Origin: Oryzicola mucosus
GTDB lineage: Bacteria; Pseudomonadota; Alphaproteobacteria; Rhizobiales; Rhizobiaceae
Length of the DNA: 64,000 nt
Direction: 5' to 3'
Assembly (NCBI RefSeq): GCF_014534685.1
Contig: NZ_JACVVX010000008.1
Span: 62,001 to 126,000 of the forward strand
Program-made: the position numbers and the translations under genes
Notes under the pieces: model-generated
What the model saw: only the letters and a program-made list of their open reading frames with translations
Database searches by the model: none
What the model was told of the DNA's origin: nothing
Shown: one piece after another, positions 1-64,000 of the stretch
How the letters are laid out: each line of letters opens with the position of its first letter
Position numbering within the stretch: the first letter of the stretch is position 1

Positions 1-1
1 C

Positions 2-694
2 ACACTTGAAGCGCTTTCGGTGCCCACCGCGCTGTGCCGCATCGTCGAAGGCGAGAACGGCCACGCGGATGTGCGTGTCGTCGATGGGAACCGGGAGTTC
101 GTGTTCTCCAACAAGGGTGGCGTCGCGCGGGAACATCCTTTCATGCCTGCACAAGCCGACCTCGACTACATTGCCAGCTTCGCGCTGGTGCACACCAGTT
201 GCTACAGCCACCTCAACGTGCATCTCGCGACGTTCAAAGCGGCGAGCCGGTTGATATCCTACGATTTCTCCTATCGCTGGCAGGTCGACGATCTGATCGG
301 ACCGGTCGCACCGCATCTCGACTTCGCGGCGCTGTCCGCAGGCGATGTCGGCCGCGAACGCGCCGTCTCCGTGCTGCGTGAAACCATCGCGCAGGGCTGC
401 GGTTTGGCACTGGCGACGTTGGGGCCGGAGGGTGCAGTCGCTTACAATGGTATTGATTTCATCTCTGTGCCGCCAAAACCGACACAGGTTGTCGACACGC
501 TCGGTGCGGGCGATGCCTTCATCACAGCGACGCTTCTGTCTCTCACGGCCAGCGGCTGGAAGCGTGGAAGCCGCCTGCCAGCCGCCACAATTCGCACCGC
601 AATGGAAAAAGGCGCGGATTTCGCCGCCGACATCTGCCGGATTGAGGGCGCATTCGGCCATTCCGCAGCCATTCCCGCTGAAACCCCGGTCTGA
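2..694 (+). CDS. PfkB-family sugar kinase, fructoselysine 6-kinase-like (5' end missing)
   Basis: The reading frame is already open at the left edge, so the N-terminus lies outside the window and about 230 residues are visible. The C-terminal PfkB signature DTLGAGDAF (near bases 493-519) supplies the catalytic Asp and the anion hole for ATP-dependent phosphorylation. The middle (YDFSYRW, then PHLDFAALSA) resembles E. coli FrlD, which phosphorylates fructoselysine, more than ribokinase or fructokinase; this is from memory of the family. The gene ends 6 bp before a peptide-type ABC transporter operon on the same strand, so the imported compound may be an Amadori product or similar amino-sugar conjugate. 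The substrate is inferred; the PfkB assignment is firm. Confidence 0.8.
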   Translation, partial: TLEALSVPTALCRIVEGENGHADVRVVDGNREFVFSNKGGVAREHPFMPAQADLDYIASFALVHTSCYSHLNVHLATFKAASRLISYDFSYRWQVDDLIGPVAPHLDFAALSAGDVGRERAVSVLRETIAQGCGLALATLGPEGAVAYNGIDFISVPPKPTQVVDTLGAGDAFITATLLSLTASGWKRGSRLPAATIRTAMEKGADFAADICRIEGAFGHSAAIPAETPV

Positions 695-700
695 GGCGCG

Positions 701-2407
701 ATGCTCGAAGTCAGGAACCTTTCGATAGCCTTCAAGACCAGCGCAGGGTTAAAGCCCGCCGTGCGCGGCATCGACTTTACCATCAATCCGGGCGAAATCC
801 TTGGGCTGGTCGGCGAAAGCGGCAGCGGCAAGACGATCACTTCGCTCGGTGTCATGGGCCTGTTGCCGCCCAATGCCGTTGTGACCGCCGGCGAAGTTCT
901 GGTCGACGGGGTTGACATGCTCAAGCTGTCGCCAGCCGAACTGCGCAAGCTTCGCGGTCGTCACGTGGCGATGATTTTCCAGGACCCGATGGCGTCGTTG
1001 GACCCGATCTTTACGTGCGGCGACCAGATCGTCGAGGCGATCCTGTTGCACGAGAATATCAGTAAGACACAAGCCCGCAGGAAAGCGCTCGAACTCCTCG
1101 AAAAGGTTCATATTCCCGATCCGGCGCGGACGATGCGTTCCTATCCGCACGAGTTATCGGGCGGGCAGTGCCAGCGCGTGATGATCGCCATGGCGGTATC
1201 CTGCAAGCCGCGCATCATCATTGCAGACGAACCCACCACGGCGCTCGATGTGACCGTGCAGAAACAGGTTCTCGACCTGCTGCGCGGGCTGAACCAGGAG
1301 GTCGGCGCCGCGATCCTGCTCATTACGCACGATCTCGGCGTCATCTATGAGGTCGCCGACCGTGTCGTGGTGATGTATGCCGGCGAAAAAATGGAAGAGG
1401 CAACCACGCAGGACCTCTTCACCAACCCCAAAAGCGACTACGCCAAGGCGCTGATCGACTCCATGCCGGCGCTCGGCAGCAAGCATGGCCGCCTGCCGGT
1501 GATCGAGCGCGACGATGCCGGCAATGTTCGCAGCGTACGGCCCGAGCCACGAATCCGTCCCGCCCAAGCCGGTCCTGTGCCGGACAGTGCCGGCAGGGTA
1601 CCGCTGCTCGAACTCAGGGAACTGTGCAAGTCCTACTGGGTGAAACCTTCGCCGCTTTCCACACCGGTGGAGATGCGGGCGGTCGACAAGGTCAGTTTCG
1701 CCATCGCTCCGCGCACCACGCTCGGCCTGGTCGGCGAATCCGGCTGCGGCAAGACCACGCTGTCGCGCGCGGTGATAAGGCTGTCAAATCCGGATTCCGG
1801 CCAGATCCTGTTCAAAGGCAAGGACATCGCCAAACTGTCCGAAAGCGAGATGCTGCCGTTCCGGCGCGAAATCGCGATGGTGTTTCAGAATCCCTACGGC
1901 TCGCTTAATCCGCGCCAGACCGTGTCCGATCTTGTCGCCGCACCCATGATAATCGTCGGCGAGGGCGATTCCGGCGAGCGCGGCAGGCGCGTTGCCCATC
2001 TGCTCGACGCTGTGGGACTGCCAAGGTCCGCTGCGAGCAAGTATCCGCACGAATTTTCCGGGGGACAGCGTCAGCGTATCGCGGTCGCCCGCGCTCTGGC
2101 GCTGAAGCCCTCGCTTGTCATTTGCGACGAGGCCGTCTCGGCACTCGACGTGTCCGTCCAGGCGCAAGTGCTCAACCTGCTTAAGGACCTCCAGGTGGAG
2201 TTCGACCTGACCTATCTCTTCATTTCGCACGACCTCTCTGTGGTCGAGCATGTCAGCGACACTGTCGCCGTCATGCAGAAGGGCCGCATCGTCGAATACG
2301 GCCCCGCAGACGGCATCTTCGCCGCGCCGAAGGACCCTTATACGCGCATGCTGCTCGATGCGGTGCCGACCATCGGCGTTGAGCGCGCGGAAAGGGGGGC
2401 TTTGTGA
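701..2407 (+). CDS. Peptide/opine-type ABC transporter, fused double ATP-binding protein
   Basis: A 568-residue protein carrying two complete ABC ATPase domains in tandem, equivalent to DppD+DppF or GsiA. The first has Walker A GESGSGKT (residues 38-45), signature LSGGQCQR and Walker B IIIADEPT. The second has [16 protein letters not shown] and [12 protein letters not shown], where the usual DEP is DEA. Each half ends with the [10 protein letters not shown]-type segment and an oligopeptide-family C-terminal extension. It would drive import by the two permeases that follow, the first overlapping it by the GTGA at 2404-2407. The substrate cannot be read from the ATPase. It probably belongs to one operon with the kinase upstream. 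Confidence 0.93.
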
Positions 2408-3381
2408 ACCCCTCCATCGCCGGCGCGCTTCTTCTCGTCTGCCGCAAGCTCTTGACCGCCTTTGTCCAGCTTCTGGTTGTCGCCACCTTGATCTTCTCGG
2501 TCATGTACATCATGCCCGGCGATCCGGTGCTGCTGCTTCTGGGTGCAGAAAGCAACCCGTCGCCGGAGGCGGTCGCCTCCATGCGCAGCCAGCTCGGTCT
2601 GGACCAGCCGGTGCTCACCCAGTATTTCACCTGGCTCTGGAATGCGCTGCACCTGGATTTCGGCAACTCGCTGACCAACGGTTATCCTGTCTCGAGCTAT
2701 GTACTCGCCAACCTGCCGCGCACACTGGAGCTGGCTTTCGCGGCCATAATCGTCGCCACTTTGATCGGCGTCCCGCTGGGCATCGCGGCCGCGTTGAAGC
2801 GTGGGTCGATGCGCGACACCGTGCTGACCTCCATCGCGACCGTCGGCATCTCGGTGCCGGTCTATATCCTCGGCACGCTGATGGTGCTGTTCTTCTCGAT
2901 CAAGCTCGGCTGGCTGCCGGCGAGCGGCTACACCGACATATCGCGCAACGTGGTTGAGCACTTCCGCAAGCTCGCACTGCCTGCTCTGGCGCTCGGCTTC
3001 GGCCTTGCTGCCTCCATCGCCCGCATGACGCGGTCTTCGATGCTGGAGATCCTGGGCCGTGATTTCGTCCGCGCGCTGCGAGCCAAGGGCATGCCAGAGA
3101 GGCGCATCATATGGCAGCATGTGCTGCGCAATGCGGCAATTCCCATCGTCACCATCATCGGCCTGCAACTCGGCAACCTGATGGGTGGCACGGTTCTGGT
3201 CGAGGCGATGTTCAACTGGCCGGGCCTAAGCACGCTTCTCGTCGGCGCAGTGTCGGCCCGCAACTATCCGCTGGTGCAAGGTGCGATGCTCGCCATCGCC
3301 GCACTCTTCATTGTCATCAACCTCGCGGTTGAGCTGTTCTACAGCCTGCTCGACCCGCGCATCCGGAGGAAGCGCTCGTGA
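2404..3381 (+). CDS. ABC transporter permease, DppB/GsiC type
   Basis: An inner-membrane permease of 325 residues, the usual DppB length. An N-terminal transmembrane helix precedes the PGDPVLLLLG segment and a periplasmic loop, and five further hydrophobic helices follow. The EAA loop that contacts the ATPase is visible as a region ending RALRAKGMPERRIIWQHVLRNA. It starts with GTG inside the GTGA overlap with the ATPase gene and itself overlaps the next permease gene by GTGA, so the genes are translationally coupled. It forms a heterodimer with the DppC-like subunit downstream. Confidence 0.93.
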   Translation: MNPSIAGALLLVCRKLLTAFVQLLVVATLIFSVMYIMPGDPVLLLLGAESNPSPEAVASMRSQLGLDQPVLTQYFTWLWNALHLDFGNSLTNGYPVSSYVLANLPRTLELAFAAIIVATLIGVPLGIAAALKRGSMRDTVLTSIATVGISVPVYILGTLMVLFFSIKLGWLPASGYTDISRNVVEHFRKLALPALALGFGLAASIARMTRSSMLEILGRDFVRALRAKGMPERRIIWQHVLRNAAIPIVTIIGLQLGNLMGGTVLVEAMFNWPGLSTLLVGAVSARNYPLVQGAMLAIAALFIVINLAVELFYSLLDPRIRRKRS

Positions 3382-4214
3382 CCGCTAGAGTCCTCCGCAT
3401 CGCGCGTAGCCAACCTGCCTTCATGGTGAGCCTGACGGTGCTTGCTGCCGTCATCTTCATGGCGATATTCGGCGCCTGGCTGGCACCCCAAGACCCATTC
3501 GCCATCAACCCCTCCGCCGTCAACCAGGGCAGCTCGGCCCAGCATTGGCTCGGCACCGACGAGTTCGGCCGTGACCTTCTGAGCCGCCTCCTGATCGGCA
3601 TTCAACCCACTATGCTGGTTGCTATCGGAGCGACCGCAATAGCCGGCGTCTTCGGCTCGCTTCTCGGCATTGCCGGCGCCTATGGGCGGCCGTGGCTGTC
3701 CTTCCTCATTATGCGCAGCGTGGACATCATGTTGAGCTTCCCTCCGATCCTGTTGGCGCTGCTCGCTGTCGGCTTCTGGGAAAGCGGGGTTCTCAGCCTC
3801 GCGGTGGTGATCGGCGTGCTCTATATCCCGCATTTCGCCCGCGTTGCGCATTCCGCCACATTGCAGGTGACGCGCCAGGAATTCATGGAAGCGGAGCGAG
3901 CAATGGGCGCATCGGTGCGCCGCGTCGTCTTCACCGCGATACTGCCCAACATCCTGTCGCCGTTGGTGGTTCAGGCAACATTGACGGTGGCTGCCGCCAT
4001 CCTTCTGGAATCCGGCCTGAGCTTTCTCGGTCTGGGCATTGTTCCGCCGGAGCCGTCATGGGGCCAGATGATCGGAACCGCGCGTGGCTATCTCGCGCAG
4101 AACCCGATGTACGTCATCTGGCCCTCACTTCTTCTCGCGCTGACGGTCCTTGCCATCAATGTGGTGGGCGATCGGCTGCGCGACATTCTCGATCCACGTC
4201 TCAGGGAGGAATAG
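3378..4214 (+). CDS. ABC transporter permease, DppC/GsiD type
   Basis: A 278-residue inner-membrane permease. The N-terminal LAPQDP and GTDEFGRDLLSRLL motifs are the hallmark of the DppC family, and the EAA loop (MEAERAMGASVRRVVFTAILPN) precedes the characteristic SGLSFLGLGIVPPEPSWG stretch. It uses a GTG start overlapping the stop of the preceding permease. It would be the second half of the membrane channel of this peptide- or opine-type importer. Confidence 0.93.
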   Translation: MTARVLRIARSQPAFMVSLTVLAAVIFMAIFGAWLAPQDPFAINPSAVNQGSSAQHWLGTDEFGRDLLSRLLIGIQPTMLVAIGATAIAGVFGSLLGIAGAYGRPWLSFLIMRSVDIMLSFPPILLALLAVGFWESGVLSLAVVIGVLYIPHFARVAHSATLQVTRQEFMEAERAMGASVRRVVFTAILPNILSPLVVQATLTVAAAILLESGLSFLGLGIVPPEPSWGQMIGTARGYLAQNPMYVIWPSLLLALTVLAINVVGDRLRDILDPRLREE

Positions 4215-4264
4215 CCAGCATGGATACGATACACGTCACAATCAAAGCAATAAGGGGTAACATC

Positions 4265-5800
4265 GTGAAAAAAAGGGTTCTCGGGGCGCTCTTCGCCCTC
4301 GCATCGGGCTTCGTCGCGCAGCAGGCCCTCGCGGCCGAAGGCGGTACGGTCTATTTCGGTCTGTCTGGCGAACCGTCGACGCTCGACAGCACCATCAATG
4401 CCGGTACGCCCGCTCGCACCATTCGCCTTGCGATTCATCGCGGCCTGGTCAATTACGGTCCTGACGGCAAGCTATCGCAGGAGCTGGCGGAATCTTACGA
4501 CGTTTCCGCGGATGCGCTCACCTACACCTTCAAGCTGCGCGACGCGAAATTCCACGACGGCTCGCCGGTCACTGCCGAAGACGTCAAAGCCTCGATCGAG
4601 CGCGTCACCGCTGAAGGAAGCAAGGCGACCTATCGCAACGAGCTAGGCGTGATCAAGTCGATCGAGACGCCCGATGCCAAAACCGTCACGCTAACGCTGG
4701 CAAAGCCGTTTGTTCCACTGATCCATTATCTGGCCTTGCCGGAATCGGCGATAGTGCCCGCCGCTTGGATCAAGGAACATGGCACCGACCCGAATGCCAC
4801 GCCGGTTGGCGCAGGCCCCTTCAAATTCTCGAACTGGGAACGCGGCCGCGAGCTAACCGTCGAGAAGTTCGATGAATACTACAAGCAGGACAAGCCGCAT
4901 CTCGATGACGTGCACTACGTCTTCTACGCGGATGAAAACACCCGGGTGAACGCGCTCAAGTCGGGCGATGTCGATATCATCGACTACGTCCCATGGAAGG
5001 ACGCAGCGTCCATAGAAGCCGATCCGGAGCTGAAGCTTGAAAGCACGACCGGCCCGTTCATGATGCTGCAATTCAACACCCAATTCGAACCTTTCTCGAA
5101 GCCGGAAGTGCGTCAGGCGATTTCCTATGCCATCGATCGCGCAGCAATCATCAACACAGCCTTCAATGGCCGTGGCACGCCGCTGTTTGGTCTTGCCATA
5201 CCGGAGGGCTATATGGGCTACTCGAAGGACAAGGCGAATTACTTCAGCCATGACGTCGAGAAAGCCAAGGACATGCTCGCCAAGGCGGGCTATCCCAACG
5301 GCTTCGAAGCGCGCTTGCTCGCAACCTCGCAATATGGCTTCCACAACAACACGGCCATCGCCGTGCAGGCCGAACTGGCTAAGATCGGCATCAAGCTCAA
5401 TCTCGACCTGCCGGACTGGTCGGGCCGCATCGCTAAAAACAATGCCGGCGACTACGACCTTCTGGTCGCGGGAACCGCGGGCGATATCGCCGATCCGGAT
5501 TGGCTGAGCAATTTCTTCTATGGCGGCTCGCAACTCGTTCGACTCAACAACTCGGCTCACTTCAATGATGCGGTCATCAACGACCTGCTCGACAAGGGCC
5601 GCGTGACGCTCGACGCCACCGAGCGGGAGAAGATTTACAGCCAGTTCGTCGACCGCGCGCTGGAGGAGTCGCCCTTCGTTTATCTGATGTGGCGCGACCA
5701 GAGCTTTGGACTGCGCAAGAACGTCAAGGGCTTTACCAATATTCCAGGCTTCCTGACCTTCCAGTCGGGCATCACCATCGAAAACACAGAGCTGGAATAA
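4265..5800 (+). CDS. Extracellular solute-binding protein family 5 (DppA-like)
   Basis: A secreted periplasmic binding protein of about 511 residues for the transporter encoded just upstream. I chose GTG 4265 because AAGGGGT (4252-4258) sits 6 bp before it and it begins a clean Sec signal peptide (MKKRVLGAL, cleavage near ALAAEGG). An in-frame ATG at 4220 would add a hydrophilic 15-residue extension. Family-5 features include YTFKLRDAKFHDGSPVTAEDVKAS and a C-terminal region with LMWRDQSF. Unusually for such operons, the binding protein is the last gene (ATPase, permease, permease, binding protein). A strong hairpin follows the stop. Confidence 0.92.
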   Translation: MKKRVLGALFALASGFVAQQALAAEGGTVYFGLSGEPSTLDSTINAGTPARTIRLAIHRGLVNYGPDGKLSQELAESYDVSADALTYTFKLRDAKFHDGSPVTAEDVKASIERVTAEGSKATYRNELGVIKSIETPDAKTVTLTLAKPFVPLIHYLALPESAIVPAAWIKEHGTDPNATPVGAGPFKFSNWERGRELTVEKFDEYYKQDKPHLDDVHYVFYADENTRVNALKSGDVDIIDYVPWKDAASIEADPELKLESTTGPFMMLQFNTQFEPFSKPEVRQAISYAIDRAAIINTAFNGRGTPLFGLAIPEGYMGYSKDKANYFSHDVEKAKDMLAKAGYPNGFEARLLATSQYGFHNNTAIAVQAELAKIGIKLNLDLPDWSGRIAKNNAGDYDLLVAGTAGDIADPDWLSNFFYGGSQLVRLNNSAHFNDAVINDLLDKGRVTLDATEREKIYSQFVDRALEESPFVYLMWRDQSFGLRKNVKGFTNIPGFLTFQSGITIENTELE

Positions 5801-5836
5801 CGGCGTCAGATCAACTCAGTCGCAATACCAGCGGAC

Positions 5837-5865
5837 AATGCCCCGGTTCTTGGAACCGGGGCATT
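5837..5865. terminator. Bidirectional intrinsic terminator
   Basis: A perfect 13-bp inverted repeat (AATGCCCCGGTTC / GAACCGGGGCATT) with a 3-nt loop lies between the convergent binding-protein gene (ends 5800) and permease gene (ends 5867). T-rich sequence follows on the plus side (TTTCTATTTT), and AATGCC/GGCATT flanks make it usable in both directions. Confidence 0.85.
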
Positions 5866-5866
5866 T

Positions 5867-6661
5867 CTATTTTACGAACGCCTTTCCTAGGCCCATTGCT
5901 CGCTCTACGATCATGATGACGCCGAGCGTGAGCAGGATCAGCAGTGCTGACGCTGCAGCAACCAGCGGGTCCGCCTGGTTATAGACGTAGTTATAAAGCT
6001 CGACAGGCAGCGTGCTGATGCGCGGTCCGGTCAGGAACAGCGTGATCACCACTTCGTCGAAGGAGACGAGGAAGCACAGTGCTGCCGCGGCCACGATGCC
6101 GGGCACCAGCATCGGCACCGTAATGCGGAAGAATACGGTAAGCGGCTTGGCGCCGAGCGTACGGGCCGCCTCTTCGCAGGCCTTGTCCTGAGTGCTCAAT
6201 GACACCGCCAGCACCCGCAGCGCATAGGGCAGCGTCACCACCAGATGAGCGAAGACCAGCCCTTGCATCGTCGCCAGCAGGCCGAAAGAGGCGAACACGA
6301 TGAGAATGGCAAGTCCGAGCACGATGGTGGGCAGAAGCAGAGGCGCCGTAAAGAGATTGAACAGCAGGTCGCGTCCGGCAAATCGGAGCCGCGTCATCAC
6401 CCAGGCGGCAGGCACCGCGATGACGATCGACAACACGGTGACGATTGCGGCCAACGACAGGCTCGTCCAGAACGCTTTCAACATCTGGTTGTTGGCAAAC
6501 AGCGCCGAATACCAGCGAGTCGACCAAAAGGTTGGCGGGAAGCGCAACACCTGATCGCCCGAAAATGACAGCGGGAAAACCAGGATTACAGGTGCAAGAA
6601 GGTATATGAACAGCACGAAGACGAGAATGCGCATCGGCCAGGAAGTCTTGTGGATTTCCAT
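5867..6661 (-). CDS. ABC transporter permease, PotC-like (spermidine/putrescine type)
   Basis: A 264-residue inner-membrane permease with about six transmembrane helices. The EAA loop (EEAARTLGAKPLTVFFRITVPMLVPGI) and the following LCFLVSFDEVVITLFL stretch are typical of the PotC/YdcV group that moves polyamines, 2-aminoethylphosphonate or iron. It is the last gene of a minus-strand operon (binding protein, ATPase, permease, permease), 9 bp after the PotB-like gene, and ends at the shared terminator. The ligand is not determined by sequence. Confidence 0.9.
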   Translation of the reverse strand: MEIHKTSWPMRILVFVLFIYLLAPVILVFPLSFSGDQVLRFPPTFWSTRWYSALFANNQMLKAFWTSLSLAAIVTVLSIVIAVPAAWVMTRLRFAGRDLLFNLFTAPLLLPTIVLGLAILIVFASFGLLATMQGLVFAHLVVTLPYALRVLAVSLSTQDKACEEAARTLGAKPLTVFFRITVPMLVPGIVAAAALCFLVSFDEVVITLFLTGPRISTLPVELYNYVYNQADPLVAAASALLILLTLGVIMIVERAMGLGKAFVK

Positions 6662-6670
6662 GGTTCCCTC

Positions 6671-7540
6671 CTAATCCAGACGCCGCAACACGACCGAATA
6701 GGCCCAGAGCGCAGCACCGAAGACGATGAGCACCAGCATCGACAGCGTTGAAGCGAGCGGCCAGTTGAGCGTGACGATGGCTTGGTCGTAAATCTCGGTC
6801 GCCAGCAGGAAGACCCGTCCACCGCCCATTAGCTTTGGCGTGATGAAGGATGAAACAGCCAGTACGAAACAGAGCAGGCAGCCGAGCGCAATGCCGGGGA
6901 GCGTCAGAGGCAGGATAACCTTGGTAAAGGTGCGCGCCGGCGTTGCCCCAAGCGTGCGTGCGGCTTCTTCCACCCGCGGATCGAGCCGCCCGAAGCCCGC
7001 CATCAGCGCCAGGATCATATAGGGCATCAGGATTTCTGTCAGGCCGATGAAGACGCCCTTGATATTGAACATCAGGCTCGGTGCGGGCAGGCCGACGGCC
7101 TTGATGGCGCTGACCACCGGGCCGTCATCGATAAGAATGGCAATCCACCCATAGGTGCGTACGACGGCGGAGGTCAACAGCGGCGAGATGACGAGCACGG
7201 TGAGAAAGGTGCGCCAAGCTCCCGACGCCCTATGGAGGTATAGCGCGATTGGATACGAGGCGATGAGTGTCGTCAGCGTGATCGCCAGGCTGATCCAAAC
7301 GGAGTTGAAGACCAGTTCGAGATAGAACCGATCGCTGAGCAGACCGGCCCAATTCTCCCAGGTAAAGACAGTCTCTATGCCGCCACCGATGCGTGACCTG
7401 TTGAAGGAATAGCGAGCAAGGTTCAGAACGGGCAGGATAAAACCGATCGCATTGATAAGGGCAATGGGCAGCAGCAGCAGGATGGCGAGTTCGCCGTCGC
7501 GCCATTGGCGGGGAGGAGCGGAGGCTGAAACGGCGCTCAT
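6671..7540 (-). CDS. ABC transporter permease, PotB-like
   Basis: A 289-residue permease of the PotB/YdcU type, with an N-terminal cytoplasmic segment, a first helix (LLLLPIALINAIGFILPV) and five more. The coupling loop is EEAARTLGATPARTFTKVILPLTLPGIA and is followed by FVLAVSSFITPKLMGG, characteristic of the family. Its ATG overlaps the stop of the ATPase gene (ATGA at 7537-7540), implying translational coupling. It pairs with the downstream PotC-like permease. Confidence 0.9.
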   Translation of the reverse strand: MSAVSASAPPRQWRDGELAILLLLPIALINAIGFILPVLNLARYSFNRSRIGGGIETVFTWENWAGLLSDRFYLELVFNSVWISLAITLTTLIASYPIALYLHRASGAWRTFLTVLVISPLLTSAVVRTYGWIAILIDDGPVVSAIKAVGLPAPSLMFNIKGVFIGLTEILMPYMILALMAGFGRLDPRVEEAARTLGATPARTFTKVILPLTLPGIALGCLLCFVLAVSSFITPKLMGGGRVFLLATEIYDQAIVTLNWPLASTLSMLVLIVFGAALWAYSVVLRRLD

Positions 7541-8604
7541 TTTTCGCCCGCCGGATAAACGAGGGTGTCTTCCGCAGACCAGCCAAGCGTTACCTTGTCG
7601 CTGACAGCGAGCGGACGGCGGTCGCGTCGCGTTGCCTCTTCCACGACGACCTCTTCGTCGTCGACCCGCACCCCGTATTGCACGAGGTCGCCGATGAAGG
7701 TGATGCTCGATACTGTGCCCTGGACTTCGTTTGCGGCGTCGGCAGTCTCCTGCAAGCGAATGCGGTGCGGCCGAACAAGCACATCCACTGCACCCGGCGC
7801 GAGCGTCGTGGCGGAGCGCAATTGCTGTCCCGCTGCCGTCAGCACGCCTTCGGACGTGATCCTGCCCTTGAGGCGGTTGGTGCGGCCGACGAAATTGGCG
7901 ACGAAGGCGGTTGCCGGCCGTTCATAAACTTCGGTCGGCGTGCCGAACTGCTCGACGTTGCCGCCGCGCATAACCACGACACGATCGCACATGGAGAGCG
8001 CCTCAACCTGATCGTGGGTGACGAAGACAGCGGTGATGCCGCTTTGCTGCTGCAAGGCGCGGATCTGTACCCGCATCTCGTCGCGCAGCTTGGCATCGAG
8101 ATTCGATAACGGCTCGTCGAGCAGCAGGATCGACGGCTCGATGACAAGAGCGCGGGCAAGTGCGACACGTTGTTGTTGTCCGCCGGACAGTTCCTTTGGC
8201 TTGCGATGGGAGAGATGGCCCAGCTGTACCATCTCCAGCGCCTGGGCAGCCCGGGCTTCGGCGTCGCGGCCCGACACTTTGCGCATCTGAAGGCCAAAGG
8301 CGACGTTGCGCGACACATTCATATGCGGAAACAGCGCATAGCTCTGGAACACCATTCCCATGTCTCGATCATGGATTGGAAGGTGGGTGATGTCCCGCCC
8401 TCCCACGATGATCCGGCCTTGCGAGGGTTTGTTAAGGCCGGCGATAACGCGCAAGGTCGTGGTCTTGCCGCATCCCGATGGGCCTAGAAAGGCGACCATC
8501 TCGCCTTTGCGCACTGACAGATCGAGTGAGGGGATCACATTGACGTTGCCGAAGCTGACGCCAATTTCTTGCAGTCTGAGATGTTCTTCGGGGGCGGACG
8601 ACAT
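7537..8604 (-). CDS. ABC transporter ATP-binding protein, PotA-like
   Basis: A 355-residue ATPase of the PotA/FbpC class. Walker A GPSGCGKT, Q-loop MVFQSYALFPHMNV, signature LSGGQQQR, Walker B ILLLDEPLSNLD and the switch VTHDQVEAL are all present. A C-terminal TOBE domain (about residues 275-350) is typical of importers with PotB/C permeases. AGGAGGT lies 7 bp before the ATG. It is separated from the upstream binding-protein gene by a hairpin and a palindromic repeat, so it is likely expressed at a lower level. Confidence 0.92.
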   Translation of the reverse strand: MSSAPEEHLRLQEIGVSFGNVNVIPSLDLSVRKGEMVAFLGPSGCGKTTTLRVIAGLNKPSQGRIIVGGRDITHLPIHDRDMGMVFQSYALFPHMNVSRNVAFGLQMRKVSGRDAEARAAQALEMVQLGHLSHRKPKELSGGQQQRVALARALVIEPSILLLDEPLSNLDAKLRDEMRVQIRALQQQSGITAVFVTHDQVEALSMCDRVVVMRGGNVEQFGTPTEVYERPATAFVANFVGRTNRLKGRITSEGVLTAAGQQLRSATTLAPGAVDVLVRPHRIRLQETADAANEVQGTVSSITFIGDLVQYGVRVDDEEVVVEEATRRDRRPLAVSDKVTLGWSAEDTLVYPAGEK

Positions 8605-8623
8605 AGCAGGCTACCTCCTAGAG

Positions 8624-8675
8624 GCAATTCCAGGACGGATGGACAGCGGTTAGCCGCAAGGAATCGCATAAAATA
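8624..8675. repeat. Short rhizobial-type palindromic repeat, copy 1
   Basis: GCAATTCCAG (8624-8633) and the inexact partner GGAATCGCATAAAA (from 8660) flank about 26 nt containing CAGCGGTT. The layout matches a second element at 10507-10560 and a repeat I associate with intergenic regions of Rhizobiales genomes. It lies between the binding-protein and ATPase genes of the PotABCD-like operon. The family assignment is from memory. Confidence 0.45.
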
Positions 8676-8678
8676 TTA

Positions 8679-8709
8679 GATGGAGCATTTCCGTTGGAAA
8701 TGCTCCATC
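8679..8709 (-). terminator. Hairpin between binding-protein and ATPase genes (attenuator-like)
   Basis: A perfect 14-bp stem (GATGGAGCATTTCC with its complement) and a 3-nt loop start 7 bp beyond the stop of the minus-strand binding-protein gene. The minus-strand continuation TAATATTTTAT is T-rich. This would stop part of the transcription and protect the upstream mRNA, giving more binding protein than ATPase or permease. Confidence 0.75.
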
Positions 8710-8715
8710 GTGATA

Positions 8716-9771
8716 TCAACGGCTGAGTGGAATGACGCGGCGGCGCCACTGCTCGGTGATGGAGTCGCGGATTTTGGCGACCTCGAGCCAGTTGATATCA
8801 ATCATCTTGTCCATAGCGCCCGCAGCGGTGCGTTTCAGTGCTGCCTCCGAGATTAGCGCTGCCGCCTTGGAATTGGTTGGCGCGTAGAACATCTGCTCGG
8901 TAAAAGCGGCCTGTGTTTCCGGGCTCAGCGCGTAGTCTATGAATTTCTTGGCGCTATCTGTGGCCGGGCCGTCCTTGACGAGACCGATCACGTTGATCTG
9001 AAATCCGCTGCCTTCCTCCGGCAGCACGACGCCGAGCTTTCCGTTGGACAGGTCCGAATAGACCTGCGCGCGAGCGTTCCAGCCGATGCCAATGGCGGCT
9101 GTGCCGCTAGAGATAGGCTGATAGACATCTGGCCGCGGTTCCCAAGTCTGCACGAGAGGGGCAAGCTCTTCCAGCCGTTTGATGCCGGCATCGACGCTTT
9201 TGACGTAGTCCGTGCCGCCTGCCATCTTGTCGGTGATGATGGTGAGCGTCGTGCCTTGGATGTCAGGCACTGCGGGAATGGAGACCTGCTTGGCATATTG
9301 CGGATCCCAGAGCGCATTCCAGGAGGACGGCGCCTCCTTCACCTTGTCGGTATTGTAGAGCAGCACAAGATTGTCGAAGGTGACGCCGACGGCGTTGACG
9401 CCTTCGGCCCGCGCCTGCGGATAGAGATCGGCAAGGTGCTTGGTGACGCTCTCGTCCATTGGAGCGAAGATGCCTTCATCGGTCGCCGCCTTGGCCACCG
9501 ACACGTCCATGATCGCGATGTCGATTTGCGGTGCGCTGGCTTGTGCCCGCAGCGTACCCAGCATCTGGGCGGAGTTGGGCATGCCGTAGAACTCAACCGT
9601 GATGTCGGGATTGGCCTTCATGAAAGGCTCGACGACTGCCTTCATGTAATTTTCCTGGAAAATACCCGAATAGGCGGTGAGCACCACCGTCTCGGCCGCC
9701 GCAACCGATGTTGCGAGGGCCAGTGCTAGCGCGGTAAGGCCGGCACGTGTTGCGTTTTTCAGTGTGGTCAT
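8716..9771 (-). CDS. Periplasmic solute-binding protein, PotD-like
   Basis: A secreted binding protein of 351 residues for the PotABC-like components downstream. ATG 9771 is preceded by GGAGG at 7 bp and begins a typical signal peptide (MTTLKNATRAG, cleavage after SVAAA). A longer frame upstream has no such signal. The ETVVLTAYSGIFQENYMKAVVEPF opening and the later GWNARAQVYSDL pocket segment fit the iron/polyamine/aminophosphonate binding-protein cluster. The ligand is unknown. Neighbouring RraA-like and nitrilase genes suggest an organic acid or amide rather than a plain polyamine. Confidence 0.88.
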   Translation of the reverse strand: MTTLKNATRAGLTALALALATSVAAAETVVLTAYSGIFQENYMKAVVEPFMKANPDITVEFYGMPNSAQMLGTLRAQASAPQIDIAIMDVSVAKAATDEGIFAPMDESVTKHLADLYPQARAEGVNAVGVTFDNLVLLYNTDKVKEAPSSWNALWDPQYAKQVSIPAVPDIQGTTLTIITDKMAGGTDYVKSVDAGIKRLEELAPLVQTWEPRPDVYQPISSGTAAIGIGWNARAQVYSDLSNGKLGVVLPEEGSGFQINVIGLVKDGPATDSAKKFIDYALSPETQAAFTEQMFYAPTNSKAAALISEAALKRTAAGAMDKMIDINWLEVAKIRDSITEQWRRRVIPLSR

Positions 9772-9827
9772 GAGTAGGCCTCCATTTTCAACCGAATTGT
9801 TCCCGTATGTTTTATATTTGGACCGCG

Positions 9828-10490
9828 TCAGGCGGCCGAGGCTTCCACGATTTTCGTGGCGCCGGAGATATCGGGCAGCTTTTCGCCTTTGCGCAGCCGT
9901 TCGAGCAGGACAAGTTCGCTTTCCTGCATGCCTAGTGCCTTGTCTACGGCCCATTCCGCTTTCGACGGATCGAGTACCAGCACGCCGCTTTCGTCTGCAA
10001 TCACGGCGTCTCCTGGGTTGACCATCTGGCCGCCCACCGAGACCGGCACGTTGATTGCGCCTTCAAGGCCAAGGATTTTGGTGGTGATCGGCGATGGGCC
10101 ACGGCACCACATGGGCAGATCGACCCGGCGGATTTCGGAAAAGTCCGTAGCCGGGCCATCGATCACAGCGCCGACTATCCCGCCAAGCTTCATCGAATGG
10201 GTGACGACGCCCCCCCAGCATGCGTGCTTGTCGTCGCCGCAACGGTCGACGACGATGAAATCGCCAGGCCGCACCAACTTGGTGAGATAGTGCAGGATGG
10301 TCGAGTCCGCATGTGGCAGACGCACCGTGACAGCAGTGCCGGCGATGCGCTTTTCCGGAAGCACGGCACGCAGTTCCCGGTCCAGAAAGCCCGAATGCAG
10401 GAAGTGTCCGACGGTCGCGGTCTCGACTTTTTCCATCTTCGCGATAAGAGCCGGTGCGATCTGCTGCGGCATGGGATTGACGATGAACAT
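9828..10490 (-). CDS. RraA-fold protein, 4-hydroxy-4-methyl-2-oxoglutarate aldolase-like
   Basis: A 220-residue protein of the RraA/HMG-aldolase fold (often annotated as demethylmenaquinone methyltransferase-like). The segment FIVVDRCGDDKHACWGGVVTHSMKLGGIVGAVIDGPATDFSEIR contains the conserved Gly-rich and metal/pyruvate-binding loops, where family members carry the G-x-x-x-DG-x-x-R/D pattern. ATG 10490 is preceded by AAGGGAAC; a TTG 15 bp upstream is less likely. It sits between the binding-protein gene and a nitrilase-family gene on the same strand, so it may act on the imported compound as an aldolase or decarboxylase of an oxo-acid. The reaction is inferred. Confidence 0.75.
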   Translation of the reverse strand: MFIVNPMPQQIAPALIAKMEKVETATVGHFLHSGFLDRELRAVLPEKRIAGTAVTVRLPHADSTILHYLTKLVRPGDFIVVDRCGDDKHACWGGVVTHSMKLGGIVGAVIDGPATDFSEIRRVDLPMWCRGPSPITTKILGLEGAINVPVSVGGQMVNPGDAVIADESGVLVLDPSKAEWAVDKALGMQESELVLLERLRKGEKLPDISGATKIVEASAA

Positions 10491-10506
10491 GGTAGTTCCC
10501 TTCAAA

Positions 10507-10560
10507 GCAATTCCAGCAAAGTGCGATGCGATTGCGTCTGGAATTGCAAAAAAACAAAGA
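10507..10560. repeat. Short rhizobial-type palindromic repeat, copy 2
   Basis: GCAATTCCAG (10507-10516) and its perfect inverse CTGGAATTGC (10538-10547) enclose 21 nt, followed by AAAAAAACAAAGA. It lies in the gap between the nitrilase and RraA-like genes. The arms match those of the element at 8624, and the A-rich tail is also part of the repeat as I know it from rhizobia. It could serve as a transcript-end or processing structure. Confidence 0.55.
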
Positions 10561-10561
10561 C

Positions 10562-11365
10562 CTAAAGAACGTGATGCTGGGCGACAGGCACGTCCCGGCG
10601 TACGGTGCTGACACGATCGAGGTCGATATGAGCGGAGGCTGCGCCGACGCCGTCAGAGCACTGAGCGACCATGTGTCCCCAAGGGTCGATGACCATGGAA
10701 TGACCCCAGCACCATTTCTTGCCGTCCGCATGTGCGCCCGTCTGGCCCACCGCGACGAAATAGGTCTGGGTCTCGATGGCACGCGCCCTGGCAAGCACCT
10801 CCCAATGGTCCTTGCCGGTCATCAGGGTAAAGGCGGCTGGAAGCACGATGACATCGGCGCCCTTATCGCGCAGGGCGCGGAAAAGCTCGGGAAAGCGGAT
10901 GTCGTAGCAGATGGCGCAGCCAACGGTGGTGTCGCCGACCTTGTAGGTCACGACGTCTTCGCCACGGCCGATCGTGTCGGATTCGCGGTAGGAAACGCCA
11001 CCGGGGGTGTCGACGTCAAACAGGTGGATCTTGCGATATTTTGCAATCTCTTTGCCTTCGGGTCCGAAAACCACGGTGGCGTTGTAGTGGTTGTTACCGG
11101 CCTTCTCGACCATCGAGCCGCAATGCAATGTCACGCCGAGGTCTTCGGCGAGCGCGCTGAAGCGTTGATAGCTTGGCCCGTCCGGGAAACTTTCACCGCT
11201 GCCGTGCACGGCATCGCGACCTTCGCCAAGAAAGGCGAAATATTCCGGAAGCACCACGAGATCGGGTTTTTCGCTGGTCACCACGTCGCGCACCAACTGT
11301 TCGGCATCGTCAAGGTTCTTTGCTTTGTCAGAGCCGGAATTCATTTGCACAATACTGATCTTCAT
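10562..11365 (-). CDS. Carbon-nitrogen hydrolase, nitrilase superfamily (Nit1/Nit2-like)
   Basis: A 267-residue amidase-type hydrolase. The Glu-Lys-Cys catalytic triad is visible as E41 (VVLPEYF), K112 (YRKIHLFD) and C153 (ICYDIRFPE). The DIRFPEL and KIHLFDVDTPGG segments point to the Nit1/Nit2 branch, which includes omega-amidases and deaminated-glutathione amidases, rather than true nitrilases. ATG 11365 is chosen because GGAGG lies just upstream; a 5' extension lacks similarity. It heads the minus-strand operon with the RraA-like and transporter genes and probably cleaves an amide of the imported compound or its product. Confidence 0.88.
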   Translation of the reverse strand: MKISIVQMNSGSDKAKNLDDAEQLVRDVVTSEKPDLVVLPEYFAFLGEGRDAVHGSGESFPDGPSYQRFSALAEDLGVTLHCGSMVEKAGNNHYNATVVFGPEGKEIAKYRKIHLFDVDTPGGVSYRESDTIGRGEDVVTYKVGDTTVGCAICYDIRFPELFRALRDKGADVIVLPAAFTLMTGKDHWEVLARARAIETQTYFVAVGQTGAHADGKKWCWGHSMVIDPWGHMVAQCSDGVGAASAHIDLDRVSTVRRDVPVAQHHVL

Positions 11366-11467
11366 CGAAGTCCTCCAAATCTGTTGACGTATCGTCAGGC
11401 TTTGGATGCGGGATGACAAACGACAAAGAATTGTCGGGTGCGATAGGAAAAACTTGCGTGGTCGTTT

Positions 11468-12364
11468 TCAGGCCGTGATGCCTGTCGTGTAGAGCGAGGC
11501 TTCCCGGGCAATGACGGAAAGTATGGAAGGTATGAGGTTTTCGGGATCGTCTGCGTAGACCGCATGGAGTTTCAGGGCCGGAAACTGCGGGGTGATCGTC
11601 AATCGTTCCAGCACGCCTTCGGCGATCATCGGCGCCACCATCGGCACCGGAAGTAGAGCGACGCCGATCCCGTCCCGGGCAAGCCGCAGCATGGCCGATA
11701 GAGAGTTGGAGTTTGAAATGACCGGCGGCTGGACGCCCAATTCTTCGAACTGCCGCAGCAACCAGATATGCGGCACACTGTTGCGCGAGAAGGTAAGCAC
11801 GGGATGGCTGGAAAGGTCCTGCAGCCTGAGTTGACGACCCCCGAGATCGAAGGTTGGGGCGGCCACCCAGGCGCATTCCATCGTACCGAGGTCGATGTTC
11901 TTGAGCCCGGGGGTGAGCACCGGGCCCATCAGCAGCGCAAGGTCGAGCCGCCTGTCGCTGATCTCCTTGCCGATCCCCAGCGACGTGTCGACATTGAGGT
12001 CCAGCGCAAGTGCGGGAAAGCGTTCTTTCACACGCTCGATGAAGTTCGGCAGCCAGGCATGCACGATGGAATCGATGGTGCCGATCGAAACGGTCGAGCG
12101 CAAATGCTGCGGACTGCCGATCGCCACCTTGAAGCTGGTTGCGGCCCTCAGCAGTTCCTCAGCCGGTTGCATGGCGCGCTGGCCGACTAATGAAAGCCGC
12201 ACCCCGCCCGGCATGCGCTCGAACAGCTCGCAGCCCATCTCTGCTTCCAGGCTGGCTATCCGATTGGAGACGGCCGCTTGCGTGGCGTTCAATCGCTCCG
12301 CCGCGGCACGGAAGCTACCCAGACGCGCCACCCAGACAAAGGTTTCGACGAAACGAAGGTTCAT
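11468..12364 (-). CDS. LysR-family transcriptional regulator
   Basis: A 298-residue regulator with an N-terminal winged helix-turn-helix (about residues 1-60, containing SFRAAAERLNATQAAVSNRIASLE) and a LysR substrate-binding domain. AAGGAGA precedes the ATG. It is co-directional with the nitrilase operon and lies about 100 bp upstream of it, so it is the likely controller of that operon, responding to the substrate or a metabolite. A perfect 7-bp inverted repeat lies about 56 bp upstream of its start. Confidence 0.92.
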   Translation of the reverse strand: MNLRFVETFVWVARLGSFRAAAERLNATQAAVSNRIASLEAEMGCELFERMPGGVRLSLVGQRAMQPAEELLRAATSFKVAIGSPQHLRSTVSIGTIDSIVHAWLPNFIERVKERFPALALDLNVDTSLGIGKEISDRRLDLALLMGPVLTPGLKNIDLGTMECAWVAAPTFDLGGRQLRLQDLSSHPVLTFSRNSVPHIWLLRQFEELGVQPPVISNSNSLSAMLRLARDGIGVALLPVPMVAPMIAEGVLERLTITPQFPALKLHAVYADDPENLIPSILSVIAREASLYTTGITA

Positions 12365-12420
12365 GTCGTCTCCTTGTCCAAGACTGGCAGGCCTGGCCCA
12401 AACCTTCTGCGATTCAGATC

Positions 12421-12438
12421 GACTATCCCATGATAGTC
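12421..12438. promoter_or_regulatory. Inverted repeat upstream of the LysR gene
   Basis: GACTATC and GATAGTC are perfect complements separated by CCAT. The spacing and position (between the LysR start and the end of the DeoR gene) would suit a LysR operator of the ATC-N-GAT type. No T-tract follows on either side, so a terminator is less likely. Confidence 0.35.
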
Positions 12439-12457
12439 AGTTTATCAGGTCGTTCAT

Positions 12458-13234
12458 CTATCCGACAATGACGCGAGGGGTACCAGCCTCAAGCTTGGCG
12501 AGGACCGGCGATTGCCGAGCCTTCGGGTCGACAATGATGAAATCCGGTTCCGTCGATGTGCAAAACGACACGCGGCTCGCGACACCGAGCTTGGAATGGT
12601 CTGCCAAGATCACGCGCTGCCTTGCATTTGCAAACATGGCGCGCGCGATTTCCGCCTCATCCGGATTGTAGCTCGTGGCGCCGGAAACGACATCCAGGCC
12701 AAACGGTGAAACGATTGCGAAGTCCGCGCGATAGCGAGCAATCTCATTGATGGTGATGGCACCATAGGTCGCGGAAGGGTTGTCCGCGAATTCGCCTCCG
12801 AGGAAGACGACGCGGTTCTTCCGTTGCGCCATGTCTTTGTTTGAGGTCATGCATTTGGCGACATCGAACGAATTGGTTACGACTGTCAGGCCGTTTAGCT
12901 GCGCCAGTCGCTCGGCGAGCATTGTCGTCGTGCTCCCGGCATCCAGGAAAATTGTCTGTCCTGCTTCGACCAGTGCCGCCGCTGCCTTGGCGATGATCAA
13001 TTTCTCCCGACGCCGCACGGCGGCGCGTTCGAGATAAGGCGCCTCGGCGTCCTGAGCGGCGAGGACCACTCCGCCACGCACACGGCGAAGCTCGCCAGCC
13101 TCTTCCATATCCATGAAGTCACGGCGGATGGTCTCGCGGGAAACACCGAAATCCTCCGTCACTTGGTCGATGCTCAGCCGACCAAATGTTGCGAGCATCG
13201 ACCGGATTCGACGCTGCCGCTCCTCATGCCACAT
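12458..13234 (-). CDS. DeoR-family transcriptional regulator
   Basis: A 258-residue sugar-phosphate-type repressor. The N-terminal helix-turn-helix (RIRSMLATFGRLSIDQVTEDF, then VSRETIRRDFMDME) is the DeoR signature. The C-terminal DeoRC sensor domain contains FLDAGSTTTMLAERL, the phosphate-binding loop of this family, and a later VILADHSKLG. DeoR repressors usually sense a phosphorylated intermediate, which fits two kinases encoded in the divergent operon. It lies 9 bp after the HisN-like phosphatase gene on the same strand and probably represses both arms from the divergent promoter region at 14045-14212. Confidence 0.93.
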   Translation of the reverse strand: MWHEERQRRIRSMLATFGRLSIDQVTEDFGVSRETIRRDFMDMEEAGELRRVRGGVVLAAQDAEAPYLERAAVRRREKLIIAKAAAALVEAGQTIFLDAGSTTTMLAERLAQLNGLTVVTNSFDVAKCMTSNKDMAQRKNRVVFLGGEFADNPSATYGAITINEIARYRADFAIVSPFGLDVVSGATSYNPDEAEIARAMFANARQRVILADHSKLGVASRVSFCTSTEPDFIIVDPKARQSPVLAKLEAGTPRVIVG

Positions 13235-13243
13235 GTCGATCCC

Positions 13244-14044
13244 CTACCGAGACAGCAATAGCAGCGCTTCCTCGTGCAGCGCGGCGTTGCTGGCAGCGAT
13301 GACCCGCTTGCCGGATGCCAGAGTGAGCCTCTTTCCCTCCCAGTCGGTGATGACCCCTCCAGCCTCTTCGATGACAGGCACCAGCGCCATGAAATCATAG
13401 GGCTCCAGTTTGGATTCAATCACAAGATCGACATGGCCAGAGGCGAGCAGTCCATAATTGTAGCAATCGCCGCCAAACCGGCACATCGCGGTGGACTGAG
13501 AGATTTCAAGAATCGGCTCGCGCTCGTCATCCGAGAAGTAGAACGGGGATGTCGTGTAGAAAATCGCTTCCGAAAGCTTGCTGCGATCGCTGGTTCTGCA
13601 AGGTGCCCGAGTGCCATCGGAGGCATTGAACCAGCTGCCCGCCGCCGCCGCTGCTGTCCAGCTCTCTTTCAGGGCCGGCATTTCGATCACGCCCAGCTGC
13701 GAGGACTGGTTGTCGCTCAGGGCTATAAGCGTTCCCCATAGCGGCGACCCCGATATGAAGCTGCGCGTGCCGTCAATTGGGTCGATCACCCAGGTAGGCG
13801 CATCGAAGCTGCCCTTGATGCCATATTCTTCGCCGAAGATGGAATGTTCCGGGAAGCGCCCCGCTATACGCGCCCTTATTGCTTCTTCGACCTGCCTGTC
13901 GGCTTCCGTAACAGGGCTTTCATCGGCCTTGACGCTGACGTCGATCGGCCGGCGGAACCATTGAAGTGCCTGGCTCCCAGCATCCTGCGCGACCTCGTGA
14001 GCGAAGGCGGCGATCTCCGAGAAAGAGCCTATAGTGCCGTTCAT
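13244..14044 (-). CDS. Inositol-monophosphatase-family phosphatase, HisN-like
   Basis: A 266-residue Mg-dependent phosphatase. Metal ligands are visible: GEEYG (E72/E73) and DPIDGT (D88, D91), with the distal IMPase Asp region near the C-terminus. The wording DPIDGTRSFISG...WGTLIAL is that of histidinol-phosphate phosphatase (HisN) rather than classical inositol phosphatase. ATG 14044 follows GGGGAGG; a longer frame gives an unrelated Cys-rich extension. Because it forms an operon with a DeoR repressor and lies opposite a transporter-kinase operon, it may dephosphorylate an intermediate there instead of serving histidine synthesis. Confidence 0.88.
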   Translation of the reverse strand: MNGTIGSFSEIAAFAHEVAQDAGSQALQWFRRPIDVSVKADESPVTEADRQVEEAIRARIAGRFPEHSIFGEEYGIKGSFDAPTWVIDPIDGTRSFISGSPLWGTLIALSDNQSSQLGVIEMPALKESWTAAAAAGSWFNASDGTRAPCRTSDRSKLSEAIFYTTSPFYFSDDEREPILEISQSTAMCRFGGDCYNYGLLASGHVDLVIESKLEPYDFMALVPVIEEAGGVITDWEGKRLTLASGKRVIAASNAALHEEALLLLSR

Positions 14045-14071
14045 AAAGTGCCTCCCCAAGCATCGGCATTT

Positions 14072-14101
14072 TTGACAACTTAAAACACAAAAACACATAT
14101 T
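14072..14101 (+). promoter_or_regulatory. Candidate promoter and DeoR-type direct repeats in the divergent region
   Basis: TTGACA (14072-14077) is followed after 18 bp by CATATT (14096-14101), a plausible promoter for the binding-protein operon. The spacer holds two direct AAAACAC repeats (14082-14088 and 14090-14096, 8-bp period; GTGTTTT on the other strand). Direct repeats of this kind are a usual DeoR-family binding pattern. The site sits between divergent genes starting at 14044 and 14213. Confidence 0.45.
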
Positions 14102-14212
14102 GCCATATCGCTTTTCTCGCGATAGCGTTCATGAAAATGGTAGCCCGCAAGTGTGTGGCTGCCCAAAAAAATAAGAAATTTGTCGGTCCAGACGTCATCA
14201 AAGGGGAACGAG

Positions 14213-15790
14213 ATGAGCATGAATAGGCGTGACTTTCTTAGTCGAACCGCTGCCTTGGGCGTGGGTGCAGGGTTGCTGCAGCTCAATCCGAGCGCCATCG
14301 TATCGCCGGCTTTCGCACAGTCGAAGCCATTGGTGTTTCTGTCGGCGGAAAACATAACGGGTAACTGGGACCCTACGGCCCACACGACGCTTTCACAGAA
14401 GAACGTCGAAGGCTTCGTTATGGGATTCCTGGTCCGCAACCCGATGACCGTCGAAAACCCGGATGAGGTCGTCTATGAGCTTGCCGAGAGCTTGACGCTG
14501 GTCGACGCCAACACCATCGAAATCAAGCTGCGCCAGGGCGTCAAATTCCACGACGGCAAGGATTTCAAGGCAGAAGACGTCAAGGCGACGTTCGAGTATG
14601 GATCGCAGCCCGATCGTCCCGCCCAGTGGTATCCCGGCCCGACCGAAACGCTCACCATCACCACGCCGGACGACTACACCGTCGTCGTCGATACCTCCAA
14701 GGGCGGCTATCCGGCGCATTTGTTCATGTTCCTGGCCGGGTTCCTGCCGATCATGTCGTCCGCCGACATTGCCCAGGGGCCCAAGGGTCCGCTCTCGCAG
14801 CGCCTTAACGGCACGGGCCCGTTCAAGTTCGTCGAGCAACGCGGCAACGACACCGTACTCGAGGCATATGAGGGCTATTTCAAAGGCAAGCCCGTTATTC
14901 CCGGCATCAACTTCAGCTTCGTAGGCGACTCCACGACCAGGATGCTGTCGCTCATGAACGGACAGGCGTCCATCGTCGAGCGTCTCGAGCCGGAGCAGGT
15001 CGGCACGCTCGAGGGTAACGACAAGGTCGCCATCAGCCGCGTGACGTCGGTGGAGAACAAATATCTCTGGTTCCGGTGCTCGAAGGCGCCATTCGACAAT
15101 CCGTTGGTCAGGCGCGCGGCCTGCCACGCTATTGATCGCAGCGTGCTGCTCGAAGTCCTGGGTGATGCTGGAGCCGCCTCGGCGAATTTCGTTTCGCCGG
15201 TCAAGTTCGGCTATATCGATCTGCCCAACTATCCTGAATTCGATGCCGAAAAGTGCCAGGCTCTGCTGGCGGAAGCAGGGTTTCCAAAAGGTGAGGGTCT
15301 GCCGCCGCTGGAATACATCACATCGGTCGGCTTCTATCCGAAGACCAAGGAATATGGGGAAGTCATTACCGCCATGCTTCAGGAACAGGGCTTCCAGGTC
15401 GAGTTGTCCGTCCTTGAAATCGCTGCCTGGAACGAGCGCCTGTACGACCGTCCCGGCGGCGGCCCCGGCCATATGATCGATTGCGGCTGGTCGACCGGCT
15501 CGCCCGAGCCTGACCTTATCCTTCGTACCCATTTCCACTCTTCGTCGAAGAGGATCACGGGCATCGAGGACAAGGAACTCGATGCATCGCTCGACAAGGA
15601 GCGGAGCGCCCCGACGCTGGAGGAGCGCAAGACGATCCTGCAGACCGAGACGATGCCGATGATCGCCGACAAGGTTCCCGCTCTGTCGCTGTTCACCTCG
15701 GTTATGATCCACGCTCACGACAAGTCGCTGACGGGACTGTTCATTTATCCGGACGGCTCTATGGACGCGTCGAAGGCAACCCTAGGCTAA
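14213..15790 (+). CDS. Extracellular solute-binding protein family 5, Tat-exported
   Basis: A peptide/opine-type binding protein of 525 residues. The N-terminus MSMNRRDFLSRTAALGVGAG carries a twin-arginine motif followed by a hydrophobic stretch ending in AFA, so export by Tat is likely, unlike the Sec-type homologue at 4265. AAGGGG lies 6 bp before the ATG. Family-5 features include IEIKLRQGVKFHDGKDFKAEDVKATFE. It opens the operon binding protein, permease, permease, double ATPase, M20 hydrolase, amidase, two kinases. The ligand is unknown but should contain an amide or carbamoyl bond. Confidence 0.92.
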   Translation: MSMNRRDFLSRTAALGVGAGLLQLNPSAIVSPAFAQSKPLVFLSAENITGNWDPTAHTTLSQKNVEGFVMGFLVRNPMTVENPDEVVYELAESLTLVDANTIEIKLRQGVKFHDGKDFKAEDVKATFEYGSQPDRPAQWYPGPTETLTITTPDDYTVVVDTSKGGYPAHLFMFLAGFLPIMSSADIAQGPKGPLSQRLNGTGPFKFVEQRGNDTVLEAYEGYFKGKPVIPGINFSFVGDSTTRMLSLMNGQASIVERLEPEQVGTLEGNDKVAISRVTSVENKYLWFRCSKAPFDNPLVRRAACHAIDRSVLLEVLGDAGAASANFVSPVKFGYIDLPNYPEFDAEKCQALLAEAGFPKGEGLPPLEYITSVGFYPKTKEYGEVITAMLQEQGFQVELSVLEIAAWNERLYDRPGGGPGHMIDCGWSTGSPEPDLILRTHFHSSSKRITGIEDKELDASLDKERSAPTLEERKTILQTETMPMIADKVPALSLFTSVMIHAHDKSLTGLFIYPDGSMDASKATLG

Positions 15791-15795
15791 TCCTG

Positions 15796-15827
15796 AAAGC
15801 CCTTCGCCATGCGTGGCGAAGGGCTTT
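15796..15827 (+). terminator. Hairpin after the binding-protein gene (partial terminator)
   Basis: A perfect 14-bp stem (AAAGCCCTTCGCCA and its complement) with loop TGCG, followed by TTTTGG, starts 5 bp after the binding-protein stop. The downstream permease gene is co-directional, so this probably attenuates rather than ends the operon. Confidence 0.8.
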
Positions 15828-15873
15828 TGGTTTGGCTGGACCGCTCCTTCAACGCGGTCGGAAGGATTGGGGC

Positions 15874-16854
15874 ATGGCACTGCTTAGCTTCCTTGCGCGG
15901 CGTATCTCGCAAGGCGTCGTGATCATATTTCTTGTCACGCTTCTGATATTCACGTTGCTGCGTGTGGTTCCTGGCGACCCAGTCCGCCTGATGGCCGGAG
16001 GCATGGCTCCGGAAGCGCTGATCGAAGAGATCGCCAAGGAAATGGGGCTGCGCGATCCCATTCTGGTCCAGTTCGGCCGGTACATGACCGGCGTTGTGCA
16101 AGGCGATTTCGGCCAATCCTTCACGCGGCCGGCCAGCGGCGCCTCAACGGGCGGAACAGGCTTTGGCGATAGTTCGCGAGGAGATCGGGCAGATGTGCTG
16201 ACGCTGATCGGCGACACTTTGCCGATGACGCTGCAGCTTGCAGCCCTTGCCGTCGTCTTCGCTCTGATCATCACCTTCCTGATCGGAACGCCTGCCGGGC
16301 TTGCGCCGAACCGATGGCCGGACCGATTGGCTTTCTATGTGTCGTCTATCTTCGTTTCCCTTCCAAATTTCTGGCTCGGGATCGTGCTCGCTCTTCTGTT
16401 CTCCGTCAAACTCGGCTGGTTGCCTGCGATCGGCTACAAGGGTTTCGCCTACACCATTCTGCCGGCGATCGTCCTGGCCATAGAACTCTCTCCGGTCCTT
16501 ATAAGAAACCTGTCCGGCTCGCTGTCCGCGGTCATGCAGAGCCCGTTTATCTCATTCGGCAGGGTGCGCGGCCTTGGGCGACGCCGTATCGTTTACGGTC
16601 ATGCGCTTCGAAACGCCTCCGTTCCGCTGCTCAACCTGCTTGGCATCCAGATCAGCGGGCTGCTTGGCGGCGTTCTCGTAGTGGAGTTCATCTTCGATTA
16701 TCCGGGACTTGGGTTGCTGACGATCAATGCCGTCCTCCAGCGCGACTTTCCGCTGATTCAGGGCATCGCGATCATCACCAGCGCTATCTTCGTCCTGATC
16801 AACATCGTGGTCGATCTCATTGCGTCCACGATCGACCCAAGGCTTGAGTATTGA
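15874..16854 (+). CDS. ABC transporter permease, DppB type
   Basis: A 326-residue inner-membrane permease. An N-terminal helix (GVVIIFLVTLLIFTLLRV) runs into VPGDPVRLMAGG, the usual DppB opening, and the coupling loop is RVRGLGRRRIVYGHALRNASVP. The periplasmic insert after residue 85 (Gly/Ser/Thr-rich) is longer than in many homologues. ATG 15874 is preceded by GGAAGGA. The following permease gene starts 1 bp after this stop. Confidence 0.92.
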   Translation: MALLSFLARRISQGVVIIFLVTLLIFTLLRVVPGDPVRLMAGGMAPEALIEEIAKEMGLRDPILVQFGRYMTGVVQGDFGQSFTRPASGASTGGTGFGDSSRGDRADVLTLIGDTLPMTLQLAALAVVFALIITFLIGTPAGLAPNRWPDRLAFYVSSIFVSLPNFWLGIVLALLFSVKLGWLPAIGYKGFAYTILPAIVLAIELSPVLIRNLSGSLSAVMQSPFISFGRVRGLGRRRIVYGHALRNASVPLLNLLGIQISGLLGGVLVVEFIFDYPGLGLLTINAVLQRDFPLIQGIAIITSAIFVLINIVVDLIASTIDPRLEY

Positions 16855-16855
16855 G

Positions 16856-17785
16856 ATGGCTGTAGTAGACCTCAACGAGATCACGGTCGCACAGCCGCTT
16901 GCAGCGGAGCGCAGAGGCGTTTCAATCACGCGGCGAATTTGGCGTGCTGCGTTCGCTTCCTACGAGTTCCGCATCGGCCTGGCAATTTTCGTTATTCTGG
17001 TCGCCGCGGCTCTTTTCTATCCCTGGCTGAGCGGCATCGATCCGACAAAGCTGAACGTATCGGCAAAGCTCAATGCTCCGTGGTTCATCGGCGACAAGTG
17101 GATGTGGTCCGCGCCGTTGGGCACGGACCAACTCGGCCGTGACATGCTCGTGCGCAGTCTGGTTGGCCTCCGATATTCGCTGCTCATCGGCTTCTCGACC
17201 GTCGCGCTGATGCTGGTTGTGGGGTGCACCATCGGAATGCTGTCGGGATATTACGGCGGAAAGGTCGATCTTATCCTGATGCGCCTTACCGACGCGCAAC
17301 TGTCCATTCCCATGATCATTCTGGCGATTACGGTGCTCGGCGTTTCCCGTCCGACCATCCCCGCAATCATCCTTGTACTCGGATTGTCGAGCTGGCCGGT
17401 CTACGCGCGCGTGACGCGCAGCGTTGTCATGACGGAGCGCAAGCAGGAATATGTTCGCGCAGCGCAGGTGAGTGGTGCGTCCAACCTTAGGATCATGCTT
17501 TTTCTCTTGGCTCCTCTGATCATGCCTCCGGTCATTTTCATTTCGGTTCTCGACGTGGCCCGGATGATGATCTTTGAATCGATCCTGGGCTTCATCGGCT
17601 TGGGTGTCCAACCTCCGACGCCCACCTTTGGCAACATCATTGCCGACGGCCGCAAATATCTGCTGAACGCCTGGTGGATCGCTACCATGCCCGGCGTTTT
17701 CCTCTGCTTCACCTTGACAAGCGTCAATCTGATGGGCGCGACGCTCGAGCGGGCTCGCAATCGCATCTACGGAGGCGCCCTGTGA
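16856..17785 (+). CDS. ABC transporter permease, DppC type
   Basis: A 309-residue permease with a cytoplasmic N-terminus, the GTDQLGRDMLVRSLVGLRYS motif of the DppC group, a coupling loop (YVRAAQVSGASNLRIMLFLLAPLIMP) and the FESILGFIGLGVQPPTPTFG stretch. ATG 16856 starts within 2 bp of the preceding stop, and the gene overlaps the following ATPase gene by GTGA. It pairs with the DppB-type permease. Confidence 0.92.
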   Translation: MAVVDLNEITVAQPLAAERRGVSITRRIWRAAFASYEFRIGLAIFVILVAAALFYPWLSGIDPTKLNVSAKLNAPWFIGDKWMWSAPLGTDQLGRDMLVRSLVGLRYSLLIGFSTVALMLVVGCTIGMLSGYYGGKVDLILMRLTDAQLSIPMIILAITVLGVSRPTIPAIILVLGLSSWPVYARVTRSVVMTERKQEYVRAAQVSGASNLRIMLFLLAPLIMPPVIFISVLDVARMMIFESILGFIGLGVQPPTPTFGNIIADGRKYLLNAWWIATMPGVFLCFTLTSVNLMGATLERARNRIYGGAL

Positions 17786-19617
17786 CAAGCCTACCCATTC
17801 TCTCCGTACGCGATCTGACTGTTCGTCTCAGGACCGAGGAAGGCGGCCGAAACATCGTGTCCGATGTCAGCTTCGATCTCGCCCCACGAGAAATCGTGGG
17901 GATCATCGGTGCGAGCGGTTCCGGCAAGTCGGTCCTGTCACGCGCACTGGTCAACTGGATCGACCCTCCGCTTGAGATCGCATCCGGCTCGGTGACCTAT
18001 AAAAACGAGAATATTTTCACAATACCACCGCGCCGGATGCGCGCGCTGCGCAAGGAGATTGCCTATGTCGGCGCGAACCCGCAGGGCGCGCTAGACCCGA
18101 CACTGCCGGTAGGCCGCCAGATCGTCGAAAAGATACAGGCCTTGGTGCCGGAACTCAGTCGTGCGGAGGCCGAACGTCGCGTGATCGAGCTGCTCGCCGC
18201 GGTCCGTATTCCGTCCCCCGCCTCGCGCTTTCACGAATACCCCTCGCAGTTCAGCGGCGGGATGATGCAGCGCGCGCTGATCGTCGATGCGTTGGCAACA
18301 AATCCTGCATTTCTGGTGGCAGACAATGTCACGCAACCACTCGATGTGACGATTGCCGCACAGGTCATGCGTCTGATGCGGGAACTCACCGAGCGTTTCG
18401 ATACCGCCGTGGTGTTCGTGTCTTCATCGCTGCCGATCCTGAACGATTCCGCAGACCAGATTCTGGTTCTCGCAGACGGTCGAATCGTGGAACGGCAAGT
18501 GCCCGAACGTCTGTTGCATTCACCCCAGCATCCCTACACCACGCAGCTCATTTCCGAGATTCCGCAGATTTGGACTGACACCGCACCCGTCGTGCCGAAG
18601 ATACCGCGTCAAGGTACGCCGCTGATCAGCATCAAGAATGCCTCCCGAAGTTACCACGTGCGCAAGCGCGGAACATTTGCAAGCTACAGCGAGGTGCGCG
18701 CAGTCAGGGACGTCAGCTTCGACGTCTTCCCCGGGGAAAACTTCGGCATTGTAGGCGAGTCCGGCTGCGGAAAGTCGACGCTGATGCGGCTTCTCAGCCG
18801 GCTCGAGATGCCTGACAGCGGTTCCGTCATTTGCGGTGGCCAGGACATCTCGCGACTGTGGCGAGCCGATCTCCTGAAATTCCGCAAGGATTTCCAACTC
18901 GTCCTGCAGGACCCGTTCAACTCTTTGCCGCCACGAACGCCCATCGGCGAAATTATCGGCGGCCCGCTCAGGGTCCATGGCATCCGGAGCGCAGACCAAC
19001 GCCGTAAACAGGTACTTGCCGTCATGGAGGAGGTAGGCCTTGCTTCATCGCTGTTCGACGAATTGCCGCTCGGCCTGAGCGCGGGGCAGCGGCAACGGGT
19101 CAATGTCGCGCGAGCGCTGGTCCTGGACCCTAAAGTCCTGATCATGGACGAGACGCTCTCCGCGCTCGATCAAACCGAACAGTTCAAGCTGCTCAAGCTT
19201 TTCTCCGACCTTCAGGCGAAGCACGGTCTCACCTACATTTTCATTTCCCACGACATGGCGATGGTCCGGCGTGTCTGCAACCGGATCGCCGTGATGTATC
19301 TCGGCGAGGTCGTTGAGATCGCCGACAACACAAAGCTCTTCTTCGAGCCGGGGCACCCCTACACAAAGGCTTTGCTGAGCGCGATTCCGACGCTGGAAAC
19401 CCGGCGCTACGATCCCGAGGAATGCTTGTTGGACGGGGAGCCTCCAAGCCCGATAGACCTGCCGCCTGGATGTGGCTTCGCCAGCCGCTGCCCAAAGGCG
19501 TTCGGCAGGTGCCGCGTCGAAACGCCTGTGCTCATGCCGGACGGGCCCGATGGCGAAGCGGCCTGCTTCCTGGTTCCATCCTATCCGCCGCAGCCTGTTA
19601 CGGCCGCCGCAGCCTGA
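17782..19617 (+). CDS. Peptide-type ABC transporter, fused double ATP-binding protein
   Basis: A 611-residue protein with two ABC domains. GTG 17782 is chosen because GGAGG (17771-17775) precedes it and it overlaps the permease stop. The first domain has GASGSGKS and the signature FSGGMMQR, but its Walker B region reads LVADNVTQPLD where DEPTTALD is expected, so the catalytic Glu is replaced. The second domain is canonical (GESGCGKST, LSAGQRQR, LIMDETLSALD). The first half may therefore be hydrolytically degenerate, as in some heterodimeric ABC ATPases. A C-terminal oligopeptide-family tail contains the CGFASRCP motif. Confidence 0.92.
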   Translation: MTSLPILSVRDLTVRLRTEEGGRNIVSDVSFDLAPREIVGIIGASGSGKSVLSRALVNWIDPPLEIASGSVTYKNENIFTIPPRRMRALRKEIAYVGANPQGALDPTLPVGRQIVEKIQALVPELSRAEAERRVIELLAAVRIPSPASRFHEYPSQFSGGMMQRALIVDALATNPAFLVADNVTQPLDVTIAAQVMRLMRELTERFDTAVVFVSSSLPILNDSADQILVLADGRIVERQVPERLLHSPQHPYTTQLISEIPQIWTDTAPVVPKIPRQGTPLISIKNASRSYHVRKRGTFASYSEVRAVRDVSFDVFPGENFGIVGESGCGKSTLMRLLSRLEMPDSGSVICGGQDISRLWRADLLKFRKDFQLVLQDPFNSLPPRTPIGEIIGGPLRVHGIRSADQRRKQVLAVMEEVGLASSLFDELPLGLSAGQRQRVNVARALVLDPKVLIMDETLSALDQTEQFKLLKLFSDLQAKHGLTYIFISHDMAMVRRVCNRIAVMYLGEVVEIADNTKLFFEPGHPYTKALLSAIPTLETRRYDPEECLLDGEPPSPIDLPPGCGFASRCPKAFGRCRVETPVLMPDGPDGEAACFLVPSYPPQPVTAAAA

Positions 19618-19642
19618 CCCCAATTTCAAGCGGACTACAACG

Positions 19643-20921
19643 ATGCCCAACTCGACTTCAGACCTGAACGCACCTCCTTCCGTCGATATCGACGGGCATC
19701 ACCGGCTCATGGAAGAGGTTTCCGCATTCGGCGGAGGCGCGGGCGGCGCTCTGACCCGCCTCACCTTGTCGGAAGAGGACCGCCAGGCGCGCGACTGGCT
19801 TGCCGCCTGGATGAAGAATGCGGGTCTGCGCGTGGAGATCGACGCCATCGGCAACATGTTCGGTTTTCTGGATTGGGCAGGGCCTGATGCGCCCAGGATC
19901 ATGACCGGATCGCACATCGACAGTCAGCCGAACGGCGGACGATTTGATGGAAGCTATGGCGTTGTTGCGGCCTGCAGTGCTATCGAAGCCATCCAGCGCA
20001 AGGTCGCCGAGACCGGCATCACTCCGAAATCAAACTTCATTCTCGTCAACTGGACGAATGAGGAAGGCGCGCGTTTCCAACCCAGCCTGCTTGGAAGCGG
20101 GGTGAATTCCGGAGAACACACTCTGGAGTTCGCCCTAGGCCGCAAGGACGGCAAGGGCATCAGCGTGGGTGAAGCGCTGGCGACTATCGGTTATGCCGGA
20201 TCAGCGGAGCGCGTCATTCCTGATGCGCTCATCGAATTGCATATCGAAGGCGGCCCCTTCCTTGAGAAGGCGGGAAAACGGTTTGCCGCGGTCGACCGCT
20301 TCTGGGGCGCGACCAAGTACCGGGTGGCGTTCATCGGGCGGCAAGCGCATACCGGCCCTACACCGATGGCCGAAAGGCGGGATGCCTTGCTAGCTGCGGC
20401 TTATCTGATTGCAGACATCCGCGCGATTGCTGACGAAGCTGGTCTCGACCTGCATACGTCGGTGGGGCCTAGAAGTGTCTCCGAACTCACCGAACGTCGT
20501 GCCGGGCGAGGCCGTCCTTTTCATAGAGCTCCGCTCCCCGGATCCCGATCTGCTCGCGTCCGCCGAAGAGAAGCTGAAGGCCGCGATGCGGAAAGCCGCC
20601 GAGCGTGCGGAAGCGGAGGTCGAAGTCCGAAGCATAGACCGGCGCAAGGCGGGTCGGCTCGATGCCGATCTTTACAAGCTCGCGGAGGCAACTGCGGCAG
20701 AACTCGGCGTTGAAACGATGCGTCTGGATTCCATCGCCGGTCATGATTCCATCGCGATGGCTCCCGTAACCAAGGCTCTGGTCATCAACGTCCCTAGTGT
20801 CGGTGGTGTCATTCATCATCCAACCGAATTCACGACGCTGGAAGACCGAGCCTTCGGTGTGCAGGTTTTGACCGGAATGCTGTGGCGCTTCTGCGTCGAT
20901 GGCAACGTTCTGGTTGCCTAG
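19643..20921 (+). pseudogene. M20-family amidohydrolase (N-carbamoyl-L-amino-acid/allantoate type), frameshifted
   Basis: Two reading frames together encode a full-length zinc amidohydrolase of about 425 residues. The first (from ATG 19643) carries GSHIDSQPNGGRFDGSYGV (metal ligands H91 and D102), NEEGARF and the dimerisation domain with AHTGPTPMAERRDALLAA. At about 20461-20470 (GGTGGGGCCTAG) homology switches by one frame; the rest, GLEVSPNSPNVVPGE to IHHPTEFT, runs to 20921. One extra base or two missing bases would explain it. It is either a recent loss of function or a sequencing indel in a G/C run. The family hydrolyses carbamoyl or ureido amide bonds. The amidase gene follows directly. 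Confidence 0.85.
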
Positions 20922-20935
20922 TGGCTAAAAACGGA

Positions 20936-22312
20936 ATGAACGAGATCTGGCAGATGAGTGCTACGGCGCTCCTGGATGGGTTTGCGGAGGGATCGTTCTC
21001 GCCGGTGGACGCGATGAAAGCCGTGCTCGACCGTGTGGATGCCGTCAATCCGGCCTTGAACGCGATTTTCGTGCTTCGCGCCGATGAGGCAATGGCTGCG
21101 GCGCGAGCATCCGAAGCCCGGTGGCGTGCAAAGGCGCCTTCAGGGGCGCTCGATGGGATACCTGTCACGGTCAAGGACAGCATCGCGCTGGCGGGCTGGC
21201 CCTACTGGCGCGGCACGCGCGGCCGGATGGGCACACTCTCCAAAGACGACTCGCCGCCCGCAGCCAGGCTGAAGGAAGCCGGTGCAATCATCTTCGGCAA
21301 GACGACGATGCCGGACTATGGTCTGCTGCCTTCCGGTGTAAGCTCCGCGCATGGGACGACCAGAAACCCTTGGAACCTTTCGATGAACACGGGCGGGTCT
21401 TCGAGCGGAGCAGCGGCCGCTGTGGCTTCTGGAATGGGACCTGCGTCGATCGGATCGGATCTGGCCGGCTCCGTGCGGTTGCCGGCAGCGCATTGCGGCA
21501 TCTTCGGCATGAAACCGTCCAGTGGCACGGTCCCGCACAGTCCTCCGAGCTCTACGCGAGTCGCGGGGCCGCTAACCCGCACGGTTGCTGATGCGGTCCT
21601 GATGCTCTCGGTCCTGAGCAAGCCCGACGCGGACACTGGTGCGTCGGGCGGTTCGTTGCCTGGCATCATCCCGGCCGCCGATGTTCGAGGCATGCGGATT
21701 GGTCTGCTGATGGGCAGAGGGTTCGGCGAGGAGGTGGAAGTCGGGGTTGCAGACCTCATCCTTAGCGCCGCCAACCTTCTCCGGGGTGCCGGCGCCGTCG
21801 TGGTCGAGACGTCCGATCCGGTTAAAACCGAGCTTCGTGGGCATTTCGAGACAGTGTTCGCGGTGAAGGCAGCGATGGAACGGGATGAATTGCCCCAGCC
21901 GGCCCGCTCAGAAACGTTGGAATACATTTCCAGTGTCTGCGACGGGGGCGATGCCGTCTCAGCGAAACGCTATGTCGAAGCCGTGGAAGGCATCGAGCGT
22001 GCGAAGGCGCTATACCGGGAGACACTGGCAGGCTTCGATCTCGTCATATCGCCGGTGATGCCGGTTGCCGGCTTCCCGGCGGAAGCGCTGGGAGCAAGGC
22101 AGGATTCGCCATTGCATCACCTTTCTTACACCGCGATTACCAATCAACTCGGCTGGCCGGCAGCCTCGATCTTCTGCGGATTTGCACCGGACGGTCTGCC
22201 GGTCGGCATGCAGATTACGGGAAGCAACGGAAAGGATGTCGACATTCTGGCGCTTGCCGCATGGTACGAACGCGCGCGGGCCTTTGCTGCGGGTTTTCCG
22301 GTTCTCCCATGA
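20936..22312 (+). CDS. Amidase signature-family amidohydrolase
   Basis: A 458-residue amidase. The Ser-cisSer-Lys triad is visible: K80 (VTVKDSIALAG), the GGSSSG loop (153-158) and S179 (SDLAGSVRLPA). The family cleaves carboxamides and is often found beside M20 carbamoylases in amide or ureide catabolism. ATG 20936 begins MNEIW, a common start in the family. GTG 20921, overlapping the preceding stop, is an alternative; neither has a strong Shine-Dalgarno sequence, consistent with coupling. The preceding M20 gene is frameshifted, so coupling may be impaired. Confidence 0.9.
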   Translation: MNEIWQMSATALLDGFAEGSFSPVDAMKAVLDRVDAVNPALNAIFVLRADEAMAAARASEARWRAKAPSGALDGIPVTVKDSIALAGWPYWRGTRGRMGTLSKDDSPPAARLKEAGAIIFGKTTMPDYGLLPSGVSSAHGTTRNPWNLSMNTGGSSSGAAAAVASGMGPASIGSDLAGSVRLPAAHCGIFGMKPSSGTVPHSPPSSTRVAGPLTRTVADAVLMLSVLSKPDADTGASGGSLPGIIPAADVRGMRIGLLMGRGFGEEVEVGVADLILSAANLLRGAGAVVVETSDPVKTELRGHFETVFAVKAAMERDELPQPARSETLEYISSVCDGGDAVSAKRYVEAVEGIERAKALYRETLAGFDLVISPVMPVAGFPAEALGARQDSPLHHLSYTAITNQLGWPAASIFCGFAPDGLPVGMQITGSNGKDVDILALAAWYERARAFAAGFPVLP

Positions 22313-22382
22313 TCGATCTCGACCGACAAACTGGATGTTAGACTCATCTCCAAAGCACGAAGAAGCAAAGAGGGATCGACCG

Positions 22383-23387
22383 ATGGGCAACGGCATGGTG
22401 GACGAACTTGTAGCTGCGCACACCCCGCAAGAGCGTATCGTTCATGCGCTGGCCGCCATGCCGGAATTCCACGGAGTTCAGGCCTCGATCGGTGCCGTGG
22501 TGCCGTCGATCGCAATGCCGATGCACCTCGGCCTGGATTCGGTCTCGGCGCCGGTCTCCTTTTCAGACGGCAGGCCGGGTGTTTTCGCCAAGGCATTTCG
22601 GGCCGGCGCACTCGCCCCCTACAGCGTTCCAGACGCAGCTGCCGCCGCACGAGTGGCCGGGGAAGCGCAGATCGCGCCAAGGTTGATGGCAGCCGATGCC
22701 AGCAGTGATGTGCTGGTCTTCGACCTGCTTGGATCGGACTGGCGCATGGCTTTGGCAAGCGATATGCGCAAGCCGGATGTCAAATCCGCTGTCTTGGCGG
22801 CCAAAAAAGCATGGCACCAGCAGGCAAAGCTCTCGAAGACGGTTTCGCCGTTCGAGGTTCTGCGGGACTACGCCGCTCGGCTTGAGCCACATCTGGATCC
22901 CAAAGGCCGTCGCCCGATCCCCTTCAAGGGCGCCATTCCGTTCAACGCGGCGATGCAATGGATTTCGCGCATCGAGGGTGCGCTCTCGGCCTCCGGAACC
23001 GATCTGGGTCCGATCCATGGCGAAAATGCCGTTTCCAACATCATGATCGGCCCGGAAGCCAGTATACGCCTTGTCGATTTCGACAGGGCGGTGAATGCCG
23101 ATCCGATCTTCGATCTCGGCTCCTTGTGCCTTGAGTTTTGCCGTACCGACAAGCAGCGAATGGAAGCGGTCGAGATTTATGCGGGTCGACCCAATCAAGC
23201 CATGCTCGCCAGAGTGAAGCTCTACGGCATCGTCGACGATTTCCTGTGGGCCTGCTGGGCGCTGCTGGCTGAAACCAGCCATGACATGGTCGGCCCGGAG
23301 TGGCTCAAATATGCCAGCAACAGGCTGATCCGGATGAACTACCACCTTCAGACATTCGACATGCGTCACCTTCTGGCGACCGCATGA
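22383..23387 (+). CDS. APH/choline-kinase-like phosphotransferase (first of a pair)
   Basis: A 334-residue kinase-fold protein. The Brenner-type loop reads GPIHGENAVSNIMI and the metal-binding Asp follows in RLVDFDRAVNADPIFDLGSLC, a layout of aminoglycoside-phosphotransferase/choline-kinase-like enzymes, though HGE replaces the usual HGD and only the later Asn and DFD are standard. GAGGGA precedes the ATG. It lies in the transporter-amidase operon immediately before a second member of the same superfamily. It likely phosphorylates a hydroxyl of a small alcohol, amine or sugar; antibiotic resistance is not suggested by context. Confidence 0.78.
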   Translation: MGNGMVDELVAAHTPQERIVHALAAMPEFHGVQASIGAVVPSIAMPMHLGLDSVSAPVSFSDGRPGVFAKAFRAGALAPYSVPDAAAAARVAGEAQIAPRLMAADASSDVLVFDLLGSDWRMALASDMRKPDVKSAVLAAKKAWHQQAKLSKTVSPFEVLRDYAARLEPHLDPKGRRPIPFKGAIPFNAAMQWISRIEGALSASGTDLGPIHGENAVSNIMIGPEASIRLVDFDRAVNADPIFDLGSLCLEFCRTDKQRMEAVEIYAGRPNQAMLARVKLYGIVDDFLWACWALLAETSHDMVGPEWLKYASNRLIRMNYHLQTFDMRHLLATA

Positions 23388-23430
23388 TCGACCGCAGTTG
23401 CCAAGTCATGTCGATCACGGGGCGCAAGCG

Positions 23431-24336
23431 ATGATCACTATAGAACAAGCCATCGAGAAGACGGGGATGTGGACGGGCCGCCCGGCGCGTCCCGAACGTA
23501 TTGCTTCCGGCATCACCAATGTGAACTGGCGCATATGCCTGGATGACACCCATGAAACCTTCTTCCTGAAGATACACGGTCCAGGCACGGAAAACCTGAT
23601 CGATCGGGAACTGGCCCATGAGGCGACAATCAAGGCCGCAGCGACTGGCTACGCGCCTCAATTGCTGTTTTACGATGAGGCAGACGGCATCGAAGTCTAC
23701 GAATTCCTGCATGGTTTCAGGAGTTGCAACGTCATAGACCTGCAGCATCCGACGATCCGCGCAAATATTTTGAAGGCTTATAAGGCGATCCACAGCAGCC
23801 AGTTCATGTCGAGAACCAAGACTGGCTTCGACCAGTTGAACGACCACCTTAGCCGGCTCAAGGAAATCGATGCAGAACTGCCAGAGGACATGGACCACAT
23901 CCTCTGGCAGGTATCGCGAGCCCGCGATGCCATCCAAGCGGCGGGCATGGAAACATGCGCTTGCTTCAACGATGCCTACGTCTACAATTACATGGTCAAC
24001 GACGCGCTCGACGTTAAGATCATCGATTGGGAATATGCGTCTGGCAACGATCCTTATTGGGACATTGCCATGTTCTCCTTCGAGTCTGTCTTTATCGGCG
24101 AAAACGAGATCGAGCAGACGCTCGCGCTCTACAACGGCGCGTCGGATGCCGCCACGGCCGCGCGCGTATATCTCTATATCGGCGTTGCCTGTATTGTCTG
24201 GGGTTGCTGGGCAACCTATCAGAGCCGGACGTCGAGCATTCCGTTCGACTTTGGCAAATATGCCGATATTCTCTTCCTGCGCGGCCGCGCCGTGATGACA
24301 GTGCCCGAATGGGATAGAGCGTTGGCTACGGTCTAG
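23431..24336 (+). CDS. Choline/thiamine-kinase-like phosphotransferase (second of a pair)
   Basis: A 301-residue kinase-fold protein of the LicA/choline-kinase-like group. The sequence CFNDAYVYNYMVND gives the catalytic N-D-x-x-x-x-N type loop, and KIIDWEYASGNDPYWDIAMF gives the metal-binding motif IDWEYA with the conserved D-x-A-x-F. The N-terminal ASGITNVNWRI segment is the nucleotide loop typical of choline kinases. It is the last gene of the operon that starts at 14213. Choline, ethanolamine or another amino alcohol is a reasonable substrate guess; sequence alone does not decide. Confidence 0.82.
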   Translation: MITIEQAIEKTGMWTGRPARPERIASGITNVNWRICLDDTHETFFLKIHGPGTENLIDRELAHEATIKAAATGYAPQLLFYDEADGIEVYEFLHGFRSCNVIDLQHPTIRANILKAYKAIHSSQFMSRTKTGFDQLNDHLSRLKEIDAELPEDMDHILWQVSRARDAIQAAGMETCACFNDAYVYNYMVNDALDVKIIDWEYASGNDPYWDIAMFSFESVFIGENEIEQTLALYNGASDAATAARVYLYIGVACIVWGCWATYQSRTSSIPFDFGKYADILFLRGRAVMTVPEWDRALATV

Positions 24337-24512
24337 CCGCTGCGATAGAATGCGCCGAACACCGCCCATGTCGGCGATACGCTTGATGACGGACGCCTCC
24401 GATTGAAGCGTCGGTGGTTGTGTGGTTCGATGAACCGTCGATAAGGAGATGGAAGCTCTATATCGCAACACAGTCCGCAATGTGCGGCGTGGTCAATCGA
24501 GCGAGGATCGAG

Positions 24513-24734
24513 ATGGTTGAAGTTCAAAGACCACCGGTAGCCACAAGCAATTCCCACCCCGAAGAAATGAAGGCCGTTTATGACCTGCGCATCGGCAAGC
24601 ACGTCGCTTTGCAAGGCAGTGCAAGAATAACCCCCGCAGGCGTCATCTGCACGGGGATAGCGGTCAGCGCCATGATCCTGGCTTTTGGCTTCCTTGCTTC
24701 GGCCGTCAGCCGCCGCGCTTACTCCGAAGATTGA
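24513..24734 (+). CDS. Small hypothetical membrane protein
   Basis: A possible 73-residue protein beginning MVEVQRPPVA, with GAGG 8 bp before the ATG. A hydrophilic N-terminal half is followed by one hydrophobic helix (AGVICTGIAVSAMILAFGFLASAV) and a short charged tail. I recognise no family. The region 24337-24512 before it shows no gene. Codon composition is GC-rich like the neighbours, but a chance frame cannot be excluded. Confidence 0.4.
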   Translation: MVEVQRPPVATSNSHPEEMKAVYDLRIGKHVALQGSARITPAGVICTGIAVSAMILAFGFLASAVSRRAYSED

Positions 24735-24859
24735 CGCTACCGCGTTGACGCATGTTGGTGCCGCTGCGATCGCTTTGGGCTGGGCGCCTTGGAGCCGGAT
24801 TTCATTGACACACGATAGGCGGTTGCCCAAGCTGCACTCAGATCCAAGGGAGGAAACCG

Positions 24860-25588
24860 ATGATCCGTCTGTTTTTAACGATTGTCCTTGCGGTAGTGGC
24901 ACTCGCCGTCCCGATGACCGCAATGGCCGAACAGAAGTCGGCGACAGCCGACCTCACGATCAAAAACGACCTCAACTACCTGCTCTATACGCCTGACGAC
25001 TATGCCAGTTCGGACAAGTCCTATCCGCTCGTCGTCTGGCTTCACGGCGGCGATCAAGGCGGCAGTGATATCGAGAAGGTCAAAAGCAGCGGGCTGCCCA
25101 AGCTCATCGAAGACGGTAAAAAGTTTCCGTTTCTCGTGCTGTCTCCACAAAATCCCAGCGAGGAACTTCTTTATCCTATCGAGAAGGTGGAAAACCTCCT
25201 GCGGAATATCGTCGCGAAACACCGTGTCGATCCAAGCCGCATCTATGTGGTCGGTTACAGTCGCGGTGGTTTTGGCGCTTGGGCGATGGCCGAGCAATTC
25301 CCCGAAAGCTTTGCAGCAGTGGTGCCGATCGCCGGTGGCGGAAATCGCCATTATCTGAACAGGACCAACGAGAAAGCGGCGTTCTGGGTGTTTCATGGCG
25401 CCAATGATGACGTCATTCCACTTTCCGACTCTGTCGTGCTCTATGAGCGCCTGAGGACCCTGAAGCGCAATGCAAGACTGAGCGTGCTCGAGGACGTCGA
25501 CCACACCGGTATCGAAGCGGCTGCGCTGAACGACCAGGCGATGTGGGACTGGTTGCTCGAACAAAAGCTTCCTGTCGAGGCGAAATAA
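24860..25588 (+). CDS. Secreted alpha/beta-hydrolase (esterase/depolymerase-like)
   Basis: A 242-residue exported hydrolase. AGGGAGGAAACCG precedes the ATG and residues 1-23 form a Sec signal peptide ending AMA. The fold is shown by HGGDQGG (oxyanion loop), the nucleophile elbow GYSRGGFGAW, an Asp in HGANDDVIPL and a His in DVDHTGIEAAAL. This layout matches predicted peptidases/carboxylesterases related to polyhydroxybutyrate depolymerase and phospholipase-type esterases. It stands alone with gaps on both sides. The substrate is unknown. Confidence 0.85.
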   Translation: MIRLFLTIVLAVVALAVPMTAMAEQKSATADLTIKNDLNYLLYTPDDYASSDKSYPLVVWLHGGDQGGSDIEKVKSSGLPKLIEDGKKFPFLVLSPQNPSEELLYPIEKVENLLRNIVAKHRVDPSRIYVVGYSRGGFGAWAMAEQFPESFAAVVPIAGGGNRHYLNRTNEKAAFWVFHGANDDVIPLSDSVVLYERLRTLKRNARLSVLEDVDHTGIEAAALNDQAMWDWLLEQKLPVEAK

Positions 25589-25704
25589 AGCGCGGGATAG
25601 GCTCAACGTCGCGGTAACGGGTGGTCGACAATAGAAATTCGGTATGGTTCCGGAACTGAATTGCACCTTCATGACTTTTCCCAGTCCATGAAGGAGGCAA
25701 TGCA

Positions 25705-26001
25705 ATGGACCACAGCAAACATCCGCGGCTCCTGTCTGACGAACTGACACCATCGAATTTGGAAGGTGCTACAATTTACGGCGCCGACGACCATAAGGTC
25801 GGTACTGTGTCGCACATGCATGGTATCGGGCCGTCCAGCCAGGTCATCATCGATGTAGGCGGCTTCCTCGGCATCGGCGCCAAGCCGGTCGCTGTCCCGA
25901 TGAGCCAGCTCGAGTTTATGCGTGACGAAAGCGGCGACGTTCACGCCGTTACCACATGGACAAAAGATCAACTGAAGAAAATGCCGGAGCACACGGATTG
26001 A
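25705..26001 (+). CDS. PRC-barrel domain protein
   Basis: A 98-residue protein. The PRC-barrel core runs from about residue 14 to 75 (LEGATIYGADDHKVGTVSHM ... VIIDVGGFLGIGAKPVAVP). Small soluble PRC-barrel proteins like this are common in Rhizobiales and often belong to general stress regulons, but their biochemical role is unclear. GGAGG lies about 8 bp upstream of the ATG. It is followed closely by a putative lipoprotein gene. Confidence 0.85.
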   Translation: MDHSKHPRLLSDELTPSNLEGATIYGADDHKVGTVSHMHGIGPSSQVIIDVGGFLGIGAKPVAVPMSQLEFMRDESGDVHAVTTWTKDQLKKMPEHTD

Positions 26002-26021
26002 TCTCTCGACCGCAGCCCAGG

Positions 26022-26315
26022 ATGTTCTTTGCTCCAATGTTACGACGCGCAAGTTCTATTCCGAAAAAGCTGATCTTTCCGTGTGCGGCATTCTTCGTGC
26101 TCACAGGATGCCGGTCTGTAGCCACGAGCTCTGACGAGCGGCCAATGGACGAGGTCCCGGCTCGCCTGGCTCTGGCCAACGGCGACAGGCAATACGGTTT
26201 TAAAAATGGATGCGTCATCGTCCTGGAGCCGCGCAGAGCGGTGGTGAAATCGGAGAACGGAGACTGCGCGCTTCACCACCGCGATATAGCTCTGCTCTAT
26301 GCATCCGCAGACTAA
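26022..26315 (+). CDS. Putative small lipoprotein
   Basis: A 97-residue protein whose N-terminus has basic residues (LRRASSIPKK), a hydrophobic core (LIFPCAAFFV) and a lipobox LTGC, indicating export and lipid attachment at Cys. The mature part is polar, with FKNGCVIVLEPRRAVVKSENGDCALHHRD. I do not recognise a family. The start is uncertain: ATG 26037 would also give a signal peptide. It lies 20 bp after the PRC-barrel gene and may be co-transcribed with it. Confidence 0.5.
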   Translation: MFFAPMLRRASSIPKKLIFPCAAFFVLTGCRSVATSSDERPMDEVPARLALANGDRQYGFKNGCVIVLEPRRAVVKSENGDCALHHRDIALLYASAD

Positions 26316-26371
26316 ACCTCGGCCCTGACGAGCAGTAATGCTACAGCACAGTTATCGAAGTTGAACATCCT

Positions 26372-27142
26372 ATGAAACAAAGTTCTCGTTGGCCACGGCA
26401 GCTCTGGATCGTCCGTCACGGCGAAAGCGCCGGCAACGTCGCGCGCGATGTGGCGCATTCCGCCGGCTTGAGCCGCATCGACATCAGCGAGCGTGACGTC
26501 GACGTTCCTCTCAGCCAACGAGGCGAGGAGCAGTCCGCAGCACTCGCTTGTTGGTTTGCAGATATGCCGGCGAAGGATCGTCCAGAGGTTTTGTTGACCT
26601 CGCCCTATCGGAGAGCCGTGCAAACAGGTGATTTCATCGCGCGCAATGGCGGGCTGAGAGAAAAGGCCATCAAGCCGATTTTAGACGAGCGACTGCGGGA
26701 AAAAGAATTCGGTGTTCTGGATCGTCTTACCACCAGCGGTATTCGCGAAATCCATCCTGAACAGTCAGAGTTCAGGCGAATCCTGGGTAAATTCTATCAT
26801 CGACCGCCCGCAGGCGAGAGCTGGTGCGATGTCATTCTTCGTCTACGCAGTGCTTTGGACACGATCAGCCTGCACCACAGCGGGAAAAGCGTTCTGATCG
26901 TCGCACATCAGGTGGTGGTCATGTGCATGCGTTACCTGATCGAAAACCTTACGGAAGAAGAAATCCTGGCAATTGATCGCGAAAGCGAAGTCGCCAACTG
27001 CGCCGTAACGGAATATCTCTTCGACAGTTCCATCCCGCCCGATGGGGGAATGGTCCTCAAACGGTACAATTTCATCGCCCCGCTTCGACAAGGTGGCGCG
27101 CCGGTAACAGCTGAACCCGATGCCAATGTGGCTGCCAGATGA
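26372..27142 (+). CDS. Histidine phosphatase family protein (phosphoglycerate-mutase fold)
   Basis: A 256-residue phosphatase. The phosphohistidine motif is RHGE (R15-H16-G17-E18), the second Arg lies in LTSPYRRAVQT, and the second His in LIVAHQVVVMCMRY. These complete the histidine phosphatase active site, acting through a phospho-His intermediate. The substrate could be a sugar phosphate or nucleotide; nothing marks it as a true mutase. It overlaps the NAD(P)H-hydrate dehydratase gene by ATGA (27139-27142), so the two are translationally coupled. Confidence 0.88.
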   Translation: MKQSSRWPRQLWIVRHGESAGNVARDVAHSAGLSRIDISERDVDVPLSQRGEEQSAALACWFADMPAKDRPEVLLTSPYRRAVQTGDFIARNGGLREKAIKPILDERLREKEFGVLDRLTTSGIREIHPEQSEFRRILGKFYHRPPAGESWCDVILRLRSALDTISLHHSGKSVLIVAHQVVVMCMRYLIENLTEEEILAIDRESEVANCAVTEYLFDSSIPPDGGMVLKRYNFIAPLRQGGAPVTAEPDANVAAR

Positions 27143-28020
27143 AGCCCGCGACAGCTATCGATGCATTGCTTCTCAAACGTCATCCGCTTCCTTGGCCGGA
27201 TGGCGGTAGTAAGGAAAATCGGGGCCGTGTCGCCATCATAGGCGGGAGCCGCGATTTGTCGGGCGCGGTGCTGCTTGCATGCGTCGCTGCGCTTCGCGCC
27301 GGCGCGGGGAAGCTGCAGATGGCGACGGTGGAAAGCCGGGCAGGGTATTTTGCGACAGCCCTGCCTGAAGCTCTCGTCACGGGGCTCCGGGAAACCGAAA
27401 CGGGGGCGATGTGCCGTAGCAACGGCGCTCTCTTGACGTCAAAGGTTAAGGGCTCTGATACAATCCTGATAGGGCCGGGAATGTTGGAGACCGAGGACAC
27501 TCGGATATTGGTGAAGCAACTTGCGGCGGACATGGAAGATACTGCTTTTGTGTTTGATGCGGGCGCACTTGACGGGATTGCCGCCAGCCATTTCCTCAAT
27601 GGAAAGCATCTACCTGTGCTCACGCCCCATGCGGGTGAGATGGCAAATTTGCTTGGGATAGATCGGGAGACAGTGGAGAGCAAACCTGCGGAGATCGCAG
27701 AAACCGTAGCACGTGATTTAAATGCCGTGGTCATTCTGAAAGGAGCGGAGACCTTTATTGCCGACCCTGGCGGAAATATGTGGTTTTATAGGGGTGGCGG
27801 TGTGGGCCTCGGTACTTCGGGGTCTGGCGATGTGTTGGCCGGTGTCGTTGCAGGACTGCTTGCCCGCGGAGCAACTCCGGTAGAAGCAAGCTGTTGGGCG
27901 GTCTATCTGCATGGAGAGGCCGGCGCCGGACTGGCAAAAACGATAGGCCCGCTTGGATTTCTGGCTCGTGAGATCGCGGACGAAATACCAAGGTTGATGG
28001 GGCAATTTCCGCGTTCGTAA
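27139..28020 (+). CDS. nnrD: ADP/ATP-dependent (S)-NAD(P)H-hydrate dehydratase
   Basis: A 293-residue protein of the YjeF C-terminal/CARKD family, which uses ADP or ATP to dehydrate damaged NAD(P)H hydrates back to NAD(P)H. Diagnostic pieces are RGRVAIIGGSRDLSGAVLLA near the N-terminus, the LTPHAGEMANLLG segment and the anion-hole motif GTSGSGDVLAGVVAGLLARG with the catalytic Asp. The N-terminal epimerase domain (NnrE) found fused in many bacteria is absent. It is coupled to an upstream histidine phosphatase gene and fits a metabolite-repair or stress role. Confidence 0.88.
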   Translation: MKPATAIDALLLKRHPLPWPDGGSKENRGRVAIIGGSRDLSGAVLLACVAALRAGAGKLQMATVESRAGYFATALPEALVTGLRETETGAMCRSNGALLTSKVKGSDTILIGPGMLETEDTRILVKQLAADMEDTAFVFDAGALDGIAASHFLNGKHLPVLTPHAGEMANLLGIDRETVESKPAEIAETVARDLNAVVILKGAETFIADPGGNMWFYRGGGVGLGTSGSGDVLAGVVAGLLARGATPVEASCWAVYLHGEAGAGLAKTIGPLGFLAREIADEIPRLMGQFPRS

Positions 28021-28070
28021 AATTCTCAAGCGCTGCATTCGCTCCAGGCTAAGGTTCGTGACCTGGCGTT

Positions 28071-28095
28071 GGAACTATGCAGTGCACAGAAGGTT
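28071..28095 (+). promoter_or_regulatory. Candidate EcfG-type (general stress) promoter
   Basis: GGAAC (28071-28075), 16 bp, then GGTT (28092-28095) approximates the alphaproteobacterial EcfG consensus GGAAC-N16/17-CGTT. It lies about 95 bp before the zinc alcohol dehydrogenase start. One position of the -10 box differs. Confidence 0.4.
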
Positions 28096-28189
28096 GATGC
28101 TCCAGGAGCACCACTGAACCACGAGCCGGATGACCGTATCGCGATGTTCAGAGTTGCAAGCTTGACCCTCAAAACAAAGGCATTTGCCA

Positions 28190-29362
28190 ATGAAAGCTCT
28201 ATGCTGGCACGGAAAGGGAGATATCCGTTGCGATACGGTCGATGATCCCACGATAGAACACGATAGCGACATCATCATCAAAGTGACATCCTGCGCGATC
28301 TGCGGCTCTGATCTTCATCTGATGAACGGCTATATGCCGACAATGGAGTCCGGCGATGTTCTCGGCCATGAGAGCATGGGCGAAGTTGTCGAGGTCGGAA
28401 AGGGACATTCGAAATTCAAAGTGGGTGACCGGGTTGTCGTCCCCTTCAATCTCGCCTGCGGCGAATGTTACTTCTGCAAGAAACAGCTGTTCTCGCTCTG
28501 CGACCGCTCAAATCGCAACGCCTCGAAGGCCATCGAGGTGATGGGACATTCGCCATCCGGTTTGCTTGGCTACTCCCATATGCTTGGCGGCTATGCCGGT
28601 GGACAGGCCGAATTTCTGCGTGTGCCTTATGCCGACTTTGGACCGATCAAAGTGCCTGACGGCATGGCCGACGATCAGGTGCTGTTTCTGTCCGACATCT
28701 TTCCGACGGGCTGGATGGCCGCCGAAAATGCTGAAATCGAAGACGGCGATACGGTGGCGATCTGGGGCTGCGGCCCTGTCGGCCAGTTTGCAATCCAGAG
28801 TGCCTGGATGATGGGTGCGGGCCGCGTCATTGCAATCGATAGGGTTCCTGAACGGCTCGAGATGGCGCGAACGCATGGACGGGCTGAAACGCTCGATTTC
28901 AGCGATGTGAAAGTCTATGACGCTCTGATGGAAATGACCGGCGGTCGCGGGCCTGACCGCTGCATCGACTGTGTCGGCACGGAGTCGGACGCCGGCGCCA
29001 GCGCGGACGCCATACTGGACAAGGCCAAGGCAGCATTGCATATCGGCACCGATCGCCCTCATGTGTTGAGGGAGGCCATCTTTTCCTGCCGGAAGGGCGG
29101 AACGATCTCTGTTCCCGGTGTTTATATCGGCATGCTGGACCACATTCCGTTCGGCGCGGCAATGAACAAGGGCCTGACCTTCAAAATGGGACAGACCCAC
29201 ACCCACCGTTACCTTGAGCCGCTGCTCCAAAAAGTCGTCGATGGAGATATCGACCCTTCTTTTGTCATAACGCATCACGCTTCGCTCGAGGACGGACCAG
29301 ATCTCTACAAGTCTTTCCGTGACAAAGAAGATGGGTGCATAAAGGTGGTGATGAAGCCATGA
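28190..29362 (+). CDS. Zinc-dependent alcohol dehydrogenase (formaldehyde-dehydrogenase-like MDR)
   Basis: A 390-residue medium-chain dehydrogenase. Catalytic zinc ligands are C38 (CGSD) and H60-E61, and the structural-zinc lobe is complete ([15 protein letters not shown]). The Rossmann motif is GCGPVG. The long loop with [20 protein letters not shown] and the C-terminal segment with GQTHTHRY are typical of glutathione-independent formaldehyde dehydrogenase-like enzymes (threonine dehydrogenase/FdhA group). The ATG at 28190 has AAAGG upstream. It overlaps a small downstream gene by ATGA. An EcfG-like promoter candidate lies upstream, fitting aldehyde detoxification under stress. Confidence 0.9.
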
Positions 29363-29544
29363 AATCGAAATCGGATGCTGACAAGATTCACGACGATGCC
29401 AAGCCGCAATATGTTAAAAGCCATGAAGGGGCCGATAACAGCGGTGTATCCAGCGCCGAGCCTCGGGTGATTACAGGCGACGAGGATGCGACTTTCGAGA
29501 CACATCCCGATGAGAAGAAGTCTCGCCGCGAAAAAAGCAAGTAG
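29359..29544 (+). CDS. Small hydrophilic hypothetical protein
   Basis: A 61-residue, highly charged protein (begins [10 protein letters not shown], ends KKSRREKSK) with no hydrophobic core and probably intrinsically disordered. Its ATG overlaps the stop of the alcohol dehydrogenase gene (ATGA), which argues that it is translated. Small hydrophilic proteins like this are common in rhizobial stress regions. No family recognised. Confidence 0.6.
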
Positions 29545-29569
29545 GTCGGCGAGGGGTGGCTGACACGGC

Positions 29570-30184
29570 TCAGCGCAGCAGCCCCTCGTCATCGAACGCA
29601 TCCCAGCCGTCCAAGTCTTGCTGCCGGGGTAATTTCTCTTTGCTTTGAGCTTTCGACGCGCGGGTTCTCGCGGCCTTCCCCGCCGCACGTCGTCTATTTT
29701 CAGCGGCGTCCAAAGCGTCCTGTTCTCTCCAGACGGAGGGGAAATCACTATCCAATATATCCTCGATATGCCGAGGATCGAAGACGTGAAAGGTGACGGC
29801 CTTGGATCGCCCGCGCAACTTTACGGTGCGGGTTCCGATGCTTCGCAGGCGGCCATCCTTGATCCATTTGTGCCGCTCGCGAGAAGAAATCGTCAGAATG
29901 TCTTCTACCTCGCGCGGAATTACAGGCAATTCATCGATCCCTTCCAGAGACTTGAAGATTGTCAGCGAAGCCGTTTCGAATGCATCGGATTCGGTTTCGG
30001 GCATCAGTAATACGAGGTTTCCAGCCTCCACCGTGACGCACTTTCTCGCCGCCAAAGGCAGCTTGGCGCGAATTTCGCGTTCGATACCTTTTCCTCGCAC
30101 CGAAGAGCCGAGCGTTGCAGACGGGCTAAGCGGCCACGTCGCCGTCAACGGCTCCGAAGTTTTGAGATTTTCCCGTGCATCCAA
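29570..30184 (-). CDS. Conserved hypothetical protein with possible helix-turn-helix segment
   Basis: A 204-residue soluble protein. It begins with TTG at 30184, supported by AGGAGG six bases upstream; no in-frame ATG occurs until residue 61. The middle (VEDILTISSRERHKWIKDGRLRSIG) looks like a MerR/excisionase-type helix-turn-helix followed by a wing (TVKLRGRSKAVTFHVFDPRHIEDIL), and the C-terminus is basic and Ala/Arg-rich. A DNA-binding role is a guess. It is convergent with the alcohol dehydrogenase pair and lies 40 bp downstream of the DUF72 gene. Confidence 0.65.
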   Translation of the reverse strand: MDARENLKTSEPLTATWPLSPSATLGSSVRGKGIEREIRAKLPLAARKCVTVEAGNLVLLMPETESDAFETASLTIFKSLEGIDELPVIPREVEDILTISSRERHKWIKDGRLRSIGTRTVKLRGRSKAVTFHVFDPRHIEDILDSDFPSVWREQDALDAAENRRRAAGKAARTRASKAQSKEKLPRQQDLDGWDAFDDEGLLR

Positions 30185-30224
30185 TCCGATCCTCCTATCC
30201 AGCCGCCGACACAGGTCTCAGCAC

Positions 30225-31175
30225 CTACGCATCCAACGCTTCTGTGCCAGGAGCGGCAGCAGGCAGCAGCGACCCGGCTGTTCGATCGGCGAGCAGACGG
30301 CGCATCGTCAGAGCGTTTTTGGGCGCAAAGCCCTCGTAGTCGTTGTTGAAATAAACCCAAGCCCTTTTTGCACCGCTGCTTCGGATTTTATCGGCCCATT
30401 GAGCGAGTTCGTTCTCGGAATAATCGTGCCGGTACCAGCGCTCCGGGCCGTGCAAGCGCAGATAGATATCGTCGGACGTGCGCACCAGAACATCCGGGAG
30501 GCGAGGGCCACTGCAGGAGCAAAAGATGGTGCCTGTCTTTTGAAAAGCCGCATAGACCGTGTCGTTCCACCAACTGGCATGGCGAAATTCGACGACGTTG
30601 CGCCGCGCCGGGTCGAGTTGGCTTAGAATTGCAGTCAGCCTTTCTTCAGAAAAACGGTAACTCGGCGGCAGCTGAAACAGAAAGCATCCCATACGCTCAC
30701 CAAGGATATCGGCAATCATGCCAAAATCCTTGACCAACGTTTCTGTGTCTTCAAATTTCTTAATGTGGGTGATCAGCTCGCAGACCTTAATAGTGTAGAC
30801 AAATTGACGGTCTCCGGGTTGCCGAAGCCAGCTTTTCACATTGGCCACTGTCGGCCATGAGTAGAACGAAGCGTTGATCTCGACAGTGTCGAATTGATCG
30901 GCGTAGTGGCGAAACCACTCACCTGTGGCCATTTGCTCGGGATAAAATTTCCCTCGCCATTTCCAATAAAACCAGCCTGAGCAGCCGACATAAGCAGATT
31001 GCTCCGGCCGGGACGATGTATGTTGAGGGTCGGAATCTGGTGCCGCCAAGCGAGCGATATGCATCTTCTCGGCGCGGGCGTAATTGTCCGCACGCTGCTT
31101 TTCCCTTCGCAGCCTGCGTCGTTCGCGGCGCTCCTCGGGTCCAAGTGGTTTTCGCTCGGTAGTCTCATCGGTCAT
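30225..31175 (-). CDS. DUF72 family protein (YecE-like)
   Basis: A 316-residue protein. The DUF72 TIM-barrel-like core starts with YVGCSGWFYWKWRGKFYP and continues with FDTVEINASFYSWP, the N-terminal signatures of the family, then VEFRHASWW and a C-terminal NNDYEGFAPKNALTMRRLL. An Arg/Lys/Glu-rich extension of about 60 residues precedes the core and is probably disordered. The family has no firmly established reaction. It forms a minus-strand string with a cupin gene upstream and the hypothetical gene downstream. Confidence 0.88.
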   Translation of the reverse strand: MTDETTERKPLGPEERRERRRLRREKQRADNYARAEKMHIARLAAPDSDPQHTSSRPEQSAYVGCSGWFYWKWRGKFYPEQMATGEWFRHYADQFDTVEINASFYSWPTVANVKSWLRQPGDRQFVYTIKVCELITHIKKFEDTETLVKDFGMIADILGERMGCFLFQLPPSYRFSEERLTAILSQLDPARRNVVEFRHASWWNDTVYAAFQKTGTIFCSCSGPRLPDVLVRTSDDIYLRLHGPERWYRHDYSENELAQWADKIRSSGAKRAWVYFNNDYEGFAPKNALTMRRLLADRTAGSLLPAAAPGTEALDA

Positions 31176-31205
31176 GGGTATGCCTGTGCTGCGCTGCGGC
31201 CTTTT

Positions 31206-31793
31206 CTACGCGCTTTGCGGCTCTGGTACCCAAAGGTCGATCAGCGGCCCATTTGCTCCGTAGACCGGATCCGTTGCCGGCTTTTTGGCCTGTTGTATCG
31301 ACCTCACCGCACGGGCGTGATCCTCACGGCTGGTGCATTCGTCGTAGGCTCCCTCCGGCGGATAGGCGCCGACGACCAGAAAGTCATTGCTGGCCTCCAG
31401 GCGCTGGTGCCCGGTGCCTGCGGGCAAGATGGCGACGTCTCCAGCCTCAAAAGTTAGTATTCGGCCCTGTCTGCCTCCCAGTTGCACTACGCCCGAGCCA
31501 CGTGCGATCCCCAGAACCTCGTGAATGCCGGAATGATAATGTACATAGTCGTATATGCCGTTTCGCCATGAACCGCCCCACCCATTCCGGGCGAACAGTT
31601 CCTCGAAAATGGTCGCCGGGTCGAGGCCCGCGGATAGCCTCACAGGGCTGCGGTAGATGATAAGCGGCCAATGCGGATGATTGGGGGTCACTCCATCATC
31701 CTTGAAATGGAAGGTCTCGGCGTTGCGAAGGTGGCTTGAGCCGATGGCATCGCTGCTTGCGGTTCGTTTTACTCTGTCGCGCTTTTCCACCAT
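31206..31793 (-). CDS. Cupin-fold protein (YjlB-like)
   Basis: A 195-residue single-domain cupin. The first cupin motif is recognisable as YDYVHYHSGIHEVLGIARGSG and the second as GDVAILPAGTGHQRLEAS, leaving His/Glu ligands for a metal. The HFKDDGVTPNHPHWPLIIYR opening is typical of a conserved cupin group of unknown function. It is co-directional with the DUF72 gene, 30 bp away, and probably co-transcribed. Confidence 0.82.
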   Translation of the reverse strand: MVEKRDRVKRTASSDAIGSSHLRNAETFHFKDDGVTPNHPHWPLIIYRSPVRLSAGLDPATIFEELFARNGWGGSWRNGIYDYVHYHSGIHEVLGIARGSGVVQLGGRQGRILTFEAGDVAILPAGTGHQRLEASNDFLVVGAYPPEGAYDECTSREDHARAVRSIQQAKKPATDPVYGANGPLIDLWVPEPQSA

Positions 31794-31847
31794 CGTTTTT
31801 CTACTCCTTAAGGTCTCAATCGCGGCATCCGAGGAGCATGGCGATCA

Positions 31848-32414
31848 CTAATCGTCTGCGCGCGTGAGGTCCGAAACCCGAACCACGCCATGCTGGCCGA
31901 CGAAGGTGAGAGTTGAATCCGTGCTTTGGCTTTGGGAAACACCGGAGATCGCGTGCTTACCGGTATCGTAAATTTTCGTCCGGCCGTGATCGTCGATGAC
32001 GAGGCGGCGTTTTTCTGGAAAAACGGCGTAGCGCATATCGTTCTGGGATCCGACCGAGGAAGGACTGCCGAGTTCCTGCGGCCACCATGAGCCGGAATGG
32101 GACGCGGTGGACGAACGATAGCTGACGGTGGTGTCATCGGCATGCGCCGCGACCGGCTGGTCGCGCAGATAGCGTGACAATTCTTCGGCTATTGCGTTCA
32201 GCCTTGCTTTGAGGCTGTCGTTGAACATATCGCCGACCATCGTCATGCCGGCCGACCATTGTGACATCCCGCCGAAGTCAGCATGGCTGAACTGCGCCAT
32301 GGTTCCGCCACTGCTGCGCAAAGCCTCCAGAACTGTCGTCACGGCTTCTTTAGAAACGCCATTTTCAAGGGCAAGCCGGGCGATCATCTCAGCTCCATGT
32401 GGTGCGGTTGCCAT
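31848..32414 (-). CDS. Conserved hypothetical protein (possibly SHOCT-type)
   Basis: A 188-residue protein starting MATAPHGAEM. AAGGA lies 8 bp before ATG 32414; a start 21 bp further upstream lacks such a site. The segment AQFSHADFGGMSQWSAGMTMVGDMFNDSLKARL recurs in a widespread proteobacterial family often annotated as SHOCT-domain proteins, here followed by a C-terminal part rich in Ser/Thr and beta structure. Function unknown. An EcfG-like promoter lies about 30-55 bp upstream. The 319-bp gap to the divergent gene at 32734 shows no other gene. Confidence 0.65.
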   Translation of the reverse strand: MATAPHGAEMIARLALENGVSKEAVTTVLEALRSSGGTMAQFSHADFGGMSQWSAGMTMVGDMFNDSLKARLNAIAEELSRYLRDQPVAAHADDTTVSYRSSTASHSGSWWPQELGSPSSVGSQNDMRYAVFPEKRRLVIDDHGRTKIYDTGKHAISGVSQSQSTDSTLTFVGQHGVVRVSDLTRADD

Positions 32415-32444
32415 AAATGTAGTCCTTCGGTTCATTCTACACAG

Positions 32445-32469
32445 AACTGTGCGCAGGCGACGAGGTTCC
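32445..32469 (-). promoter_or_regulatory. Candidate EcfG-type (general stress) promoter
   Basis: Read on the minus strand, GGAAC (32469-32465) is followed after 16 bp by AGTT (32448-32445), one mismatch from GGAAC-N16-CGTT. It lies 31 bp upstream of the start at 32414. Confidence 0.4.
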
Positions 32470-32733
32470 ACTGGTCGGCGGACCACGCTGAAGGATTGAA
32501 AATGCAAATGGGCTGGGCTTTGGAGGCGTCCCTGAACGAAGATGCGTAACAACATCTGAGCAAGGAACTTAAGGCATAATTCAGCATTGAACGTGATCTC
32601 ACGTTTGGCTTCTCACAAGATGTTCGCGCACGGCGAGAAAGATGAGGACGTCGTCGCAAGTCCGAGACAACTCGCGATCAACAACAGTCTTGCGCTCCAA
32701 AAGTAAGTTCGAGCAGACCAAGGAAAAGTTCTC

Positions 32734-33252
32734 ATGCAGATTGTGCGAACCGATATCTCGCGGGTAACGGCGGCGACGGGAGAGCCCGTTCTCCGGGTAT
32801 TGTTTTGCGGAGAAGGTGGCAATTGCGTTACCGTCGACATGGCCGACCCCCAAACCGGGGGCGAGGAGGCCGCGGTCGAACGGGCACGGGAAATACTGCT
32901 GAAAACGGCCACTTTCGCCCTTGCCGTCAACGACTATGACGCCCGAAGCAACGGCAATTTCGACGAGGTTGCCGTCACCAACGCAAGTACCGACGGCGGC
33001 GGGGTCTATATTTTCGAATACCGTGACGGCGACGGCAGTCGTCAGATTCCGCCGTCCAACATGCCGAGTTTCGAGGCCGCGCGGTCCGAGGCCATTCGCT
33101 GTGCAGTCGATCTGCTTGTCGACCTTGAGCCGGGCACGGATGATTTGACCGGCTGGCTCGTGCGTGTGCTCGATGAAAGCGGCGAACTGCTCTGCACCAT
33201 TGACGTGCAGCAGGCGGAGGCTGCCCGGCAGTTCAACCAGGTGCGGGGTTGA
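32734..33252 (+). CDS. Hypothetical protein with DUF6894-like C-terminal part
   Basis: A 172-residue acidic protein. AAGGAAAAG lies upstream of the ATG. The N-terminal half (VLRVLFCGEGGNCVTVDMADP ... DEVAVTN) is compact and beta-rich. The second half (PSFEAARSEAIRCAVDLLVDLEPG ... WLVRVLDESGELLCTIDV) has the look of the DUF6894 module common in Rhizobiales, where an Ala/Glu-rich helix is followed by a V-x-D-x-G-x-x-L hairpin. Function unknown. It stands alone between two minus-strand units. Confidence 0.65.
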   Translation: MQIVRTDISRVTAATGEPVLRVLFCGEGGNCVTVDMADPQTGGEEAAVERAREILLKTATFALAVNDYDARSNGNFDEVAVTNASTDGGGVYIFEYRDGDGSRQIPPSNMPSFEAARSEAIRCAVDLLVDLEPGTDDLTGWLVRVLDESGELLCTIDVQQAEAARQFNQVRG

Positions 33253-33311
33253 GCCGTTGGAGTTCTGAGATCTGGGAAGCATGGGCTGCCCAGAAAACGT
33301 AAGTGGTGACC

Positions 33312-34352
33312 TTAGTTGGAGCGAAGCTTGGTGGCTTGACCATGCGAATCGAAAAAATGCAGGTCCCTCGCATCGGCTTTAAGGCCGATCTCAGCGCCGA
33401 CTTCGGGCATTTCTTGTTTGTCGTAGATGGCTAGGCAAGTGTGTCCGTCTGCCAGTGCGACATGCAGCAGCGTTACAGCGCCAGTATATTCGGCTAACGT
33501 TACCTTACCACGTAAAATACCCTCGCCCGGTTTCACCACCATCAGATGCTCTGGCCGGACACCGACGCTCTCGGCCGGCGAAAGAGTTGCCGGCAGTGCG
33601 GCAAGCAGTGGCGCGGCATCGGCCGGCAGCACGTTCATCTTCGGGCTGCCGATGAACTGGGCGACGAAGATGTTGGCCGGATTTTCGTAGAGAGTGCGCG
33701 GCGACCCCACCTGCTCGACGCGGCCGTCGCGAAGAACGACGATCTTGTCGGCGAGTGTCATGGCCTCGATTTGGTCGTGTGTGACATAAATCATTGTGGT
33801 CGCCAGCCGCTTGTGCAGGGCCGCAATTTCCGAGCGCATGTGTACGCGCAATTCGGCATCGAGATTGGACAGGGGTTCGTCGAACAGGAAGACATCGGGA
33901 TGGCCGACAATGGCGCGGCCGATAGCGACACGCTGGCGCTGGCCACCCGAAAGCTCGCGAGGATAGCGGTCGAGCAACGTATCAAGCTTCAGTGTTGCGG
34001 CGGCTTCTGCAACGCGCTTCTGACGCTCGTCGGCGGGCATTTTGCGCACTTTCAGGCCGAAGCCCATATTATCCCGGACCGTCAGATGGGGATACAATGC
34101 GTAGGACTGAAACACCATCGCCACGCCGCGTTGGGCGGGCTGGACCTCGTTGACAAGGCGGTCGCCGATTAGGATGTCGCCGGCGCTTATGTGTTCGAGA
34201 CCCGAGATCAACCGCAGGAGGGTAGATTTTCCGCAGCCGGAAGGACCGACGAAGACAACGAACTCGCCGTCGTCAATCTGGAGGTCCACGCCGCGAATGA
34301 CTTCAACGCTGCCGAAACGCTTCTCGATTCCCTTGAGGAGAACATTGGTCAT
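33312..34352 (-). CDS. Sugar ABC transporter ATP-binding protein, UgpC/MalK type
   Basis: A 346-residue ATPase. Walker A GPSGCGKST, Q-loop MVFQSYALYPHLTV, signature LSGGQRQR, Walker B VFLFDEPLSNLD and switch VTHDQIEAM are intact, followed by a C-terminal OB/TOBE regulatory domain (about residues 235-340, with GVRPEHL), the form used by carbohydrate importers. It ends a minus-strand run of GntR, SDR, binding protein, permease, permease and ATPase genes, 13 bp after the second permease. Confidence 0.93.
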   Translation of the reverse strand: MTNVLLKGIEKRFGSVEVIRGVDLQIDDGEFVVFVGPSGCGKSTLLRLISGLEHISAGDILIGDRLVNEVQPAQRGVAMVFQSYALYPHLTVRDNMGFGLKVRKMPADERQKRVAEAAATLKLDTLLDRYPRELSGGQRQRVAIGRAIVGHPDVFLFDEPLSNLDAELRVHMRSEIAALHKRLATTMIYVTHDQIEAMTLADKIVVLRDGRVEQVGSPRTLYENPANIFVAQFIGSPKMNVLPADAAPLLAALPATLSPAESVGVRPEHLMVVKPGEGILRGKVTLAEYTGAVTLLHVALADGHTCLAIYDKQEMPEVGAEIGLKADARDLHFFDSHGQATKLRSN

Positions 34353-34365
34353 GTCAGATGCTTTC

Positions 34366-35208
34366 TCACCCTTTCACGCCGGAGAGCGCGAAACTTTCGA
34401 TGATCTGCCGCTGGGCGATCAGATAGACGATCAGGATCGGCACCACCGCCAGTGTCGTTGCGGCAAGCTGCAGGTTCCAAAGCGGCAATCCATAGCTGTC
34501 GTTGAAGTTAGACAGCGCCAGCGGCAGCGTGAACATTTCCAGAGAGCTGAGGAAGATCAACGGCTCAAGGAACAAGTTCCACGACGACAGGAAGGTGATG
34601 ATGGCGACCGCCGCAAGCGCGGGCCGCGACATCGGCAAGGCAATGCGCCACCACACCCCGAAGCGGGAAAGGCCGTCCATCTTGCCTGCGTCCTCAAGCT
34701 CCTTGGGTAGGGCGAGGAAATATTGCCGCATCAGAAAGGTGGCCATCACGCCTTGCGGCCCGAAGGTCGGCAGCAGGATCAGCGGCCAATGTGTATCGAC
34801 CAGCCCCATCGAGCGGATGAGGAAAAAGTTCGGGATGATGGTCACCTCCTCCGGCACCATCAGCGCCGAGATCAGGAATAGCATCAGCAGGCCCGCGCCG
34901 GCAAAGCGCATCCGCGCCAGCGCATATCCTGCAAGCGACGAGATGATCAACGTCAGAACCGTGACCAGGATGGCGATGTAGAGCGAGTTGAAATATTGCC
35001 GCGCGAATGGCTGGTAGGTGAAAACCTCGATGAAATTCTGCCACCGCCAGACCCGCGGAATGAGCGTCGGGGCCCCAAAGATTTCAGTTGTGCTTTTGAA
35101 GCCGGCCGAAACCATCCAGACAAACGGAAACATGAACGGAATGGCCACGATCAGAAGGGCGATGGTCCAGCAGGTGCGGTAAAGGATTTGTGTCTGGCGC
35201 TGGGTCAC
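34366..35208 (-). CDS. Sugar ABC transporter permease, MalG/UgpE type
   Basis: A 280-residue inner-membrane permease with six predicted helices. It begins with GTG within a GTGA overlap of the preceding permease stop. The coupling loop is KELEDAGKMDGLSRFGVWWRIALPMSRPALAAVAI, where EEAA is KELEDA as in many carbohydrate permeases. The ...PTFGPQGVMATFLMRQYF segment is characteristic of the MalG group. It pairs with the MalF-like permease upstream. Confidence 0.92.
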   Translation of the reverse strand: MTQRQTQILYRTCWTIALLIVAIPFMFPFVWMVSAGFKSTTEIFGAPTLIPRVWRWQNFIEVFTYQPFARQYFNSLYIAILVTVLTLIISSLAGYALARMRFAGAGLLMLFLISALMVPEEVTIIPNFFLIRSMGLVDTHWPLILLPTFGPQGVMATFLMRQYFLALPKELEDAGKMDGLSRFGVWWRIALPMSRPALAAVAIITFLSSWNLFLEPLIFLSSLEMFTLPLALSNFNDSYGLPLWNLQLAATTLAVVPILIVYLIAQRQIIESFALSGVKG

Positions 35209-36134
35209 TCCGCCCCCTTTCGCCGCAGCATGACTTGAACGATGGTCAGCATCATCACGATGACGAACATGATCATCGCCAGCGCCGAGGCATAGCCAAT
35301 GTTGAAGAACTTGAAGCCCTGCTGATAAATATAGAATGCGAGCACCAAGGTGCCGTTTTCGGGGCCGCCTCCTGTCATCTGGTAGATGTGGTCGAACACC
35401 TTGAACGAGCCGATGGTGGTGATGACCATGATGATGAGTGTGGTCGGCGCCAAAAGCGGCCAGATGATCATACGGAAGATCTGCCAGCGCGAAGCGCCTT
35501 CAAGCCGCGCGGCAGCCTCATAGTCGCGCGGAATCGCCTGCAAAGCGGCAATGTAGAGGATCATGTTCAACCCCACCATCTTGATGACGCGTGTGACGAT
35601 GACGGCGGCCATGGCCCAGTTCGGTTCACGCAGCCAGTTCGGCCCGCTGATGCCGACTATGGCTAGCATCTGGTTGATGAATCCGCCCTCGCCCTGCAGC
35701 AGGAACTTCCAGACGATGGCCCAGGCAATCGCCGACGTGACGACTGGGGCGAAGAACACCGTGCGGAAGAACACCACACCGAAGAAAGGCCGCGACAGGG
35801 CAAGGGCAAGCGTCAGCGCAAGCGCCATGTTCAAGGGGACGAGGCCTAGAGCGAAAATCACCGAATTGCGGACCACATGCCAGAAGTCTGGATTTTCCAG
35901 CAACGCGTCCTCGAAATTGGCCAAACCAACGAATGCCGCCTGCTGGGTCAGCAGGTTCCATTCGGTCATGGAAAAATAGACGACCGCGCACAGAGGCCCG
36001 AGGAAGAAGATGAGAAAGCCGACGGCGGACGGGCTGACGAACAGCCACGCTTCCATCATTTCCCTCGTCTTCAGGGTCAGCCACGGCGCGGTTTTTTCGC
36101 GCGCCGTGTTTGTATGTCGAACAGCGTCGGTCAT
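35205..36134 (-). CDS. Sugar ABC transporter permease, MalF/UgpA type
   Basis: A 309-residue permease. After a charged N-terminal segment the first helix reads FVSPSAVGFLIFFLGPL, typical of UgpA/LacF-type sugar permeases, and the coupling loop is AIPRDYEAAARLEGASRWQIFRMIIWPLLAPTTLI. It starts 13 bp after the binding-protein gene. The partner permease overlaps its stop. Confidence 0.92.
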   Translation of the reverse strand: MTDAVRHTNTAREKTAPWLTLKTREMMEAWLFVSPSAVGFLIFFLGPLCAVVYFSMTEWNLLTQQAAFVGLANFEDALLENPDFWHVVRNSVIFALGLVPLNMALALTLALALSRPFFGVVFFRTVFFAPVVTSAIAWAIVWKFLLQGEGGFINQMLAIVGISGPNWLREPNWAMAAVIVTRVIKMVGLNMILYIAALQAIPRDYEAAARLEGASRWQIFRMIIWPLLAPTTLIIMVITTIGSFKVFDHIYQMTGGGPENGTLVLAFYIYQQGFKFFNIGYASALAMIMFVIVMMLTIVQVMLRRKGAE

Positions 36135-36146
36135 CGTTTGCCGGAC

Positions 36147-37394
36147 TTAGAGCTGGGGCTGGATTGCTGCGCAGATGCTCTTGATCGCAGCATCAACATC
36201 GGCATCGGCCTTCCACAGCGCATCGACGCGTGGCGCCATGGCGGCGAGGATCTGTGGCGCTTTCTCATGTGCGGGATGCACGCGACCGTTGGCGATGGCA
36301 TCCGCAACGCCCTTCATCATTTCGGCTGGAACCAGTTTGTTGCCGTTGATGAAGGCATCGCTTTCCAGAACGCTCTTGCGTGCCGGCGGGAAGAATTGCG
36401 CCATGGTGGCGACGTTTTCCTTGTCGGTCATGTGGGCGATGAACTCGGCGGCAATCTCCTTGTTCTTTCCGGCGTCGAAGACGACGAGCCCAGCCTGGCC
36501 GATCACCGGCGCTTCGCCGCCAGGGCCTGATGGGAGCGGAGCGATACCCCATTTGAAACCGGCTTCCGCCATTTTCGAAGCGCGTGAGATCTGGTTGACC
36601 GTCATGGCTGAGTTGCCGGAGAAGTAGTCTCCCTGTTCTCCGGGCGGCACGATCGACTTATCCTTGAACACCATGTCATGGAGCTGTTTGATCGCTTTTA
36701 CAGCTTCCGGCTTGTCGAAGCCGCATTCGCCATTCGACCAGATGTCGCCACCATAAGCGCGGATCGGCGGCAGGAAGGCATGCGTCATGCGCGAGGCGTA
36801 ACCTTCGCCATCTTTGAACTCGAAGCCCCACTTGCCGGGATTTGCTTCTTTAAGTTCCTTGGAGACCTCCTGGAATTTGTCCATCGTCCATTCGCCTTTA
36901 GCGGCCAGAGCCAATGGGTCTTCCAGACCAGCCTTATCGAACATGTCCTTGTTGTAGTAGATCATGAAAGGCGACGTGGAAAATGGCACGCCATAGACCG
37001 TCTCACCTTTCTGCCAGAGCGCCATGGCTGGCTGCGAAAAATCAGCGAAGTCATATCCTTGGGCTGCCTTCAGCGTTGGCCCGATATCCATCAGCAACCC
37101 CGCATTCTCGAACGCCGGCGCTGCGTCCTCCATCATCCAGGCTATATCCGGCGCGTTACCGCCGGCTACCTGGAAGGTGAGTTTCTGGGTATAGTCATTG
37201 ACAGGTACGGTCTCGAATTTGACCGTTACATCGGGATGCTTTGTCTTAAAGCTCTCGGCAATGCCGTTGAGCATTTTCAGATGCGCTTCACTGCCGGTCC
37301 ATACGGTCATGCGAAGCTCCTGGCTGAGCGCCTGTGAAGACAGGGCGCACAATGCCAATGCGGATACTGCAATACCTGCTAATGCGGCCTTCAT
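36147..37394 (-). CDS. Sugar ABC transporter substrate-binding protein (family 1)
   Basis: A secreted binding protein of 415 residues. ATG 37394 has GGGAGGAAACC in front and opens a Sec signal peptide (MKAALAGIAVSALALCALSS, cleavage before QELRM). The mature protein has TVWTGSEAHLKMLNGIAESFKTKHPDVTVKFE and AGGNAPDIAWMMEDAAPAFENAG, the extracellular solute-binding family 1 pattern seen with UgpB/MalE-like proteins. The ligand is probably a mono- or oligosaccharide or sugar acid that the neighbouring SDR and enolase-superfamily enzymes then process. Confidence 0.92.
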   Translation of the reverse strand: MKAALAGIAVSALALCALSSQALSQELRMTVWTGSEAHLKMLNGIAESFKTKHPDVTVKFETVPVNDYTQKLTFQVAGGNAPDIAWMMEDAAPAFENAGLLMDIGPTLKAAQGYDFADFSQPAMALWQKGETVYGVPFSTSPFMIYYNKDMFDKAGLEDPLALAAKGEWTMDKFQEVSKELKEANPGKWGFEFKDGEGYASRMTHAFLPPIRAYGGDIWSNGECGFDKPEAVKAIKQLHDMVFKDKSIVPPGEQGDYFSGNSAMTVNQISRASKMAEAGFKWGIAPLPSGPGGEAPVIGQAGLVVFDAGKNKEIAAEFIAHMTDKENVATMAQFFPPARKSVLESDAFINGNKLVPAEMMKGVADAIANGRVHPAHEKAPQILAAMAPRVDALWKADADVDAAIKSICAAIQPQL

Positions 37395-37481
37395 GGTTTC
37401 CTCCCGTTTTGGTCGCTGGGGTTTCCGGCCCCGATTCATTCAATGAATATTCACTCTTCCCTAGCGGCGGCGGCGACCGCT

Positions 37482-38273
37482 CTATCCGTTCTCTCCAGGT
37501 AAGGCGCCAGGCGCATCACCAATCGACCAACCTCCGTCGACCGGGATATTCGCGCCTGTGATGTAGCTGGCGGCATTGCTGCATAAGAACACGAAGGCTC
37601 CGACGAGATCGTCCGGTTGCCCCTGTCTTCCGACCGGAATTTTCGCTGCAACGGCGCGTCGGAACGCCGGATCCTTATAGCGCTCGGCCGTTGCCTCGGT
37701 TTCGATAGCGCCCGGTGAGACGATGTTCAGTGTGACGCCACAGTGACCAACTTCCCTCGCTATGGCGCGGATCGCCGTTGCCTGCGCCGCTTTTAACGAG
37801 GCGTAGACCACATTCTCGGCGCGTGGCCGCGCTGCCATGATGCTACCCGTAGCGATGACACGGCCCCAGCCACGCTCGGCCATGGGCGGAACAAGCGTTC
37901 GAACGAGTGTCATCAGTGACGTGAAATTTGCTGCTACATGGGCTTCGATATGGGCTGGGTCGGCATTCTCCCAAGCATGGCGGCGCTCAATGCCAGCATT
38001 GGCGATGACGATGTCGATCGGACCGTGGCGCGTCAGAACCGTTTCGGCAAACGCAGTCGCCGCATCCGTGCTGGTGAAATCCGCCTCCAGAACCGGTGTT
38101 TCGGAGCCGATTTCCAGTGCCGTCTTAGCCGCGCCTTCCGCGTCCCCGAAATGATGCAGCACAACGGATGCCCCCTGTTCGGCTAGGCTTATGGCGACGG
38201 CCCGGCCGATGCCGGAGCTCGCACCGGTAACCACGGCGCGCTTGCCCTCCAGGGAGAACTTCCGGGGGGTCAT
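37482..38273 (-). CDS. Short-chain dehydrogenase/reductase
   Basis: A 263-residue SDR. The cofactor loop is TGASSGIGRA (about 17-26), the structural NAG motif occurs in VIANAGIERR, the catalytic Ser is in ATGSIMAARP, and Tyr-x3-Lys is VYASLKA. This is the classical glucose-1-dehydrogenase/3-oxoacyl-ACP-reductase-like group, often sugar dehydrogenases in such loci. It overlaps the GntR gene by ATGA (38270-38273) and precedes the sugar transporter on the same strand. Confidence 0.9.
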   Translation of the reverse strand: MTPRKFSLEGKRAVVTGASSGIGRAVAISLAEQGASVVLHHFGDAEGAAKTALEIGSETPVLEADFTSTDAATAFAETVLTRHGPIDIVIANAGIERRHAWENADPAHIEAHVAANFTSLMTLVRTLVPPMAERGWGRVIATGSIMAARPRAENVVYASLKAAQATAIRAIAREVGHCGVTLNIVSPGAIETEATAERYKDPAFRRAVAAKIPVGRQGQPDDLVGAFVFLCSNAASYITGANIPVDGGWSIGDAPGALPGENG

Positions 38274-39028
38274 GCCTCTCCGCCCGCCAGCTTGTCGGCC
38301 ACTTCGAGCGAGGCGATATCGGCGGCATCGAAGTGGGCTCTGATCCGATCTTCGGCAAGGTCTGTATCGCCTGCCATAATCGCATCGTAGATTGACCGGT
38401 GCCGCTCGATGGTCGCGCGCCAGTCTGCATCGGTCCGGTTGGCGCGGCGTGAAAACAGTTCGGAAACCTCACGCTGGACAGAGCGCATGCCTTCCATCTG
38501 CACGCGGATCATCGCATTGCCGGTCGCCATGGCGAGCCCCAGGTGGAACAGGATATCGGCTTCCGTGAAGCCGGACGGGTCGCGCAGGGAAGTATGCATA
38601 TCCTCAAGCCCTTGCTTCATGGCTTTCAGGCCCTCGGGGGCACGACGTTCCGCCGCCAGCCGGGCAATGCCCGCCTCGATCACCCGGCGCATTTCATTGG
38701 CTTCCTGCAGACGCTTCAGGCTCGACCGGACGGCGTAGCCATAGATCCGCTCCATGGGTTCGCCGCTGAGCGCCTTGGCGCGAGCAACCTTGCCCTGCTG
38801 GGTGAAGATCAGGCCTGCGGCCGTAAGCTGGCGCAACGCTTCGCGGGCGATGGGTTTGGAAACGCCGAACTCCCGTGCAATCACGCCTTCGGGAGGAAGG
38901 GGTTCGCCGGGAGAGATGCGCCCGTCAAAAAGGGCTGCCGCTATCGCGTCGGACACGCCGTCGGCCAGTCGGGACGGGCTCGCCAGCTTGGCATCGAAAA
39001 TCGATTTCATTGGGGTCTTCTCGGTCAT
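38270..39028 (-). CDS. GntR-family regulator, FadR subfamily (FCD domain)
   Basis: A 252-residue regulator. The winged helix-turn-helix contains GEPLPPEGVIAREFGVSKPIAREALRQLTAAGLI, with the GntR signature. The all-helical C-terminal FCD domain supplies the Asp/His metal-ligand region in DILFHLGLAMATGN and ERHRSIYDAIMAGD. ATG 39028 has GAGG upstream; ATG 39034 is an alternative. It probably binds the AACTTAG-N3-CTAAGTT palindrome that overlaps its own -10 box and an identical one near 42511, repressing its operon until a sugar-acid effector binds. Confidence 0.92.
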   Translation of the reverse strand: MTEKTPMKSIFDAKLASPSRLADGVSDAIAAALFDGRISPGEPLPPEGVIAREFGVSKPIAREALRQLTAAGLIFTQQGKVARAKALSGEPMERIYGYAVRSSLKRLQEANEMRRVIEAGIARLAAERRAPEGLKAMKQGLEDMHTSLRDPSGFTEADILFHLGLAMATGNAMIRVQMEGMRSVQREVSELFSRRANRTDADWRATIERHRSIYDAIMAGDTDLAEDRIRAHFDAADIASLEVADKLAGGEA

Positions 39029-39068
39029 TCCCATCCTCGCTGACACTAACGCTAGCACAGCGAATTCC

Positions 39069-39098
39069 AACTTAGCAACTAAGTTTGTCAGTTGCCAA
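39069..39098 (-). promoter_or_regulatory. GntR operator 1 with overlapping minus-strand promoter
   Basis: AACTTAG-CAA-CTAAGTT (39069-39085) is a perfect 7-3-7 palindrome, the usual size of a FadR/GntR operator. On the minus strand TTGGCA (39098-39093) lies 18 bp before TAAGTT (39074-39069), so the operator covers the -10 region of the regulator-SDR-transporter operon. The same design recurs at 42511-42540. It is also upstream of the divergent dehydratase gene. Confidence 0.7.
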
Positions 39099-39162
39099 GA
39101 AGATTGTTGCTCGCTAGAACTGCTTTCTCTAACGACGGCAAAAGGGAGGAACCTTCAAGCCA

Positions 39163-40308
39163 ATGGATGCTGAGAATCCTCAAGTCTCCGATGCAATTCG
39201 CATTGTTGATGTCCTTGCCCATCCGCTCAGCCAGACGTTGCCAAAGCCCACCGTCACGTCCTGGGGCGTCTACAGCCAGGTGTCGATCGTGCTGGTCGAA
39301 ATCCGGACGGATGCGGGCATCATCGGCGTCGGGGAAACGCTCGCGCGATTCTCGCCCAGGGCCTATGTCGAGCTGATCGAGACATCGCTAAAGCCGAGGC
39401 TCGTGGGCCAGGATGCGCGCAACATCGGCGGGTTATGGCAGTCGATGCGCAGGTCTCTTTCAGGCCGCGCGGGAGGCATGCTGATCGAGGCGATTGCCGG
39501 CGTCGATATTGCATTGTGGGATATTCTCGGCAAGGCCACCGGTCAGCCGATCGCCAAGCTGCTGGGAGGCACCGGTAGGGACAGGATCGATGTCTATGCC
39601 GCGGCCGTGAACTGGGTCGACGATGCCGAGGCGGACCGCGAGCTCGAACGCTACATCGGCGAAGGATTTCCCCGCATCAAAGTCAAGATGTCAAATCCAG
39701 TCAGAGACGCTTGCCGCCGCATCGAGCGGCTGCGCAAACGCGCCGGAGACGACATCGACCTCTGTGTCGATGCCAACTGGGCCTACACGCTGGACGAAGC
39801 GGTCGAGGTCGGACGGGCCCTTGCGGCCAACGGCTATTTCTGGTTCGAAGAACCGCTGCCGCCGGAGAACGAGCAGGGCTATGAAGAGCTTCGCAAGCGG
39901 TGCGACGTTCCGCTCGCTGCCGGCGAAAGCAATTTTACTACCGACCAAGCCCAGCGGCTGGTAGCGAACCGGACATTGTCCATTCTGCAACCCGATGTCG
40001 CCCGCGCCGGCGGTATTTCGGAGACAAGGCGGATGGCAGACTATGCGGGCGTCCACGGCGTCTCTTACGCGCCGCATATCGGCATGTCCGGCATCCTCTG
40101 CGAAACAGCGAGCGTTCATCTGGCTGCCGCCCTGCCGAATTTCCGGGTCATGGAGTGCGAATGCGACATGAGCCCGTTCAAGCGCGATCTCGCCGATCTG
40201 GCGCCGGGCTGCGTCCGTCAGAAAAACGGTACGCTGGACGTTCCTACCGGCCCAGGCCTTGGCATAGAAATTGACTGGGACGCCGTGCGGCGGCTCCGCA
40301 TACAATGA
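39163..40308 (+). CDS. Mandelate racemase/enolase-superfamily enzyme (sugar-acid dehydratase-like)
   Basis: A 381-residue enolase-superfamily protein. Catalytic residues by position: K173-x-K175 (RIKVKMS), metal ligands D203 (VDANW), E229 (FEEPL) and E255 (GESNF), and H305 (APHIGMSG). The KxK plus a late His pattern fits the mandelate-racemase subgroup, many of which dehydrate acid sugars. GGGAGG lies 12 bp upstream of the ATG. It is divergent from the GntR gene and begins a plus-strand unit with two unknown proteins. The substrate is probably an aldonic or uronic acid made by the SDRs nearby. Confidence 0.9.
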   Translation: MDAENPQVSDAIRIVDVLAHPLSQTLPKPTVTSWGVYSQVSIVLVEIRTDAGIIGVGETLARFSPRAYVELIETSLKPRLVGQDARNIGGLWQSMRRSLSGRAGGMLIEAIAGVDIALWDILGKATGQPIAKLLGGTGRDRIDVYAAAVNWVDDAEADRELERYIGEGFPRIKVKMSNPVRDACRRIERLRKRAGDDIDLCVDANWAYTLDEAVEVGRALAANGYFWFEEPLPPENEQGYEELRKRCDVPLAAGESNFTTDQAQRLVANRTLSILQPDVARAGGISETRRMADYAGVHGVSYAPHIGMSGILCETASVHLAAALPNFRVMECECDMSPFKRDLADLAPGCVRQKNGTLDVPTGPGLGIEIDWDAVRRLRIQ

Positions 40309-40321
40309 GGTCAGACATTCC

Positions 40322-41233
40322 ATGACGATATCGACAGCCCTTTCCTTCGCCGAGATGAGCGAGGCCATGCGCCTGGCTCAGTTACGGGCCGACCCTAGCC
40401 TCAGCCGTTTTGACCCGCTGCCGCGTATTGTGTCGTTCGACGATTTCTCGCGCGGTCACTGTGGTTGGTCGCAACTCGTCGGCAACTATGAAGATGACCT
40501 CGACACTATGCTGCCCGGCTACGCGCAGCACTCCAGCGCCATGTTGTCGACGCTGGGGCATTGGGACGCCGGCTCGCATGGCGGCCTGGATTCATCCTAT
40601 GCGCTGAAGATTGCCACCCGTCCGAAGCCCGGTGCGCAGAACGTGGCGATCAAGCGCCACACGTTTCGTAAACGAGGGCCGATCCGGTTCGAACTGTTCT
40701 TCACCTTCAAGCCGGAGGCAAGCGAGCTGAAACTATCTGAGACCGACGTGCGCTCCATAGGTTTCCTGTTCGATCTGCAGGGCGGCGACCGCGATGGAGA
40801 CACCGAACGCGTCATGCCGCATTTGCGGTTTCTCAACGCTCTGAATGGTCAGCACCTCCAGAAATGGCAATACAAGCGCGAGACCACGCATTTCACGCCT
40901 ATTGGCAGTGAAGAAAAGACACTCAGCCATTATCATCTTGCCCCGGAAGGCTGGCTCGACCTGCCGGACGGCGAGCAACGGCTGTGCTACAATGAAATCC
41001 CGACCAAGGTGAACTGGAGCTATCTGCGTTTCGACTATGACCTTGAAACTATGACCGCGTTGGGCCTGCAGTGCAACGACCGTAGCTTCGACGTTTCGGG
41101 TTTCGAGTCTATCCGCATCCCGGCGATGAAGAACCTGTGGTGCATGCTCAATTTTTGCCTGTTTGCCGAGACGGATGTGGCCAAGCGGGCCTTTCTCTAT
41201 ATCGACTCAATATGCATTTCGGGGGATTTCTGA
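40322..41233 (+). CDS. Conserved hypothetical protein in sugar-acid locus
   Basis: A 303-residue soluble protein without signal peptide or membrane segments. It is rich in aromatic and acidic residues (for example FDDFSRGHCGWSQLVGNYEDDLD and LRFDYDLETM), suggesting a beta-sandwich fold that may bind carbohydrate, but I cannot name the family. It starts 13 bp after the dehydratase gene and overlaps the next small gene by TGATG, so the three form one operon controlled with the GntR locus. A role as a sugar hydrolase, epimerase or binding protein is only a guess. Confidence 0.75.
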   Translation: MTISTALSFAEMSEAMRLAQLRADPSLSRFDPLPRIVSFDDFSRGHCGWSQLVGNYEDDLDTMLPGYAQHSSAMLSTLGHWDAGSHGGLDSSYALKIATRPKPGAQNVAIKRHTFRKRGPIRFELFFTFKPEASELKLSETDVRSIGFLFDLQGGDRDGDTERVMPHLRFLNALNGQHLQKWQYKRETTHFTPIGSEEKTLSHYHLAPEGWLDLPDGEQRLCYNEIPTKVNWSYLRFDYDLETMTALGLQCNDRSFDVSGFESIRIPAMKNLWCMLNFCLFAETDVAKRAFLYIDSICISGDF

Positions 41234-41568
41234 TGCTGCCCGAAAACATCACCGCCATCGTCGCGCGGAATGAACGTTGGAGCGGCGAGGCCGCGAGTGA
41301 ACCCTATGAGGCCGGCTGGGCGCGTGAAGCCATTTTCTTCGTACGCGCCCTCAAGCAGCCTTTAGGCCGGGCGCCGACCGCTTGGGTCGAAATCTCTCCC
41401 GACGGCATGCGCTGGGTGCGGGAGGGCACGGAACTGGCCATGCCCGACAAGAAGGATGGGATTGCCGTCGCGCGGCTTTCCCACTTTGGCAACTGGCTGC
41501 GCGTCGCCACACATTTCGACAACGGTGCGGAATGCACCGTCCTGGTGACGTTGCATCTGAAGGCCTGA
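41233..41568 (+). CDS. Small hypothetical protein in sugar-acid locus
   Basis: A 111-residue protein starting at the ATG of a TGATG overlap with the preceding gene. It reads like a compact beta-sandwich (AWVEISPDGMRWVREG ... FGNWLRVATHFDNGAECTVLVTLHLKA). The ISPDG-x-W and F-x-NWLR segments resemble bacterial beta-sandwich accessory domains. No named family is recognised. Co-translation with the 303-residue protein suggests the two form a complex. Confidence 0.65.
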   Translation: MLPENITAIVARNERWSGEAASEPYEAGWAREAIFFVRALKQPLGRAPTAWVEISPDGMRWVREGTELAMPDKKDGIAVARLSHFGNWLRVATHFDNGAECTVLVTLHLKA

Positions 41569-41642
41569 ACGCTGTTCAGCGCTCAGGTTTCAATATCTCA
41601 GGACCGTTCGGTTTCGAACGATCATGAAAGATCGTCTCAGAA

Positions 41643-42428
41643 CTACCGGAACATCGATCCGCCGTCCGTGTCGAGCGCTGCCCCGTAGACGAAGCTGGCC
41701 GCATCGGAACACAGGAACAGGATGGAGGCGGCCATGTCGTCGGGCCTGCCCATGCGGCGCATCGGCAGATTGCCGGCGATGCGGTCCTTCAGCGACTGTT
41801 CGATATGCGAGTGCATTGGCGAGTCGGTCGGGCCGGGATTGAGCGCATTGATACGCACTTTCCTGCCAGCCAGTTCGCGCGCTACCGATTTTACGATCGA
41901 CAGCGTGCCGGCCTTGGATGCCGCATAAGCGGTATCGGCGATCAGCCCGCCACCGCCATGCACGCCTGCATCCGATGCCACGCAGACGATGTTGCCGCCT
42001 GAGGAATTCTCGACCATGCGCTTGGCAGCGCCCTGAACCGTGAAGAAGGTGCCCAGCAGGTTGACGCCATGGACACGCTGCCAATGCGCCCAATCCTGCT
42101 CAAAAATGCGCTTTGCCGTAATGATGGCCGCGCATGTTACGAGATTGTCGAGATGACGAAGGTTGGCATCGCAATAGGAGAACATCGCGTCGATGCTTTC
42201 CGGGTTGCTGACGTCGACAGCGACCGTGTGCACTTTTGCGCCACTTTCCCGCAACTCGCCGCCGTAGCGGTCCAATCCCGTTTCGTCCCGATCGGCCATC
42301 ACCACCTCGGCACCCTTTGAGGCGAAGGCCCTCGCGGTTTCCAGCCCCATGCCGCTTGCGGCGCCGGTTATCAGCACCGTACGGCCAGCAAAGCAGTCGG
42401 CGGCAAAAGTTTTATAGGTGTCGAGCAT
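41643..42428 (-). CDS. Short-chain dehydrogenase/reductase
   Basis: A 261-residue SDR. Cofactor loop TGAASGMGLE, Asp after the second strand in VVMADRDETG (NAD preference likely), catalytic Ser in CVASDAGVHGGG, and Tyr-x3-Lys in AYAASKAGT. GGAGA precedes ATG 42428; a longer frame would run through the operator. It converges with the plus-strand dehydratase operon and is driven from a promoter that carries the same operator as the GntR gene, so both SDRs likely act in one sugar-acid pathway. Confidence 0.9.
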   Translation of the reverse strand: MLDTYKTFAADCFAGRTVLITGAASGMGLETARAFASKGAEVVMADRDETGLDRYGGELRESGAKVHTVAVDVSNPESIDAMFSYCDANLRHLDNLVTCAAIITAKRIFEQDWAHWQRVHGVNLLGTFFTVQGAAKRMVENSSGGNIVCVASDAGVHGGGGLIADTAYAASKAGTLSIVKSVARELAGRKVRINALNPGPTDSPMHSHIEQSLKDRIAGNLPMRRMGRPDDMAASILFLCSDAASFVYGAALDTDGGSMFR

Positions 42429-42510
42429 GTAAGGTCTCCGAGGGAATGCGCGTACAATTTCAGGTCTCCCACTTGGAAGTTGCCTATCCGCGGAAGCCGA
42501 GTCGCTCAGA

Positions 42511-42540
42511 AACTTAGATGCTAAGTTTGATAGTTGTAAA
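42511..42540 (-). promoter_or_regulatory. GntR operator 2 with overlapping minus-strand promoter
   Basis: AACTTAG-ATG-CTAAGTT (42511-42527) repeats the palindrome at 39069 exactly in both arms. On the minus strand TTTACA (42540-42535) lies 18 bp before TAAGTT (42516-42511). Bases between the -35 and the palindrome are also shared (CAACT-N2-CAAA). It drives the SDR gene starting at 42428. The rest of 42429-42841 shows no convincing gene. Confidence 0.7.
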
Positions 42541-42841
42541 GACCGATATGTATGTTCCTGCTTTTTGATCCTGAAATCCACGCCTCCGAGCAGACACGAA
42601 AGCGCACTTCAGCACTGGCCTCCAATTTGAAATCGGTGCGCGAAAGTGGTGATCAGGACGTGGAGGTGCGCATGGCGCTGCGCGCTTCAGTCCAATCTCC
42701 CTCTGCGAATAATGGACTTGGGAAGCTCAATGGTCGCCATCCGCAATGGCTCAAGAGAATCACCAGATAACTTCGCTTCATCAAATCAATAATCGAATAT
42801 TACATCTTGGCATCTAACGATTGCTATTTGGCAGCTATCGA

Positions 42842-44548
42842 ATGTACTCATTACGTATGGGGGTAACAGTGCTGGAGCAGACCGGAGGCGAACCATTGTC
42901 AACGGCGCCCTATATGCGTGGGTTTATGCTACGGGCTCCGAGAATGGCGCTGGCGGCTGTTGTTCTCGGCATGGCTGTTGTTGTTGGATATGTTCTGGGA
43001 TGGGAGCGCTTGTGGCGCCCTTTTCCGGGTGGCCCGGCAACGCACCCTTTAACCGCGGTGTGCTTCATTTTGTTGGGGCTTTCCGCGCTTTTGACCCGTC
43101 CCACTCAGGCAAGTAATCCAAGCGCGGCATTGGCGTTTCTGGCAGGGACTCTCGCCGCGGTCCGGATGTTGACGATGGCGACCGGGCAAGACGACGCCTT
43201 CCAAGCCTGGTCGCCGTTTGGCGATACCTTGGCAATGGGAGCCGCCGCTGGTCAACCCATATCGATGGGGTTGGGGGCATCGATTATGATCGTTTTGCTC
43301 GCTGTTGGCCTCTGTCTTGTGCGCTGTCGGCTTCCGGTTCTATCTCAGGTCATGGCGGTGGCCGCCGCCTATCCGCCGTTGTTCGCTATAGTCGGATATG
43401 TATATGGAGTGGATGATTTCCGTGGCCTTTTTTCGGGGATGACGCTCGGCATGGGTACGCTCTGTGTCGGTGCGGTCCTCGGCCGCACTGCGCACCGAGG
43501 CCCCCTTCGCAGTCTGCTTGCGGCAGGATCGGGAGGTCGAGAAGCTCGTCGCCAGGTTTTGCTTTTGGTGGGGGTGTGCTTCGCCTTGGGATTTATTGCT
43601 ACGAGATCGGGTTTCGACCAGGAGGCGAGGATACTGGCTGTAGAGACCAGCGTCGCCGTGCTCGCGATCGTTTTGGTGTTGCTGAATGCCACTCACCGAC
43701 TGGACAGAGCGGTACTTCGCCGTAAGGATGACGCATTCGTAAAGCCCCCCCTAGTCGCCGATCTCAAAAAAGCTAGGAGCCGGGGCGAGATTTTTCTCGT
43801 CTATCAGCCGCAAGTCAATCTCGCGGACGAAGAGGTTGTTGGTGTGGAAGCCCTCGTACGGTGGTCGCATCCAATTCGTGGGCTGGTATCTCCGAACGAG
43901 TTTATTCCGCTCGCCGAAGCGCATGGCTTGATCAACTCCCTTGGGTCCTGGGTGCTCGAAGAAGCCTGCAGGCAGGCGGCGAGTTGGGATGAGGACGTGC
44001 TGAAAGGAGTGGCGATCTCCGTAAATGTCTCCCCGTTGCAATTGGCGGCCCCTGGATTCGCGGACATGGTGCAGCAGATCGAACATAAGACGGGCCTTGC
44101 AACGGAACGGCTGATCCTTGAAATTACCGAAAGCTCGATGGTGCGGGATAACGAGCGCGGATTTCGGCTTCTGGATGAGTTACGCAGGCGCGGCGTACAC
44201 ATTGCGATCGATGATTTTGGGACTGGCTATTCCAGTCTTTCCTATCTCAGAGATCTTCCCAGCGACTATCTCAAAATCGATCGATCCTTCGTGCGGGACG
44301 TTCCGGGCAAACCGGAAGCCGAGGCGATCGCGCGTGCTGTTGTTGCCGTCGGGAAAAGTCTTGGCTATCAGATCGTTGCCGAGGGGATCGAAACAAGGCA
44401 GCAGGCGGATTTTCTACAGAGTATTTGGTGCGACAAGGGCCAAGGCTATCTTTATGCTCACCCGATGCGAGCCGGGGAACTTGCCGATTGGGCGCGAAAG
44501 CGAACACGACGTGTGGCCGAGACGTCGCCGCAGCACATGGAGGTGTAA
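42842..44548 (+). CDS. Membrane-anchored EAL-domain c-di-GMP phosphodiesterase
   Basis: A 568-residue protein with about eight transmembrane helices (residues 35-290) and a cytoplasmic EAL domain (about 305-550). Catalytic and metal residues look complete: E336 of EAL, N395, E427, D457-D458 (DDFGTGYSSL), K478, E514 and Q534. It should hydrolyse cyclic di-GMP to pGpG. No GGDEF domain is present. The membrane part is a sensor of a type I cannot name. The start is uncertain (TTG 42821, ATG 42842, ATG 42857 or GTG 42869). Its stop overlaps the KaiC start (TAATG), tying c-di-GMP breakdown to a Kai module. Confidence 0.9.
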   Translation: MYSLRMGVTVLEQTGGEPLSTAPYMRGFMLRAPRMALAAVVLGMAVVVGYVLGWERLWRPFPGGPATHPLTAVCFILLGLSALLTRPTQASNPSAALAFLAGTLAAVRMLTMATGQDDAFQAWSPFGDTLAMGAAAGQPISMGLGASIMIVLLAVGLCLVRCRLPVLSQVMAVAAAYPPLFAIVGYVYGVDDFRGLFSGMTLGMGTLCVGAVLGRTAHRGPLRSLLAAGSGGREARRQVLLLVGVCFALGFIATRSGFDQEARILAVETSVAVLAIVLVLLNATHRLDRAVLRRKDDAFVKPPLVADLKKARSRGEIFLVYQPQVNLADEEVVGVEALVRWSHPIRGLVSPNEFIPLAEAHGLINSLGSWVLEEACRQAASWDEDVLKGVAISVNVSPLQLAAPGFADMVQQIEHKTGLATERLILEITESSMVRDNERGFRLLDELRRRGVHIAIDDFGTGYSSLSYLRDLPSDYLKIDRSFVRDVPGKPEAEAIARAVVAVGKSLGYQIVAEGIETRQQADFLQSIWCDKGQGYLYAHPMRAGELADWARKRTRRVAETSPQHMEV

Positions 44549-46266
44549 TGGTCGAGCCTGTTGGTACTGGAACTTACGACAGAAAGCTTAGGACGGGCAT
44601 AGATGGCTTCGACTGCATGTCGGAAGGAGGCCTGCCGGTTGGAAAAGTCTCAGCGGTGGTAGGAACCGCTGGCGCCGGCAAGACGGTGTTTGCCATGCAG
44701 AGCATGATCCATTGTCTCCGCTCCAATCCCGGCGTAGGCGTTGTGGTGTCATTCGAGCAGTCGACCGCGAGCCTGACGGCAGACCTCGCTTCCTTCGACT
44801 GGAACGCGGCAGAACTTATCGAGCAGGGTCGTTTGATCGTGATCGACGGGCGACCGCGAGCGGATGTCCTGTTCAGCGGCGCCTTCGACATCTCCGGATT
44901 GCTTGCAATGGTCGAGGGCGCAGCGGCGCCTGATCGCCCGGCTTGCGTGGTCTTCGACGGGATCGACACACTCATGACTCTGTTGAGTTCATCTTCATCC
45001 CAACGCTTGGAGTTGTTGCGCCTTCAAAACCATATTCAGTGCCTTGGCACCACGGCGATTCTAACTCTCAAGGCCAACCCCGCTACAAGCGGTGGGTTTG
45101 AAGAGATTGCGCTGTATATGGCCGATTGCGTGGTGGAGATGAGACGTGAAGGACAGGATAGCGTTTCCCGACGCAGCATATGGATTCAGAAATACCGTGG
45201 TTCAGGACATTCTTTGGCGCGAGTGCCGTTTATTGTAACATTCAAGGGGGTGGAGGTCGAAGGCGTCGACTCCAGGCCGAATACTGCGCAGGTCTCGAAC
45301 GATCGCCTGTCCATGGGCGTTACGCAGTTGGACGAAATGCTCGGCGGTGGACTTTTCCGCGGCACGAGCACGCTGATATCGGGCGCACCAGGTACAGCGA
45401 AAACGACACTAGGCTTGGCTTTTTTAAACGCTATGTGCCAGCGTGGGGAGCGTGCACTTGGCATTTGTTTCGACGAGCGGCCTAACGAGATCGTCCGAAA
45501 CGTCTCCTCTGTCGGGATTGACCTCACGCCGCACATTGCATCAGGATTGCTCCATCTGCACGGCATCGCCAACCAAACAGCAGGCCCGGATGAGTTTGCT
45601 TATGAGATAGCGACAGCGATCCGGCAGCACCGTGCTCGCCATCTCCTCATCGATCCGATATCCGTTTTCACCCAGGAAGCTCCCGCACAGAATGCCGTAC
45701 GCCGCATTATTCAGCTGTGCAAGCGCGAAGGTATTACGGTCATCCTGACCAGTCTTCTGGATCGCAACGCGCTCGAGGCGGAAGCCTCGCGTTCCTACGT
45801 CTCAACGATTTGCGACACCTGGGTTCACTTGACTTATGTGATCCACGGTGGGGAGCGGAATCGTGCCTTGACCATTATCAAGTCCCGCGGAACTGCCCAT
45901 TCAAATCAGGTTGGAGAGCTTTTGCTCGACGATAACGGTCTTACGATAGCGCGTACCTATACGGAGGAAGGCGAAGTTCTCATGGGTTCGCTGAGATGGC
46001 AGAAGGAAAGAGCCAACGAGCAGGCCATCCGCGATGCGGAAGAGGAGGCGGCCCGCCATTACAGGGAGGCTGAACAATCTGTCGAGGAACTTTCAGGACG
46101 TGTCACATCCCTTAGCAACGAGTTGGAGGCAAAGCGCGAAGAGTTGAAGCGACTGTCCCAAAAAGCGGCCATGATCACCCAACTGGAACGTGAAAGACGG
46201 TCTCAACTGTCGCGCCTGCGGAGTGCTGGCGAACCAATCCAGCAGGCCGTGCAGGAGGTGCCATAA
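44548..46266 (+). CDS. kaiC: KaiC-like double-domain RecA ATPase/kinase
   Basis: A 572-residue KaiC homologue with CI (about 10-240) and CII (about 250-480) domains. Walker A motifs are GTAGAGKT (39-46) and GAPGTAKT (279-286); Walker B regions are CVVFDGID and LLIDPIS. The CII segment SYVSTICDT aligns with the cyanobacterial phospho-site loop, keeping the Ser-Thr pair (S419-T420). The catalytic carboxylate pair is E70-Q71 in CI and D309-E310 in CII. Instead of a short A-loop tail it ends in an 85-residue charged coiled coil (485-560). GGAGGT precedes the ATG. It overlaps the EAL gene before it and the KaiB gene after it. Confidence 0.9.
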   Translation: MVEPVGTGTYDRKLRTGIDGFDCMSEGGLPVGKVSAVVGTAGAGKTVFAMQSMIHCLRSNPGVGVVVSFEQSTASLTADLASFDWNAAELIEQGRLIVIDGRPRADVLFSGAFDISGLLAMVEGAAAPDRPACVVFDGIDTLMTLLSSSSSQRLELLRLQNHIQCLGTTAILTLKANPATSGGFEEIALYMADCVVEMRREGQDSVSRRSIWIQKYRGSGHSLARVPFIVTFKGVEVEGVDSRPNTAQVSNDRLSMGVTQLDEMLGGGLFRGTSTLISGAPGTAKTTLGLAFLNAMCQRGERALGICFDERPNEIVRNVSSVGIDLTPHIASGLLHLHGIANQTAGPDEFAYEIATAIRQHRARHLLIDPISVFTQEAPAQNAVRRIIQLCKREGITVILTSLLDRNALEAEASRSYVSTICDTWVHLTYVIHGGERNRALTIIKSRGTAHSNQVGELLLDDNGLTIARTYTEEGEVLMGSLRWQKERANEQAIRDAEEEAARHYREAEQSVEELSGRVTSLSNELEAKREELKRLSQKAAMITQLERERRSQLSRLRSAGEPIQQAVQEVP

Positions 46267-46565
46267 TGGGGGAGGCCTGGAATGATCGGCAGGATACGTC
46301 CGACGACAAATCTACGCTGGAACTCTATGTCGCAGGTGATAATCTCAATTCGCGCCGCGCCGTCGCCAATCTTGATGAAGTAGTCAGGCGCCTCGACGTA
46401 AAAACAAAGGTGCTCATCGTCGACGTGTTGAAAGAGCCTAAAACCGCCTTCACCCGCCGTATATTCGTGACACCATCGTTGATTTACACTGTCGGGGGAC
46501 GTCAAAATCTTGTCGTTGGCGATCTTTCTGATGTCAATGGCGTGCTTGAAAAGCTGAGGACTTAA
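46266..46565 (+). CDS. kaiB: KaiB-like protein (thioredoxin-like fold)
   Basis: A 99-residue KaiB homologue. The family pattern is clear: LELYVAGDNLNSRRAVANL at the N-terminus, VLIVDVLKEPKTA in the middle, then FVTPSLI (the cis-Pro region) and VGDLSD. KaiB proteins bind the CI ring of KaiC and, in cyanobacteria, switch fold. Its ATG overlaps the KaiC stop (TAATG). There is no kaiA, which is normal outside cyanobacteria, and no histidine kinase next door, which is often found with alphaproteobacterial kaiBC. The 238 bp after it (46566-46803) show no gene. Confidence 0.9.
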   Translation: MGEAWNDRQDTSDDKSTLELYVAGDNLNSRRAVANLDEVVRRLDVKTKVLIVDVLKEPKTAFTRRIFVTPSLIYTVGGRQNLVVGDLSDVNGVLEKLRT

Positions 46566-46803
46566 TTCGGGTCCGCCGTGTCATTGTCCGGCTGCGGTCG
46601 TCATAGTAGCAGTGCCGGGGCCTTCGGGCGTGAGAAACAGTGATGCCTCGACCCGGTTTCTTCCATCGTGCTTTGCCTGGTTTGGTCGCTCGAAATGGCG
46701 GTGGAAGAGCGAAGATTGAAGCCGGCCTGTGGGTCGGGCGTTTCTCGGGGATCGAATTGCTGGCTACAGATTCCGAACACAGCATCGGCATCAGTTCGCA
46801 ATC

Positions 46804-47859
46804 TCAATGAAGGGCACGCTCCGTCGTCAACATGGCGTTCATGACCTCACGTAGACTGATGGTGCCTATGGGCATGTTTGCGTCATCGACTACAGTCAGC
46901 TTGTCGACATCGTTCTGCCTGAAGACATAAGCGGCTGCTTCCAGTGTCGCTTCCCCGGCAATGGAAACGGTCGAGCGGCTATCGCCGTCTCCAAGTGGCG
47001 CCATCGCCGATGCGACGCGAACGACACGGCCGCGGTTCACCTCCTTCACGAAGGAGGCGATGTAGTCATCTGCGGGTCTTAGGACGATATCCTGACTGTT
47101 TCCCTGCTGAACGATCTCGCCGTCCCTCAAGATAGCGATACCGTCCCCCAGTCGAAGGGCTTCATCCAGGTCATGCGTGATGAAAACGATAGTTTTGCGG
47201 ATTTCCTTCTGAAGGTCGAGCAATACGGATTGCATGTCGGCTCTGATCAACGGGTCGAGCGCGGAAAAGGCCTCGTCCATGAGCAGGATCGGGGCATCGT
47301 TGGCCAACGCTCGTGCCAACCCGACCCGTTGCTGCATGCCGCCCGACAACTGGTTCGGGTAGCGGTTCTCGAAACCTGTCAAGCCGACGCGGTCGAGCCA
47401 TGTCATGGCGGCTTCGACCTGTTTGCCACGGGGCAGGCCCTGTACTTCGAGGCCGTATACGGTGTTCTCCAGAACGGTTCGATGCGGCAGCAATCCAAAT
47501 TTCTGAAAAACCATCGCCGTCTTGTGACGCCGAAACTCACGCAGATCGAGTGGAGTAAATTTGACCACATCCGTCCCTTCCACCAGGACTTGACCGGCCG
47601 TGGGATCGATAAGGCGATTTATATGCCGGATCAAAGTCGACTTGCCCGAGCCCGACAATCCCATGATCACCTGAATCGAGCCGGCCGGCATGTCGATGTT
47701 GATGTCCTTCAGGCCCAGCACATGTCCGTGCTTTTCGAGCAACTCGGTCTTGGACATCCCGCGTTGAACCTTGTCGACATATTCAAGTCCCGACCGACCG
47801 AAGATTTTGAAAAGGTTGCGTATTTGAATGCCGGTGCTGTTTCCGCCGGTGTTAACCAT
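46804..47859 (-). CDS. Glycine-betaine-type ABC transporter ATP-binding protein (ProV-like)
   Basis: A 351-residue ATPase. It shows MGLSGSGKST (Walker A), MVFQKFGLLPHRTV (Q-loop), LSGGMQQR (signature), LLMDEAFSALDPLIR (the DEA form of Walker B usual in ProV/OpuA) and FITHDLDEA. A C-terminal region (about 280-345) contains a CBS-like unit, which in OpuA senses ionic strength. It overlaps the permease gene by 8 bp. With the ProW- and ProX-like genes it imports a quaternary amine or related onium compound. Confidence 0.92.
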   Translation of the reverse strand: MVNTGGNSTGIQIRNLFKIFGRSGLEYVDKVQRGMSKTELLEKHGHVLGLKDINIDMPAGSIQVIMGLSGSGKSTLIRHINRLIDPTAGQVLVEGTDVVKFTPLDLREFRRHKTAMVFQKFGLLPHRTVLENTVYGLEVQGLPRGKQVEAAMTWLDRVGLTGFENRYPNQLSGGMQQRVGLARALANDAPILLMDEAFSALDPLIRADMQSVLLDLQKEIRKTIVFITHDLDEALRLGDGIAILRDGEIVQQGNSQDIVLRPADDYIASFVKEVNRGRVVRVASAMAPLGDGDSRSTVSIAGEATLEAAAYVFRQNDVDKLTVVDDANMPIGTISLREVMNAMLTTERALH

Positions 47860-48739
47860 GAGCCACCTCCATGTGCCTCTGCAGCCGACGGCCGTAGGCC
47901 TGGCTGACCCGATCGAAGATGATGGCTATGCCGACAATCGCTAAGCCGTTGAACATGCCGAGCGTGAAGTACTGGTTCGAAATGGCTTTCAAAACCGGCT
48001 GTCCAAGTCCTTGCACCCCGATCATCGCAGCGATTACCACCATGGCCAGCGCCATCATGATGGTCTGGTTGATGCCTGCCATGATGGTTGGCAGTGCCAA
48101 AGGCAATTGGACCTTGAACAGCCGTTGCCACCCCGAGGAGCCATAGGCGTCGGCGGCTTCGAGCACATCCTTGTCGACAAGGCGGATACCCAGATTGGTC
48201 AACCTGATCATTGGCGGAACCGCGTAGATGACAACGGCGATAAGTCCGGGGACGCGACCGATGCCAAGCAGCATGACGACGGGGATCAGGTAGACGAAAC
48301 TTGGCATCGTCTGCATCACATCCAAAATTGGATTGACCGTGTTTTGCAGCCTGTCGGAGCGCGACATGGCGATCCCGAGAGGAAGGCCGACGGCAATGGC
48401 CAGCACCGTGCAGACGAAGATCATCGAAATGGTCTTCATGGTGTCGTCCCACATGTCGAAAAAGCCGATCAAGAGGAGCATCACCACACATCCAAGCGCC
48501 AGCTTTACACTGCGGCTGGCGAGCCATGCCAAGCCGGCGATGACGAGAATGACGATTGGCCAGGGAGTGCGCGTCATGATGCGTTCGCACTGGATGAGGA
48601 AGAACTGGAGCGGTTGAAAGAAGGTTTCTATCCCCCCGCCATAAGTGCGGGTGAACGTCCGAAAACCTTCGTCGATGGATTTCTTCAGCGCGGTCAGTGA
48701 CGCATCATCGAGATGCGGGAATGTGCTTAGCCATTCCAT
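47852..48739 (-). CDS. Glycine-betaine-type ABC transporter permease (ProW-like)
   Basis: A 295-residue permease with a long cytoplasmic or periplasmic N-terminal segment (EGFRTFTRTYGGGIETFFQPLQFFLI) typical of ProW, then helices and the coupling region VLEAADAYGSSGWQRLFKVQLPLALPTIMAGINQTIMMALAMVVIAAMIG, a family signature. It follows the ProX-like gene after a hairpin-bearing gap of about 100 bp and overlaps the ATPase gene. Confidence 0.92.
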   Translation of the reverse strand: MEWLSTFPHLDDASLTALKKSIDEGFRTFTRTYGGGIETFFQPLQFFLIQCERIMTRTPWPIVILVIAGLAWLASRSVKLALGCVVMLLLIGFFDMWDDTMKTISMIFVCTVLAIAVGLPLGIAMSRSDRLQNTVNPILDVMQTMPSFVYLIPVVMLLGIGRVPGLIAVVIYAVPPMIRLTNLGIRLVDKDVLEAADAYGSSGWQRLFKVQLPLALPTIMAGINQTIMMALAMVVIAAMIGVQGLGQPVLKAISNQYFTLGMFNGLAIVGIAIIFDRVSQAYGRRLQRHMEVAHG

Positions 48740-48801
48740 TGCTTACACCCCTCTTTTTTTATGATTTTGGTTTCGGACTTGATTGGCCCGTCACAGTATT
48801 G

Positions 48802-48830
48802 GGACGGGCGGCAGTGTCTGCCGCCCGTCC
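48802..48830 (-). terminator. Strong hairpin between binding-protein and permease genes
   Basis: A perfect 13-bp GC-rich stem (GGACGGGCGGCAG and its complement) with a 3-nt loop starts 7 bp after the minus-strand binding-protein stop. No T-tract follows, so it is better seen as an mRNA-stabilising or processing structure than a full terminator. It would raise the ratio of binding protein to permease. Confidence 0.6.
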
Positions 48831-48836
48831 AGCTTG

Positions 48837-49838
48837 TCAGAGGCTAGCCTTGATCTTTTCAGCGGCTTCGGGAGACACCCACTTGGTCCAAAGGTCCTGA
48901 TTCTCCTGCAGGAAATGCTTTGCGGCTGCTTCGCCCGTCGCCTGGTTGTCCGTCATCCACGCCATAAGCTTGTTGACCGTATCATTGCTCCATGAGCGCT
49001 TGTTCAGGTAATCCATGACTTCCGGGCCGGCGCGATCGGCGAATGATTTTGCGACCAGAGTGTAGACCGGATCCTTAGCCCACGCATTTTTCTTGGGATC
49101 GGGGCAGTCGGCCACCGTTATGCAGCGCTTCCATTCGGCGGCATCGACGGGAACGCCGGGGTCCAACTGCACCATTTCGTATTTTCCGAGCATAGCGGTC
49201 GGCGCCCAATAGTAGCCGAGCCAGCCCTGTTTGCGCTCGTAGGCCTTGGCCATCGAGCCGTCCAGACCTGCCGCGGAACCCGTATCCACAAGCGTGAAAT
49301 TCGCTTTCTCGGCGTCGAAGGCCTTGTAGAGTTGAGCGGTTACGACCGTTCCGCCCCATCCCTGCGGACCATTGTAGATAGCGCCTTTGCTGGGATCTTC
49401 CGGGTCAGGAAAGAGCTCGGGATGCTTCAACGCATCTTCGATGGTCTTGATGTCAGGGTTTGCGTCTGCGAGGTACTTGGGGATCCACCATCCCTGCACG
49501 CCTCCGTCCGGCAGCGCCTGCGCGGCCTTGACGATGGTGCCTTCCTTCAGACCGCGCTCGACGACCTCAGGCTGCAGGTCGATCCATGCTTCCGGTGCAA
49601 TGTCGGGCTGACCCTTTTCCGACATCGAGGTCAAGGTCGGTACCGTATCGCCGACCGTAATCTCGGCGCTGCAGCCATAACCTACATTGAGGATGTACTT
49701 GTCCAGGCTGGACAGCACTTCCGCGCTTTGCCAGTTCATGCTTGCAATGGACACTTCACCACAATCGGCCGCCGACGCGGCGGATGCGAGACCGAAGCTG
49801 GCGAAGGCCAGGCAGGTTGCGAGTAAGATTCGTTTCAT
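48837..49838 (-). CDS. Glycine-betaine-type substrate-binding protein (ProX/OpuAC-like)
   Basis: A secreted 333-residue binding protein with a Sec signal peptide (MKRILLATCLAFASFGLASAASA). The OpuAC domain begins GEVSIASMNWQSAEV and contains several Trp/Tyr residues (W in MNWQS, QGWWIP, GYYWAP) of the sort that form aromatic boxes around onium headgroups. Its lobe pattern is that of choline/glycine-betaine/proline-betaine binders. It is the first gene of the transporter operon and lies just downstream of a ProC homologue, in a region that also holds a betaine-demethylase-like enzyme and a DMSP-lyase-like cupin. Confidence 0.9.
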   Translation of the reverse strand: MKRILLATCLAFASFGLASAASAADCGEVSIASMNWQSAEVLSSLDKYILNVGYGCSAEITVGDTVPTLTSMSEKGQPDIAPEAWIDLQPEVVERGLKEGTIVKAAQALPDGGVQGWWIPKYLADANPDIKTIEDALKHPELFPDPEDPSKGAIYNGPQGWGGTVVTAQLYKAFDAEKANFTLVDTGSAAGLDGSMAKAYERKQGWLGYYWAPTAMLGKYEMVQLDPGVPVDAAEWKRCITVADCPDPKKNAWAKDPVYTLVAKSFADRAGPEVMDYLNKRSWSNDTVNKLMAWMTDNQATGEAAAKHFLQENQDLWTKWVSPEAAEKIKASL

Positions 49839-49915
49839 TCTCTATGTTCCCATTTTATTCGCGTCAGTCGTTTGAAGGCCGCGGCGACGCTTCCGCAGCT
49901 TCTGTTCCCTACCGA

Positions 49916-50737
49916 CTATCCCGCAGGCTTGTCGGCAGATGCTGTCATATCTGCGACGGATAATGCCGCAGCTCGCAATCCGGCGTGGACCGCATCTGAA
50001 AATCCGGCTCGGATCATTTCATGCAAAGCTGCTGCCGTAGTTCCTCGATAGTTCAGAAAACTCTCCACAGTGGAATTGGGCATGAACTCATCGCTGTCGA
50101 TCAATCTGCTTGCCCCGCAAACCACGCCACGAACCGCTTTTTCTGCAACATGCGACGGTATCCCGGCGGTCTCGGCGTGAGACAGCATAGAGCTTGCAAG
50201 CAAAGCTGGGAATGCCGGGCCGGATCCGCTGAGCCCGGTCAGATAGTCGAGGTGCGCTTCCATTCCCACTTCGTCTTCTTCGCCGCACGCGGCCATGAGC
50301 GAACTGACGAAGAGACGATCTGATGCGGTTACGTTGCCGGTTGCGACCCATGGGCTGTAAGAGCGGCCTATCTCGGCGGCGGCGTTCGGCATTGCACGGA
50401 CGATGCGATCAGCGTTCAGTCGCCGCTTGAGCGTCTCCAGGGAAATCCCGGCCATGACGGAGATGACCAAACGGCCTTCCAAGTTGAGGGAAATGTCTCG
50501 GAACTGGTGCGGTCTGACAGACAGAACGACTATGTCTGCGCGACGGGAAAGTTCTTCATTGTCCGCCGTCCACACGATTTCCGGCCAGTTTGCGAACCGG
50601 TTACCTCGTGGCGACCGAGAGGAGATGATGAGCAAGGACTTTGAACTAAGCACCCCCGCCGACAATCCCCGCGTCGCAATGGCGCTCCCCAGCCAACCGG
50701 CGCCGCCAACGATGCCCACAACGGCCGAACCGTCCAT
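49916..50737 (-). CDS. Pyrroline-5-carboxylate reductase family protein (ProC-like)
   Basis: A 273-residue ProC homologue. The N-terminal Rossmann motif is GIVGGAGWLGSAIA, the middle has VVLSVRPHQF and MPNAAAEIG, and the C-terminal dimerisation domain has LTGLSGSGPAF and YRGTTAAAL, all ProC signatures. ATG 50737 overlaps the TetR stop (TGATG). It normally reduces P5C to proline with NAD(P)H. As a second-locus copy beside betaine genes it may act on a methylated or cyclic imine analogue; this is inference. Confidence 0.87.
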   Translation of the reverse strand: MDGSAVVGIVGGAGWLGSAIATRGLSAGVLSSKSLLIISSRSPRGNRFANWPEIVWTADNEELSRRADIVVLSVRPHQFRDISLNLEGRLVISVMAGISLETLKRRLNADRIVRAMPNAAAEIGRSYSPWVATGNVTASDRLFVSSLMAACGEEDEVGMEAHLDYLTGLSGSGPAFPALLASSMLSHAETAGIPSHVAEKAVRGVVCGASRLIDSDEFMPNSTVESFLNYRGTTAAALHEMIRAGFSDAVHAGLRAAALSVADMTASADKPAG

Positions 50738-51381
50738 CAAACGAATTCCTCGGCACCTTGTTTAGCATTGAGCGTGAATTTGTGACGCGATGCAAATCTC
50801 TCCATTTCGCGGCGTTGCGGAGCCTGACCGGTATAGATTTCCACATAGGAGGGTATGCGCTTCATCCGCACTGCGAGGTCCTCCTTGGTGTTCATGGAAA
50901 TATAGCCGATCTGGACAAGATAGATCGTCCGCGCACGGACCTCGGCTGCCAGTTGCGGAAAGCCGAAACGCACGAACATTGCCGTCAGCGCGGAAATCCT
51001 TGCTTCGTCGGCTCCCTTTATTTCGGCGGCGACTGCAGGCGACTGGAGAGCCCAACTCCGCACTGCGAACTCGAACTGGGAGTCGAACAGGGATTGATCG
51101 AGCCAGCAGTCGAAAACGTTCAGCATGGCTTCGGCTATCGTTTCGGCGTAGGCGTCGCAGCGTTGCTGAATGCTCGCGGTATTCCGCGCCTTCCAACTCT
51201 GCAGAAGAGCGTCGAGAAGCGCTTCACGGTCGGCGAAAAACCAATAAAAGCTCGTTCTCGACAGATTAAGCTTCTTGGCGAGGGGAAGTATGCGTACGGC
51301 ATCGACCCCGGCATCGATGAAGGCGTCATAAGCGCTTTTCAGCCAGACGTCCTTTGAGCCGCGCCACACTGTCTCGTTCAA
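50737..51381 (-). CDS. TetR-family transcriptional regulator
   Basis: A regulator of 214 residues. The N-terminal helix-turn-helix includes AYDAFIDAGVDAVRILPLAKKLNLSRTSFYWFFADREALLDALL, the TetR pattern. I chose TTG 51381 because GGGAGG lies 5 bp upstream; a longer frame starts with another TTG at 51444 without such a site. It is divergent from the flavin demethylase gene and translationally coupled to the ProC-like gene, so it probably controls the onium-compound locus from the 51382-51529 region, which contains TTGACA at 51471. Confidence 0.9.
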   Translation of the reverse strand: MNETVWRGSKDVWLKSAYDAFIDAGVDAVRILPLAKKLNLSRTSFYWFFADREALLDALLQSWKARNTASIQQRCDAYAETIAEAMLNVFDCWLDQSLFDSQFEFAVRSWALQSPAVAAEIKGADEARISALTAMFVRFGFPQLAAEVRARTIYLVQIGYISMNTKEDLAVRMKRIPSYVEIYTGQAPQRREMERFASRHKFTLNAKQGAEEFV

Positions 51382-51529
51382 ATCTGCCTCCCGGCAATTC
51401 CACGTCGACCGGCTGAGGATGCATCGGCGGAACATCTGTGTCAACCGAATAGACGGCTGTATACGTTATCTTGACAGCACTGTACATTTTAGGATTTTAT
51501 CGCCTGCATCCGTTGTCAAGGCAGGTAAA

Positions 51530-53566
51530 ATGTCCGGCGATCCACTGCTCCAGCCCTACCAGCTCAAGCATCTCACCTTGAAAAACAGGATAATCGTAAC
51601 GTCGCACGAGCCTGCTTACCCGGAGGACGGTATGCCGAAGGAGCAATACCGCGCCTATCATGTCGAACGCGCTAGAGGTGGGGTGGCTTTGACGATGACG
51701 GCGGGGTCGGCTGCGGTGTCGCGCGACAGCCCCCCGGTATTCAACAACGTCCTGGCCTATAAGGACGAGGTCGTTCCATGGCTCAGGGACCTTGTGGACG
51801 CCTGCCATGAACATGGCACGGCGGTGATGATCCAGCTGACTCATCTCGGTCGCCGCACGCGCTGGGACAAGGGCGACTGGCTGCCTGTTTTGGCTCCGTC
51901 GCATGAAAGGGAGGCCGCGCACCGGGCTTTTCCGAAGAAGATGGAAGACTGGGACATTGCACGGGTCATCAAAGATTTCGCCGATGCCGCCGAACGCATG
52001 AAGGCTGCCGGCATGGACGGCATCGAGCTCGAGGCCTATGGCCACCTCATCGATCAGTTCAATTCACCGCTGACGAACACGATGGATGCCCCCTATGGCG
52101 GCGCGCTGGATAACCGGGCGCGGTTCATGTTCGAGGTTTTGCGAGCGATCCGCGACAGGGTCGGGCAGGAATTCATCGTCGGTATTCGCTATACGGCCGA
52201 TGAAAAACTTGGCGGGGGAAACGCCAAGGACGAAGGCCTTCAGATATCCAAGCGGCTCAAAGATAGCGGGCTGATCGATTTTCTGAACGTGATCCGCGGA
52301 CACATCGATACCGACGCTGGCCTTACCGACGTGATCCCCATCCAGGGCATGGCCAATTCGCCACATCTCGATTTTGCCGGAGAGATCCGCGCGGCTACTC
52401 AATTCCCGACATTTCATGCGGCAAAGATCCCAGACGTTGCTACTGCCCGGCACGCGATCGCGACTGGCAAGGTGGATATGGTCGGCATGACCCGCGCGCA
52501 TATGACCGATCCGCATATCGTTCGGAAGATTATGGAAAAGCGCGAGGACGAGATACGCCCTTGCGTCGGCGCGAACTATTGTCTCGACCGGATCTACCAA
52601 GGTGGCGCAGCCTACTGCATCCACAACGCCGCGACGGGGCGGGAACTGACAATGCCGCATACGATTCCGAAGGCCTCGACCAGACGAAAGGTCGTGATCG
52701 TCGGTGCCGGACCGGCTGGTCTGGAGGCGGCGCGTGTCGCAGGCGAACGCGGCCATGATGTCGTCGTGCTGGAGGCCGCCGGACAGGCGGGCGGCCAAAT
52801 CCGGCTGACGGCCCAGAGCCCTAGGCGCCACGAGATGATCAGCATCATCGACTGGCGGTTGGCCCAATGCGACAGGCTTGGTGTCAAGATCCGTTACAAT
52901 CTGTGGGCGGATACCGACACGATCCTCGCCGAGCAGCCTGACGTGGTGATCGTCGCGACCGGCGGGTTGCCTCACACGGATGTTTTGTCGAGCGGAAACG
53001 ACCTGGTCGTGTCGTCGTGGGATATCATCGCGGGCGATGTGAAGCCGGGGATGAACGCCCTTGTCTATGACGATGCTGGCGACCATGCCGGCCTTCAAGC
53101 GGCGGAGGTCATCGCGGCATCGGGAGCCAAGGTCGAGATCATGACTCCCGACCGGGCGTTTGCGCCTGAGGTGATGGCGATGAACCTGGTGCCCTACATG
53201 CGATCGTTGCAAAAGCTCGACACCACTTTCACGGTGACGTTCAGGCTGGAGGAGGTTCGCAAGGACGGCAACCAGTTACTGGCCGTTATCGGCAGCGACT
53301 ATGGCGGGGTTCGCAAGGAGCGGACATTCGACCAGATTGTCGTCAATCATGGCACGATTCCGCTAGACGAGCTGTATTTCGAACTCAAGCCGATGTCGCG
53401 AAATCTCGGTGCCGTCTCTCATGGAGATCTCGTAGCAGGTCGGCCCCAATCGCGCGTCGACAATCCGGATGGGACTTTTCAGCTCTTTCGCATCGGCGAT
53501 GCGGTCGCTGCACGCAACACGCATGCCGCTATCTACGACGGTTTGAGGATCGCGAAAGACATCTGA
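51530..53566 (+). CDS. Old-yellow-enzyme/TMADH-type flavin oxidoreductase (DgcA/StcD-like demethylase)
   Basis: A 678-residue protein with an N-terminal FMN TIM barrel (about 1-340), a cysteine cluster and a C-terminal FAD/NAD-binding half (VVIVGAGPAGLEAARVA near residue 390). The architecture is that of dimethylglycine demethylase DgcA, N-methylproline demethylase StcD, trimethylamine dehydrogenase and 2,4-dienoyl-CoA reductase. The Fe-S region reads CVGANYC then YC after 11 residues: three Cys, with Ala where the second of four ligands normally sits. Context (betaine transporter, ProC, DddQ-like lyase) favours N-demethylation of a betaine-derived amine. ATG 51530 has AGGT upstream. Confidence 0.87.
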   Translation: MSGDPLLQPYQLKHLTLKNRIIVTSHEPAYPEDGMPKEQYRAYHVERARGGVALTMTAGSAAVSRDSPPVFNNVLAYKDEVVPWLRDLVDACHEHGTAVMIQLTHLGRRTRWDKGDWLPVLAPSHEREAAHRAFPKKMEDWDIARVIKDFADAAERMKAAGMDGIELEAYGHLIDQFNSPLTNTMDAPYGGALDNRARFMFEVLRAIRDRVGQEFIVGIRYTADEKLGGGNAKDEGLQISKRLKDSGLIDFLNVIRGHIDTDAGLTDVIPIQGMANSPHLDFAGEIRAATQFPTFHAAKIPDVATARHAIATGKVDMVGMTRAHMTDPHIVRKIMEKREDEIRPCVGANYCLDRIYQGGAAYCIHNAATGRELTMPHTIPKASTRRKVVIVGAGPAGLEAARVAGERGHDVVVLEAAGQAGGQIRLTAQSPRRHEMISIIDWRLAQCDRLGVKIRYNLWADTDTILAEQPDVVIVATGGLPHTDVLSSGNDLVVSSWDIIAGDVKPGMNALVYDDAGDHAGLQAAEVIAASGAKVEIMTPDRAFAPEVMAMNLVPYMRSLQKLDTTFTVTFRLEEVRKDGNQLLAVIGSDYGGVRKERTFDQIVVNHGTIPLDELYFELKPMSRNLGAVSHGDLVAGRPQSRVDNPDGTFQLFRIGDAVAARNTHAAIYDGLRIAKDI

Positions 53567-53605
53567 CGATCGGATCGGCCGAATTCAGGATCGGGAGGCA
53601 GTGAC

Positions 53606-54205
53606 ATGGCAGCGCGCAGAGAGGATTTGCAGTCGTTTCTGGAAGCGGCATCGATTGCCTTCCGACAGTTCGCCACCGCGCCGTCATCGCAAACATCCCT
53701 GCAACATATCTTTGCCGCTCTTGAAAAACCTTGCGCGCAACGTGGCGGAGCCGGGAGCCGCCTGCCGGTTTGCGAGGTGCTTGACTCGGCGTTTTGGGTC
53801 GACATCCATCATGATACGCTGCGGAAGCTGATGGATCGTTTCAAGGCGCTGGAGCCGATACTTGAATGGCGGACGCGGACGAAGAACGATGGAACCGCGA
53901 GCGCGAATTTCGCAGAGGGGCACGCAAACGCGATAGTCGTCGGTCCAGGAGGCCTGGAGTCGCGCGAAGATGTGTGGCTCGGCGTCAGCCTTCTGGCACC
54001 GAACGTCCGTTATCCCGACCACGATCATGCCCCCGAGGAAGTGTATCTCGTGCTGTCGCAAGGCGAATTCCGGCAAGGCGACGGCGAGTGGTTTTCTCCC
54101 GGTATCGGCGGTTCGTTCTACAATGCGCCGGGCATCAAGCACGCGATGCGTTCGCTCGACACGCCGCTCCTGGCTTTTTGGGCTCTACGGGTGGATGCGG
54201 CTTGA
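53606..54205 (+). CDS. Cupin DMSP lyase, DddQ-like
   Basis: A 199-residue protein with a C-terminal cupin. HDHAPEEVY gives H139, H141, E145 and Y147, and GIKHAMRS gives H179. In DddQ the metal site as I recall it is His125, Glu129, Tyr131 and His163; both the internal spacings and the 38-residue distance from H141 to H179 match exactly. The neighbouring PDHDH-EEVYLVLS and SPGIGGSFYNAPGIKHAMRS wording is that of the DMSP-lyase family. It would cleave dimethylsulfoniopropionate to acrylate and dimethyl sulfide. GGGAGG lies 7 bp before the ATG. It follows the flavin demethylase gene by 39 bp. Related cupins may act on other substrates. Confidence 0.8.
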   Translation: MAARREDLQSFLEAASIAFRQFATAPSSQTSLQHIFAALEKPCAQRGGAGSRLPVCEVLDSAFWVDIHHDTLRKLMDRFKALEPILEWRTRTKNDGTASANFAEGHANAIVVGPGGLESREDVWLGVSLLAPNVRYPDHDHAPEEVYLVLSQGEFRQGDGEWFSPGIGGSFYNAPGIKHAMRSLDTPLLAFWALRVDAA

Positions 54206-54300
54206 GAGAAGGCGGCCATTCGTTCCAAAAAACAGCTTTTTCAACGTCAGGACTCAGGTAAGCCAGCGAGAACGCAGTTTGCATCGCGCCCGGAGTGCCT

Positions 54301-54978
54301 ATGTCGGAGAGTGACTTCTATCTTCCCCTGAAAGCCTTCATGGAGACTCTCGGCTATTCTGTGAAAGGCGAGGTCAACGGATGCGATCTGCTGGCGCTCA
54401 GGGAAGGCGAGCCGCCCGTCTTGGTCGTCTGCGAGATGAAGTTGAGCTTCAATCTCGAACTCATCCTTCAGGGCGTGGACCGGGCACCCGCCTGCGATGA
54501 GGTCTGGCTGGCCGCGGCGCTTTCGAAATCCGGCAGGGGAAGAGAGCAGGACGCCCGCTATCGCAACCTTTGCCGGCGGCTCGGGTTCGGTCTGCTGGGC
54601 GTCGCAACCGATGGCTCTGTTCATGTGATCGTCGCCCCTTTCGCCGCCACCCCGCGCCGTGAACCGCGTCGGCGGTCCCGATTGGTGGAGGAGCATCGTC
54701 GCCGTATAGGCGATCCAAACAAGGGCGGCGGCAACCGCAAGCCGATCATGACGGTCTACAGGCAGGATTGTATCGCCTGCGCCACCGCGATGCTGTCCGG
54801 CCCGCAGACACCGAAGCAATTGAAGGCCATTGTCGATAGGGCGCCAGCGATCCTGAGACGGAATGTCTATGGCTGGTTCGTACGTGAGGGCAGAGGGCTC
54901 TACGGGCTGTCACAACTCGGCAGGTCCGCGGTCGAGTCAAGCGGCGTCGATGCCGAGCCTGGTTCAGCGGCGGCATAG
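54301..54978 (+). CDS. DUF2161-type protein (PD-(D/E)xK-like fold)
   Basis: A 225-residue protein. The N-terminal part FYLPLKAFMETLGYSVKGEVNGCDLLAL ... VLVVCEMKLSFNLELILQ has the E/D-x-K arrangement (D31, then EMK) of restriction-endonuclease-like folds and matches the DUF2161 family in Alphaproteobacteria. The remainder is basic and includes a winged-helix-like C-terminus. Function unknown; a nuclease role is only structural inference. ATG 54301 has GGAG 5 bp before it. It appears independent of the DMSP/betaine cluster. Confidence 0.75.
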   Translation: MSESDFYLPLKAFMETLGYSVKGEVNGCDLLALREGEPPVLVVCEMKLSFNLELILQGVDRAPACDEVWLAAALSKSGRGREQDARYRNLCRRLGFGLLGVATDGSVHVIVAPFAATPRREPRRRSRLVEEHRRRIGDPNKGGGNRKPIMTVYRQDCIACATAMLSGPQTPKQLKAIVDRAPAILRRNVYGWFVREGRGLYGLSQLGRSAVESSGVDAEPGSAAA

Positions 54979-55014
54979 TTCCAACGGATGGTTAGCTGCT
55001 CCTGACGGTTAGCG

Positions 55015-55491
55015 TTAGCTGCCCGGCTTGCCAGGAGAGTAAGGCCCCTTGGTTTCTCCCCAACCCCATCGGGGCATCGGTGCATTCTCCCAAACGGTTG
55101 CACCCGACTGGGAATTCATGACTGCGAGCCGCGACCCCCATTCGAGATAGCCGACCAGCGACGATGCGAATTCCGGATCGGCCGGCAAGCCGAGGTCGGT
55201 ATAGCTATCCATCAGCAGGTTGATCCACCGCCGGCGCATGGGTTCGCTCAGGTGCTTGTTGAGATGATGGCGTATCATCGCGGGGTGACCGCCATGTTCC
55301 TGCGAATACAGTGCCGGACCGCCCATGACCTCGGCCAGGAACAGGGCGACGTGGCGGGGATGCTCGTCGTTCATTCCGGCAAACACCGGGCCGAGCAGCT
55401 CATCGGCGCGGACGCGGCGGTAGAACTCCTGCGTCAGGCGGTTGAGTGCGTCGATGCCGCCTAGCCAGTCGTAAAGCGTTGGTGTGCTCAT
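55015..55491 (-). CDS. Truncated haemoglobin, group II
   Basis: A 158-residue 2/2 globin. YDWLGGIDALNRLTQEFYRRV at the start, PVFAGM, HPRHVALFLAEVMGGPALYSQEHGG and MIRHHLNKHL (haem-proximal His region) fit the group II family (glbO/ctb-like). A tail of about 25 residues after the globin fold is extra. GGAGG precedes ATG 55491. Group II globins bind oxygen or handle NO or peroxide. It is divergent from an HxlR regulator, which may respond to redox or quinone stress and control it. Confidence 0.9.
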   Translation of the reverse strand: MSTPTLYDWLGGIDALNRLTQEFYRRVRADELLGPVFAGMNDEHPRHVALFLAEVMGGPALYSQEHGGHPAMIRHHLNKHLSEPMRRRWINLLMDSYTDLGLPADPEFASSLVGYLEWGSRLAVMNSQSGATVWENAPMPRWGWGETKGPYSPGKPGS

Positions 55492-55549
55492 GCTGACCTC
55501 CATTCCGGCAATATGATAGGAGGTAGAAAGTCCCGCAAGGAGTTACCCG

Positions 55550-55906
55550 ATGGTGAGTACCCCGGTGCCCGATCCCAAGATGCTCGACTGTCCAGCTCTG
55601 GTCACGATCCAACTGGTGTCGGGCAAATGGAAAACCCGGGTCCTCTGGCATTTGCGGCAGGGTGGTGCCGGTTTCGGCGATCTGAGGCGGGCAATGCCGG
55701 GCATCTCGGCTAAGGTCTTGACCGAGCATCTGGATGCGCTCGTCGCCGATGGCCTTCTTGCCCGCACGGAAAGCCTTGAAGGCAAGGTCCTTCACACCCG
55801 CTATCGCTTTTCCGACTATGGGTTCACCCTCATTCCGGTTCTGGACGCGTTGGGCAGTTGGGGCTTGAATCACGCGGAGCGTGCGGCCGGGCATCGGTTT
55901 CCTTAA
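55550..55906 (+). CDS. HxlR-family transcriptional regulator
   Basis: A 118-residue winged-helix regulator. The HxlR pattern is clear: CPALVTIQLVSGKWKTRVLWHL at the start, then FGDLRRAMPGISAKVLTEHLDALVADGLL and a wing with YRFSDYGFTLIPVLDALGSWG. A Cys (C14) sits at the position where several HxlR proteins sense thiol stress. It is divergent from the truncated haemoglobin gene, with a gap of only 58 bp. Confidence 0.92.
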   Translation: MVSTPVPDPKMLDCPALVTIQLVSGKWKTRVLWHLRQGGAGFGDLRRAMPGISAKVLTEHLDALVADGLLARTESLEGKVLHTRYRFSDYGFTLIPVLDALGSWGLNHAERAAGHRFP

Positions 55907-55998
55907 AATTGAAGCGGGAGCGAGGCGCGGCGTGGCGTCGAGCGTAGCTGCCAACAGCCCACGAGTTCCATTCCCACCAGAACAAACACTCCATTCGA

Positions 55999-56045
55999 CA
56001 ATATCATATTGAATATGCCAATAATGAATTATAAGTCTCCCTGAT
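55999..56045. promoter_or_regulatory. Overlapping palindromes upstream of the molybdenum hydroxylase gene
   Basis: Two perfect 6-1-6 palindromes overlap: CAATAT-C-ATATTG (55999-56011) and CATATT-G-AATATG (56005-56017). Further on, CCTGATA (56039-56045) equals one arm of the operators at 61815 and 61865. This AT-rich patch in GC-rich DNA is probably the control region for the gene starting at 56120. Confidence 0.4.
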
Positions 56046-56119
56046 ATAGGCCTTGATGCTGGCCACGGAAGTTGCCGTGTCGGCTGTCGAAGGCGACTCC
56101 GAGGGAGGAGGACGATCGG

Positions 56120-58495
56120 ATGAAGGGAATTGGCGACGACGTCCGGCGCAGGGAAGATGATCGCCTCGTACGGGGTGCCGGCAGCTTCGCCGACGACCTG
56201 ACCTTCGAGCGGACCGCCTATGCCGTGTTCGCGCGATCGCCCCACGCCCATGCGCGGATCGTCAAGCTCGACGTGTCCGCCGCACGAGTCTTTCCCGGCG
56301 TGCTCGCCGTGCTGACGGGAGAGGATGTCATTGCGGCGGGTGTCGGGCCGATGCCGCACAGCATCGGTTCATCCAAGGCCGGCGCGGATGTACCGCTGGC
56401 CAATGCCGACGGCTCGGAGCGCGCGCAGACGCCGCATCATGTTCTGCCTCGCGACAGGCTGCGCTTCGTCGGCGAGGCCTACGCGGCGGTGATCGCCGAA
56501 AGCGTCGACATTGCAAAGGATGCTGTCGATCTGATCGAGGTTGAATGGGATGACCTCGGCGCGGTCACGCGCGCAACGCAGGCGACCGGCCCGGACGCAC
56601 CTCTCCTATGGGATCATGTGTGCGACAACATTGCGCTCGAAGCGGTGATCGGCGACCCGGAGGCGACGGATATTGCATTCGCCGGTGCCGTCCACCGCGT
56701 GGCTTTCACCAGCCATGTGCAGCGTGTCACCGGTGTTCATATGGAGCCGCGCAGCGCCGCCGCACGCCATGACCCCGCCACCGGCCGTTTCACGCTTCAT
56801 GCCTCGATGGGCATCGGTGTGGTGATGATGCGCGACCAGATCGCCGCGACGCTCGGGATCGACCCGGCGCTGGTGCGGGTCATTGCACCGCCCGATGTCG
56901 GCGGAAATTTCGGCACGCGCAACGCGCTATATCCGGAATTTGTCGTGCTGGCGCTCGCCGCCCGGCAGGTCGGCCGTCCGGTAAAGCATGTCGCCGAGCG
57001 CACCGAAGCCTTCCTGTCCGACTATCAGGGCCGCGACCTTGAGATCGAAGCCGAGCTGGCGCTGGACGAGGAGGGCAATTTCCTGGCGTTCCGCTCGACC
57101 AATACGGCCAATGTCGGCGCCTATGCCGTATCCTATGTGCCGCTCAACAAGGGCGCACAACTGATGACCAGCCTTTATCGCGTTCCAGTCGCGTCAGTCA
57201 TGGCGCGCGCGGCCTTGACCAATACGCCGCCGACTATTCCCTATCGCAGCGCTGGTCGGCCCGAGGCGATGTATGCCATCGAGCGGATGATCGACCTAGC
57301 GGCCCGCGAGTGCGGATTTGACCGGATCGAACTCCGCCGCCGCAATATGATTGCGCCGGAGCAGCAGCCATACCGCAACCCGTTCGGCGTGACCTACGAC
57401 AACGGCGCTTACGAAACGGTGATGCAGCGCGCGCTCGACCTTGCCGACTGGGACGGGTTCGAGGAACGCCGTGCCGAGGCGCGGTCACGCGGTCGTTGCC
57501 GTGGCATCGGCTTTGGCAACTACATTGAAGGCACCAGCGGCGTGCCGCGCGAACGCGCCGAAATACTCATCGACGGAACGGCGGAAACAATCGATGTCAT
57601 CGTCGGCACGCAAAACACCGGCCAGGGCCATGAGACCGCGTTCTCGCAGCTGGTCGGCGCCATGCTCGGCGTTTCCCACGAAGCCGTCAGAATCAGAACC
57701 GGCGACACCGACTTCGTGACAGCCGGCGGAGGCTCGCATTCCGGGCGCTCGCTGCGCTTCGCCTCGATCGTGTTCCAGCAGGCATCGGATGCGATCATCC
57801 TTCGGGGTCGGGCGGTTCTCGCCGATCTGTCCGGCCGGCCGCTCGAAGAGATCGACTTCACCGACGGCCTCTTTCGCGTCACCGGCACGAACCGCGTCGC
57901 CACCCTGTTCGAACTGGCGCGCCATGGCGAGGACGACAGCCTTCTGCCTGAGGCGCTGCGCGGGCCGTTCCGCGCGGTCGCCGATCTCATCACCCCCGGC
58001 CTCGCATTCCCATATGGCGCGGCCGTCTGCGAGATCGAGATCGATCCAGAGACCGGCGAATGGGACATCCAGCGCTACACCTCCGTCGACGATGTCGGCC
58101 GCGCGCTCAACCCTATGATCGTGCACGGCCAGACGCATGGCGGCATCGTTCAGGGTGCGGGCCAGGCGCTGCTGGAGTGGTCGCGCTTCGATGACGACAG
58201 CGGCCAGGCGTTGTCGGCGAGCATGATGGATTATGCGTTGGCGCGCGCCAGCGACTTTCCGAGTTTCGTGACCGATGTGAGCGAGGTGCCGTCGATAAAC
58301 CATCCGATGGGTTTCAGGCCAGGCGGCGAAGGCGGCACGACCCCGGCGCTTGGCGTCACCATCAATGCCGTCGTCGATGCGCTCGCCCATCTCGACGTCC
58401 GTCATGTCGAGATGCCGGCGACGCCGATGCGCATCTGGCAGGCAATACAGGACGCACAGGGAAGTCTGAAAGACAACGGAGGAACAGGCCAGTGA
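56120..58495 (+). CDS. Molybdenum hydroxylase large subunit (xanthine dehydrogenase/CoxL family)
   Basis: A 791-residue molybdopterin-binding subunit. The N-terminal aldehyde-oxidase a/b hammerhead domain (R-x-x-DDRLVRGAGSFADD) is followed by the large Mo-binding domain with GGNFGTRN, the substrate-region RSAGRPEAMYAIERMID, GTQNTGQGHETAFSQLV and the late RPGGEGGTTPALG segment holding the expected catalytic Glu. GGAGGAGG precedes ATG 56120. The FAD-binding and 2Fe-2S partner subunits that normally adjoin such genes are absent here. It is followed by a crotonase gene through a GTGA overlap. Likely reaction: hydroxylation of an aldehyde or heteroaromatic ring. Confidence 0.88.
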   Translation: MKGIGDDVRRREDDRLVRGAGSFADDLTFERTAYAVFARSPHAHARIVKLDVSAARVFPGVLAVLTGEDVIAAGVGPMPHSIGSSKAGADVPLANADGSERAQTPHHVLPRDRLRFVGEAYAAVIAESVDIAKDAVDLIEVEWDDLGAVTRATQATGPDAPLLWDHVCDNIALEAVIGDPEATDIAFAGAVHRVAFTSHVQRVTGVHMEPRSAAARHDPATGRFTLHASMGIGVVMMRDQIAATLGIDPALVRVIAPPDVGGNFGTRNALYPEFVVLALAARQVGRPVKHVAERTEAFLSDYQGRDLEIEAELALDEEGNFLAFRSTNTANVGAYAVSYVPLNKGAQLMTSLYRVPVASVMARAALTNTPPTIPYRSAGRPEAMYAIERMIDLAARECGFDRIELRRRNMIAPEQQPYRNPFGVTYDNGAYETVMQRALDLADWDGFEERRAEARSRGRCRGIGFGNYIEGTSGVPRERAEILIDGTAETIDVIVGTQNTGQGHETAFSQLVGAMLGVSHEAVRIRTGDTDFVTAGGGSHSGRSLRFASIVFQQASDAIILRGRAVLADLSGRPLEEIDFTDGLFRVTGTNRVATLFELARHGEDDSLLPEALRGPFRAVADLITPGLAFPYGAAVCEIEIDPETGEWDIQRYTSVDDVGRALNPMIVHGQTHGGIVQGAGQALLEWSRFDDDSGQALSASMMDYALARASDFPSFVTDVSEVPSINHPMGFRPGGEGGTTPALGVTINAVVDALAHLDVRHVEMPATPMRIWQAIQDAQGSLKDNGGTGQ

Positions 58496-59220
58496 CCGAA
58501 GAGGTGAGTATCAGCCAGAGGGATGATCATGTCCTTGAGATAGAGTTGAATCGTCCTGAACAAGGCAACGCCCTGACCCCGGTCATGGCGGATGCAATCA
58601 CGGCGGGGCTGCGTGTCCTCGATCCCGAAACGCGCGTGGTGTTGATCAAGGCTGCGGGCGCTGATTTCTGCACTGGACGCAGCGCGGCGATGCCGGCTGC
58701 TGGGACGCGAGCTACGGCGCTCGACTTGCGGCGGCGGATCTCGGACCCCGTGCTCGATTTCTACCAGACGCTCCGGGAGATGCCGGTGCCCTTCGTAACC
58801 CAGGTGCGCGGGAGCGCCAACGGCGTCGGTTGCGCGATTGCGGCTCTCGCGGATGTCGCAGTGGCAGCCGACACGGCGCGCTTCCAGGTGCCTGAGATGA
58901 ACCACGACATCGCGCCGACGCTGGTGATGAACGCATTGGCCGACCGCATCCCGCGAGCCGCCTTGGCCCGTCTGGTGCTGACCCGCGACGCCGTGGACGC
59001 GGCGGAGGCCAAAACGCTCGGCCTGATCGGAGTGGTCGTCGCGGACGAAGCACTGGGAGCCGAGACCGAGCGGATCGTCGGCCAATTGGCGATGAACTCG
59101 GTCGCCACCGTCCGTGCGGTAAAGGCCTTCCTGTCCACGGCGCCCGAGACATCTTTCGCCGCCCGCAAGGAACTCGCGGCGTTGATGAACAGCGTCGCGA
59201 CCGCCGAGCGTTTTCGCTGA
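58492..59220 (+). CDS. Enoyl-CoA hydratase/isomerase-family (crotonase) protein
   Basis: A 242-residue crotonase. The CoA-binding/oxyanion parts are VVLIKAAGADFCTGRS and VRGSANGVGCAIAALADVAVAADTARFQVPEMN. The two Glu residues that catalyse hydration in enoyl-CoA hydratases are not obvious: the first position (GGGCE in hydratases) is GVGCA here, and the second loop reads DIAPTLVMN. It may therefore be an isomerase, thioesterase or C-C hydrolase. GTG 58492 overlaps the preceding stop and GGAGG lies 8 bp upstream. Confidence 0.85.
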   Translation: MTEEVSISQRDDHVLEIELNRPEQGNALTPVMADAITAGLRVLDPETRVVLIKAAGADFCTGRSAAMPAAGTRATALDLRRRISDPVLDFYQTLREMPVPFVTQVRGSANGVGCAIAALADVAVAADTARFQVPEMNHDIAPTLVMNALADRIPRAALARLVLTRDAVDAAEAKTLGLIGVVVADEALGAETERIVGQLAMNSVATVRAVKAFLSTAPETSFAARKELAALMNSVATAERFR

Positions 59221-59296
59221 TCGGAATTCCCGAGAGGGGGAGCATAGGTCGCGGTGGTATGGGATTGGAACTGACCAAATCCAAAGGGGAGGAGAG

Positions 59297-60838
59297 ATGA
59301 TGCAAACGAAACGTACGACCATCGCCTTGGGACTGGCATGGGCCTTGGCAGCGGGGAGCTCGCAAGCGGCCCAGGCTGCCGAATGCGCCGGACTCATGCA
59401 GCCTGGTCTTGTCGCCGACACAGTCGTCAGTGCTGCTCGGGATGTGGCGGCCGCCGACGGGTTGCCCGCCTATTGCGAAGTCGAGGCGACGAATTCGTCC
59501 GCGCCCGGTTCCAAGATCGTCACGATGACGAGGCTTCCGATGGATTGGAACGGCAAGCTTCTGGCGGCGGGCGGCGGTGGGTTCGCGGGCGATACCAAGC
59601 TGGAGACGGTGGCTCCGGCGCTGAAGCGGGGCTATGCGACGATCGGCACGAATATGGGCCATGCTGGAACGGAATCGCTCGGCATGGAGTGGATGATCAC
59701 CGAGAAGGGCAAGCTGAACGAAGTCGTCCTTGCCGATTTCGGCGAGCGCGCGGCACATGTGTCCGCAATCGTCGGTAAGGAACTGATCAAGGCGTATTAC
59801 GGGCGACCGCAAACGCAGGCTTATTGGCAGGGCTGTTCTACGGGCGGACGCCAAGGCATGACGGAGTCGCAGCGTCATCCCGAAGATTTTGATGGCATCA
59901 TCGCCGGAGCGCCGGTGTTCAGCTGGGTGCTCTATTCGCAGTCGATCCAGCGGGCGCAGTTTTTCCGCAACACGCCGGGGGCGCTCATCACAAAGGAGCA
60001 GGTGCCGCTGATCCGCGATGCGGTCGTCACCGCCTGCGACGGCCTCGACGGCGTAAAAGATGGCTATCTCACCAACCCGCTAGCCTGTTCGTGGGACCCT
60101 GCGGAGATCGAGTGCAAGGAAGGTCAGGCGGCTGGTGCGCAGTGCCTGTCAAAAGAGCAGGCAGGAGCAGTCCGTAAGCTCTACGCCGGCTATGTCACGC
60201 CCGACGGGCTGACCGTGTCGGATCCGACAATGCGCGGCGGCGAAGGCGACTGGACAATGCGTTTCGTCGGCATCCCGCCATTGCCCAAGGGGCTGAACGT
60301 GCATTTCGGCGGTGTAGCCACGGCATATCTCTACAAACTTGATCCTGAGTGGGATCCGCTCAGCTTCGACCCTGACACGGAGATGGCCGAATTGCTCAGG
60401 ACCAAGGCGACGCAGCATATGATCCCGGACAATCCGGACATCTCGCCTTTCGTCAAGCGCGGCGGCAAGATGCTTTTGTGGCACGGCTTCAACGATTCCG
60501 GCCCGAGTGCGCTGCAGACCTTGCATTATTACAAGCAGATGGAGGCCGTCGTTGCGCCGCAGATCGATACGCCGGTGACGGATAGCGTGCGCTACTTCCT
60601 CGCGCCCGGCGTCGGTCATTGCGGTGGCGGTGCTGGACCGGACCGGTTCGATATGCTGACGGCGCTGGAGAATTGGGTCGAGAAGGGCGAGGCGCCAGAA
60701 CGCATCATCGCTTCGAAGAAGGACAGTGAAATGACGCGGCCGCTGTGTCCTTATCCGACCATTGCGACCTACAAGGGGTCGGGCAACACCGACGATGCGG
60801 CCAATTTCGACTGCGCGCCGATGAACCCGGCCGAATAG
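59297..60838 (+). CDS. Secreted tannase/feruloyl-esterase family protein
   Basis: A 513-residue exported esterase with a Sec signal peptide (MMQTKRTTIALGLAWALAAGSSQAAQA). The nucleophile lies in QGCSTGGRQGM (family motif GCSxGGR, with a Cys adjacent to Ser as in feruloyl esterase B). A calcium-loop-like segment ACDGLDGVKDGYLTNP, a catalytic Asp in WHGFNDSGPSAL and His in APGVGHCGGG complete the site. It hydrolyses ester bonds of phenolic acids such as ferulate or gallate in the periplasm or outside. GGGGAGGAGAG precedes the ATG. It points to plant-derived aromatic esters as the substrate of this cluster. Confidence 0.88.
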   Translation: MMQTKRTTIALGLAWALAAGSSQAAQAAECAGLMQPGLVADTVVSAARDVAAADGLPAYCEVEATNSSAPGSKIVTMTRLPMDWNGKLLAAGGGGFAGDTKLETVAPALKRGYATIGTNMGHAGTESLGMEWMITEKGKLNEVVLADFGERAAHVSAIVGKELIKAYYGRPQTQAYWQGCSTGGRQGMTESQRHPEDFDGIIAGAPVFSWVLYSQSIQRAQFFRNTPGALITKEQVPLIRDAVVTACDGLDGVKDGYLTNPLACSWDPAEIECKEGQAAGAQCLSKEQAGAVRKLYAGYVTPDGLTVSDPTMRGGEGDWTMRFVGIPPLPKGLNVHFGGVATAYLYKLDPEWDPLSFDPDTEMAELLRTKATQHMIPDNPDISPFVKRGGKMLLWHGFNDSGPSALQTLHYYKQMEAVVAPQIDTPVTDSVRYFLAPGVGHCGGGAGPDRFDMLTALENWVEKGEAPERIIASKKDSEMTRPLCPYPTIATYKGSGNTDDAANFDCAPMNPAE

Positions 60839-60863
60839 CCGATGCAAGAGCTTTTGCGCCCGG

Positions 60864-61775
60864 TCAGGCGAGCATCAGAGGGCGGAGCGCGTCGGTTGCG
60901 GTCTGTGTGATGCCGACGATCTTGCGTCGGTCGAGATCGAAGACGACAGCGACCGATTCCATGTAGCCCCAGACTTGTCCGTCGACCGGATCGACCATCC
61001 AGTGTTCAACCGATAGGGTCTTCGTATCCGCGCCGGTGAAGGCGGAGCGGACTTCGAAGCAATCGCCGATGCGGGGCTGGCCGAGATGGACGATGCGGAA
61101 CTCGAGCACCGCTCCGCCGAACCGTTGCGGCACGGCTTCAGCATGCTGCGCGACGAGCGCACGCAACGGCGCCATCAAGCCGCGGATGCCATCTGCGACG
61201 GTGCCTATGAATTTTTGCGGGAGCATGCGCCCGAAGGCATCGCAGTCGGCCATGCCAACGGAGCCAAGGGCGATCCGCCTGTGGGAGGCAAGCGCCGAGA
61301 TGCCATCGAAGGACGGAGCGGGGCCGGCTTTCACGCTGCGCGGGCGCGCCTCGGGGGGTACTTTCATGAGGAGATCGGCGGCCTTCCGTGAAAAGTCGGC
61401 CGGCCAGGCGATGGCGTCGCCGGATGGCGTGCATGCATGCAATGCGACGCGCAAGGTGGCTGCAACGGCGCCATCGGCATCATGCCGCAACAGGGCCACG
61501 ATCTCCGCATCGTGTCCGCCGAGTCTGGAGAACCCTGCCACCAGATAAAGAGGCGCCGCTGCCTGGGCCTCGCGATGGAAGCGGATATGCATCTCGTCGA
61601 CCTCGGCGGTGACGGTCGCGCCTGATGCGAAACAGCCCGGTAGGCCGGCGAGCGCGAACAGAACGGAGATGCCTTCCATACAGCGCGCGACATAGAAGCG
61701 CGTGTTCATGTGGCCCATCTCGTCGCATTCCCAGGAATTGACGCCGCCCCGCCACACCTCCGTGCCGTCATTCAT
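60864..61775 (-). CDS. Double-hotdog acyl-CoA thioesterase-like protein
   Basis: A 303-residue protein with two hotdog halves. The first has WECDEMGHMNTRFYV, the D-x-x-x-HMN pattern of the 4HBT group, and the second has VGMADCDAFGRMLPQKFIG with an analogous D-x-x-G-x-M. Tandem hotdogs of this length act as acyl-CoA thioesterases or carnitine/betaine-related thioesterases. Here it is divergent from the aldehyde dehydrogenase gene, with which it shares paired operators in the 61776-61918 gap, so it should act on a CoA ester from the same pathway. Confidence 0.82.
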   Translation of the reverse strand: MNDGTEVWRGGVNSWECDEMGHMNTRFYVARCMEGISVLFALAGLPGCFASGATVTAEVDEMHIRFHREAQAAAPLYLVAGFSRLGGHDAEIVALLRHDADGAVAATLRVALHACTPSGDAIAWPADFSRKAADLLMKVPPEARPRSVKAGPAPSFDGISALASHRRIALGSVGMADCDAFGRMLPQKFIGTVADGIRGLMAPLRALVAQHAEAVPQRFGGAVLEFRIVHLGQPRIGDCFEVRSAFTGADTKTLSVEHWMVDPVDGQVWGYMESVAVVFDLDRRKIVGITQTATDALRPLMLA

Positions 61776-61811
61776 CCCCTGAGCCTCCAGATCGCATTCA
61801 ATGATGGTTGA

Positions 61812-61840
61812 TGAATATCAGGCATCCTGATATCATTCAA
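61812..61840 (-). promoter_or_regulatory. Promoter and operator A of the thioesterase gene
   Basis: On the minus strand TTGAAT (61840-61835) lies exactly 17 bp before TATTCA (61817-61812), 37 bp before the ATG. A perfect palindrome ATATCAGG-CAT-CCTGATAT (61815-61833) fills the spacer and touches the -10, a classic repressor position. Confidence 0.7.
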
Positions 61841-61855
61841 TCGCGTGATCCACCC

Positions 61856-61884
61856 TTGACAAGTATCAGGTTCCCTGATGATAC
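61856..61884 (+). promoter_or_regulatory. Promoter and operator B of the aldehyde dehydrogenase gene
   Basis: TTGACA (61856-61861), 17 bp, then TGATAC (61879-61884) makes a good promoter. ATCAGG-TTC-CCTGAT (61865-61879) occupies the spacer and matches the core of operator A with the same 3-nt centre. Confidence 0.75.
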
Positions 61885-61918
61885 GGTCAGGCCTGCATCG
61901 GATCGAGGAGGACGACTG

Positions 61919-63385
61919 ATGAACGCCCTATCCATGACCCCAGCCGCGCCGGGCGACTATGTTTCGCCGACACTTCTCATCGACGGCGATTGGATCGAAG
62001 CATCCGAGCGCGAGACTCAGCCGGTGGTCAACCCCGCCACAGGCCGCGCCATTGGCGTCGTACCGCATGCCACCACAGCCGATCTCGACCGCGCCTTGGC
62101 GGCCGCCGAACGGGCATTCGCGTCTTGGCGACATGTCAATCCACGCGAGCGTGGCAAGATCCTCAAGAAGGCTGCCGAGCTGATGCGTGAGCGCCAGGAG
62201 GACATCGCCCGCCTGGCCACCTTGGAAATGGGCAAACCGCTGGCAGAAGCTCGGCTCGAGACGCATTTCGCCTGCGAGGAAATGGAATGGTTCGCCGAGG
62301 AAGGCCGCCGCAGCTATGGCCGTGTCATTCCCGGCCGCCTGCACGACACGCGCTTCACCGTGGTGCGCGAACCGGTAGGCCCCGCTGCCGGTTTTTCCGC
62401 CTGGAATTTCCCGATCGGCAACGCCGCGCGGAAGATGGGTTCGGCGCTCGCCGCAGGCTGCACCATGGTCTACAAACCGGGTGAGGAAGCCCCTGCCTCG
62501 GCGCTTGCGGTGGCTCGCTGTCTGGTCGACGCTGGCGTACCGGCCGGCGCAATCGCTGTCGTGTTCGGTGTGCCGGACACGATCTCGCGCCATCTGCTGG
62601 CCTCGCCGATCATTCGCAAGGTCTCCTTCACCGGCTCGGTGGCGGTCGGCAAGCATCTGATCAAGCTCGCCGCGGACGGGCTCAGGCGCACGACGATGGA
62701 GCTTGGTGGCCACGCGCCGGTCCTGGTCTTCGACGACGCCGATATCGCCAACGCGCTCGATATGGGCGTGCTGCGCAAATTCCGGAATTCCGGCCAGGTT
62801 TGCGTCTCTCCGACACGCTTCTATGTGCAGGAAGCATCTTACAAGCACTTCTGCGAGGGCTTCGCCGAGCGGGCGGGCAAAATTCAGGTCGGCGACGGGC
62901 TGGACGCAAGCACCCAGATGGGGCCGCTCGTCCATAATCGACGGCGCGACGCGGTGGAAGCGCTGGTGCAGGACGCGGTTGCCAAGGGGGCGAAGCTGTT
63001 GAGCGGGGGAAGGCGCATCGGAAACGACGGCAGCTTCTTTGAGCCAACGGTGCTTGCGGATGTGCCCGGCGATGCGCGGATCATGAGCGAAGAGCCGTTC
63101 GGTCCTGTCGCCGTGCTCAATCCGTTCACCGACCTGGACGACGCTGTTCGTAAGGCCAACAGCCTGCCTTACGGTCTGGCGGCCTATGCCTTTACCTCAT
63201 CTGCCGCAAATATTGTCCGGCTGGGCGACGCCATCGAGGCGGGCATGGTCGGCATCAACTCGTTTAACATCTCCATGCCCGAAACGCCGTTTGGCGGCGT
63301 CAAGGAGAGCGGTCACGGGTCCGAGGTCGGCATGGAAGGTATAGACGCCTTCCTCGTCACCAAGACGCTGAGCGTCACCGTCTAG
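61919..63385 (+). CDS. NAD(P)-dependent aldehyde dehydrogenase (succinate-semialdehyde-dehydrogenase-like)
   Basis: A 488-residue aldehyde dehydrogenase. The cofactor region is GFSAWNFPIG, the general base sits in MELGGHAPV, the nucleophilic Cys in NSGQVCVSPTRF, and EEPFGPVAV with the C-terminal GGVKESGHGSE complete the family pattern. GAGGAGG precedes ATG 61919. It is the first gene after operator B and is followed 28 bp later by a TPP enzyme gene. In an aromatic-acid pathway it could oxidise a semialdehyde or an aromatic aldehyde; the substrate is not determined. Confidence 0.9.
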   Translation: MNALSMTPAAPGDYVSPTLLIDGDWIEASERETQPVVNPATGRAIGVVPHATTADLDRALAAAERAFASWRHVNPRERGKILKKAAELMRERQEDIARLATLEMGKPLAEARLETHFACEEMEWFAEEGRRSYGRVIPGRLHDTRFTVVREPVGPAAGFSAWNFPIGNAARKMGSALAAGCTMVYKPGEEAPASALAVARCLVDAGVPAGAIAVVFGVPDTISRHLLASPIIRKVSFTGSVAVGKHLIKLAADGLRRTTMELGGHAPVLVFDDADIANALDMGVLRKFRNSGQVCVSPTRFYVQEASYKHFCEGFAERAGKIQVGDGLDASTQMGPLVHNRRRDAVEALVQDAVAKGAKLLSGGRRIGNDGSFFEPTVLADVPGDARIMSEEPFGPVAVLNPFTDLDDAVRKANSLPYGLAAYAFTSSAANIVRLGDAIEAGMVGINSFNISMPETPFGGVKESGHGSEVGMEGIDAFLVTKTLSVTV

Positions 63386-63413
63386 GACGGCTCAAACAAG
63401 GGAGGCCGATGCC

Positions 63414-64000
63414 ATGAAGCACATCCGTCCAGAAGGCGCATTTGCCGCGGAGGCCGTGCTCGGCCGCATGAAGGCAGCCGGCATCGACGTTCTGCTGGCC
63501 AATGGCGGCACTGATTTCCCATCGATCATCGAGGCTTATGCGCGCTCACCGGAAAGCGGCATTGCGATGCCCGAACCTCTGGTGATCCCGCATGAAGGCG
63601 TCGCTGTGGGCATGGCGCATGGCTATTATCTTGCAACCGGCAAGCCGGCTGCCGTGATGGTGCATGTCAATGTGGGCCTGGCCAATTCGGTCATGGGGCT
63701 GATCAACGCAGCGTCTGAAAACGTACCGATCCTGATGTGCTCCGGACGCACTCCGTTGACCGAGAGCGGGCGCTTCGGCAGCCGGTCGAGCCCGATCCAT
63801 TGGGGCCAGGAGATGCGCGACCAGGCCGGGATGGTGCGTGAGATCGTCAAATGGGACTACGAGCTGCGTTATGCCGACCAGGCGGGGCCGGCGATCGACC
63901 GCGCGATCAGCATCGCGATGAGCGAGCCGCGCGGTCCGGTCTATGTCAGCCTGCCGCGCGAGGCTCTTGCCGAGGCCTCCGCAGCGCCGGCTTCCCAGCC
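63414..64000 (+). CDS. Thiamine-pyrophosphate-dependent enzyme (acetolactate-synthase-like), 3' end missing
   Basis: The first 195 residues of a TPP enzyme, running out of the window. The N-terminal PYR domain is evident: GIDVLLANGGTDFPSIIEAYARS, then the activating Glu in VIPHEGVAVGMAHGYYLATGKPAAVMVHVNVGLANSVMGLINAASENVPIL. Members are acetolactate synthases, 2-oxoacid decarboxylases and related carboligases; the GGTDFP and HEGVAVGMA wording suggests the loosely defined TPP-requiring group rather than IlvB. GGAGG precedes ATG 63414. It follows the aldehyde dehydrogenase gene, so a 2-oxo-acid decarboxylase making an aldehyde for it is plausible. Confidence 0.85.
   Translation, partial: MKHIRPEGAFAAEAVLGRMKAAGIDVLLANGGTDFPSIIEAYARSPESGIAMPEPLVIPHEGVAVGMAHGYYLATGKPAAVMVHVNVGLANSVMGLINAASENVPILMCSGRTPLTESGRFGSRSSPIHWGQEMRDQAGMVREIVKWDYELRYADQAGPAIDRAISIAMSEPRGPVYVSLPREALAEASAAPASQ

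Follow-up and report, generated by a model that had tools for sequence, protein, structure and literature searches.

An EAL phosphodiesterase gene co-inherited with kaiC and kaiB as a candidate c-di-GMP output of a Kai system

Results

An EAL gene heads a kaiC-kaiB operon

The window (the whole 64-kb stretch of DNA analysed) carries a compact operon in which the gene of a predicted c-di-GMP phosphodiesterase precedes kaiC and kaiB, and the EAL subfamily that this gene encodes is seen solely at kai loci within the genomes sampled. Phylogenies make it well supported that EAL and KaiC have been co-inherited in alpha, beta and gamma lineages alike, and a Kai timer may here output via c-di-GMP rather than through the usual histidine kinase. 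Our main reading, to which we give a probability of roughly 0.55, is that KaiBC is a timer or energy switch that acts on c-di-GMP via its own, co-inherited EAL phosphodiesterase. The features are as follows.

42842..44548, + strand: EAL gene, 568 aa, c-di-GMP phosphodiesterase family, membrane-like N-terminus
42905..43738, + strand: multi-helix N-terminal region (aa 22-299), without a match to any Pfam family above its cut-off
43760..44464, + strand: EAL domain (aa 307-541), ten checked catalytic positions intact
44423..44431, + strand: IWC motif (aa 528-530), marking the window's kai-linked EAL clade
44546..44550, + strand: TAATG stop/start overlap of EAL gene and kaiC, from the sequence
44548..46266, + strand: kaiC, 572 aa, two KaiC domains and a C-terminal extension
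44662..44685, + strand: CI Walker A GTAGAGKT (aa 39-46), from sequence and alignment
45382..45405, + strand: CII Walker A GAPGTAKT (aa 279-286), from sequence and alignment
45802..45807, + strand: candidate phosphosites S419-T420, opposite the Ser-Ser pair of Cereibacter (Rhodobacter) sphaeroides KaiC in the alignment
46003..46260, + strand: coiled-coil-like C-terminal extension of KaiC (aa 486-571), weak below-cut-off Pfam coiled-coil matches
46264..46268, + strand: TAATG stop/start overlap of kaiC and kaiB, from the sequence
46266..46565, + strand: kaiB, 99 aa, thioredoxin-like fold in the model

All three reading frames are open. The EAL stop (TAA, 44546-44548) and the kaiC start (ATG, 44548-44550) overlap by 1 nt, and the kaiC stop (TAA, 46264-46266) runs into the kaiB ATG at 46266, so that the gene order and the two TAATG overlaps described in an earlier, sequence-only reading prove correct to the base. 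The EAL start is placed at ATG 42842, with alternative in-frame starts at TTG 42821 and ATG 42857. Since the flanking genes, encoding an SDR (41643-42581) and an ABC ATPase (46804-47859), lie on the opposite strand, the operon consists of EAL, kaiC and kaiB alone. There is no kaiA in it, local HMMs (E 1e-4) matched neither histidine kinase nor GGDEF domains in the 64-kb window, and no Rfam RNA element was matched across 42000-47300; promoter-like sites (3 versus 2.1 in shuffles, sd 1.7) and terminator-like sites (4 versus 4.9 in shuffles) were within chance.

The EAL domain is matched by Pfam at 7.7e-75, and the catalytic set, previously described as complete, is kept at all ten positions checked, which we take to be the catalytic ones; c-di-GMP hydrolysis should be expected from these residues. 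The best fold match, for a comparison covering aa 296-558 and barely including the membrane part, is the EAL domain of BifA (Z 34.2, rmsd 1.5, 251 aligned residues, 44% identity). The protein thus shares fold and catalytic residues with BifA/MorA-type phosphodiesterases, but lacks GGDEF, has the IWC motif and is encoded in an operon with kaiBC. Its N-terminus is hydrophobic, with seven TM-like segments in a simple hydropathy scan, and helical in the predicted model. Of the transmembrane sensor that had been proposed, the membrane-like character stands, whereas no sensor domain reached the Pfam cut-off, the match to MgtC lying below it.

The assignment of a two-domain KaiC and a KaiB was borne out by PF06745 (6.3e-82, in two stretches) and by PF07689 (39.7 bits, cut-off 27). 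KaiC also exceeds the curated cut-off of NCBIfam PRK09302 (412.1 versus 408 bits), and both proteins fall below those of the cyanobacterial-type families (KaiC, TIGR02655 circ_KaiC: 245 bits, cut-off 546.25; KaiB, TIGR02654: 38.3 bits, cut-off 145.3); on its profile scores, KaiB is divergent and not of cyanobacterial type. A single AlphaFold run on 14 sequences, from which fold switching is not assessable, places KaiB in one thioredoxin-like state, whose closest fold matches are Legionella KaiB and fold-switched KaiB.

Judging from its family, KaiC would be an ATP-hydrolysing ring that probably phosphorylates itself. S419-T420, in a VST motif, places a Ser and a Thr side by side at the CII phosphosites, where the KaiC of Synechococcus elongatus has an adjacent S-T pair as well. 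The Glu-Glu pair of the CI and CII active sites is an important feature of KaiC; C. sphaeroides KaiC has E-E, whereas the window KaiC has E-Q in CI and D-E in CII, which leaves its kinase activity not certain. D-E in CII occurs in 6/6 aligned rows, and many histidine-kinase-linked KaiCs likewise deviate from E-E, so that this pair cannot tell members apart from non-members.

Relation to known Kai systems

The operon of C. sphaeroides, like that of the window, combines kaiC, then kaiB, with a signalling-enzyme gene, has no kaiA and encodes a KaiC with a C-terminal extension, the two KaiCs sharing 32-34% identity. Unlike in the window, where an EAL phosphodiesterase gene lies 5' of kaiC, the enzyme is an HWE histidine kinase encoded 3' of kaiB. 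The Ser-Ser pair aligned with S419-T420 is taken to be the phosphosites S413/S414 of that KaiC, for which S413E/S414E is named in PMC10076222. The window KaiC extension aligns with PDB 8dba as far as aa 550; in the C. sphaeroides type a C-terminal coiled coil joins two KaiC hexamers. The KaiABC-SasA-RpaA system of S. elongatus likewise has a double-domain KaiC and a KaiB, whereas the window operon has a c-di-GMP enzyme instead of kaiA and a SasA-like kinase.

The contrast drawn earlier with the usual histidine-kinase partner agrees with an order/class survey, in which a histidine kinase stands beside the kai pair at 43/55 KaiB loci (41 downstream, 2 upstream) and an EAL or GGDEF-EAL protein at six. 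Partner labels followed local HMMs and distance rules, except for L097 and L036, which were labelled manually; 19/80 scan loci received no partner, partly through contig ends, among them L134, with a kinase gene directly behind kaiB, and L147, where a GGDEF-EAL gene follows kaiB at about 1.1 kb. An upstream EAL is combined with a downstream histidine kinase at three loci (L111, L129, L137).

GGDEF/EAL proteins near kaiBC have been in print since 2011, in a paper by De Luca et al. The part of it drawn on here (PMC3164672) records such proteins immediately downstream of kaiC-kaiB, alike in placing a c-di-GMP enzyme beside kaiBC in the stead of the histidine kinase; there, however, they are of GGDEF/EAL type and downstream, whereas the window enzyme is an EAL without GGDEF, is encoded upstream and belongs to a distinct, co-inherited subfamily. 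By that part of the record, the window trio is a variant and not a new kind.

Co-inheritance of the EAL protein and KaiC

KaiC loci were found by an alignment-based scan of genome contigs; a scan with the single window KaiC protein gave none. The window KaiC groups with six others (two from Kaistia soli and one each from K. hirudinis, Variovorax and two MAGs) in a seven-member clade, recovered with SH-aLRT 99 in a quick tree of 137 rows and with bootstrap/SH-aLRT 100/100 in a careful tree of 49 rows. The former was built from 145 loci (3 without kaiC, 2 with KaiC domains <380 aa and the duplicates L048, L049 and L149 of L102, L098 and L094 dropped), the latter after removal of 7 rows that were long-branched or odd and of those whose partner was unknown, with 22 randomly chosen histidine-kinase rows. 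The three-gene order is kept in all seven members, each with an EAL gene just 5' of kaiC-kaiB (six EAL-only, one GGDEF-EAL), which answers the possibility, raised beforehand, that relatives might lack it. The kaiC-kaiB overlap is likewise present at 7/7 loci. EAL gene and kaiC overlap in the window and in Variovorax; at the remaining five loci short gaps lie between them, the KaiC domain beginning at most 109 nt past the EAL stop. Beyond the three genes, a GGDEF gene is common to 3/7 loci.

The EAL tree (51 domains, out of 56 before duplicates and short pieces were dropped) unites the seven EALs in a clade of their own (98/96). Outside it fall nine further EALs encoded in the window's genome and eight of the nearest plasmid EALs, and its sole extra member is another EAL encoded at the Xanthobacteraceae locus. 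The EAL-upstream label (12 rows) requires 2 changes in the 49-row KaiC tree (mean 10.9 when shuffled, 0/500 as low). KaiC and EAL pairwise identities correlate across 12 EAL-upstream loci (r 0.87, 0/5000 permutations), and modestly within the seven (r 0.58, 121/5000), counting only loci with both rows and excluding L161, a near-copy of L160. On the EAL tree, starred branches force the upstream label to change four times or more. Beyond the window clade, kai-EAL groups occur in Halomonas, Aquisalimonas, Wenzhouxiangella and Rhodovibrio and at L053 and L097; for the 12 EAL-upstream rows tested, which do not include L053 and L171, a single clade was neither shown nor rejected (p-AU 0.107).

EAL and Kai are retained at the seven loci, while the region ahead of the EAL domain is variable and in one case absent. 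In 6/7 members a membrane or Cache/PAS/GAF region precedes it, and the gammaproteobacterial MAG has PAS, GAF and GGDEF there; identity to the N-terminal region of the window is 54% in K. soli copy 2, 34% in Variovorax and 28% in K. hirudinis, and the region is partial in K. soli copy 1 and missing from the Xanthobacteraceae MAG, whose 331-aa EAL protein has zero TM-like segments and no sensor region. Catalytic positions are near-invariant, only two of the ten varying (in three rows and one row) among 17 kai-linked upstream EALs.

The IWC motif is present in 7/7 clade EALs and in 0/27 background EALs (one of which lacks that stretch). Across 397 genomes of the order it has three matches, every one in a kai-linked EAL beside kaiC. 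It is missing from 10/17 upstream and 6/6 downstream kai-linked EALs, hence is not a general Kai-binding mark, and, from this distribution, may be a mark of descent alone.

Discussion

To our knowledge, the targets of KaiA-less KaiBC systems outside cyanobacteria are largely open. In our main reading, KaiC and KaiB would, as their families suggest, constitute a timer or cell-energy switch, and the EAL phosphodiesterase would take the place of the histidine kinase that relays KaiC state in the operons of relatives. KaiC or KaiB would physically contact the EAL domain, and Kai state would raise or lower c-di-GMP breakdown, in the window at the membrane, control running from Kai to EAL with c-di-GMP as output. 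As the sensorless EAL of the 331-aa member needs a regulator, its operon offers KaiBC as the candidate. Against the main reading weigh the missing IWC motif of other kai-linked EALs, the three loci that pair an upstream EAL with a downstream histidine kinase, the departure of KaiC from E-E, the fold of KaiB, the modest correlation within the seven and the want of a consistent direct in vitro effect of c-di-GMP on S. elongatus KaiC. Co-inheritance alone proves neither contact nor direction, and we propose only tentatively, at somewhat less than even odds, that KaiC (with KaiB) directly gates the EAL domain, passing energy or time to c-di-GMP without a phosphorelay, and that several EAL lineages entered kaiBC operons independently, given the four or more label changes forced on the EAL tree.

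The opposite direction, in which the membrane EAL senses some signal or degrades c-di-GMP and thereby sets KaiC state, with c-di-GMP or its product as Kai input, appears unlikely. It would fit an EAL as first gene of the operon and the putative sensor regions of six members, but not the seventh, which has none. In the part of PMC13001216 drawn on here, expressing a phosphodiesterase lengthened the S. elongatus period by 0.6 h, which favours an input; yet in the same part no consistent direct action of c-di-GMP on Kai proteins was seen in vitro, and KaiC state is carried outward by the kinase SasA. We regard it as equally improbable that EAL and KaiBC are merely co-expressed, both serving one state (such as surface life or stress) with no action on each other. 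Operon partners need not be in contact, the module resembles a gained cassette, and IWC could reflect mere descent, other kai-linked EALs being without it; against this stand the co-inheritance of the subfamily with KaiC in three lineages and the confinement of IWC to EALs beside kaiC in the 397 genomes of the order.

If KaiC gates the EAL enzyme, Kai timers and c-di-GMP, two major bacterial signalling fields, would be linked. The usual histidine-kinase route is difficult to trace, whereas the candidate output here is a single enzyme of directly measurable activity, and the soluble-type 331-aa family member would allow KaiC, KaiB, EAL and c-di-GMP to be combined in vitro.

Distribution and origin of the module

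The distribution is patchy: the region is missing from a second genome of the genus (best KaiC match 27% identity), IWC is found in K. soli only among 11 sampled genomes of its genus group, and in L097, another alphaproteobacterial genome, the kaiC behind a GGDEF-EAL gene appears frameshifted. A degenerate or passing cluster without function as a unit, which such patchiness might indicate, is nevertheless very improbable given three open frames, the near-invariant catalytic positions and kaiC-kaiB overlaps at all seven loci. The module has the appearance of an acquired cassette. A phage origin of KaiC was rejected, with no match among 50,697 phage records; no plasmid KaiC exceeds 35.1% identity among the best 40 of 284 plasmid records, 0/30 plasmid EAL matches listed extend into the N-terminal 286 residues, and among the 5000 plasmid records covered none spans 80% of the EAL protein. 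Composition, rejected as proof of transfer, differs only mildly (GC 0.568 versus 0.595, with lower third-position GC).

The EAL-kaiC-kaiB operon and its products

The three open reading frames proposed in the sequence-only reading, and both TAATG junctions that join them, came out identical when the sequence was re-checked:

42842-44548 (+), EAL gene
44548-46266 (+), kaiC
46266-46565 (+), kaiB

In the EAL protein (568 aa), a hydrophobic N-terminal region precedes an EAL domain (7.7e-75); all ten positions checked there, which we take from the EAL literature to be catalytic, are intact. KaiC consists of two KaiC domains, each with its Walker A motif kept, and a C-terminal extension; the S-T pair is kept as well. 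Among solved structures, this KaiC is closest to KaiC 8zn5 and to the KaiC of C. sphaeroides (8dba), the alignment with the latter extending to aa 550. According to PMC10076222, C. sphaeroides KaiC forms two hexamers joined by a C-terminal coiled coil, and its KaiBC system works as an hourglass with the ATP-to-ADP ratio as its driver. C. sphaeroides KaiC has E-E where the window KaiC has E-Q (CI) and D-E (CII). KaiB scores above the Pfam cut-off and far below the cyanobacterial equivalog cut-off. Its model adopts the thioredoxin-like form at a mean pLDDT of 81.5 and comes closest in fold to Legionella KaiB 4kun and to the fold-switched KaiB in complex with KaiC.

The genes flanking the operon lie on the opposite strand, and the 64-kb window holds no GGDEF gene. 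As there are only 11 EAL-domain matches in the 4.9-Mb genome, this one counted, an EAL gene directly before kaiC is unlikely to be there by chance.

Conservation and co-inheritance of EAL, KaiC and KaiB

The window KaiC forms a clade with homologs from a Xanthobacteraceae MAG (L100), Kaistia soli (L098, L102), Kaistia hirudinis (L103), Variovorax ginsengisoli (L099) and a gammaproteobacterial MAG (L101), supported by an SH-aLRT of 99 in a quick tree (137 rows) and by 100/100 in a careful one (49 rows). A survey of EAL-kaiC-kaiB synteny, suggested when the operon was first proposed, bore out its conservation: an EAL gene directly precedes kaiC in 7/7 members, encoding a GGDEF-EAL protein in L101. 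The EAL domains of these seven loci likewise form one clade (98/96), outside which fall nine other EALs of the window genome and eight near plasmid EALs; in both trees the second K. soli copy is sister to the window and L101 is outermost. KaiC and EAL pairwise identities correlate (r 0.87 over 12 loci, r 0.58 within the seven). The kaiC-kaiB stop/start overlap occurs at 7/7 loci, and the EAL-kaiC overlap in the window and Variovorax, the other five having short gaps. One extra member of the EAL clade is a second EAL at L100, about 1 kb behind kaiB; the two are separated by a LysR-like gene of opposite orientation.

An IWC motif near the EAL C-terminus is present in all seven proteins and in the second L100 EAL, as opposed to 0/27 background EALs (one of which lacks the stretch). 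Since the other kai-linked EALs (10 upstream, 6 downstream) are without it, IWC marks this EAL subfamily rather than Kai linkage in general. A DNA pattern for the motif gave three matches in two of 397 genomes of the order, all kai-linked (the window and both K. soli copies), with none elsewhere in these genomes and none for a reversed control; as the pattern was drawn from these same genes, the result is that nothing else matched. Within the Kaistia soli genus group, K. soli is the sole carrier among the 11 genomes sampled. The ten catalytic positions were also compared in 17 kai-linked EALs that lie upstream, where variation is confined to the loop-6 Thr (3 rows) and the last Glu (1 row).

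The EAL-kaiC-kaiB unit looks like a gained cassette. In the one other genome of the genus that was compared, similarity to the window runs as far as 42410 and resumes at 46804, spread over two contigs, and the closest KaiC there reaches only 27% identity. Composition of the region is only mildly low. The right flank best matches Rhizobium leguminosarum plasmids (~76% over 22% of the query), which makes a Rhizobiaceae-like host likely. The same-genus genome also lacks 50069-50695, inside a pyrroline-5-carboxylate reductase-like ORF (49916-50740), its flanks abutting there.

A probable shared pathway and its likely direction

These results show an association that is real, conserved and under-described, and we put the probability that Kai and EAL act in one pathway at roughly three in four. 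A sensor feeding both would be one arrangement. Window, Kaistia and Variovorax proteins share a related membrane-like region before the EAL domain, which is 28-54% identical to that of the window and only partly present in K. soli copy 1. The gammaproteobacterial MAG has PAS, GAF and GGDEF domains there, with a Cache match below cut-off, and the Xanthobacteraceae MAG protein lacks TM-like segments as well as any further Pfam domain. Because this front region varies and EAL, KaiC and KaiB are constant across the seven, control of the EAL domain by the Kai proteins is the favoured inference over a common sensor, the sensorless case being one metagenome-assembled gene. We consider it slightly more likely than not that Kai acts on EAL. 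In S. elongatus, according to PMC13001216 (2026), phosphodiesterase expression lengthens the period, and a direct effect of c-di-GMP on Kai proteins was not consistently seen in vitro.

Comparison of the seven fetched flanks (BLAST E 1e-8) identified as shared the second L100 EAL and a GGDEF gene:

Kaistia soli, L098 9042-10058 and L102 4069-5088, GGDEF genes beside EAL-kaiC-kaiB (GAF-GGDEF in the copy scanned)
Variovorax, L099 9224-10837, GGDEF gene beside EAL-kaiC-kaiB (GGDEF and a weak Cache match)

Other flank matches are of low identity (26-38%) and look like common families. With a GGDEF gene adjoining the operon, Kaistia soli and Variovorax likely have both a c-di-GMP maker and a breaker beside kaiBC.

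Clusters of kaiC and kaiB with a GGDEF/EAL protein directly downstream were described by De Luca et al. in 2011 (PMC3164672). The main text of a 2017 Kai homolog survey (PMC5520375) contains none of the terms 'EAL', 'GGDEF' and 'c-di-GMP', and the literature covered, mostly outside subscription journals, gave no report of an upstream, EAL-only, co-inherited Kai partner, which is weak evidence of novelty.

Partners at other kai loci

KaiB (E 1e-5) is present in 38/397 genomes of the order and 14/385 of the class, both counts including the window genome. Every KaiB place listed was taken, giving 55 loci, with a histidine kinase downstream in 41 and upstream in 2, an EAL or GGDEF-EAL upstream in 5, a GGDEF-EAL downstream in 1, KaiB without KaiC in 3 and no recognised partner in 3; with a c-di-GMP enzyme at 6/55 loci, this version is the minority form. 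A KaiC alignment scan (one genome per species, best 80 of 97 relatives kept), biased toward kin of the window KaiC and thus not an abundance estimate, found EAL upstream at 12 loci and at 3 more with a histidine kinase downstream as well, GGDEF-EAL downstream at 6, GGDEF downstream on a cut contig at 2, histidine kinases downstream at 34 and upstream at 4, and 19 loci without an assigned partner.

The window genome has both partner types beside its kaiC genes: after another double-domain KaiC, distant in sequence (26% identity; G000:C12:12401-16889, locus L194, 2402-6890), come an HWE histidine kinase and a further kinase. The genome's only KaiB match is the window kaiB. In one KaiC group (L094/L149, L096, L163, L164) a histidine kinase occupies the slot of the window EAL gene, upstream of kaiC-kaiB, and in L051, L052 and L054 histidine kinases directly follow KaiB-domain genes, with no kaiC within the fetched stretch. 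A Pararhizobium plasmid typed as conjugative (L034, 7668-8341) has tandem kaiB genes behind kaiC, then a response-regulator gene with a kinase domain. Two gammaproteobacterial MAGs (L118, L130) have two kaiC genes in a row, in the order kaiC, GGDEF-kinase fusion, kaiC, kaiB and GGDEF(-EAL) protein, the last gene being cut in L118. Behind a GGDEF-EAL gene in L097 (6697-8239), kaiC is split into two overlapping frames, by a genome frameshift or a sequencing error. Finally, a Chloroflexi MAG (L145, 437-2797) encodes KaiC and KaiB domains in a single 786-aa frame, possibly a natural KaiC-KaiB fusion.
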